In this document: piece after piece, positions 1-32,547 of the stretch | How the letters are laid out: each line of letters starts with the position of its first letter | Numbering within the stretch: the stretch's first letter is position 1 | Position numbers and translations under genes: made by a program | Notes under the pieces: model-generated | The model's input: the letters and a program-made list of their open reading frames with translations, nothing else | What the model was told of the DNA's origin: nothing | The model's database searches: none | IMG/VR virus record: IMGVR_UViG_3300031884_000089 | Span: 1 to 32,547 of that record | DNA: 32,547 nucleotides | From: a virus | Reading direction: 5' to 3' (one strand)

Positions 1-1245
1 CGTGGCCTGATCTTGGCCCCCAAGGTTGTGTGCCCCCACTGGGCCACCCAACTCGAAGCCGCAGGGTTCAGCGTTGTGCGCGGCTACGCCAAGCCCTCTG
101 CCGACCTGAAGGTCATCCTGGCAAACCGGCCCGCAGGGCTACTTGTGCTCAATTATGACAAGCTGGGCCCGGTCATCAACGCCATGCTGCGCTGGCGAGC
201 GCAGGCCGTGATCGCAGACGAATCCCACTACATCAAGAGCCCGACGTCCAACCGCTCGAAGGCCACGCGCAAAGTTGCCATGCAAGCGAAGTGGGTCCGC
301 CTCTTGACGGGGACGCCCACGCCGAACCACTACGGCGACTTGTGGTCGCAGATGGTGTGCGTGAGCGCAGACCGCTGGGGGACGTGGCCCGCCTTCAAGA
401 ACGAATTTCTCATCATGGACTCGTTCTTTCCGAGTCGCGTGGTCGGACATGTCAATGTCGACCGCCTGCAATCGAAACTCGTGGCCGACGCGGCGTTCGT
501 GCGCCGTGAAGACGTCTTCGGACCGGACTCTTACCAGACCATCGTGCGCGAGATTGATCTCCCCGAAAAGGCGTACACCCATTACGTACGGTTGGCTCGT
601 GATTGGATTCTTGACGCCCAAGACGACGGCGAAGGGGTCATCCGGGCTGATCACGTGCTCAAGCGGCTTGTGCGCCTTCAGCAGATGGCTTCGGGCTACA
701 TGGTCGACGACGAGGGCGGGGTGCATGAGATACACTCGTGCAAACTCGACGCCGTGGCCGCTGACCTCTCCGAGATCGTGGCCGCCGACGAGAAGGCCAT
801 CATCTTCCACCGCTTCCGGTGGGAGGCCCAGAAGTATTTGGAGATCGCCAAGTCGTTGACCGATAAGGTTTGGGTCATCAACGGCGACACGACCGCCGCC
901 CAGCGCGAACGTGTGGTCGAGGAGTTTCGGCGTACCAAACACGAGGGCATCGTGGTGGTACAGACCCAAGCCGGGGGCGTCGGCATTTCATTTGCCGAGG
1001 CCACGCACGCCCTGTTCGTCTCGCAGTCGTTTGCTTATGCGGACGAACAGCAAGCCAGGGACCGCATTTACAAACGCGGCGCGTCACGGTGCGTGACGTA
1101 TTACCGCTGCGTCGGCACGGTCGATGAGTACATCGGCGACGCGCTTGACAACAAACAAAACATCCACGATTCCGTCCGGCACGCCGACCGTGAGGCAATG
1201 GCGTTCGGACGATTCCGCACCCCCCGCCGCAAGGCATCTATCTAG
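1..1245 (+). CDS. SNF2-family DNA helicase/ATPase, 5' end cut by window edge
   Basis: Superfamily 2 ATPase of the SNF2 type, expected to translocate on duplex DNA in phage replication or recombination. The frame is open from base 1, and the first residues (GLILAPKVV) match the SNF2 motif Ia region, so the TTG at 13 is internal and the N terminus with Walker A lies outside the window. Counting from base 1, the Walker B box is DESH at about residue 73, followed by the motif III signature LLTGTP near 104. Motif V is QAGGVGISF near 325, and motif VI (QQARDRIYKRG) is near 350 with the arginine finger. Both RecA lobes are therefore present except the first P-loop. It heads the plus-strand module shared with two nucleases and a Sak4-like ATPase. 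Family assignment is firm; the exact role is inferred. Confidence 0.9.
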   Translation, partial: RGLILAPKVVCPHWATQLEAAGFSVVRGYAKPSADLKVILANRPAGLLVLNYDKLGPVINAMLRWRAQAVIADESHYIKSPTSNRSKATRKVAMQAKWVRLLTGTPTPNHYGDLWSQMVCVSADRWGTWPAFKNEFLIMDSFFPSRVVGHVNVDRLQSKLVADAAFVRREDVFGPDSYQTIVREIDLPEKAYTHYVRLARDWILDAQDDGEGVIRADHVLKRLVRLQQMASGYMVDDEGGVHEIHSCKLDAVAADLSEIVAADEKAIIFHRFRWEAQKYLEIAKSLTDKVWVINGDTTAAQRERVVEEFRRTKHEGIVVVQTQAGGVGISFAEATHALFVSQSFAYADEQQARDRIYKRGASRCVTYYRCVGTVDEYIGDALDNKQNIHDSVRHADREAMAFGRFRTPRRKASI

Positions 1246-1256
1246 GAGCCCCTACT

Positions 1257-1460
1257 ATGGACTATACATATAAGACCCAAGGCAACCGCCGCGAGCGGCT
1301 CCCCCGTGTAAACGTGCAATGGCATCTCTCGCCAGCATGGGCCATTGCCCACGAGCGTGGCATCAACGTGACCCCACCGCCACCGCTGACCCATGAGAGG
1401 GTTCGCGAACTTATGGGTCTAAGGCCGCGTTCAACCAGGCACCGCGGCGGGGAGGCATAG
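1257..1460 (+). CDS. Small basic protein, unknown function
   Basis: A 67-aa ORF that I do not recognise. It starts with ATG 11 nt after the helicase stop, behind a plausible ribosome-binding site (TAGGAGCC, about 7 nt upstream). The product is basic and proline-rich in the middle (four prolines after INVT) with no membrane segment. The segment LTHERVRELMG could form a short helix. Bases 1305-1319 are repeated exactly at 3735-3749 and encode RVNVQ in both places. Position and ribosome-binding site support a real co-transcribed gene. Confidence 0.6.
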   Translation: MDYTYKTQGNRRERLPRVNVQWHLSPAWAIAHERGINVTPPPPLTHERVRELMGLRPRSTRHRGGEA

Positions 1461-1566
1461 GCCCGATCTGCGACCTGCGTTCCAGGGCTAACCTCGCCCG
1501 CATACGAGGTGCACTTCTCCGCCGCCAGTCGGAGGCCCGAAACTGGCTACCCCCCTTCCCAACATG

Positions 1567-1592
1567 TTGACACCTATGCTATAGAGTATAGT
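1567..1592 (+). promoter_or_regulatory. Candidate promoter in the 1461-1648 gap
   Basis: The 188-nt stretch from 1461 to 1648 holds no gene I can support. It contains a perfect sigma70 -35 hexamer (TTGACA, 1567-1572). The best -10-like hexamer, TATAGT at 1587-1592, is only 14 nt away, shorter than the usual 16-18; at 16 nt the match is poor (TAGTGT). The local AT-richness (ATGCTATAGAGTATAG) stands out from the GC-rich surroundings. It would drive the nuclease-to-VRR-NUC block beginning at 1649. A phage-specific promoter remains possible. Confidence 0.35.
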
Positions 1593-1648
1593 GTTACAAA
1601 CGCACAACACCGCTGGCGGGTATGTGCGATGAGAGAATGAGGAAGGAT

Positions 1649-2488
1649 ATGAAGACTGTTTACCCATCGCCGACAGTACGGAAGCCATTGGTGCTTTCGA
1701 TGTCGGCGATTGCGTTGTTCCGTAAGTGTCGCCGAGCGTATCGCTACGGCTACGAAGATGGGCTGGTCACACCCAGCTCACCAGCGGCAGAACTGGGCAC
1801 GGATTTCCATGAGCTGATGAAAGCCGCTGCGGCGGGTCATCCGCTCGACCAGGACGCGCCCATGTACGCGGTGGCCGAGGAGTACCTCCGACGCCACCCT
1901 CTGCCCGATGACATCATCTCAGCCGAAGAAGGGCTGTTCACCCAGATCGTCCCCAAGGTGTGGTTGCGTACCACGTTTGATCTGGTGTACCGCGACGCCG
2001 ACGGATGGATTGTCGGACGCGACTACAAAACGTTCGAGAAGTCTCCGGCGTATGACGTCGATTTGGACTTCCAGGGACGCATCTACATCGCGGCGCTGAT
2101 GCGTGCGTTCGATACCGACCGCGTGCGCTTTGAGTACGAGTACGTGCGCCGCTCGGTCCCTGGCACCAAGAACTCTCGTGGATTTTGGGAACCCCACGAG
2201 TGCTACATCAACATGCCCGTTGTGATCTCACGCCGCGAGGCAGACGAGTTGTGGGACGAGACGATCCTTTGGGTCAAAGAGATTCTGCGCGCGCGCAAGG
2301 AGGGGCTGTTCATGCGGTCCGGCACGCGCAAAGAGTTTAGCAGCCCATGCCTTGGGTGCTTTTACGAGACGCCATGCAAGACCGAGATGTCGCACGGCGA
2401 GCTTGACGATCAAGACATTGAATTACTTGGCCTCGGGCGTCGCGAGCGTGACACCCTGCCGGCACACTTATTGGGTAAAAAGAAATGA
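1649..2488 (+). CDS. Cas4/RecB-like PD-(D/E)XK nuclease with probable Fe-S cluster
   Basis: Predicted PDDEXK_1/Cas4-type nuclease of 279 aa, likely making or trimming single-stranded ends for recombination. The start at 1649 is preferred over an ATG at 1622 because AGGAAGG lies just upstream. Visible motifs: SMSAIALFRKCRRAY near the N terminus (C27), the motif I histidine in ELGTDFHEL (H54), D111 in the TTFDLVY strand, D125-x-K127 in GRDYKT, and the QxxxY helix (Q142, Y146). C27 with C234, C237 and C243 (CLGC-x5-C) reproduces the one-plus-three cysteine pattern that holds a 4Fe-4S cluster in Cas4 and AddB. Its stop overlaps the next start (ATGA). No CRISPR or cas1/cas2 is nearby, so this is a phage recombination nuclease and not an adaptation gene. 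Confidence 0.85.
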   Translation: MKTVYPSPTVRKPLVLSMSAIALFRKCRRAYRYGYEDGLVTPSSPAAELGTDFHELMKAAAAGHPLDQDAPMYAVAEEYLRRHPLPDDIISAEEGLFTQIVPKVWLRTTFDLVYRDADGWIVGRDYKTFEKSPAYDVDLDFQGRIYIAALMRAFDTDRVRFEYEYVRRSVPGTKNSRGFWEPHECYINMPVVISRREADELWDETILWVKEILRARKEGLFMRSGTRKEFSSPCLGCFYETPCKTEMSHGELDDQDIELLGLGRRERDTLPAHLLGKKK

Positions 2489-2994
2489 GCCTTGACGACA
2501 TCTACGACCGACCGATGTTCCGTTACGACGACGAGGACCCGTGCCAACACCCAGGGCGCGACCCGTATGACCAAGACAAGTGCGTTGAGTGTGGGCTCAC
2601 ATTTCTCGCGGGGCAGATTTTCACCCCGCGCCCATTCATCGTGACAGGGCGGAACACGGACGCCGTGCGTACCGCGCCAATGGTCGAGAACTTCTACAAT
2701 AGCGAGTGGCAACGACTGCTGAAAACGACGAGGAAGAAGACGAGGAAGAAGACGAGGAAGAAGACGATGTGGAATTGGCTAGCAAAGCTGTTGGGTAAAC
2801 AACCCACCATCGAACCGAAACCGTATTACCGATTGCGCTACGATGATCGCAGGGCCAACGGCCTTTGTGTGACATGCAAGAAAGAAGCGCCAAACAAAGC
2901 CCGCAGGGGGAAGACACAGTGCTCGCACTGTGCCCAGCGACAGAAAGAATACGATGCGAAACGACGCAAAAAAGCAAAGGAAGAGAGTAAGTGA
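2485..2994 (+). CDS. Composite zinc-finger ORF carrying a portal fragment
   Basis: This 169-aa ORF has four unlike parts. Residues 1-40 contain two Cys and a CVEC knuckle. Residues 41-78 copy portal residues 105-142 with two substitutions. Residues 81-94 are TRKK repeats. Residues 95-169 form a separate-looking small protein with CVTC and CSHC pairs and a very basic end, like small phage zinc-finger proteins. M95 (ATG at 2767) sits behind an AGGAAGAAG stretch, so the true downstream gene may be 2767-2994 (75 aa) and the upstream part a scar. The start at 2485 overlaps the nuclease stop (ATGA), and the end overlaps the next GTG start. The function of the C-terminal zinc finger is unknown; nucleic-acid binding is a guess from its cysteines and charge. 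Confidence 0.55.
   Translation: MSLDDIYDRPMFRYDDEDPCQHPGRDPYDQDKCVECGLTFLAGQIFTPRPFIVTGRNTDAVRTAPMVENFYNSEWQRLLKTTRKKTRKKTRKKTMWNWLAKLLGKQPTIEPKPYYRLRYDDRRANGLCVTCKKEAPNKARRGKTQCSHCAQRQKEYDAKRRKKAKEESK
2604..2719 (+). repeat. 116-bp inverted copy of portal gene segment
   Basis: Matches the reverse complement of 29727-29842 at 111 of 116 positions, counted by hand. Mismatches are at 2617, 2619, 2631, 2685 and 2701, and bases 2632-2684 are identical for 53 nt. Similarity stops sharply at both ends. The segment is read in the same frame as in the portal gene, so both encode the same peptide apart from V to I and G to S changes. Confidence 0.95.
2727..2762 (+). repeat. Three exact 12-nt tandem repeats
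   Basis: The unit GACGAGGAAGAA occurs three times in a row, with a partial fourth. In the composite ORF frame it encodes TRKK repeats. In the frame one base earlier it encodes D-E-E-E repeats that run on to a TAA stop at 2796-2798, which looks like the acidic C-terminal tail of a different protein. The unit also supplies purine-rich sequence just before the ATG at 2767. Confidence 0.95.
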
Positions 2995-3776
2995 TTTACT
3001 ACCTTGACGCTGACGGGCGTGGATACGAAGCCGTCGAGCATCTGGTCCAAGCGAAACTCATCACGGTGTTCCCGTGCCAGTCGTTCCCGGATTTTGAAGA
3101 TGCGTGCCTGAAACTGATTCCCAAGGTCGGCCCGGATGATCTTATCATCCTGGATACGATCTCCGCGCTTGCCAACACAACACGCGGCGACTTCAAACTT
3201 GGCACCGACATCACGGCAAACATCTGGGACAAGCGCGACAAGTGGTTTGGCGACAAGACGGGCCAACTCAACTACGAAGCCGCGCAACAGATGATTATGC
3301 GTCGCCTCCGCAACTTCGAAGCCCGCAGCGCTCGCATGATTATCATTAGCCACGAGCGTGAACAACTCAACGAATTCACAGGCATGAAGTCGCGTGGCCC
3401 TGATCTCAACCCCGGGTTCTTTGGCACCCTGTTCCCGTTTGCTTCAGACATGTTTCGCCTGGGCGTCATGATGGCAAACGAGATGGCCGAAGACGGCACG
3501 GTCAAGATCGCTGCGGGCACCCGCGTGCTCTACCTCAAAATGTCGGAAGAACAAATCTGCAAGGCTCGTGTGGCGATTGAAGTCGCACAGAAACTGCCGA
3601 ACGGAATCCTCAACCCGACACTCACCAAACTGTACGGCGTCCTCAATAAGAAGCCGTCCAAACTTGTCCTGTACGGCCCACCTGGTGCCGGAAAGACGAC
3701 CCTTGCTTGCTCAGATGCTGAGGAAGCATACCAACGTGTAAACGTGCAACAACACAAGAAGAAGGAAGCGAAATGA
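2991..3776 (+). CDS. Circularly permuted Sak4-like RecA-fold ATPase (AAA_24)
   Basis: A 261-aa protein with all the expected elements of the phage Sak4/AAA_24 recombinase-like ATPase, in rotated order. It opens with the strand YYLDADGRG (residues 3-11), which in this family normally follows the P-loop helix. Walker B is LIILD (51-55), and the sensor-like strand MIIISHE follows with H121. The usual C-terminal region follows (KMSEEQICKAR, then NPTLTKLYGVL near 208-218). Only then comes the P-loop strand and Walker A, GPPGAGKTT (229-237). The GTG start at 2991 overlaps the previous stop (GTGA) and has AAGGAAGAG upstream; the end overlaps the next ATG. The expected role is annealing or strand exchange with the DUF669-like neighbour. 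It could be a functional permutant or the product of a rearrangement that destroyed activity. Confidence 0.8.
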   Translation: MIYYLDADGRGYEAVEHLVQAKLITVFPCQSFPDFEDACLKLIPKVGPDDLIILDTISALANTTRGDFKLGTDITANIWDKRDKWFGDKTGQLNYEAAQQMIMRRLRNFEARSARMIIISHEREQLNEFTGMKSRGPDLNPGFFGTLFPFASDMFRLGVMMANEMAEDGTVKIAAGTRVLYLKMSEEQICKARVAIEVAQKLPNGILNPTLTKLYGVLNKKPSKLVLYGPPGAGKTTLACSDAEEAYQRVNVQQHKKKEAK

Positions 3777-4315
3777 ACTATCAGTACGACGAAGAGATCG
3801 AACGCGCTGGCGGCATTGATCTTGACCGCGTGGTGGGCCCTGGCATTCGCGTCGAATACGGACGCTACACGGGCAAACTTGCCTCTGTCGAGATTCAACA
3901 CTCGAACTTCGACAAAGCCCCCAAACTCCTCGCGCGTTACGAGATCACCGAAGGCCCGTACCGTGGCATGGACGTGCCCGAGTACTACCCGCTCATGGCA
4001 CTCCCGCCGAAGAAGCCAGGCGGCCCGTGGTTCGCGCCAGGGCTTGCAGCCATCAAGGCGGCGTTTGCAGCCATCAAAGCCCCGGTGCCCAAACCGTTCC
4101 CGCTTGACGCGGAACGTGCGAAGAAGGCCTTCGCAATGGCCCTGGGCCGCAAGTCTCTTCTCATCGACGTGGTGCAAGACCACTACAAAGATCGTGACAC
4201 CGGGGAGATGAAAGAGAAGCGCGTGGTACGCATCATTGGCTTGGCCAATGCGCCTGCCACCGTCGATGACCTGGAAGACGCGGGCCTCGTGTCCGCTGGA
4301 GATGGCTTGATTTAA
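3773..4315 (+). CDS. DUF669-like phage protein, possible ssDNA-binding partner
   Basis: A 180-aa protein resembling the DUF669 family, which is usually encoded next to Sak4/AAA_24 ATPases in phages. The N-terminal half has the family pattern of a GxYxGxxxxVE strand (about residues 31-41), then LLARYEITEGPYRGMDVPEY (about 53-72). The middle is rich in Ala, Lys and Pro, and the C-terminal half returns to beta strands around VVQDHYKD and EKRVVRIIGL. The end is mildly acidic. The context (ATGA overlap with the ATPase, TAATG overlap with a nuclease) supports a recombination-complex role, perhaps a single-strand DNA-binding protein. The family match is by eye and no catalytic motif is present. Confidence 0.6.
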   Translation: MNYQYDEEIERAGGIDLDRVVGPGIRVEYGRYTGKLASVEIQHSNFDKAPKLLARYEITEGPYRGMDVPEYYPLMALPPKKPGGPWFAPGLAAIKAAFAAIKAPVPKPFPLDAERAKKAFAMALGRKSLLIDVVQDHYKDRDTGEMKEKRVVRIIGLANAPATVDDLEDAGLVSAGDGLI

Positions 4316-4617
4316 TGACTGAAGACCGCTTCCGCACGACCATCGTGATGCCACGTTTGCGTTCGCGCGGGGCGGTCGTCACCGTCATGCCAAAGACCGT
4401 GATGGCACCGGCTGGGGTATCAGACCTGTTGGTCTGCTACCGTGGCCGGTTCATCGCGTTAGAACTCAAATCACCAGACCCGAAGTCGCGATATGACGCG
4501 ACGCCATTGCAGCTGGATTACCAGACGCGCGTCCGCCAATCCGGCGGCTATGCGATTGTGACTTCCTCGTGGGATGACATCGAGGCCCTCTTGCGGATCG
4601 TGGACGAGGAAGTATAA
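4315..4617 (+). CDS. VRR-NUC domain nuclease
   Basis: A 100-aa stand-alone VRR-NUC protein, a PD-(D/E)XK subgroup that includes phage structure-selective nucleases and Holliday-junction-resolvase-like enzymes. The core is visible: GVSDLLV with D37, then RFIALELK giving E50-x-K52, then the conserved PLQLDYQTRVRQSGG helix and the terminal strand AIVTSSWDD. The length is typical. It starts inside the stop of the previous gene (TAATG) and is the last gene of the plus-strand module, ending 8 nt from the stop of the converging minus operon. I see no hairpin terminator between them. Confidence 0.88.
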   Translation: MTEDRFRTTIVMPRLRSRGAVVTVMPKTVMAPAGVSDLLVCYRGRFIALELKSPDPKSRYDATPLQLDYQTRVRQSGGYAIVTSSWDDIEALLRIVDEEV

Positions 4618-4625
4618 CTCTAACG

Positions 4626-7088
4626 TCACTGCGCTCGCTCTTCGCGGTTGTACTGTGACTGTTGTGCCGAACGACTTGGCACTTTTTGGAAGTACGAACC
4701 CAGCACTGACGCCAGCGTCCGCTCTGGAATGTTTGTCCCAGGAGCGTCTTTGTACCCACCAAACAGACCGCTTGTGCCCAAATCTTGCACAAACCCGAAC
4801 CCCGGGATGTACGACCGACCAACCTGGTCGATGAGATCGCCAAGCGTGACCGTTTTGTGAGGGTCTGCTAGATTCATCATTAGCCCAGGGATGCCAAGCG
4901 TCGATGGGCTGGTAAAGTACGTACCCATATTCAACGCGCGTGATGCGTCTTCTACCGGACCACCCAACACGAATTGAGAACCTGGGACGCCGCCTTGCTG
5001 GTTGATGTTTTGCTGTAAGCGCATGGGCGCTTCTACATACCCAGGACGACGCAACAGCGCACGACCAACCGCACCGGGGACGATGCCCACGCGGAACGCG
5101 GCAAATGGCCCGCCAAGCGCCTGCAACACCGACACAAAATACGAATTGTTGCGATAGTCCCCAAGCGCTTTGCGAATGATCGCAGCCTTTTGTATTTCAA
5201 GATGCGGGTCGAACACTCGCCCAGCGTCATCCACGGACTTCCCCATGTGACGATCTAACTGGTCAAGCAACGCTTGACGATAGCCGAGCTCAAGACGAGT
5301 CAACGTCTTGTTGGAAAACTCTGTGGCGGCTTCGGTTGGTTTGAACTTCTTGAGAAACGACGACGCATTGCCCGTGATGTCGTGAACGTATTCGGCGTTC
5401 AACCCCATGTTGATGATGCGGTCTTTTTGCGCATCATCAAGACCTTTGTTGGCATACCACAACCCCTTGCCAAACGCTTCGGGGCCACCATGCAGAAACG
5501 CCAACATGCCCATGTTCTTCACGCCGTGAGGAAACGGGTTGATCGCAATGGCGTCTTTGGCTAACCTGCTCGTTGCCCGCAATGGGCTTCCAGGATAGAA
5601 CGTCGCAGGGCTGTGCGACAATGCGTCGACATCCAACTGACCGTTCTTGTACATCGTGTCTTTGGACAGGCGCGGATACTTCAACTCGTATTGCGCTTTC
5701 TCCGCAGCACTCAATTTGGGGTCTTTCAAGACCTCATCCAACTTGCCATCAAGGTCTTTGATCATCTGTTCCGTGCGAGCATTGACCTTGCGCTGACGAA
5801 TCAACGCATTGCCAATACGCAAACGGTTGCGCACGCGCTCAACCTGGTCTTGCTCCTTGAGCCTTCCGCCCTTGCGCTCTTTCTCAAACGGCTTGAATTC
5901 TTTTTTGCGCATACCGCCGACGTTCTTGATTACCGGCGAATCAAAGAGTTTGTCCGTGTCTTTCGGGTTGATCATGGTCTGGTAGTCGTCAAGGACGTTG
6001 TAGTCGAGCAGACCTGTCGGCGACCCACGGCGCACGATGTCCATCTCTTGAGGCGTGAGACTTGCGCCTTCCGATTGTTTTTTCTTAAGCGCGTTTGCTT
6101 GCTCGCGCAAGTCTCTTTCTTCTGCCGACTCTAACGGGATGCCACGCTTCTCCGCAATGTCGAGCGCCGCTTGGCGCATATCTTCAGACCCATGCCGATA
6201 CGGCTCCTGAAGATACCGTTTGTAGATCGGCAACGGCAAGTCGCTACCACCGACGGTGGTATGGCCTTGCTTGGGCGTGACGTTACGCAAGGCTTCTTCA
6301 TGTTCGCGGATGAGGGTTTCGTCTTCGGCGTTGTCGTGCAATTCTTCCGCACGGCCCCACTCCTCGTTGCCGATACGCATGTTCTTGCCATGCGTCGTCA
6401 AGTATTCGTCGAGCTCAGGACGTCGGCTGAGGAATCCTGCGTGAAACTTTTGGACGCCTTCAGCCATGCGCTGGAGCGCCGCGCCACCCATCTTCTCCGT
6501 GACCTCAAGCGTTTTCTTGAGGATGGGAACCTGACCCATTGCCGCTTGAGAAGCCGTGCGCAATGCTTCTGCGCCACGGGTCAGCATCCTGACTTCGCCG
6601 ATGAATGGTATATACGTCAGCGGGTCGGTCAACGTTTGCGCACCCATGTTGAGCACGACATTCTCTGCGCCACGGGTAAACTTTGAAAAAATATCATCGC
6701 CCTTTGGCTTGGGGATGTTGAGCGCATCAATCGCCCGCTGAAGCTCGGCGTGAGCTTCCTCCGGGTGCATCATGTCTTCCCACGCATGGCCGACTGATCG
6801 CCCGGTGAGCATCCCCTGAACGAATCGTTGGGGTGCCCCCAAGACCGCATCAACATCAGTCTGCGCGGTGTTGTATAACTCTTTGGTCTTGCGAACGGCT
6901 TCGTCGAGCAGGCCGTGCGGCGCTAAAGGGTTGAACTTTTGCAGCTCTTCAAACGGGTTGAACTGGCCACCGTACGCACGTTTTTCGTTATTGATGGGCT
7001 CGAAGTCGGAATCCGGTGCGAAGTCAGAAGAACTGGCGCGGGAAGGCGACGGCCTTGGGTCCGCAATAAAGTCGTCGCTTGCGGCCAT
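4626..7088 (-). CDS. Large internal virion (ejection) protein candidate, 820 aa
   Basis: The last gene of the morphogenesis operon and the largest product of the ejection-protein cluster, in the position of T7 gp16. The N terminus is disordered (Ser/Asp/Pro-rich). A mostly helical body follows, with charged, coiled-coil-like stretches around residues 310-470 (many Lys, Glu and Arg). A hydrophobic Gly-rich segment near 515-545 (PFPHGVKNMG, LAFLHGG) and another near 660-690 (VLQALGGPFAAF, VGIVPGAVG) could contact membrane. I see no lytic transglycosylase motif, so the comparison to gp16 rests on size, position and character. ATG start overlapping the upstream stop. Confidence 0.6.
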   Translation of the reverse strand: MAASDDFIADPRPSPSRASSSDFAPDSDFEPINNEKRAYGGQFNPFEELQKFNPLAPHGLLDEAVRKTKELYNTAQTDVDAVLGAPQRFVQGMLTGRSVGHAWEDMMHPEEAHAELQRAIDALNIPKPKGDDIFSKFTRGAENVVLNMGAQTLTDPLTYIPFIGEVRMLTRGAEALRTASQAAMGQVPILKKTLEVTEKMGGAALQRMAEGVQKFHAGFLSRRPELDEYLTTHGKNMRIGNEEWGRAEELHDNAEDETLIREHEEALRNVTPKQGHTTVGGSDLPLPIYKRYLQEPYRHGSEDMRQAALDIAEKRGIPLESAEERDLREQANALKKKQSEGASLTPQEMDIVRRGSPTGLLDYNVLDDYQTMINPKDTDKLFDSPVIKNVGGMRKKEFKPFEKERKGGRLKEQDQVERVRNRLRIGNALIRQRKVNARTEQMIKDLDGKLDEVLKDPKLSAAEKAQYELKYPRLSKDTMYKNGQLDVDALSHSPATFYPGSPLRATSRLAKDAIAINPFPHGVKNMGMLAFLHGGPEAFGKGLWYANKGLDDAQKDRIINMGLNAEYVHDITGNASSFLKKFKPTEAATEFSNKTLTRLELGYRQALLDQLDRHMGKSVDDAGRVFDPHLEIQKAAIIRKALGDYRNNSYFVSVLQALGGPFAAFRVGIVPGAVGRALLRRPGYVEAPMRLQQNINQQGGVPGSQFVLGGPVEDASRALNMGTYFTSPSTLGIPGLMMNLADPHKTVTLGDLIDQVGRSYIPGFGFVQDLGTSGLFGGYKDAPGTNIPERTLASVLGSYFQKVPSRSAQQSQYNREERAQ

Positions 7089-8557
7089 TAGATTTCCTTA
7101 CCGTTCTCGTCGTACAATTTACCCGTGCTTGGGTCTTTGTACAAAGTCTTTCCAGTAGACTTGCTTTTGCCAGTGACCCAATTCGACGGCGGATTGAAGC
7201 CACCAGCACCACCACCGCCCGTATTGACTTTCTTGACAGGTTGCCCAACAGCCGCGCTAAACAAATTGTCGCTAATGGTACTAACGCGGTTGGCATTAGA
7301 CTGGACTGTTGCTGCAAGCGATGCTTGTTTGCTAATGAGTGAATCCGGTTTGCTTGGGTCTAAAGCATCAAGGATTTCTTGCGGAACAGGTTTGCCATCT
7401 CTTGCACCTTCGGCTACCATCTGCCGCATTGTATTGATGCTGGTGTCAATCGAACGCAAAGCGGATTCTTGGCTTGATACGTTTTTTATAAATTCGTCAA
7501 TGTTGGTAAACGAAGCCTTTTGCAAGTCAGCAGCCAATCGGGCGCTACTGATTTCGACAGACGTCGTTTCGTTTTTAACTCTTTGGACATCCAAATTATA
7601 TGTGGATTGCCACCTTCTGTTGCTTTCTAGGCGATCACGTTCTTCTTTGGTCAACTTGTCGCCACGGTTCAGACGAAACTCTGATTGGTTTTCTTCAAAA
7701 ATTGCTTGGGCAAGTCTGCGCGCGTCGTCTGCATTTCCAATTTCGTCGTAAATCTTGTTGACGTTTGCCTTGGCAACGGCAGTCAATCCCTGATTGATGA
7801 ACGCATCCGAACGGTAATATGCCGTGTCGATATTCGCCGAAGCCAACTGGTCTTTGTTGGCCTCCAAGTACCCTGTGATTTCTTGGTAATTGCTTTGTCC
7901 TGAAGCGAATCGTTGTGCCATTTCAGACAAGTCTTTACGCATTGATACAGCGTCGCCCGGAGCCAACGCCATCTTGTATGGCAACTTTTCAATAGACTCG
8001 GGCACGTTACCAAACTTAGAACGGATGTCGGCAAGCATCGCGTCCCGTTCAGGACCAGGCTTGGCGTTCTCGACTTGCGTGCGGACGGCGCTCAAGTCGG
8101 AATACGAAAGGTCAGCAAACGTCTGCTTGGGCGTCAACTTTTCGCGGTCAATCTGCGCAACGCCGTTGACCATCTTGATCGGCGCAGGGGCCCCCGTCAG
8201 TTTTGCAACCTGATTGATCTGGTTGAGAAAGTTCGGGTCAGTCAACTGGGTGTCGCTGGTGATCTGCGCACCAATTTGAGCGTACAACTTTTTCGCAGCA
8301 TCAGCCTTGCGCGCTTGCATGGTGATCGCGTTGAGTTGCTGCTGCTGCTGTTGGTACTGCTGTTGCTGCTGGTTGTATTTGCCTTGGGCAATGATTTGCG
8401 GCAGTTGCCCAATCGCCATCAACGCTTGCGCCATTCCCCCCACGCCTGGCATGGCCGGAATTTGTTGCATTGGCGGAGGGGCAACTGGGGCCGTAAGGAG
8501 GCCGAAGTCCTGGAAACCTTGTTGCGGGGTTGCAGTAAGCGCCGAATTGTCAGCCAT
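7088..8557 (-). CDS. Internal virion protein candidate, Gln-rich helical, 489 aa
   Basis: Predicted ejected or internal virion protein in the slot of T7 gp15. The first 60 residues are Pro, Ala and Met-rich with a hydrophobic patch (GVGGMAQALMAIG). A polyglutamine run follows near residues 63-74, encoded by CAG-type repeats at about 8336-8378. The rest is helical and charged, with no enzymatic motif seen. The last 45 residues carry a Gly patch and then a Lys/Gly-rich strand region (GKSKSTGKTLYKDPSTGKLY). The gene looks more AT-rich than its neighbour: bases 7561-7620 are about 38% G+C. Role inferred from neighbours. Confidence 0.6.
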   Translation of the reverse strand: MADNSALTATPQQGFQDFGLLTAPVAPPPMQQIPAMPGVGGMAQALMAIGQLPQIIAQGKYNQQQQQYQQQQQQLNAITMQARKADAAKKLYAQIGAQITSDTQLTDPNFLNQINQVAKLTGAPAPIKMVNGVAQIDREKLTPKQTFADLSYSDLSAVRTQVENAKPGPERDAMLADIRSKFGNVPESIEKLPYKMALAPGDAVSMRKDLSEMAQRFASGQSNYQEITGYLEANKDQLASANIDTAYYRSDAFINQGLTAVAKANVNKIYDEIGNADDARRLAQAIFEENQSEFRLNRGDKLTKEERDRLESNRRWQSTYNLDVQRVKNETTSVEISSARLAADLQKASFTNIDEFIKNVSSQESALRSIDTSINTMRQMVAEGARDGKPVPQEILDALDPSKPDSLISKQASLAATVQSNANRVSTISDNLFSAAVGQPVKKVNTGGGGAGGFNPPSNWVTGKSKSTGKTLYKDPSTGKLYDENGKEI

Positions 8558-9924
8558 CAGTCGTCCTCCTCATCCGATTCTACCAGCAACCCCATGTGGA
8601 TGTCGTACCCCGCCTCGACCAATTTCTCGGCCATCTTGCGGCAGTCGCGCTCCCCGTCCGTGCGGTACTGAAGGCTCGTTCCCGACACCTTGAGTTTCTT
8701 TTTGGCGTAGTCGATGACTTCTTTGTGGAGCGCGGGCAACTCGTCACCAACCGCTAACGTCAGACCCACCAATGCTTCGGGCCCTGCCACCTCAAGGCAA
8801 CTCTGGTCTTCGCCCAGGCGGACCTGGTAGGCAATGAAGTTGCCATCCCACAGGCCATCCACGCCCCGCAGTTGGGTGCCGTCGGCGGTGCCCTTCTCGT
8901 CCTTCTTGCCGTGTTCCCACGGGTACGGCGGGATGGACAAGCGCACCGAATAGGCCAACTCTTCGTACGGTTCGGGCACGTCGTGGCCGTAGGCGACCGC
9001 GTGCAAGAACTCCCCGAGGTCCGGGAGCAACCGGAACGACGTCATCTCCGAGTCGTACCCCAGCCGTGGGGTCCACTCCAGGAAGTACGCCGTGCCGTCC
9101 TCGGCGACGATACAGTTGATGTCGTAGATGCCCGGCGGGGCGTTGTTCTTGCGGAACGCTTCGGTCAGGTTGTCCCAGCCCAACTGCCGGGCGATCTCCG
9201 GCTCGTGCTGGTAGAACCACACCACGTTGAACGAGCACCCCGTGGCCGTCCCCACGTTGTCGTTCATGAACTTCTTGTTCTCGTACGTCGCCTGGTACGG
9301 CCCCACCCAGTCGCGCCCGTTCCACCACCGTGCCGTGGAAAGTGGCACACCGTCGATCTTCTCTTGGAGGATGCACTTGCCGTGGGCTCCGTACTTCTTG
9401 ATGAGCCCTTCGAGGTACTCGGCCATCTCTTCGCCCGTGTCAGCCCCGTGCGTGGCGTCTGAGTCGACGTAGCGGTCGCTCTTGAAGTACATGGGTTTGT
9501 CCATGCTCCGAGCGGCGTTGAGGCACTCGCCGAACGACCCGAACTCCTGGTACGGCGGCAACTGGGCACCCGCTTGCTCGGCGATCTCCTGGCCGAACCC
9601 ACGGTCTTTCTCCAGGCGGTCGCAAAACTTGCCACCGCCGACGACCGTGATGCCTGCCTTGCGGGCTTGCTCTGCCAGCCCCCCGAGGCCGGATGAGTCG
9701 AACAGCATGATCGTGTCCGGCTCGCGTGCGAACGCCATGAGCTCCATCCACGAGTCGGTACGCGGGACCAAGCCCTCACCGACTGAGCGATGGGAGTACA
9801 TGGTCTTGGGTCCGCCGGTAGACGTCTCTTCCCCAATCCAGACGAGCACGTCGTGGCCTTCGTCTTGGAGGCGAGCCCACCACGACAACGCGCACCCGAA
9901 CCCGGATGCGATTGCGAATCTCAT
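8557..9924 (-). CDS. PurD-like ATP-grasp ligase
   Basis: A 455-aa enzyme of the ATP-grasp superfamily, closest by eye to phosphoribosylamine-glycine ligase (PurD). The N-terminal Rossmann-like region starts FAIASGFGCALSW and ends at ITVVGGG (92-98). The segment LEKDRGFGQEIAEQAG (104-119) resembles the PurD 'LE-sK-F-k' helix. The ATP-binding lysine is probably K148 in PMYFKSD, and ILQEKIDG (185-192) is the hinge. The metal-binding end is FLEWTPRLG (281-289). The PurD Asn after Glu-x is Thr285 here, which is unusual. The C-terminal part differs from PurD. The gene sits between ejection-protein genes and is GC-rich (bases 9001-9060 about 62%), unlike its downstream neighbour, suggesting a separate origin. 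It may ligate an amino acid or amine to a nucleotide, sugar or virion protein; the substrate is unknown. Confidence 0.75.
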   Translation of the reverse strand: MRFAIASGFGCALSWWARLQDEGHDVLVWIGEETSTGGPKTMYSHRSVGEGLVPRTDSWMELMAFAREPDTIMLFDSSGLGGLAEQARKAGITVVGGGKFCDRLEKDRGFGQEIAEQAGAQLPPYQEFGSFGECLNAARSMDKPMYFKSDRYVDSDATHGADTGEEMAEYLEGLIKKYGAHGKCILQEKIDGVPLSTARWWNGRDWVGPYQATYENKKFMNDNVGTATGCSFNVVWFYQHEPEIARQLGWDNLTEAFRKNNAPPGIYDINCIVAEDGTAYFLEWTPRLGYDSEMTSFRLLPDLGEFLHAVAYGHDVPEPYEELAYSVRLSIPPYPWEHGKKDEKGTADGTQLRGVDGLWDGNFIAYQVRLGEDQSCLEVAGPEALVGLTLAVGDELPALHKEVIDYAKKKLKVSGTSLQYRTDGERDCRKMAEKLVEAGYDIHMGLLVESDEEDD

Positions 9925-10764
9925 CTACGGATACGGTTGGACCAGCGGTCCCATCGGCATCATGCCTGGGTACAAGCCGTAGATCGGGTCTTGGTATTGG
10001 GCGCTAGGCGTATACCCATACGTCCCTGGGGCTGCGTACGACGGGGTGTTGGCGTAATTGAACGCGCCAATCGTTGGCGTTGACGAAGACATCTGGGTAT
10101 AGTCCGTGCTCAACGGGGTGGTGTTAATGTTGTTGAGCGGCGAAGCAATCATGTCCGAAGACAACGTGGTTGGATAAAACGTCTGTGGAAGTTGCGATTC
10201 TAAATTCGTAATTTGCTCTGGAAGCCCACCTTTGAATTGACTGGGGTCAACGGGGATTTGTGTCGTCGTTTGACCCGTGGGCCATTTGGCACTTGCAATG
10301 TCGCCTGCGGCACCCAAAATCCCAGACATCAATGGGTTGCCCATTGCGTTAGCTTGGTTGGCGTACTGCCCAGCAATCGTGCCGTATCCACTTTGTGCTT
10401 GGTTGAACGCATTGAGCTTCTGGTTTGCCACTTGGCTGGCGATGTTCTGAAGCATGGTTGCGGCCTGCTGGTTGAGGCCACCCATGCTTTGCATCGCCAC
10501 GGCCCCTGGGTTTGCCATCCCGCTTCCCATGCGGCCCATCATCGTGCTGAGGTTTGATGCACCAGCCCCCTGCAACGTGTTGCGAAGGTTCTGCAACTGG
10601 GTCTGGTCCAAACCGTTCCAGTTCATCATCTGCGCCAAAGCCGCTTGCTGTTGTGCCTGCGCGGATTCTTCTTGGGAGACTAACTGGTTTTGACGGTTTT
10701 GCGCCATGATGCCGCCGCCAATAGATGCGGCTGCGGCAATGATCGGTATGGCTGCTGCTCCCAT
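9925..10764 (-). CDS. gp14-like internal virion protein candidate, 279 aa
   Basis: The start at 10764 (ATG overlapping the upstream stop, TAATG) is chosen over a longer reading to 10821, which would run into the GNAT gene. The N terminus has a hydrophobic, small-residue segment, AAAIPIIAAAASIGGGIMA, followed by a Gln/Ala/Asn-rich helical body (QNRQNQLVSQEESAQAQQQ). This is the usual look of short podovirus ejection proteins such as T7 gp14. The C-terminal third is Pro, Thr, Tyr and Gln-rich and probably disordered (YGLYPGMMPMGPLVQPYP). Function inferred. Confidence 0.65.
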   Translation of the reverse strand: MGAAAIPIIAAAASIGGGIMAQNRQNQLVSQEESAQAQQQAALAQMMNWNGLDQTQLQNLRNTLQGAGASNLSTMMGRMGSGMANPGAVAMQSMGGLNQQAATMLQNIASQVANQKLNAFNQAQSGYGTIAGQYANQANAMGNPLMSGILGAAGDIASAKWPTGQTTTQIPVDPSQFKGGLPEQITNLESQLPQTFYPTTLSSDMIASPLNNINTTPLSTDYTQMSSSTPTIGAFNYANTPSYAAPGTYGYTPSAQYQDPIYGLYPGMMPMGPLVQPYP

Positions 10765-11213
10765 TAGATGTCCCCCATGACGTAGACGTTGGCCCGGTGG
10801 CTGCCCCCGTGGGCATACCATTTCTTCTGGATGGCTTCGTTCATTCTACGGTTCTTGAACAGGGCCGTACAGACTAACGCCCGCACCGCCCCGGTCTGGT
10901 ACAACTCTACCAGACGCCCCTGGGTCGCCTCAAATGCCCGCACCCCAGCCCGATTGGGGTACACGTACAACCCCGTGATCTCCAAAGTCGCCGTCGGAGC
11001 ATCGACGTTGACCCCCACCACCCCGGCGATCTTACCGTTCGAGCGGTCCACGATGGCAAACCATAACTGCCCGTAGGGCTTGGCTTCGCCTGGCAACCCG
11101 TACCGTTTGCGGTACGCCTCGAACAACTGCTCAACCACATAGAACTGGTCTTGCCGTAACGGAAGCCAGCCAAACGGAGCAGTTGTCTCGGTGGATTCTA
11201 ATGTGGCAGTCAC
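10764..11213 (-). CDS. GNAT-fold acetyltransferase-like protein
   Basis: A 149-aa protein with a GNAT layout. A first helix pair (VVEQLFEAYRKRYGL) is followed by strands around QLWFAIVDRS and KIAGVVGVNV (beta 2-4), then the ITGLYVYPNRAG strand and loop (79-90), where a GNAT acetyl-CoA loop would lie. The classic Q/R-x-x-G-x-G/A is degenerate (NRAGVRAF). Later strands include ALVCTALFKN and the C-terminal NVYVMGD. GNAT-fold proteins are common beside ejection-protein genes in T7-like phages. GTG start at 11213 overlapping the upstream stop (TAGTG). It may be catalytically weak or purely structural. Confidence 0.7.
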   Translation of the reverse strand: MTATLESTETTAPFGWLPLRQDQFYVVEQLFEAYRKRYGLPGEAKPYGQLWFAIVDRSNGKIAGVVGVNVDAPTATLEITGLYVYPNRAGVRAFEATQGRLVELYQTGAVRALVCTALFKNRRMNEAIQKKWYAHGGSHRANVYVMGDI

Positions 11214-11827
11214 TAGATGCCGCCTCTACGACGAGCGATGGGCTCAGTCGAGCGCCGACCAGTTGGGCCTTGAGATCCACCAGCGTATGCCGCCGTCGGG
11301 TTGAACTGACCCAACAGCAAAGCGTTGAGCGTGATGCCAACCGTGGTTGCGGTTGAATACGTCACGGGGTAATACGTTTGGATTACCACGTTCATCGTGG
11401 CTGCTGTGACCTTGATCGGCCCCGTCAATACGGCATTTGCACCGACCGCACTGTTTTGCGAACCAGGGACCCCCGTGCCGTAGCTAATGGTGATGTATGG
11501 CAGGTTCATCAATGGCCAAGAGTATCCTGATTCGTTGGCAACTGGAGCAACATTGACCCATGCCAAGATTTTTCCGTACGCCCCTGCTGGAAACACAATC
11601 GGGTTGGGAAACGAGTTGAGCGGTGCGCTCAACGTGATAACGCTTTGATTGCCAGCAGGAAATGCCGGGAGAGTCACAGTTTGTGTTTGCGAGAACACGG
11701 CACCGACTTGCCAGTTTGCTGGGAAGATCGCTGCCGCCGCCGACATAGTAGACGGAAAGGCTGCCACGCCAGGGCCGCCTTTGATGTACTCGCGTTGCCA
11801 GTTCTGAGGTACGGAAGGAGTCGGCAT
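11213..11827 (-). CDS. Beta-rich virion protein candidate, unknown
   Basis: A 204-aa protein that I do not recognise. It is rich in Pro, Ala, Val, Thr and Gly with alternating hydrophobic strands (AVFSQTQTVTLPAF, VITLSAPLN, YITISYGTGV), consistent with a beta-sandwich structural protein. The C terminus is basic and Gly/Arg-rich (GRRSTEPIARRRGG). Its start overlaps the stop of the 419-aa gene (TAATG), and its stop overlaps the GNAT start. Position in the virion operon is the only functional clue. Confidence 0.5.
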   Translation of the reverse strand: MPTPSVPQNWQREYIKGGPGVAAFPSTMSAAAAIFPANWQVGAVFSQTQTVTLPAFPAGNQSVITLSAPLNSFPNPIVFPAGAYGKILAWVNVAPVANESGYSWPLMNLPYITISYGTGVPGSQNSAVGANAVLTGPIKVTAATMNVVIQTYYPVTYSTATTVGITLNALLLGQFNPTAAYAGGSQGPTGRRSTEPIARRRGGI

Positions 11828-13086
11828 TACATCCCCATCACGTTGCTAAGGCCAGCCTGGTAGCCCATCCCAGGGTTGTTGATCTCACTGCTCAGGCTGT
11901 TGGAATATCCGCCCGTGTTCGGGTTGGTCATCTGACCTGACGCGCCTTGGTAGCCTTGCGCGTAGGGGCTTTGTTGGCTAAGGGCACCGACTTGGTTGTA
12001 TCCACCGCCACCGCCAGCGTTCATCATGTTGGCCAGCGCGGTCGCGGTAGTGGTCGGAGAATAGGCCGTGTACCCTCCTGTACCACCGCCCGTGTAGGCG
12101 TTGTTGGACCCGCCCATAGTAGGAGTGCCAGACGTACCTGCGGTTCCGCCTGCGGCGTTATACGGGTTCCCAAACGTCGGACCATACGGATTGCCCGGTT
12201 GGTACTGGCTGACTTGAACACCGGTCGGGTTCTGTAAATTGACCCCGTTGATTGCGTTGTATTCTTGTTGCACAAACGGGTTGCTCATGTTGATGCTGGG
12301 GTTGTTTTCTTGTTGCATGAACGTCGGGTTGTTAAAGTTCGGATTGGACTGCAACGCATTTTCCATTGCCTGGATTTGCGGCTGGCTAAACAACGCTTGC
12401 CCCGTGCTCGGGTCCGTTGCGTTGGTCAGGTTCGACCCAAACAAATTCAAGATGGTTGAGTTGAGCGTGCCTGAGCTCAAGCCACTAAGGCTATTGTACA
12501 CCGCGTTTTGTAACGCATTGTATTGTGCTGACCCTGGAGTCAGACTCGCAGGGTTCCAATTCGTCGTCCCCAACCACGTCTGATCGTACGCAGGACCATT
12601 TGCCGGATTGGTGCTGGTGGTGGTGGGAGTACTCGCGGTGCTTCCCGTGCTTCCCGTGCTTCCCGTACTTCCCGTACTTCCTGTGGTTGGTGCGGTCGTG
12701 GGTGACGTCGTAGGTGTGGTTGACATCCACGGTGGCGGGCTTCCTGTGCCTACCCAGGGCGCAGATTGCGGCGTCGCTCGCGTGGTCGTAGCCGTACCAA
12801 CTCGACCAGTTCCCCCCGTCGAAGCGGTTCCTGTGTTGACCGCACCCGACGTGCCCGTGCCCAGCGTCCCTGTCCCGGCAGTGCCCGTGCCCGTGGTGTT
12901 TGCGCCACCAGCGTTGGTACCGCTCAGTAATGCGGCTAACGCATTGGGGTTATTCAAGATGGAAGAGAAGTTTTCCGGCAACGATTGGCCACCCAGCTTG
13001 CCATAGTTGCCAGCCGTGCCCGCACCCATTGGACCAGTCGATTGTGCTTGACCCGATGATCGTTGGTTTGCGAGCGTCGTTCCCAT
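11827..13086 (-). CDS. Low-complexity Thr/Gly/Asn-rich virion protein candidate
   Basis: A 419-aa product dominated by Gly, Thr, Ser, Asn and Pro. Residues about 60-175 are almost purely low complexity (GTGTAGTGTLG, then GSTGST repeats). A more ordered part near 180-300 has Asn/Leu-rich helical segments such as YNALQNAVYNSLSGL and QAMENALQSNPNF. The tail is Gly/Tyr/Asn-rich. The middle resembles helical segments of internal virion proteins, but I recognise no family. It lies directly downstream of the nozzle-like gene. Confidence 0.5.
   Translation of the reverse strand: MGTTLANQRSSGQAQSTGPMGAGTAGNYGKLGGQSLPENFSSILNNPNALAALLSGTNAGGANTTGTGTAGTGTLGTGTSGAVNTGTASTGGTGRVGTATTTRATPQSAPWVGTGSPPPWMSTTPTTSPTTAPTTGSTGSTGSTGSTGSTASTPTTTSTNPANGPAYDQTWLGTTNWNPASLTPGSAQYNALQNAVYNSLSGLSSGTLNSTILNLFGSNLTNATDPSTGQALFSQPQIQAMENALQSNPNFNNPTFMQQENNPSINMSNPFVQQEYNAINGVNLQNPTGVQVSQYQPGNPYGPTFGNPYNAAGGTAGTSGTPTMGGSNNAYTGGGTGGYTAYSPTTTATALANMMNAGGGGGYNQVGALSQQSPYAQGYQGASGQMTNPNTGGYSNSLSSEINNPGMGYQAGLSNVMGM
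12641..12685 (-). repeat. Five 9-nt tandem repeats coding Gly-Ser-Thr
   Basis: On the plus strand the unit CTTCCCGTG or CTTCCCGTA occurs five times, the last copy as CTTCCTGTG. It encodes the (GST) run in the 419-aa protein. A pure in-frame 9-nt repeat suggests slippage-driven length variation. Confidence 0.9.
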
Positions 13087-15107
13087 TACGTTACCCCACT
13101 GTTGGATGCCACGAAGGACCGCTGGATGGAACCGTGGATTTCTACCGAGTATATCACCGCCGCTGACGTCGCGCTGGCAGTATTGTTCAACGTGATAAAC
13201 ACCTGGGCCATGAAGCCCGTGTTGTCCAGCGCATACCCCGACGGGTTGATGCCGGGACCAATCGTCGCCACGAGCGTCGGCCCCTGGCTCAAGTCAAACG
13301 TCCACGAGAACTGCTTTTGGGTCGTGTCCTGGTCGATGACCAACTGGACCGTGGCCGTGACGCCCGTCTGCACGGGGGCGTTGATGACCACCCACTGGTA
13401 TTCTTTCTGAACCCCAGGTGCCCCAGAATCCGTGTACGGACTGGTCCACGTCCCCGTGATGGCCCCACCCAAGTCCGTGTCACCCGTGGCCCAGGCATCA
13501 ATCACAAGGCTACTGGGACGAGCGGCAATCGTCTCGTTGAGACGAGGGGTGCCCACCGGAGCCGACTCGGACGCAATCCCGTACGCAGCATTAGTGCCGT
13601 ACGGAAGCGTCGGCAACCATTGCTTCGTCTGCAAGTAATACCGCAGGGTGATGCCTGTGGACGGGAACGACAGATACCACGTGCGATCGTTGAACCACCC
13701 CACGGCCTTTTGCCAATCGCTCTGGGGGATGGTGTTCAAGAGGTTCCGCACCTGGTCACCGATGTACTGACGGACCTGGCCGTCGGTGATCTGCGGTCCT
13801 TCCTCCGACAACCAACACACCACGTCTTCGCAGACCGTGGCCGACGCACCAGACACACAGCCGATGTCAAACATCTTCCGAGGAAGAAACGTCGTTTGGT
13901 CGTCACCGTACAAGATGTACGTGGTGCGGCGTTTGAACAAGATGGCAATAGACGAGAGCGAGCATCCCGCCATCGGCATGTTGTTGTACAGCGTTGCGGT
14001 CAACGGCGCGGCGTTGTCGGACTCTTGACCAATCAACAACACTTGGGTTGCGCTGAACATCGACCACGGCGCACCGTAATCCGAAAACCACAACTGACAT
14101 TGAGCGACGTTGTAAGTCTCGGTATCACTTTGAAAGTCAATGAATATCCACGCCCGGTTCTTATGCGTGAACACAACCGCTGGGGACGTGTAACTGTTGT
14201 ACGTCGAGCCAAGCGTGCCGACCGGAATCTGCATCGGCACATTGCTGCGGAATTCTAATTGCGCGTTAGCCGAGATCGTGGTGTCGGAATTGTTGTCGAC
14301 AAACGCAGTCGTTGCCGCACCCGTAGCCGTGCCGACGTAATACCACGTCGGCTGGTTTGCCGATTGACGATACACATAGGTCACGTAAGTCGAACCATCT
14401 GCGTTCGTGCCTGACCAATTCCCACTGGCAAACGTGATGGCCGCAGAGAAACTTGTCGACTCGGTGTACCCTGAACTCGTGGGATACGAAAGCGTCCACG
14501 GAGGAGACTCTTGCGTCGTGCCATCAGGAAACGTCGTGAACGTCGTGAAATTCCAGTAGTACGTGCCAGCCGTAATGTTGACCGTACCTGTCGTCGTCGG
14601 CGTCATGGTGTACGACGTCAGACTCAAAAACGTATTGGGATACGTCCACGAAAATTGGTTGAACCCACCCGTGCTTGGGTTGTATCGAATCTGATACCCG
14701 GTGTTGGTATACAACGCACCGTCAAAACTCGTCGCCTGCGTATACGGCTGAAGCGTCGACGAACCAGCACTGATAGAAAGTTGCGTGCTCGTGTCCGGGT
14801 TATAGGCCACCACCGCCGCAGACCCACCCGTGATCGCCGCCACAATCAACCGCCCGCTGGTGTTGCTCGACGGGGACGTGTAGTGGGAAAAGTTGAGTGG
14901 GTTGAGCGCCTGGATGGTGCCCCCACCCGTGAGCGTGGTCACGTTTGTGCGCCCACGCGACGTTGACATCGCGCCAATGACACGAGTCAACGACACGTTG
15001 GACGCAGCCGAGCCAACGCCGGAAGCCACCGACGGACCCGCCGTGGTGTAGTCTACCCCCTGGAAAGGACCAACCTTTACCAGAGCTGCGGCGTTGGCGT
15101 CAGCCAT
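13086..15107 (-). CDS. Beta-propeller tail nozzle/hub-like protein
   Basis: A 673-aa virion protein with the signature of podovirus nozzle or packaged-DNA-stabilising beta-propellers. The diagnostic middle region (about 320-490) has VVFTHKNRAWIF, CQLWFSDYGAPW, the loop LIGQESDNAAPLTA, IAILFKRRTTYIL, and the blade turn IGCVSGASATVCEDVVCWLSEEG followed by ITDGQVR. The N terminus has an outer beta domain with repeated Thr/Tyr strands, and the C terminus is a lectin-like beta region. It sits after the fibre block, between adaptor-side genes and ejection proteins, which fits a T7 gp12-like place. Assignment is from pattern and context. ATG start, 3 nt downstream of the small coiled-coil gene. Confidence 0.7.
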   Translation of the reverse strand: MADANAAALVKVGPFQGVDYTTAGPSVASGVGSAASNVSLTRVIGAMSTSRGRTNVTTLTGGGTIQALNPLNFSHYTSPSSNTSGRLIVAAITGGSAAVVAYNPDTSTQLSISAGSSTLQPYTQATSFDGALYTNTGYQIRYNPSTGGFNQFSWTYPNTFLSLTSYTMTPTTTGTVNITAGTYYWNFTTFTTFPDGTTQESPPWTLSYPTSSGYTESTSFSAAITFASGNWSGTNADGSTYVTYVYRQSANQPTWYYVGTATGAATTAFVDNNSDTTISANAQLEFRSNVPMQIPVGTLGSTYNSYTSPAVVFTHKNRAWIFIDFQSDTETYNVAQCQLWFSDYGAPWSMFSATQVLLIGQESDNAAPLTATLYNNMPMAGCSLSSIAILFKRRTTYILYGDDQTTFLPRKMFDIGCVSGASATVCEDVVCWLSEEGPQITDGQVRQYIGDQVRNLLNTIPQSDWQKAVGWFNDRTWYLSFPSTGITLRYYLQTKQWLPTLPYGTNAAYGIASESAPVGTPRLNETIAARPSSLVIDAWATGDTDLGGAITGTWTSPYTDSGAPGVQKEYQWVVINAPVQTGVTATVQLVIDQDTTQKQFSWTFDLSQGPTLVATIGPGINPSGYALDNTGFMAQVFITLNNTASATSAAVIYSVEIHGSIQRSFVASNSGVT

Positions 15108-15110
15108 GTG

Positions 15111-15287
15111 CTAAGCCGGGTTCTCGTTGGCGGCGATGAGCTTCTTGAGGGTCGCAATCGCCCCGTCGCAGGCGTAAATCTCGTTCTGCTTTTGCTGGGC
15201 AATAGCCGCCGCTTGTTGGCCAGTCTGGACGAGTTGCTCGCGCTCGCCAATGAGGCGGTCGAGTTCTTCTTTGAGTTGGTCGTTCAT
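15111..15287 (-). CDS. Small coiled-coil protein, 58 aa
   Basis: Found by translating the minus strand between the 102-aa gene and the nozzle-like gene. The ATG at 15287 has AAGGAAGG about 7 nt upstream, and the TAG is at 15111-15113. The product opens MNDQLKEELDRLIGEREQ and continues as one charged Gln/Ala/Lys-rich helix to a short NENPA end, with heptad-like spacing of Leu, Ile and Ala. Short helical proteins of this type are frequent in phage genomes, but their function is unknown. It could trimerise or act as a fibre-assembly helper. Confidence 0.75.
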   Translation of the reverse strand: MNDQLKEELDRLIGEREQLVQTGQQAAAIAQQKQNEIYACDGAIATLKKLIAANENPA

Positions 15288-15300
15288 GGTGTTTCCTTCC

Positions 15301-15609
15301 TTATGTACCTTGGGACATCCAATAGATCGTCACGGTTGAACCAGGGGCCCCGCCAGAAACTGTCACTTGGAAAGATGATGTAGTGAGGTTCGTCACCTCA
15401 GAAGATAATTGGTAGCCGTTCCAGGACAACCCTCCACCGATGGTCACGATCACCGAAGCCAAGCTGGTCGTGTAGGGTACCGGGATGGAAACGGTGACCG
15501 TGCTGGATGCGTCTGCCGGAACATTGGTCTTGCTGCCATACTGGAAGGTCGGACCAGGCGTTGTGCCTGACCCACCGACAAACGGGAAATCCGCACTCGC
15601 CCATGTCAT
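15301..15609 (-). CDS. Small beta-sandwich fibre-tip-like protein, paralogue A
   Basis: A 102-aa protein ending in TVSGGAPGSTVTIYWMSQGT. The IYWMxxG end resembles the last strand of gp53-like receptor-binding domains found at phage fibre tips. It is a clear paralogue of the 116-aa protein at 21830-22180: both start MTW, have FxYGS, a VPAD segment, PxPYxxxxASxxVxxGGGxSWxGY, and end in YWM. It starts inside the stop of the 128-aa gene (ATGA). It likely belongs to the second fibre cassette as a small exposed structural protein. Confidence 0.65.
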   Translation of the reverse strand: MTWASADFPFVGGSGTTPGPTFQYGSKTNVPADASSTVTVSIPVPYTTSLASVIVTIGGGLSWNGYQLSSEVTNLTTSSFQVTVSGGAPGSTVTIYWMSQGT

Positions 15610-15992
15610 GTTGCATCTCCAGGAACAAGAACCCAGGAAGTTGTTGACTCATCCCACTCGTAGTCTTGACCATCTGTGGGATAGGGAACAGGCGCTTGCC
15701 ACAGCCAAGACGGTCCAGAGATGACCCATGACGGGTAGGGTTTGGGCGCGTAGAACACGTCGTTGGTAGCATCATAAGTGTACCCGATGCCAGCGTAGTT
15801 GGCACGGATGGCCTCGCCGCCATCGGGCGTTTGGTACGAACTGTCAGGGGCATAATGCACCCCGCCGTAGGTGTTGTAACTGGTTTGTACCCATTCGGAC
15901 GGCGGGCCGAACGCGCCCGAGTTGATCTGGTCTTGCTCGACGACAATAACCTGATCTACAATGCCGTTCGTGACGTGCGCGAAATGGCTCAC
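15606..15992 (-). CDS. Fibre-cassette accessory protein of aquatic phage type
   Basis: A 128-aa protein. The GTG at 15992 is chosen because it overlaps the stop of the adhesin gene (GTGA) and gives the family-like opening VSHFAHVTNGIVDQVIVVEQ; an ATG at 16031 would add 13 residues inside the adhesin gene. The body has the string WVQTSYNTYGGVHYA, then AIRANYAGIGYTYD and FYAPKPYPSWVI. I recognise this pattern from proteins common in marine and freshwater phage genomes, often near tail fibre genes. The C terminus (YEWDESTTSWVLV) resembles the end of the 82-aa protein at 19328. Role unknown; fibre assembly or attachment is inferred from neighbours. Confidence 0.7.
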   Translation of the reverse strand: MSHFAHVTNGIVDQVIVVEQDQINSGAFGPPSEWVQTSYNTYGGVHYAPDSSYQTPDGGEAIRANYAGIGYTYDATNDVFYAPKPYPSWVISGPSWLWQAPVPYPTDGQDYEWDESTTSWVLVPGDAT

Positions 15993-16885
15993 AGCGTTAG
16001 CGTCCCCGAGGCTTTCATGAGAAATCCCCATTGATACAGAGTACCGCCTTGGTACAGAGCCGCGTTGCTAATGGTGACTGAATACATGGGGGGGCGGCAA
16101 ACGAACGGCACAAAAATGTTGAACAGTCCGCTCCCGCCTGTACCCCCTGTCGATGCCGTGCGCCCGCAACCACCGCCACCGCTACCGCTATTCGCAGATG
16201 CCGCGCCGCCTGCGGCGGCACCGCTTCCGCCCGCGCCCGCGCCTGTACCGCCAGCCGCACCGCCTGTCGTGTACCCGCCTCCGCCTCCGCCGAACGATTG
16301 AGTTCCTGTACCAAAGCCAAGGCCGCCTGTAGAGTTCCCGCCCTTTCCACCAGTGGTACCCGATGCCGCAGAACCAGCGGCAGAATAACCGCCGCCGCCT
16401 CCGCCTGCATACGACGTACCGCTCGCGCGGGCACCAGCGCCACCGCCAAACCCATACGTCGAGCCTGTACCTGCGGTGCCTGCCAGAGACGACGTGGCAC
16501 CTGCGCCACCGCCTGACGCGCCAGAAATAGACGCGCCAGCCGTTGCGCCGGAACCGCCGTATCCACCGCCCGTTGCGCTAAAACTAGTGCCGCTAACTGC
16601 CGTCGTTGCACTGCCACTGCCAGCCGACGTGCCTCCAGCACCAATCGTGACAACGACGGTATTGCCCGGTGTGTATGTCCCGTTGAACGAAAAACTAGCA
16701 AAGATGGCACCGCCACCACCACCGCCACCAACGGACGTAATAGTACCAGAACCGCCTCCGCCACCACCGCCAACAAGGCTTGTGCTAGATAGAGATGACG
16801 AAGACCAGGGAAGTGTAGTCGCGCTTGGATGGTCCGTCCCATAACCGCGAGACGTGCCACATGCTAATGTTGCTATCGTAGGCAT
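15989..16885 (-). CDS. Glycine-rich receptor-binding adhesin candidate
   Basis: A 298-aa protein with long glycine-rich stretches (VGGGGGGGSG, GYGGSG, FGGGAGA, AGGGGGGYS, SFGGGGGGYTT) separated by short variable loops. This pattern is typical of polyglycine-sandwich adhesins, such as gp38 of phage S16, in which the loops between Gly motifs contact the receptor. The N-terminal 45 residues are Ser/Thr-rich. The C-terminal 50 residues (FVPFVCRPPMYSV...) are not Gly-rich and could attach the tip to the fibre. It lies directly downstream of the 814-aa fibre gene. The adhesin role is inferred from composition and position. Confidence 0.65.
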   Translation of the reverse strand: MPTIATLACGTSRGYGTDHPSATTLPWSSSSLSSTSLVGGGGGGGSGTITSVGGGGGGGAIFASFSFNGTYTPGNTVVVTIGAGGTSAGSGSATTAVSGTSFSATGGGYGGSGATAGASISGASGGGAGATSSLAGTAGTGSTYGFGGGAGARASGTSYAGGGGGGYSAAGSAASGTTGGKGGNSTGGLGFGTGTQSFGGGGGGYTTGGAAGGTGAGAGGSGAAAGGAASANSGSGGGGCGRTASTGGTGGSGLFNIFVPFVCRPPMYSVTISNAALYQGGTLYQWGFLMKASGTLTL

Positions 16886-16886
16886 A

Positions 16887-19331
16887 TCAGTACGTCGTCA
16901 TCGAGCCGAATACCGTGTAGGTGGCCGAACCCGTTTTGATGATGGTGAAAGTGTAGAAGTCAATCAACGACGGGTTGCCCGCCGCAGGGGCGATGTTGCC
17001 CAGCCACTTGACCGTCTGCGCCGTGCCGTCGATATTCATTGCAGAACAATAGTACGCCGTCGTGCCGTTGGTGTTCATGAATACGACGGTAATAGCCGTA
17101 CCCGTCGCCATCGCCGTGTTGAGCGTTGTGCCTGACGAATGCGCGACGTTGATGGTAAAGTTACCCGTCGCGTTTGTCGTGTAATAAAGAATCGACTGCG
17201 TAGCCGTATACAGGTTGATTGTGCCCGTGGCTGCCGTGGCGCTGACCGTGATGTTCTCGGCCATGTTGGCAAACGTCGCGGCCAACACGCTTGACGTTCC
17301 GGAGAATGTCTGCGTCCCTGTCCAGGTGTTGTTTGCAGAAAGCGATGCACCGCCCGTTGGCGCGGCCCACGATGCCGTCGTGCCGTTGCTGGTCAGCACG
17401 TAGGTGTTTGCACCGATGGCAAGGTTTGTGGCTGAATTGGTGCCGTTGCCGATAATGAGGTCGCCCGTCGCCGTTATTGGCGAAAGAGCATTGAACGCCG
17501 CAGACTTGCTGGTTTGCCCGGTCCCACCGTTGGCAATCGCAATCGTTGTGCCGTTCCACGTTCCGCTCGTAATCGTGCCGACAGACGTAAGGCTCGATCC
17601 CGTAACCGTGCTATTGAGGGTAATCCCTGTCAGCGTTCCTGCCGCCGCCGTAACCGTTCCACTTCCGCCGAGGCTGATCGCCGTTCCATTTACGGTAACG
17701 GAGCTGTTGGCAAGCTGTGTGTTTGAAATGGTGCCGCTCAATGCGGATGTCGGAATGGTCGTCGATGCTGTAACCGCCGAGGTCCCGTTCCCAATCAAGT
17801 ACCCGGTCAGCGTAGTCGCTCCGGTGCCGCCTGACGCAACGGGAAGGGTGCCCGTAGTTAGTGCACTTGAGCTCGATGCGTAGACCGCTCCGCCGCTTGT
17901 AAATGGGGTTGATCCACTAAGACCTGTGCCCCCGTAGTACGTCCCAATACCAACGCCGTTCCACGTCGCTTGCGTAATGGTCCCAGGGTATTGGAACGTG
18001 TTCGTTGACCATTGCGTGTTTGACGGAACGCTAAAGTGAAGGTCCCAGGTGCCAGCCGATGAGCCATTGCTCAACAACGTGACCGTAGCAAATGCACCCG
18101 ACGCAACCGATACCACGAGGGTCGATGTAGTATTGTTGACGGTGATAGTGCCGCTAGTTTGGTTATTGTTGAACGTGAATTGCGCGCCGATTGGCAACGT
18201 CGTCGCGTTCGGCAACGTGATGGTCTGACCACCAGACCCGGTGATAATCCAGTTTGGCGTTGACGATGCGGTCAGCGTAATCGCAGTGCCTGCCGCCTGG
18301 TTCGTGTATCCTTCGAACAATGCGTTTGTCGTAATGTTCGCGCTTGAATCGCGCAACACCACGGAGCTCGCACCGCTCGATGTCGTGACCCCGGTGCCGC
18401 CATTCGCAACCGGCAACGTGCCGGACACTTGGGTTGTCAGGCTGATGGTCCCGGTGAGACTTGATGCCGGAAACGCAGTAATGTTAACCGCTTGAGCCGG
18501 CCACGTCCCACTAACGCTGGTATTCGTCCCGTTTACCAAAGCAGGGCTGGCGGTCCCCGTACCGCCGTTAGAAATGCCGAGAATTCCCGAAAACGAAATG
18601 TTTGGCGTTGATCCGCCGCTTGAGGCGAGCGGGCTTGATGCCGTAACGCTCGAAACGCCCGTGCTACCCGTCGCCGCAATCGTTTGATTAGGCCAAGAGC
18701 CGCTAATAGTAATGTTCGCACCTTGGATAAGGCCTGGCGACGAGGTGCCTGTGCCGCCGTATGCAACGGGAATAATTCCGCCGTTCCAGGTGCCGGACGT
18801 GATCGTTCCGACCGAAGTGAGACTTGATCCGGTAACAGTACTATTGAGCGTGGTCCCGGTCAGGGTGCCTGCCGCTGCAGTAACCGTTCCACTGCCGCCA
18901 AGGCTGATCGCGGTGCCGTTGACTGTCAGCGAGCTATTTGCCAGCTGCGCATTCGTAATTGTGCCGCTAAGGGCCGTCGTCGGAATTGTGGTCGATGCCG
19001 TCATTGCCGACGTGCCGTTACCATAAACGTACCCGGTCAGCGTTGCCGCTCCGGTGCCGCCATTCGCAACCGCAAGCGTGCCCGTGAACGAGATATTTGG
19101 TGTCGTGCCGCCGCTCGATGCAAGCGGGCTCGATGCGGTTACGCTGCTGACACCGCTGCCTCCGCTGCCTGTGGAATTGATTGTCTGATTGGGCCATGTG
19201 CCCGTTATCGTGACGTTGGTGCCCGCGACAAGGCTAGGCGTTGTGGTTCCAGTACCACCGCCTGCGATCTGCAACACGCCACTACTGTTGGCGTTCTCGG
19301 CAAGAATACTAAAGTTGCGTGGGATACTCAT
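16887..19331 (-). CDS. Long tail fibre built of repeats, 814 aa
   Basis: The start at 19331 (ATG overlapping the 82-aa gene's TGA) replaces a longer reading to 19409. The protein is made of Gly/Thr/Ser-rich strand repeats typical of phage fibre shafts: IANGGTG-type turns recur, with several copies of SSVTASSPLASSGG and TWPxQ blocks. A unit of about 103 residues is present twice (17523-17831 and 18752-19060). A different C-terminal region follows SANNTWTGTQTFSGTS, with a beta domain ending VFGSMTTY. It shares cassettes with the 749-aa fibre at 19580. It is the likely carrier of the Gly-rich adhesin encoded next. Confidence 0.8.
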   Translation of the reverse strand: MSIPRNFSILAENANSSGVLQIAGGGTGTTTPSLVAGTNVTITGTWPNQTINSTGSGGSGVSSVTASSPLASSGGTTPNISFTGTLAVANGGTGAATLTGYVYGNGTSAMTASTTIPTTALSGTITNAQLANSSLTVNGTAISLGGSGTVTAAAGTLTGTTLNSTVTGSSLTSVGTITSGTWNGGIIPVAYGGTGTSSPGLIQGANITISGSWPNQTIAATGSTGVSSVTASSPLASSGGSTPNISFSGILGISNGGTGTASPALVNGTNTSVSGTWPAQAVNITAFPASSLTGTISLTTQVSGTLPVANGGTGVTTSSGASSVVLRDSSANITTNALFEGYTNQAAGTAITLTASSTPNWIITGSGGQTITLPNATTLPIGAQFTFNNNQTSGTITVNNTTSTLVVSVASGAFATVTLLSNGSSAGTWDLHFSVPSNTQWSTNTFQYPGTITQATWNGVGIGTYYGGTGLSGSTPFTSGGAVYASSSSALTTGTLPVASGGTGATTLTGYLIGNGTSAVTASTTIPTSALSGTISNTQLANSSVTVNGTAISLGGSGTVTAAAGTLTGITLNSTVTGSSLTSVGTITSGTWNGTTIAIANGGTGQTSKSAAFNALSPITATGDLIIGNGTNSATNLAIGANTYVLTSNGTTASWAAPTGGASLSANNTWTGTQTFSGTSSVLAATFANMAENITVSATAATGTINLYTATQSILYYTTNATGNFTINVAHSSGTTLNTAMATGTAITVVFMNTNGTTAYYCSAMNIDGTAQTVKWLGNIAPAAGNPSLIDFYTFTIIKTGSATYTVFGSMTTY
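17523..17831 (-). repeat. Fibre repeat unit, copy 2
   Basis: Encodes about 103 residues from GGTGATTLTGYLIG to IAIANGGTG, roughly 87% identical in protein to copy 1 at 18752-19060. DNA identity is lower: about 26 of 120 bases differ between 17581-17700 and 18811-18930, mostly at third codon positions. Confidence 0.85.
18752..19060 (-). repeat. Fibre repeat unit, copy 1
   Basis: Partner of 17523-17831, encoding GGTGAATLTGYVYG through IPVAYGGTG. The central stretch of about 50 residues differs from copy 2 at only one or two positions. Confidence 0.85.
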
Positions 19332-19576
19332 GACGTTCCACCAATCTGCACGAACGCCGACGTTGAGGTGTTGTAGTACCACTGATCCGCAACAACCGTG
19401 TCCGGACACTCAATCCACTCAAGCGGAGACGCCACCGGGAACGTGCTGTTCTGATCCGGCTCTACCTGTGCAACCCGTGCCGAGTTGGGGTAATACACCG
19501 GAGGAACATACGGCGGCCCTTTTTGGGCGGGGGTTTCAATGACTTGAGTACTTGGGTCAACCAATGCGTATGCCAT
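19328..19576 (-). CDS. Small fibre-cassette protein, 82 aa
   Basis: Starts MAYALVDPSTQVIE behind TAGGATAAAAC-ATG, a good ribosome-binding site, and overlaps the 814-aa fibre start. The sequence has a Pro/Tyr-rich middle (PPYVPPVYYPN) and ends with a strand pair, DQWYYNTSTSAFVQIG. This end resembles the YEWDESTTSWVLV end of the 128-aa protein at 15606, suggesting a shared C-terminal domain. It lies between the two long fibre genes. A linker or assembly role is possible but not shown. Confidence 0.6.
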   Translation of the reverse strand: MAYALVDPSTQVIETPAQKGPPYVPPVYYPNSARVAQVEPDQNSTFPVASPLEWIECPDTVVADQWYYNTSTSAFVQIGGTS

Positions 19577-19579
19577 GTT

Positions 19580-21829
19580 TTATCCTACCCACCAAAGCGC
19601 GACCACGCCACCAACGCCGCCGGTGCCGTAGATGTAGCCACCAGCGCCAGGAGACACGAGTTCGGCAGCACCAGACGTGCTATCAGAAAGCGTGTTTGAC
19701 CAAACAGTTGCGGAAGTTGTGATGAGGCTATAAAAACCATAAAAATTATTGCCAGTAAATTGAGCAAAGGTGTCTTGCAAAGATGTTGCTGCAGTATTGT
19801 TTCGTAGATTTCCACTTGACCCGGAACCATTTGATCCAGAGCCACCACTCGTGCCAGCACCACCGCCAGTAGCAGAACAGAACGAAGCAAAAGAACTGGT
19901 GTTACCGCTTGTGCCACTTCCTGACGTGCTACCTGTTCCACCGGTTCCAACGGTTATCGTGTATCCCGTTCCAGGGCTAACGGTGTAATACCCATACGCT
20001 TGCCCACCGACGCCACCGCCCGTGTTATCATTACCATCGCCGCCACCACCAGCGCCTACAACAAACGCATACACTTTTGTTACTCCTGCTGGGCACGTCC
20101 ACGTCGTGCTTGCAGTAAATACTGCGTATTGTTCTTGCACCGAAGCACCGAAAGCGGCCCATGACGTTCCGCTCGTGCCAGCAGTAGAAGAGTTGTAGTA
20201 AACTAATCCGCCACCAGTACCGCTGTACGAAAGATACAACGACCCTGACGGAGCCGAAAAAGCCGGGGTTCCCGTGCCGCTGTAGATCGACGACGTACCT
20301 ACCGCGCTGCTATATCCCGGAGTAATAGACCCGGCTACGCTTGCGCTTGTTAAACCGTAATTGCTTGACCCGGCATGCAATCCTGTTGACGTAATTGTGC
20401 CGTAATACCCGGTGCTTCCGTCTCCAACCGCAAAACCGCCCGTCGCACCATTGTTGTAATTGAGCGCAACAACGGATGCAGAACTATTGCCCGAATTGAT
20501 AATCAGGTTCCCGGAACTGCTCGACACTTGGAAGGTAACAACTTCACTGGCGGTAATATTGCCATTGACCGTTGCGCTTGTCGGACCGTAGGTGCTGGAA
20601 CCTGCAACAAATGAACCGCTTGTCGTTACCGAGCCCGCATTCCAGGTCCCTGTCGTGATTGTGCCGACAGTGGTTAGAGACGTGCTACCTGCAAGCGGGG
20701 ACGCACCCACAGTATTGTATGAAATCGTGACGGCAGAACTACCGTTGAACGATTGAGGACTGGCACCGCCTGTGCCACTGCTGTTGATCGTCAGCGAGTT
20801 GGTTGTCGTTCCGCCTCCCGACGGAGCCGCCCATGTTGCCGTCGTTCCGTTACTTGTCAGAACGTAAGTGTTCGCGCCAATCGCCAAACGTGTTGCGCTA
20901 TTGGTACCATTCCCAATAATCAAATCACCAGTGCTGGTGATCGGAGATAGGGCATTGAATGCAGCCGTGCCAGATGTCTGGCCTGTGCCGCCATTCGCAA
21001 TGGCAAGCGTCCCTATTACTTGAGTTGCAAGGTTGATACTGCCCGACAACGTGCCAAGCGAAACAACGTCCACGATGTCGCCCGTGTTGGCTCCCGTTGC
21101 CAACACGATTGCTGTCCCGCTCGTTGCCGTGTAATCGGTTGTCGCCAAGAACACACCGTTGAGATATACCTGAACCGAACCGACGGTGTACGTAACGGTA
21201 AAACTAGTTTGCCCGCTTGTCGCAGTGAACGTCGTGCGCGTGTACGTCGTCGGGAAGGCCGTCGCGTTGATCGTTTGATTCGGCCACGAACCTGTAATGC
21301 TGACGTTTGACCCGGCTACAAGACTGGGCGTAGATGTCCCGCTACCGCCATTCGCGACGGGCAAAATGCCCGACACCTGGGTTGTGAGACTAACGCTACC
21401 AGTAAGGCTCGATGCTGGAAACGACGTCACGTTCACCGCTTGCGCGGGCCACGTTCCGCTAACGCTCGTGTTTGTGCCGCTTACCAACGAAGGGCTAGAC
21501 GTCCCCGTACCACCATTGGAAACGCCAAGGATACCCGTAAACGAAATGTTGGGGGTTGTGCCACCACTTGATGCCAACGGACTTGAAGCCGTGACCGATG
21601 TGACTGTGCCGCTATTCGTTGCAGAGATCGTGTAATTCGGCCACGACCCGCTCAACGATATACCCGTGCCTGCAGTCAACGCAGGGCTCGTGGTGCCCGT
21701 GCCACCGTAGATCACATCTAACGGGGTACCCAACGTCAATGACGCGGCAGCAACAACACTGCTGAATGTTCCGGTAGTCCCGGAAATCGTGCCGCCGGAT
21801 ACGTTGCCGTAATACGTTGGTAATGACAC
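19580..21829 (-). CDS. Tail fibre with C-terminal glycine-rich domain, 749 aa
   Basis: Second repeat-built fibre. GTG start at 21829 after the upstream TAA, with GGAGGG 6 nt before it. The N-terminal part has VSGGTISGTTGTFSSV, typical of fibre shafts. Turns of the YGGTGTTSP type and blocks shared with the 814-aa fibre follow, notably FNALSPIT-TGDLIIGNGTNS. An insert near residues 200-260 (SGQTSFTVTYTVGSVQVYLNG) resembles a small beta domain seen in other fibres. The last 150 residues are a glycine-rich tip domain opening TTWTCPAGVTKVYAFVVGAGGGG, a known C-terminal module of phage fibres. It probably binds the host surface. Confidence 0.8.
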   Translation of the reverse strand: MSLPTYYGNVSGGTISGTTGTFSSVVAAASLTLGTPLDVIYGGTGTTSPALTAGTGISLSGSWPNYTISATNSGTVTSVTASSPLASSGGTTPNISFTGILGVSNGGTGTSSPSLVSGTNTSVSGTWPAQAVNVTSFPASSLTGSVSLTTQVSGILPVANGGSGTSTPSLVAGSNVSITGSWPNQTINATAFPTTYTRTTFTATSGQTSFTVTYTVGSVQVYLNGVFLATTDYTATSGTAIVLATGANTGDIVDVVSLGTLSGSINLATQVIGTLAIANGGTGQTSGTAAFNALSPITSTGDLIIGNGTNSATRLAIGANTYVLTSNGTTATWAAPSGGGTTTNSLTINSSGTGGASPQSFNGSSAVTISYNTVGASPLAGSTSLTTVGTITTGTWNAGSVTTSGSFVAGSSTYGPTSATVNGNITASEVVTFQVSSSSGNLIINSGNSSASVVALNYNNGATGGFAVGDGSTGYYGTITSTGLHAGSSNYGLTSASVAGSITPGYSSAVGTSSIYSGTGTPAFSAPSGSLYLSYSGTGGGLVYYNSSTAGTSGTSWAAFGASVQEQYAVFTASTTWTCPAGVTKVYAFVVGAGGGGDGNDNTGGGVGGQAYGYYTVSPGTGYTITVGTGGTGSTSGSGTSGNTSSFASFCSATGGGAGTSGGSGSNGSGSSGNLRNNTAATSLQDTFAQFTGNNFYGFYSLITTSATVWSNTLSDSTSGAAELVSPGAGGYIYGTGGVGGVVALWWVG

Positions 21830-22180
21830 TTACGAACCCTCCGCCATCCAGTATACCGTGGTCGTGGACCCCGTGGGACCACCAGACACGGTTACCGTGA
21901 AACCTGTGGCTATCGGGTTCGACACCTGAATCGCCAACGAATACCCACTCCAAGAAGACCCACCACCATAGCTCACCATGATGGCACTGGTCACACTGGC
22001 ATACGGGTTGGGATACAACACCGTGACCGACGCGGAACCATCCGCTGGCACACTGGCAACACTGCCGTATTTGAAACCAGACGCCGACGGCGTGGGCGCA
22101 GTCGGCGTAAACGGTTTGTCAGATTCGCCCCAGTAACTGGTGCTCGTGGTGAATGACTGGTCGGTAATACTCCACGTCAT
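21830..22180 (-). CDS. Small beta-sandwich fibre-tip-like protein, paralogue B
   Basis: A 116-aa paralogue of the 102-aa protein at 15301. Shared features are the MTW start, FKYGS, VPADGSASVTV, PNPYASVTSAIMVSYGGGSSW, and the end TVSGGPTGSTTTVYWMAEG. The YWM end is like the last strand of gp53-type fibre-tip domains. It sits immediately before the 749-aa fibre gene, whereas paralogue A ends the second cassette, so each fibre set has one. Likely an exposed virion protein; function inferred. Confidence 0.65.
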   Translation of the reverse strand: MTWSITDQSFTTSTSYWGESDKPFTPTAPTPSASGFKYGSVASVPADGSASVTVLYPNPYASVTSAIMVSYGGGSSWSGYSLAIQVSNPIATGFTVTVSGGPTGSTTTVYWMAEGS

Positions 22181-22183
22181 AGA

Positions 22184-23008
22184 TCACCAGTAATCGCCGG
22201 ACGTGAACCCACCAATCTTGTACGACCCGCGATAGTTGAGCATCTGGAACTGGTCGTCTTCAATCGCGTACTGACGCTTCCAGGTCCGCAAACGCCGCAC
22301 TTCCTGTTCGTACTTCTGACCGTACATCGTGCCAATGGCCGCCGTCGCCTGGTCACGGTCAGCGTGCAACATCTCGTCAAGCATCCGGTACGTGATGGCA
22401 TCCATGAAGTTGTCTGGCACCACCACCGTTTGCGTGAGCACCGTCGGAATCGTCAACGTCGTTGGGACACGCACGCAGTCAATCGTGATGATGACCCCTG
22501 CCGTTGGCGCTGGCACGAATCCGATGTAGCCGCCTCGACGGTAATACCGAGGCCGCTGGCCAGCAAACCACGGCTGGGCAACCGGAGATGGCGCTCCCCA
22601 ACTGTTGAGGTAAGGATAGGCCAACGGCGTTTGGATGGCCCACTGCGGCTGCGAGAACGTGCCGCCTGCCGCGCCGCCACCGCCTGCCGGGACTGCTCCC
22701 TGGCCAGTCTGATCGTTGAAGTGGATTTGGTCGCCTTCAAGCGTGTCGACATTGCCAGGCACCTCCACACAGATTTGCCCGTTGAGATATACCCGATAGA
22801 TGGCGTGCATCTCGGGCAAGTCAAACTCTTGCTCGTTCCCTGGAGCCGTCAGCGTCAAGCGAGACTCGGGAAAATAGATTCGAGCGACCAATGACTTGAT
22901 CGCTCGATCTGCCCGACGAGTCAACATGTCGTTTGACCATCGGGAGTTATTGGTGTTCGGCGTATTCGACAAGTCCCGAGCGTTGTTGAGAATGTCCTGG
23001 ACTTGCAT
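22184..23008 (-). CDS. Head-tail adaptor protein (SU10/T7 gp11-like)
   Basis: A 274-aa portal-adaptor candidate. It opens MQVQDILNNARDLSNTP, then MLTRRADRAIKSLVARIYFP, the helical start typical of podovirus adaptors. A beta insert follows (LTLTAPGNEQEFDLPEMHAIYRVYLNGQICVEVP, spanning about 51-85), then a Gly/Pro loop region. The C-terminal helices contain VVPDNFMDAITYRMLDEMLHADRDQ, AIGTMYGQKYEQEVRRLR. Such adaptors dock under the portal and bind the nozzle. The start overlaps the holin-like gene's stop (TAATG). Confidence 0.72.
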   Translation of the reverse strand: MQVQDILNNARDLSNTPNTNNSRWSNDMLTRRADRAIKSLVARIYFPESRLTLTAPGNEQEFDLPEMHAIYRVYLNGQICVEVPGNVDTLEGDQIHFNDQTGQGAVPAGGGGAAGGTFSQPQWAIQTPLAYPYLNSWGAPSPVAQPWFAGQRPRYYRRGGYIGFVPAPTAGVIITIDCVRVPTTLTIPTVLTQTVVVPDNFMDAITYRMLDEMLHADRDQATAAIGTMYGQKYEQEVRRLRTWKRQYAIEDDQFQMLNYRGSYKIGGFTSGDYW

Positions 23009-23223
23009 TACTTATGAACCAACGGGTAAATCGCCGACAAGATCACCGCAACCAACGTGGCGATCTGAATAAACACATTCAGGTTCCAGCGACTGCGGTG
23101 CTCAATGACATCAGAAACGATTTTCTTGACGTCATTGCGGTCAGGAAGGGCGGCCAATTTTTTTTCCACGGTCGTCTTCCATTCCTCAAGTTGGCCCACC
23201 CGATAATCTAGGATGTCTGACAC
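23008..23223 (-). CDS. XhlA-like small membrane protein, holin candidate
   Basis: A 71-aa protein with GTG start and AAAGGTG upstream. The N-terminal 45 residues form a charged helix with coiled-coil character (RVGQLEEWKTTVEKKL). One C-terminal membrane segment follows, FIQIATLVAVILSAIYPLV, and the protein ends with HK. This layout matches XhlA-type holin-associated proteins. It sits between a virion gene and the adaptor, and no endolysin is seen in the window, so a structural membrane-contact role is also possible. Confidence 0.6.
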   Translation of the reverse strand: MSDILDYRVGQLEEWKTTVEKKLAALPDRNDVKKIVSDVIEHRSRWNLNVFIQIATLVAVILSAIYPLVHK

Positions 23224-23255
23224 GTTGATACACCTTTACAAAACCGGGTGATAAG

Positions 23256-23885
23256 TTACGGGATGGCCCAGCCAATAACCTGAATCGGATTGCTCGGGCT
23301 ACTTACCGTCGTCACAACGACGCGATACGCAAGGAACGCGCCTGAGACTTGAAGCATCGTCGACGTCCCCGAAACCATCGGGTTGCCAACCGTCCCTGTC
23401 CCTGACTGCTCCGCCGGACCCGGTAAGAGCACCGAGCTCGTGGCCGGAACGCCAGGGTAGTATCCGTTGCCGGAACTAGAGAACCCATCCATACCGCCCG
23501 CATACGCCACACCACCAACCGCGAGGTTCGCCGTGGGATTCTGCTTGCCGTACACATACGTCCAGTATGCCGCCGGGTCAATCGTACCGTAAACCGATAC
23601 GCTATACCCAGCCGCCGTGGCCCCAGGACCAATCAACTGGAACGTGACCTTGGACAACCCTTTGGGGCTGGCATACCAACCCGAGTCGTTGCCGAAGCCA
23701 GCAACCGGGTATGGCAAACCGTTGTACAACGTCTGCCCACCGTACCCCGCCGGATTCGGCGGAGACGGTAGCGCAGGGATGGTTCCGTACGACGCAAGCG
23801 GGGTGCTCACTGCGGATGCACTTGGTGCAACCGACAGCATCACAATCCCACGGCCCCATTCGTTGAGCTGTGCGCCGCTAGCCAT
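23256..23885 (-). CDS. Virion protein candidate, Gly/Pro/Ser-rich, unknown
   Basis: A 209-aa product not assigned to a family. After an N terminus with GIVMLSVAPSASAV there is a Pro/Gly/Tyr loop region (PSPPNPAGYGGQTLYNGLPYP), then beta strands (KVTFQLIGPGATAAGYSVSVYG, AYWTYVYGK). The end is GAFLAYRVVVTTVSSPSNPIQVIGWAIP. Alternating hydrophobic strands suggest a jelly-roll or decoration-like fold. It lies two genes downstream of the major capsid gene, just after the 247-aa gene, in the usual place for head-completion or decoration proteins. Confidence 0.5.
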   Translation of the reverse strand: MASGAQLNEWGRGIVMLSVAPSASAVSTPLASYGTIPALPSPPNPAGYGGQTLYNGLPYPVAGFGNDSGWYASPKGLSKVTFQLIGPGATAAGYSVSVYGTIDPAAYWTYVYGKQNPTANLAVGGVAYAGGMDGFSSSGNGYYPGVPATSSVLLPGPAEQSGTGTVGNPMVSGTSTMLQVSGAFLAYRVVVTTVSSPSNPIQVIGWAIP

Positions 23886-23888
23886 TGA

Positions 23889-24632
23889 CTAGAAGTCTCC
23901 GACGGAAGCCGTCGACCCAGGCGTACAGATCGAGTTGGTGTTGGTGGCCGAGCCCCACTTCTCTTTGCCGGTGATCGGCGCGTAGAAGAGCGTTACGGCC
24001 AAGTTACCGATTGCACCGCTGGCGTTTGTCACGCGAAGCGTGAAGTACCCCGAGACGTTGGTGTAACCGCTTGCACCGAACACCGGACCACACGGATACA
24101 CCGCATCGAAGTTGGTTGGCACAAAGTACGCCATACCGCCGCCCGCTGTGGTAGCACCGGGGAAGTTGGTCGTGTTGAACGTGATGTCCGACGCGAACAA
24201 CGGCTGGTTGTCAACCGCGTAGTTTGTCGGGATACCAAGCCCACCAGGCTGCACCGACAGCGCGGTGTTCGCCGAGTTGGCGTTGGACGACGTACCAGGC
24301 GGGTTGGCACCCGTGAACGAGTTGTCGTTCGGAGCGCAACCGTTGGTAAGGTACTGAGCAGAGGTCCCTGAACCCGTGCTCAGGGTCGCACCAGGAGTCT
24401 GGTTGGTGTTGTACACCACGTTGAAAGACGCGCCCGAAAGCGCGGCAATCGACGTGAATATTACCCCAACCTTGGCGATCTTGATGGTGTTTGGAATCAT
24501 CGCGACCGTTTGCGCCGTAGCGTTGGTTGTCGCGCTGGCCGATATGCTTACCGGCCCAAGCGTTTCACTACCAAGGGCGTCGAACGTCCAAGAGTTTGGC
24601 GTTCGACTCCATTCTTGCTTTGCGTAAGGCAT
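23889..24632 (-). CDS. Capsid-proximal beta-rich protein, unknown
   Basis: A 247-aa protein encoded directly after the major capsid gene, with ATG start and AAGGGGG about 9 nt upstream. It is poor in charged residues and rich in Asn, Thr, Ala and Gly, with beta strands such as LGPVSISASATTNATAQTVA and IKIAKVGVIFTSI, and a C-terminal strand pair GYFTLRVTNASG and LAVTLFYAPI. Four cysteines could not be tied to a motif. Decoration or head-fibre protein is a reasonable guess. Confidence 0.5.
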   Translation of the reverse strand: MPYAKQEWSRTPNSWTFDALGSETLGPVSISASATTNATAQTVAMIPNTIKIAKVGVIFTSIAALSGASFNVVYNTNQTPGATLSTGSGTSAQYLTNGCAPNDNSFTGANPPGTSSNANSANTALSVQPGGLGIPTNYAVDNQPLFASDITFNTTNFPGATTAGGGMAYFVPTNFDAVYPCGPVFGASGYTNVSGYFTLRVTNASGAIGNLAVTLFYAPITGKEKWGSATNTNSICTPGSTASVGDF

Positions 24633-24646
24633 TTATGCGGACCCCC

Positions 24647-25609
24647 TTACGAGCCGCTCGAACCAACGATACCGCGCCAGTTCACGAAGCCATAGGTATT
24701 CCGGTACGACGTACGGATACCGTAGTTGCCCGTCGGATTGTCATACCACGCCTTGACGCGCGACTGCCACTTGTAACCAACAACAAGGCTGTTGCTGTCG
24801 CCACCGTGCGCCCAGTCACCAGGTCCCGCACAGAGCCACCACGCCGTCGGGCTGGTGATGTAACGGACGACCATGATCTCGGCTTGGTCCGCCGCCGTGT
24901 TCGGCTGGTTTTGGTTGGTGTACGGAGCGAGACGCGCACCGAGGACTTCCTGCGCCGTCTTGGCCAACTGCGGGCCGCAGACGAGGTACTTCGGCGTGCG
25001 ACGATCCGGCAGACCACGGTCGGTCAGCAAGGTCTCGAACAGGATTTCCGCTTGACGGAACGATTCCGGCGTGAGCGGAGCGGTCGAGAGATAGTTGCTG
25101 AACGTGAGGCCCGTGAGCGAGCTCACACCAGTCGACGTAACAATCGGACCCAGCGGATGCGCTGACGAGCAGAGCGGAAGACCGTCGCTGCCTGGCACGA
25201 GGCTGGAGAACGAGAAGTTGAACGTGTTCCAGATGGTGATGTCTTGCGTGTAGCGTTCGCTGTTCGCAAGCATCTGCGGAAGCATCGCCATGAGGTTGAG
25301 CGGGTCTTCGAGCTGGGCTTCTTCCGTCACGTAAGACGTGAGGCCGTAGGTCGAATAGGTGAACGACACCGGGATGAGTTCAACCGGGTTGTCCACCGCA
25401 AACGCGCCACCCTCAGTGCGACCCCGGAGCAAACCGAGTTCCGCAATGGGTTCAACCGTGGCAATCGAACGCTTCGGGTCCGTCGTCCACTCGTTGAAAA
25501 TCTTGGGGTACTGTTTGGGGATGGTGGTGCTGGCGTTGATAAACGCCAACTCCATCGCCTTCGTTTGGGCGTTATAGGAGGTACGAGTGCTAGTAATACC
25601 TTGAGGCAT
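24647..25609 (-). CDS. Major capsid protein (HK97 fold)
   Basis: A 320-aa protein with the hallmarks of the HK97-fold capsid group annotated as Mu-like or N4/SU10-like. An N-terminal helical arm is followed by PKQYPKIFNEW, then the E-loop and P-domain region (EGGAFAVDNP, then VSFTYSTYGLTSYVTEEAQLED). The characteristic GLPLCSSAHPLG segment (about residues 173-184) precedes the A-domain with TPKYLVCGPQLAKTAQEVL. The C-terminal strand is VGYKWQSRVKAWYDNPTG. ATG start with AGGAGA upstream. Its place after portal and scaffold candidate supports the call. It forms the icosahedral shell. Confidence 0.85.
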   Translation of the reverse strand: MPQGITSTRTSYNAQTKAMELAFINASTTIPKQYPKIFNEWTTDPKRSIATVEPIAELGLLRGRTEGGAFAVDNPVELIPVSFTYSTYGLTSYVTEEAQLEDPLNLMAMLPQMLANSERYTQDITIWNTFNFSFSSLVPGSDGLPLCSSAHPLGPIVTSTGVSSLTGLTFSNYLSTAPLTPESFRQAEILFETLLTDRGLPDRRTPKYLVCGPQLAKTAQEVLGARLAPYTNQNQPNTAADQAEIMVVRYITSPTAWWLCAGPGDWAHGGDSNSLVVGYKWQSRVKAWYDNPTGNYGIRTSYRNTYGFVNWRGIVGSSGS

Positions 25610-25620
25610 CTATGTATCTC

Positions 25621-26580
25621 CTAGATTGTGCCCGACGTGAAGACAGCCTTCACGCGCGCGTAGGTGTCACCTGCGACGCCGACATCAGACGGCACGCCGT
25701 ATATCTTGTCAGTGATCGTGATGATCTTGTTGCTTTGGGTGTTGTCGAGTACGAAGTACCCTGCGCTCGTGAGCAAGAGCCCTGCGGACGTACCGATGAG
25801 CGAGTTGTTCCACGGTTGCAGAAGGCTGATTTCAATCGGCTGACCGTTGCCAACCTTGGCCACCAACGCCTGTTGCGGGTCCTGCGGGCCAAGCGGAGCC
25901 GGGTTGCCCCAGGTTCCAAGCAAGTTGCCCGGGCCACCAGCGGTAAACGAACCGCCTTCACCAGTGACGTACTGCGCCGCAGAGTCAGCCATCGCAAGAC
26001 CAATGATGTTGGCCGAAGCGTTAGTCGCCGCACGGTTTGCACCAATGCTGTTGGTAAGCGGGTAGCTAATGCTGAACGCTGAACCAGTAGCCGTCGTGGT
26101 TTTGCTCGCTTGTTGCAGAGCTTCACCACCGCTGTAGGTAGCGACATAAGCGGCAAAGTTGGTGGTTCCTGAAGGCGCACCAGTTGCAGACACGTTCACA
26201 GAGAACGTGTAACCAGCGGCGCAGTTGACGAGGAACTCGGTACCAGTTAGCGATTCAAGCCCAGACGCCGTGTAAGTGAGCTGGACGTAATAAGTTGCGG
26301 CTGGCGCACCAGTAGTCGATACACCAGTGATCGTGACGTTGTTGGCAGTCGTCGCAGCAGTGCTGGAGATGCTAACATTTTGTCCCAGCGCCGGACCTGC
26401 GTAGGTCGCGAGCGTGCTGAGGCCACCCGATGGGGTGGTGATGGAACCGGTCGTGGTCAGCGCGAGGAAGTCTGCCTCGCGAAAAGCCGCGGCCTGCTGT
26501 TGAAAATACGAGCCAATAACTGGCGAGTCGAGGCCAGGATAGCCGTAGATTCGCGGGGCGATGATAGGCAGCGTTGCCAA
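25621..26580 (-). CDS. Ig-like-domain virion protein upstream of capsid gene
   Basis: A 319-aa protein starting at a TTG with a strong TAAGGAGA ribosome-binding site. Residues about 70-170 form a Thr/Ser/Ala-rich immunoglobulin-like beta domain (ATYYVQLTYTASGLESLTG, YTFSVNVSATGAPSG). The flanks differ: an N-terminal PIIAPRIYGYPGLDSPVIG and a C-terminal strand region IITITDKIYGVPSDVGVAGD. The gene is just upstream of the major capsid gene and follows a small stem-loop. Likely a decoration or surface protein; no precise family recognised. Confidence 0.55.
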   Translation of the reverse strand: MATLPIIAPRIYGYPGLDSPVIGSYFQQQAAAFREADFLALTTTGSITTPSGGLSTLATYAGPALGQNVSISSTAATTANNVTITGVSTTGAPAATYYVQLTYTASGLESLTGTEFLVNCAAGYTFSVNVSATGAPSGTTNFAAYVATYSGGEALQQASKTTTATGSAFSISYPLTNSIGANRAATNASANIIGLAMADSAAQYVTGEGGSFTAGGPGNLLGTWGNPAPLGPQDPQQALVAKVGNGQPIEISLLQPWNNSLIGTSAGLLLTSAGYFVLDNTQSNKIITITDKIYGVPSDVGVAGDTYARVKAVFTSGTI

Positions 26581-26595
26581 GCGCGTCTCTCCTTA

Positions 26596-26619
26596 GTTAG
26601 AGTGAAGACCACTCATAAC
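26596..26619 (-). promoter_or_regulatory. Stem-loop just before the ribosome-binding site of the 319-aa gene
   Basis: In the 76-nt gap 26581-26656, the minus-strand RNA can form GUUA-U-GAGUG / CACUC-UAAC, nine pairs with a single bulge and a GUCUU loop. It ends 1-2 nt before TAAGGAGA. There is no T-run after it, so it is not a standard terminator. It could protect or tune the capsid mRNA. The rest of the gap shows no clear promoter. Confidence 0.5.
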
Positions 26620-26656
26620 TTGGACCCTATCATCACCCACAGACCTAGCGCAAGGG

Positions 26657-27346
26657 CTAACCCCCGGTGCGGGTTTCCCCTACCGACAAGTTGATTCCGA
26701 ACTTGCCAGGGCTCGCCGTCGTCAATCCGTCACCCAAACTGGGGCTATTCGGGATGTCACGGCTGGCCGACATGGCCCGTTGCAACGCAATATCCTCGTG
26801 ACGCTTGAACGTGTCGTACGCCAAACGAGGGTCCATCACCTCACATAAGATCATGCTCATGTGAGAGACGTACTTGTTCTCACCCGTGGTGTGCTCGGTG
26901 TACACCGCAAACGGGCACTGCTTGTCGATCTCGTACGTCTCGACGTACCGGATGCGCCCACTGCGGTGCAAGTTACTCGTCAACTGCGGACGCATGTCCT
27001 TGGCATCAATGGTCTTGAACACACGCCACTGGTAACGGTGGCCAACCAAGCGACCGTCACGCCCAACGTAATCGGGCTTACGGTACTCCGGCGAGATCAT
27101 CTGCACGGGCTTGGACATCATGTCCGCCTCGGGACTTCCCTCGATGTACGACGGCATGACGCCCGGCTGGATACGAACCGCCGCCCCGTTGGCAAGGCGC
27201 GTCCACTCCGCCGGATTCTGACGGACCTGCCAGTCCGTCATTGCCGCCTTCTGCGCGGACTCGCGTACCGGGTCGAACATCGCCTCGGCTTCGACGCCGA
27301 TGGCTTGCTCCGCTGGAACCTCTGGAGTTGTTTGTTTAGCCGCCAC
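26657..27346 (-). CDS. Conserved-looking protein between scaffold candidate and capsid genes
   Basis: A 229-aa protein with a GTG start overlapping the scaffold stop (TAGTG). The first 40 residues are acidic and disordered. The middle has a mixed fold with YRKPDYVGRDGRLVGHRYQWRVFKTIDAKD and a strand-rich segment RIRYVETYEIDKQCPFAVYTEH. Helical stretches include YDTFKRHEDIALQRAMSAS. The tail is Gly/Thr-rich. I do not recognise it. Its location suggests a head-morphogenesis role. Confidence 0.5.
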   Translation of the reverse strand: MAAKQTTPEVPAEQAIGVEAEAMFDPVRESAQKAAMTDWQVRQNPAEWTRLANGAAVRIQPGVMPSYIEGSPEADMMSKPVQMISPEYRKPDYVGRDGRLVGHRYQWRVFKTIDAKDMRPQLTSNLHRSGRIRYVETYEIDKQCPFAVYTEHTTGENKYVSHMSMILCEVMDPRLAYDTFKRHEDIALQRAMSASRDIPNSPSLGDGLTTASPGKFGINLSVGETRTGG

Positions 27347-28074
27347 TAGACTTCACCCTCAATCGCTGCAATTTGTTCAGGACTAAAATTGTACCGCTTG
27401 GCCATCGCCGCAATGGCCGGGTCGACCTCGACCACCGACTGCGGACGCGGGCTGTTCCCCGGACCACCGCTTGCCATCAGGCGAGGCTCGGGCTTCGGAG
27501 CGTTCCGAATGCGTCGGTCCATCACGTCAGCCTTGGCCGACTTCCAACGCAACTCCAATTCGTACGTCTGCATCTCGTGGGGCATGTTGACCAGGTTGGA
27601 GATGTTGCTTCCAACCGAACGGATTTGCTGGTCGAACAACGGCTCTACCTCGGCAAAGTACGCCTGGTCGATTGCCGCCATCCGACTCTTGAACAACGCC
27701 ACGATGGTCTGCGCTTGACCTGCCACAATCGGCGCCGCCGCACGGCTGACCCGCGCCTCGGCCAACTTCACCGACAACTCACCCACCTTGGATGCGTACG
27801 CATCCGGGTCGGTGATCGCCATCGTCTTCATCTGCTCACGCTCGTGTGCGGTCAGTAAATCGAGCGGGTTGGTCGGCAACGGAGGTAGTTGCTGCTGGGG
27901 CTGATACTGTACAGGGTCGGCCTGGCGCTGTTGCGCCGCCATCTCCCGGAAAGCCTCAGCCCTGGCGTTCGCCACCGCGAGCTCGACGTCGACGTTGCGC
28001 TCTGGCGGCGCTTCGGCTACGGTGGGGTCAGCCTGCGGGGGTGCATACTCCGGCGGCTGGAGGTCTTGATCCAT
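27346..28074 (-). CDS. Scaffolding protein candidate
   Basis: A 242-aa protein between portal and the capsid genes, the usual scaffold position. The N terminus is Pro, Gln and Glu-rich and disordered (PPEYAPPQADPTVAEAPPE), followed by helical, charged segments (ELAVANARAEAFREMAAQQRQ; then KVGELSVKLAEARVSRAAAP). A short C-terminal helix-turn-helix-like end reads PAIAAMAKRYNFSPEQIAAIEG. A disordered start, helical body and short C-terminal helix pair fit scaffold proteins, whose C terminus binds the capsid protein. ATG start with AGGAAGGG upstream. Confidence 0.6.
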   Translation of the reverse strand: MDQDLQPPEYAPPQADPTVAEAPPERNVDVELAVANARAEAFREMAAQQRQADPVQYQPQQQLPPLPTNPLDLLTAHEREQMKTMAITDPDAYASKVGELSVKLAEARVSRAAAPIVAGQAQTIVALFKSRMAAIDQAYFAEVEPLFDQQIRSVGSNISNLVNMPHEMQTYELELRWKSAKADVMDRRIRNAPKPEPRLMASGGPGNSPRPQSVVEVDPAIAAMAKRYNFSPEQIAAIEGEV

Positions 28075-28083
28075 GTTCCCTTC

Positions 28084-30153
28084 CTATCGTCGTCCCATAG
28101 GCATACGCATTTGCGGACGAGGTTGCTGTTGTGGACGCGCTACTTGTGGCGCTTGACCAGCGGGCCTACCCGGTTGCCCCTGCGGTTGCGGGGGACGCTG
28201 AGGCTGTTGCTGGCCAGGTTGCCCACCGCCAGGAGGACCACCTTGTTGCGCCTGTGTTTGCGCCTGTTGTTGCTGTTGCTCTTCCCGTTGCTGTGCTTCC
28301 TGCTCAGTGCCGATGAGAAGCTGAAGGTCCTGCCGGTTGAAAGAATCACCCAGCATCTTCACCCAGTAATATTGCTTGAGCGGAGACTGAGCAATCCACG
28401 GGATGCTCATCGCAATCTGGAAGAACGCCAACGACTCTTGCCGACGAGTGATCGAATCAATCGGGTCACTCGCGCCAGCCACCCCGATGAGGTAGTCCTT
28501 CGCGAGCGTCTGAAGGTCGATTTTCATCGTCTGCTGACCCACCATCGTCTCGGGGTCAGTCTGCAAGTATTGCTTGTTCAGCGCATGAGTGAAGTTGATA
28601 ATCTGGCCAAGCGCGACCCGGAGACGGGTGGCTAGCAAGCCCAAGCGCGTACCTGCGGCAGAGTTCTGCTGACGCATCTCCGTCGCGCTACGCTTCCCAG
28701 ATGACTGCGCTCCAATCATCGGCATGTTCAGCCCGGTGTACTCCGTGCCGTATTGCTTAAGCGCACTCTCTTCTTGCCACGACGAGATCGGAACGTCGGC
28801 GATCTGCATGATCTTGACGGCTGGGTCTGCACCCACGAAGTCCGTCTCGATCATTTCGCCAGGATACCATCGGCCCTTACGAGTCAATATCTCTGACCCC
28901 GTGGGCACGGCCATCGGCGGGAACAACCCAAACTGGATACGGTCGTTGCGGGCGTTGTGCGTGGCACGCAACTCTGTCTCGATGCCCGCTAACCGCTCGA
29001 CCAGGCTGTACCCGTAAAAGTTGTCCGCACGCGGGAACGGGCAGTACGAGAAGAACGGACGGCGACCGTCGGCGTAATCGTACGGCACCCAACCCAACAT
29101 CTTCTGGCTCAACTCGTGCAACCAGAAAATGTTCTCTTCCGTCATGCCGTCTTCGTTCATGTCAAACTGACGGCTGTGGATACGCCAGACCTTGAGCGGG
29201 CCACGGTTCTTGAAGAACGGGCTGGACATACTGCCCTGCCCCTGGCCTAACCCAATCTGGTATGACGCAGACTTATCGTACGTGCCCTCTGGGTCGGAGG
29301 CTACGTCACTGGTTCCGTTCTCGTCGTAACGAAGGGCTTTCTCCACTTCGTCGGAGTCCAGTAGACCAGCCCGAACCATCCGATCAAGGTCATCTTCGTA
29401 GAGCCACTCCACGCACGCGACACCCGCAGCCTCTTCGATTGAAGGAGCCTCGTCCGGGATGAGGATGAATTCTTTGAGCGGTACGCACCGCCACTCGGGG
29501 TAATCCTTGACGAAGATGTCGACCGTATCACGACGCACATCCCATTGCGGCTGACCGTCTGGACCAAACACCACCTGCCCGTTTTCGTCCGTCATCGGGA
29601 CCGACATCTCGACTTCCCGACGATGACGACGACGAGTCCACAACACTTCCAGAATGCCTACGCCATCACGTAACGCCAACTGGTTGAGTTGAATCGCCTT
29701 TTGGAAATACGAAGACCCATCCGAACGCAGTCGTTGCCACTCGCCATTGTAGAAGTTCTCTACCATTGGCGCGGTACGCACGGCGTCCGTGTTCCGCCCT
29801 GTCACGATGAATGGACGCGGGGTGAAGACCTGCCCCGCGAGATAGGCATGTAACGACTCTAACTGACCTGCGGTATAGGGCAACGCCAAATTCGATGAGT
29901 TGACAAACGGCCAGTCCTTCTCGGACGTCACCATGTCGTAGGCGTCAGACCACTCCTTGAGGTTCGCATTCAATGCGCCACGCGCAGACAGCGAAGCCAA
30001 GACCGTCTGGTAGAGGTCGTTGGAAAGCAAATTCCACTTGCTATCAGTGAGCTTCTTATCTTTCGACGCAGAAGCAAACCGAACAGTGGCGTGCTTGGGC
30101 TGATGTGTCTCGACACCCCCATGTAAGGGGATGTCTTCTTCCTTAGGCTTCAA
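28084..30153 (-). CDS. Portal protein
   Basis: A 689-aa portal, the 12-fold ring at the capsid vertex through which DNA is packaged. The start is a TTG at 30153: an in-frame stop lies just upstream and no ATG is available nearby. Recognisable parts are the N-terminal clip/stem region with WPFVNSSNLALPYTAGQLESLHAYLAGQ, the segment RPFFSYCPFPRADNFYGYSLVERLAGIETELRATHNARND (about 377-416), and the C-terminal helix MRQQNSAAGTRLGLLATRLR. The last 75 residues are Gln/Pro/Gly-rich and disordered (barrel or tail). Residues 105-142 are copied at 2604-2719. Confidence 0.87.
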   Translation of the reverse strand: MKPKEEDIPLHGGVETHQPKHATVRFASASKDKKLTDSKWNLLSNDLYQTVLASLSARGALNANLKEWSDAYDMVTSEKDWPFVNSSNLALPYTAGQLESLHAYLAGQVFTPRPFIVTGRNTDAVRTAPMVENFYNGEWQRLRSDGSSYFQKAIQLNQLALRDGVGILEVLWTRRRHRREVEMSVPMTDENGQVVFGPDGQPQWDVRRDTVDIFVKDYPEWRCVPLKEFILIPDEAPSIEEAAGVACVEWLYEDDLDRMVRAGLLDSDEVEKALRYDENGTSDVASDPEGTYDKSASYQIGLGQGQGSMSSPFFKNRGPLKVWRIHSRQFDMNEDGMTEENIFWLHELSQKMLGWVPYDYADGRRPFFSYCPFPRADNFYGYSLVERLAGIETELRATHNARNDRIQFGLFPPMAVPTGSEILTRKGRWYPGEMIETDFVGADPAVKIMQIADVPISSWQEESALKQYGTEYTGLNMPMIGAQSSGKRSATEMRQQNSAAGTRLGLLATRLRVALGQIINFTHALNKQYLQTDPETMVGQQTMKIDLQTLAKDYLIGVAGASDPIDSITRRQESLAFFQIAMSIPWIAQSPLKQYYWVKMLGDSFNRQDLQLLIGTEQEAQQREEQQQQQAQTQAQQGGPPGGGQPGQQQPQRPPQPQGQPGRPAGQAPQVARPQQQPRPQMRMPMGRR
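29727..29842 (-). repeat. Portal segment that has an inverted copy at 2604-2719
   Basis: Encodes portal residues 105-142 and is the likely source of the fragment inside the composite ORF; 111 of 116 bases agree with the other copy. Confidence 0.95.
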
Positions 30154-30160
30154 AGCAGAA

Positions 30161-30190
30161 GGCGCTCACCGGGGAAGGACCGGGAGCGCC
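30161..30190. other. Inverted repeat just upstream of the portal start
   Basis: The arms GGCGCTC and GAGCGCC (7 bp) enclose an inner CCGG/CCGG pair and a 7-nt loop, with one unpaired A. It lies 7 nt before the TTG start, so in mRNA it would cover the usual ribosome-binding region. No T-run follows on either strand, so it is not a typical terminator. The rest of the gap (30154-30224) shows nothing else. Confidence 0.6.
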
Positions 30191-30224
30191 ACCGCTGGCG
30201 GGCGGTACCATAAGCGTTCCCGCG

Positions 30225-30491
30225 TTAGCCTTTCTTGCCCTTGTGATACATGGCTTTTCCGTCCATGCCTTTGTGCTTGTGCGCCATCGTCTTCTCACCT
30301 TTGTGGTGATGCACCGGCGCAGACTTGTCGTTATGCTTCGCGGTCTTGTGACCGGGCTGCTCACCGTGGTGGTGCTGCTTGAACATGCCACCAACCGGGA
30401 GGCTACCGAGCGTATCCATCCCGCTGATGTGCAAACGCGGAATCCCACCACCCTTGTGGGACTTGGCCTTCATGCTGTGCTTGGATACCAT
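30225..30491 (-). CDS. Small His/Lys/Met-rich protein, 88 aa
   Basis: Unknown protein, strikingly rich in His, Lys, Gly and Met (MFKQHHHGEQPGHKTAKHN; VHHHKGEKTMAHKHKGMDG). It is strongly basic and probably disordered, with no predicted fold. Histidine clusters could bind metal or DNA. The ATG at 30491 follows the previous gene's stop by 1 nt. It is similar in character to the next gene upstream, so the two may be functionally paired. Confidence 0.65.
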   Translation of the reverse strand: MVSKHSMKAKSHKGGGIPRLHISGMDTLGSLPVGGMFKQHHHGEQPGHKTAKHNDKSAPVHHHKGEKTMAHKHKGMDGKAMYHKGKKG

Positions 30492-30492
30492 C

Positions 30493-30717
30493 TCACTGCC
30501 CCATCATGTCTTTGAGCGAACGGATATGATCGGTATGCGCCTGCGACCCGCCCTGACCCATGAGGTGAGCGATGTCGTGCTCGTTGGAATGGCTGTACGA
30601 ACCGCCCTGCATCATCTCTTTGCCAAGCGATTCAATCTTGTGATGCTCGGTTTTCATTTCGTAATGAGCGCGGACCATGCGGCCAGCTTTCATTCCCGAG
30701 GGTTTTCCGGTCTTCAT
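30493..30717 (-). CDS. Small Met/His/Lys/Gly-rich protein, 74 aa
   Basis: Unknown protein between the terminase and portal genes. It opens MKTGKPSGMKAGRMVRAHYEM and has two repeat-like segments: EMMQGGSYSHSNEHDIAHLMGQ and GGSQAHTDHIRSLKDMMGQ. The Met-Gln-Gly-Gly and His-rich pattern recurs, suggesting an internal duplication. It is compact and helical between the repeats. It might help packaging or head assembly, but nothing shows this directly. Confidence 0.65.
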   Translation of the reverse strand: MKTGKPSGMKAGRMVRAHYEMKTEHHKIESLGKEMMQGGSYSHSNEHDIAHLMGQGGSQAHTDHIRSLKDMMGQ

Positions 30718-30749
30718 GGTGCCACCTTATCATCGGACGGCGGGAGAGT

Positions 30750-32459
30750 CTACCTTCCAGCCCAGGCTCCGGGTTTCTTCTTGAACGGAGTCCTGGCCAT
30801 CAAAGATGGCTCTTCGAGGTCGGTGCCGTCGAACCGTAACCCCTCTAAAGCATACTCTCGTTTCTCTTGCATTTCAAATATCTTCTCAGGGTCGTCCATC
30901 GCCCGACGACTCGACGGAGACTCGTACGCCTTCAACATGCTGAAGGCATCCAACACGTCGTCGTGGTCGACGTACGGATACGACTGCAACCGCCGAATCA
31001 GCGGGGCCGTCGTGCCACGCGCAAAGAATACCCGCCGCGCCCGCAGCGTCGGCTCCATTGCCTCGATCTGAGACGCTTTACTCGTGCGCCCACGCGGGGA
31101 TAACCCCGTGGCCGTGATCTTCTTGCGGTCCATCTTCGGGTCGAACTTGACCACCTTGCCCCGCAAACCCATCTCGTCTAACCGCATCTGCAACAACACC
31201 GCGTCCAAGTCGCCGTTCTCTAAAGCAATCGTGGCTGGGTCGTATTGTCTGCAAAGGTAGAGAATGTATTGCAAGCGGTCAAACGGTAACTTCTTGAACT
31301 CATCGGCGTGCAACACCCAGTAGTTGGCGTGCTCGTCAAACCCGGCTACCACCACACCCGTGAAGTCCGAACGCGGACCCACCGTGGGCGCAGGGTCGCA
31401 CGTGAGCACCGTCGAGATCGGGAACATCTTCCCAAACCGCGCTCGCAAGGGTTCACCTTCCGATAGCGAAAGTTGGGCAAACGGACCCGTCACCATCTCG
31501 CCATCGAAGTACTGGATGTAGGCCATCGTGAAGATGTCCTCACCCTCGGCACGAGCCTTGTTCATGTACCAGGCGGAGAACATTTTCGGGTCGATGATGT
31601 CTTGCTGGCGATCAAGGAACGCCTTCGGCAATACCGTCGGGAACCGCAACTCCCCGGTGCCGATGTCTTTGTAGGCACCCAAGATGAAATGCCGGAACTT
31701 CGGAGACTTGCCCTGGTCCTCCAGGATGTTGTCGCGCTCGGCAACATAACCGTGAATGTCGTTGTCACCCCAACGGGTGCCCATCAACAACAGACTTCCC
31801 CACGACTCCAGAATCGGGTCGTACGAGTCGACCAACTTGCGAGCGGCATACATCTGCGTCACCGACTCGAAGTTGCCCTCATGCACCAAGTCGTCCAAGA
31901 TCACGAAGTCAGGATGCTGACCAGTCTGCGACTGGCCTAACCCAACCGTGTCGACCGTCGGCTCCTTGATACCAGGGCTCCGATCTGAGCGCGTGATCTT
32001 TTGCGTGGTCCACGTGCTGTACCGACCCTTGATGTTGCCGAACACCTGACGCAACGTCTCGTTACGCGTCAAGTCATCTTTCAAACCCTCAAGCGTGGAC
32101 TCGGCCATGTCCGCTGTTGCACGGCCCAACACAATGCGAATGTCCGGGTCGAGCTCCTGCGCGTACGCACACAACGCCTTTGCAAGGCTGGTCTTGAACG
32201 TACGTCGCGGCATCTGGAAGTCGTTATACTGCTGGCAGTACCGACCAGGTGGCTGGTGGATGCGACCCGTCTCTAACCGCCACGCCACGACCTTGGGCGT
32301 GTTCGGAATACACGACTCTAAGAACTCACAGATGTCGCCGTACTCAGCCTCGTTGATGTCAGGACAAATGCCCGAGTGCTTGGCAAACGTGAAGAAGTTT
32401 CGCATGAGGAAATCGCGGCGTAAGCCGCGACCCCACTCAATGACTCGTGTCGCTGTCAT
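30750..32459 (-). CDS. terL: Terminase large subunit (TerL)
   Basis: The ATP-driven DNA packaging motor and nuclease, 569 aa from the ATG at 32459 (a TTG at 32468 would add three residues). The ATPase half has a deviant Walker A, MPRRTFKTS with K89, and Walker B FVILDD (185-190), followed by the LLLMGTRWGDND coupling region near 223-234. The RNase H-like nuclease half has TCDPA (D355), ALENG (E414) and HDDVLDAF (D501, D504), the acidic metal ligands. The C terminus is basic (FKKKPGAWAGR). Missing glycines in Walker A are common in this family. It follows the upstream gene with a 23-nt overlap. Confidence 0.93.
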   Translation of the reverse strand: MTATRVIEWGRGLRRDFLMRNFFTFAKHSGICPDINEAEYGDICEFLESCIPNTPKVVAWRLETGRIHQPPGRYCQQYNDFQMPRRTFKTSLAKALCAYAQELDPDIRIVLGRATADMAESTLEGLKDDLTRNETLRQVFGNIKGRYSTWTTQKITRSDRSPGIKEPTVDTVGLGQSQTGQHPDFVILDDLVHEGNFESVTQMYAARKLVDSYDPILESWGSLLLMGTRWGDNDIHGYVAERDNILEDQGKSPKFRHFILGAYKDIGTGELRFPTVLPKAFLDRQQDIIDPKMFSAWYMNKARAEGEDIFTMAYIQYFDGEMVTGPFAQLSLSEGEPLRARFGKMFPISTVLTCDPAPTVGPRSDFTGVVVAGFDEHANYWVLHADEFKKLPFDRLQYILYLCRQYDPATIALENGDLDAVLLQMRLDEMGLRGKVVKFDPKMDRKKITATGLSPRGRTSKASQIEAMEPTLRARRVFFARGTTAPLIRRLQSYPYVDHDDVLDAFSMLKAYESPSSRRAMDDPEKIFEMQEKREYALEGLRFDGTDLEEPSLMARTPFKKKPGAWAGR

Positions 32460-32547
32460 CCGCGTCAATCACTTCCGGTGGCACCGGCGGCAATGCTTCC
32501 TGGAACATCTGCGCGATAGCCTCCGGGCCAAACTGTTCCTTGAGCAT
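32437..32547 (-). CDS. 3' end of gene upstream of terL, maybe the small terminase
   Basis: Reading from the window edge gives MLKEQFGPEAIAQMFQEAL, then a Pro-rich and acidic tail ending DDSDTSH and TGA at 32437-32439. Whether the ATG at 32545-32547 is a start or internal cannot be told. It overlaps the terL start. Small terminase genes often sit here and end in a flexible acidic tail, but 36 residues are too few to name it. Confidence 0.55.
   Translation of the reverse strand: MLKEQFGPEAIAQMFQEALPPVPPEVIDADDSDTSH

Follow-up and report, generated by a model that had tools for sequence, protein, structure and literature searches.

A probable natural circular permutant of the phage recombinase Sak4, with its P-loop at the C terminus

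How can a protein of the length of an intact RecA-type ATPase core carry its P-loop at the wrong end? The question is raised by ORF 2991-3776 of a linear IMG/VR record (IMGVR_UViG_3300031884_000089, 32,547 bases; analyzed over its whole length and called the window below). The preliminary description of this DNA had read its 261-aa product as a Sak4/RecA core in rotated order, with an N-terminal strand b2, Walker B at residues 51-55, and Walker A at 229-237. That order is confirmed: LIILD and GPPGAGKTT stand at those positions, and IYYLDADGRG begins at residue 2. We conclude that the gene very probably encodes a Sak4, a phage recombinase and RecA/Rad51-core single-strand annealing protein, that has undergone circular permutation in nature, and that the product most likely has a rebuilt ATP site and a role in annealing alongside its neighbors.

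The gene itself is tightly bounded. As described earlier, it starts with a GTG that overlaps the upstream TGA (GTGA, 2991-2994), the ribosome-binding site AAGGAAGAG stands before this start, and at its 3' end the stop shares bases with the ATG of the following gene (3773). Not one in-frame codon separates the GTG from the stop before it, which leaves no room for a hidden N-terminal P-loop; such a segment is likewise excluded 5' of the permuted genes as a group, since a stop is reached within 18 codons in 7/7. On the plus strand of the whole window, the pattern GxxxxGK[ST] occurs only at 3675, in the Walker A of this gene, and the single other match in the window lies on the minus strand at 22794. 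The chance of one such Walker A in a 261-aa protein of the same composition is about 0.011, and its C-terminal place is the same in 7/7 homologues.

Relatives were found through the operon. The upstream exonuclease, used as a query, gave the first of them, IMGVR_UViG_3300048502_000193 (L002), in which the gene after the exonuclease encodes a 262-aa homologue with 44% identity over its full length, C-terminal P-loop included. Further IMG/VR scans returned the same protein from 3300044822_000018 (L004), 3300014501_000583 (L006), 3300047576_000033 (L007), 3300009500_000017 (L025), and 3300043788_000228 (L026). The seven permuted proteins, all from contigs of uncultivated viruses, are 257-274 aa long and share 27-52% pairwise identity. 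Related genomes had been named as a place where the P-loop might be met at the 5' end of the gene; in 6/6 relatives it is at the 3' end instead. An assembly or sequencing artefact, with the P-loop segment misplaced to the wrong gene end in the window contig, might be suspected from a single metagenomic contig that has an oddity close by, an inverted 116-nt portal fragment. However, it is already refuted by the rotated order in six other contigs at this level of identity, and codon statistics (below) indicate selection on the moved segment, so that we give it practically no credence. ORF 2991-3776 is neither a contig error nor a broken gene.

The portal fragment is an observation of its own. 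It corresponds to window positions 29727-29842, in the portal gene, with 5 mismatches and lies inverted at 2604-2719, within ORF 2485-2994, where it is read in the portal frame. It has one zinc-ribbon-like part on each side, and a short GAAGAAGACGAG repeat lies next to it. Either it was inserted recently or the assembly is chimeric here.

Table 1. Coordinates of the putative permuted Sak4 gene, of its parts, and of its operon neighbors in the window
Feature	Position	Strand	Remarks
SNF2-type helicase	13..1245	+	5' end cut by the contig
PD-(D/E)XK / Cas4-type exonuclease of the recombination operon	1622..2488	+	
Sak4-like RecA-core ATPase, probably circularly permuted	2991..3776	+	261 aa; profile matches and homologues L002, L004, L006, L007, L025, L026
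Strand b2, IYYLDAD, residues 2-8	2994..3014	+	D8 where ordinary Sak4/RecA has the catalytic glutamate
Walker B, LIILD (51-55)	3141..3155	+	
Low-confidence loop, residues 62-92	3174..3266	+	invariant TRGD (64-67) in alignment of seven; pLDDT under 50
Strand with MIIISHE	3333..3353	+	sensor-like His121 invariant
K191-A-R193	3561..3569	+	at the trans-acting AKxR position of Sak4; K191 invariant in 7/7
Former C-terminal helix, NPTLTKLYGVL	3609..3650	+	strand b1 directly after
Relocated segment, residues 224-243	3660..3719	+	strand b1, P-loop, start of helix A; under the strongest constraint in the protein
Walker A, GPPGAGKTT (229-237)	3675..3701	+	
New C-terminal tail, residues 244-261	3720..3773	+	poorly conserved
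SSB-like protein	3773..4315	+	orthologues match SSB PHROGs and DUF669
Small nuclease/Holliday-junction-resolvase-like protein	4315..4617	+	phrog_93, phrog_824, phrog_5702

Circular permutation makes a simple prediction, which the preliminary description had put as follows: joining residue 261 to residue 1 would restore the family order. We compared the proteins with a profile built from nine aligned ordinary Sak4 proteins, taken from cultured phages and one metagenomic phage. The window protein matched it in two swapped pieces, residues 2-197 on columns 42-220 and residues 221-242 on columns 18-39, scoring 37.0 and 22.0 bits. When the sequence was doubled, one piece spanned residues 221-458 on columns 18-220 with 66.2 bits. 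In the five permuted proteins first found, the single junction-spanning match scored approximately the sum of the separate pieces; L025 and L026 behave likewise, giving two swapped pieces singly and one when doubled. The family order is therefore restored by the join in 7/7 proteins. In profile-profile comparison, pieces of 195 and 22 columns (Prob 98.5 and 96.1) became one of 219 columns after doubling (Prob 99.5, E 1.1e-22). Two ordinary proteins served as controls: the Sak4 of a prophage (L013) gave one colinear match and, when doubled, two complete copies with no match across the junction, and the solved Sak4 8rc5 was matched as one colinear stretch.

The points of cutting and joining can be placed from the sequence. 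The stretch before the relocated segment corresponds to the old C-terminal helix (NPTLTKLYGVL in the window, NPTMPKIIEAI in Arthrobacter phage Anansi), and only a few residues separate the fused old C and N termini, a near-zero linker. The cut falls between helix A and b2, in a loop of variable length among ordinary Sak4s. All permuted proteins show the element order b2, Walker B, sensor, KxR, P-loop, in place of the ordinary Sak4 order P-loop, b2, Walker B, sensor, C-terminal AKxR.

Family profiles give the same picture. PHROG 124 (Sak4-like ssDNA annealing protein) matches 7/7 permuted proteins, with the best E value of 1.2e-17 for the window protein (residues 4-200 on profile positions 68-242). 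In a six-frame search of the window record, profile positions 40-63 come after 67-241, and the two pieces are swapped likewise in the records of the relatives. The best stretch for Pfam AAA_24 is residues 222-241 on profile positions 2-21 (whole-protein E 3.7e-7, above the curated cut-off). We thus class the product as a permuted Sak4 variant, and not as an ordinary member of the family, because the linear order of its motifs is rotated.

Does the P-loop belong to Sak4 in the first place? The relocated segment is short (strand b1, P-loop, and helix A, some 20-35 residues) and, on its own, is similar to AAA+ P-loops as well; weak matches come from several ATPase families, and a PDB sequence search with the permuted profile returned mostly AAA+ P-loops. 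One could therefore imagine that the native P-loop was lost and replaced by that of another ATPase, for example an AAA+ or DnaC-like protein, fused C-terminally, so that the protein only looks permuted. Against this, the best Pfam match of the segment is the Sak4 family AAA_24, the ordinary Sak4 profile scores it with 22 bits in the correct register, the join sits exactly at the domain ends, and the ordinary prophage Sak4 L013, a GTDB match, was picked up through this very segment (35% identity over residues 197-254). We regard replacement as improbable and descent of the segment from Sak4's own P-loop as likely; the latter falls short of proof since the segment is short and P-loops are alike across families. 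Two other GTDB matches, L014 and the similar L015, were rejected as Sak4 relatives, being an unrelated AAA+ protein.

Outside the seven contigs, no permuted relative was found in GTDB genomes or in searches of cultured phages. In tblastn against cultured phages the unrotated window protein gave no match at E 1e-3, and the L007 and L026 proteins none at 0.1; the rotated window protein retrieved ordinary Sak4s (Gordonia phages and others), colinear over up to 89%, as weak matches with a best E of 0.01. Single-sequence scans of viral contigs with the permuted Sak4 and with the downstream gene yielded no confirmed match. A search through the exonuclease for members of the same clade that keep the ordinary order found none, every relative being permuted, and none of the seven contigs with a permuted Sak4 contains a second Sak4 match.

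Active-site residues are largely kept. Walker A G232, G234, K235, and T/S236 and Walker B D55 are present in 7/7 permuted proteins, and the sensor His121 and the trans Lys191 are likewise conserved in all seven. The end of b2 differs: Asp8 is found in 7/7, versus Glu in 9/9 ordinary Sak4s (alignment column E48). We take this position to be that of the catalytic Glu96 of E. coli RecA, and with Asp in its place ATP hydrolysis could be slow or lost. The loop after Walker B with its TRGD motif may be an ssDNA-binding loop, L1-like by analogy with Rad51.

The Glu-to-Asp change would suit a Sak4 relative that has degenerated and lost ATP binding, its C-terminal P-loop being a relic or serving another role. 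This, too, seems improbable, slightly more so than replacement: all the other residues just listed are kept, and the P-loop is the slowest-changing part of the protein. In pairwise comparison of all seven genes, differences at codon positions 1, 2, and 3 amount to 0.48, 0.38, and 0.67 across the whole gene, to 0.34, 0.26, and 0.67 in residues 224-243, and to 0.68, 0.56, and 0.67 in the tail (244-261). Constraint at the first two codon positions is thus strongest in the relocated P-loop stretch, and the tail that follows drifts, which argues against both an artefact and a relic.

The preliminary description had proposed a comparison of the predicted structure with an ordinary Sak4. AlphaFold2 models were obtained for the window protein (five sequences; pLDDT 71, pTM 0.73) and for an alignment of seven sequences with L007 first (pLDDT 82, pTM 0.81); in the latter, strand b1 (228-233) lies in blocks with a mean pLDDT of 91-93. 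The C-terminal strand and P-loop are modeled at high confidence. In VIA-align, solved Sak4 8rc5 (8rc5_1A) ranked first for both models, with Z 10.8 over 166 residues at 3.7 A for the window and Z 13.4 over 168 residues at 3.0 A for L007, where the next entries have Z 10.5. Model residues 1-220 or 1-224 align with 8rc5 chain residues 50-257, and residues 221-261 are left unmatched by the sequential aligners. In both models residue 1 falls on residue 50 of 8rc5, past Walker A Lys41/Thr42, so that the best match starts after its P-loop, which is how a permutant should appear to a sequential aligner. The alignment bears on the rest of the chain and not on the packing of the C-terminal P-loop. Foldseek against the PDB ranked RAD51 first, for the window model with a weak E value of 0.009, presumably because the permutation splits a sequential alignment.

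From sequence, constraint, and model confidence taken together, we infer that the P-loop at the C terminus folds back into the core sheet of its own chain. It might instead act in trans, in a domain swap that completes the active site of the neighboring protomer. Sak4 forms filaments in which the neighboring protomer contributes residues at the nucleotide; in 8rc5, from phage 52A, Lys229/Arg231, the counterparts of the AKxR element at K191, lie on the protomer adjoining the one that places Lys41 and Thr42 at the nucleotide (PMC11846896). However, the old C-terminal helix and b1 are only a few residues apart, as expected for folding back, and the single-chain model is confident (pTM 0.81). We consider a swap the less probable of these two arrangements by far, and less probable also than a degenerate relative.

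The surroundings of the gene are those of a recombination operon. In each relative a PD-(D/E)XK exonuclease gene precedes the permuted Sak4 and an SSB-like gene follows it, with one or two small ORFs intervening in some, and ordinary Sak4 phages share this exonuclease-Sak4-SSB-like order. Acidic residues stand at the C-terminal end of several SSB-like proteins. The Sak4 of phage HK620 requires ATP both to bind ssDNA and to anneal complementary strands, and its SSB stimulates it through the SSB C-terminal tail (PMC5928155). The permuted Sak4 is most likely a working ATP-dependent single-strand annealing protein.

In the permuted protein as we picture it, the chain would be opened between helix A and b2, with the old C-terminal helix joined to b1 almost without a linker, and the b1-P-loop-helix A unit would be synthesized last rather than first. 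Once folded, the protein would rebuild the usual RecA-type ATP site and bind ssDNA in an ATP-dependent manner. The neighboring Cas4-type exonuclease would expose ssDNA, the SSB-like protein would cover it, and the permuted Sak4 would anneal the exposed complementary strands in cooperation with the SSB-like protein. Such a pathway is expected from the chemistry of HK620 Sak4, the place in the operon, and the acidic ends of the SSB-like proteins. As to origin, tandem duplication followed by loss of the ends, raised in the preliminary description, is a guess; no duplicate or intermediate form was found.

Other features of these contigs were recorded along the way. Five relatives (L002, L006, L007, L025, and L026) have a gene of about 720-785 aa just 5' of the exonuclease, which in L002 and L007 comes after the helicase; the product resembles a fusion of a uracil-DNA-glycosylase-type domain with a PolA-type polymerase. 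In L002 (3739-5979) an apparent N-terminal uracil-DNA-glycosylase-like domain is followed by a PolA-type DNA polymerase, and its closest matches in cultured phages, 25-30% identical, extend over almost all of it. In the window only 376 bases (1246-1621) separate helicase from exonuclease, and no glycosylase-polymerase ORF was seen. Elsewhere in the window, on the minus strand, a 455-aa ORF with an ATP-grasp-like look (8557-9924) lies among structural genes, and two long Gly/Thr/Ser-rich ORFs (16887-21829) share diverged repeats of 258-300 nt (75-78% identity) that are probably tail-fibre-like.

If the permuted Sak4 is what it appears to be, a RecA-type core tolerates a P-loop made last and the removal of its N-terminal segment, and the protein offers a natural experiment on the parts of the RecA fold that filament assembly and the coupling of ATP to DNA binding require. 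If active, it would also be a recombinase with new chain ends, practical for fusions. For annotation it is a caution, as ordinary profiles read permuted proteins as fragments. We know of no permuted Sak4 or RecA-class recombinase, and no report of one was found in the open-access literature searched. A more far-reaching proposal, which we hold only tentatively and think rather unlikely as a whole, is that this is the first natural RecA/Rad51 circular permutant and that its assembly is changed, the chain having no free N-terminal segment ahead of b1 and ATP-gated annealing taking place without the usual N-terminal inter-protomer contact and with Asp for Glu.

Among known systems, ordinary Sak4 (PHROG 124; AAA_24; HK620, PMC5928155; 52A, 8rc5, PMC11846896) is the closest. 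It shares the RecA-core length, Walker A and B, the sensor His, the C-terminal trans Lys, and the place in an exonuclease-Sak4-SSB operon, and it is the best structural match; in the permuted proteins, however, b1-P-loop-helix A is C-terminal, the segment before b1 is gone, and the catalytic Glu is Asp. RadB and the Rad51 paralogues have the same RecA-core-only recombinase fold (Rad51-type matches, Z 8-10.5), but they are cellular proteins of ordinary order. Known permutants among P-loop NTPases belong to a few GTPase lineages, with the order G4-G5-G1-G2-G3 in YlqF/YawG/YjeQ and G3-G4-G5-G1-G2 in cpRAS (PMC2430557), to which a conserved RecA-type recombinase would be added. These GTPases and the permuted Sak4 have in common a P-loop NTPase domain, a nucleotide loop shifted towards the C terminus, and evolutionary conservation; the GTPases, however, belong to the TRAFAC class, whereas the permuted Sak4 is a phage recombination ATPase of the RecA/ASCE class, with its chain opened between helix A and b2.
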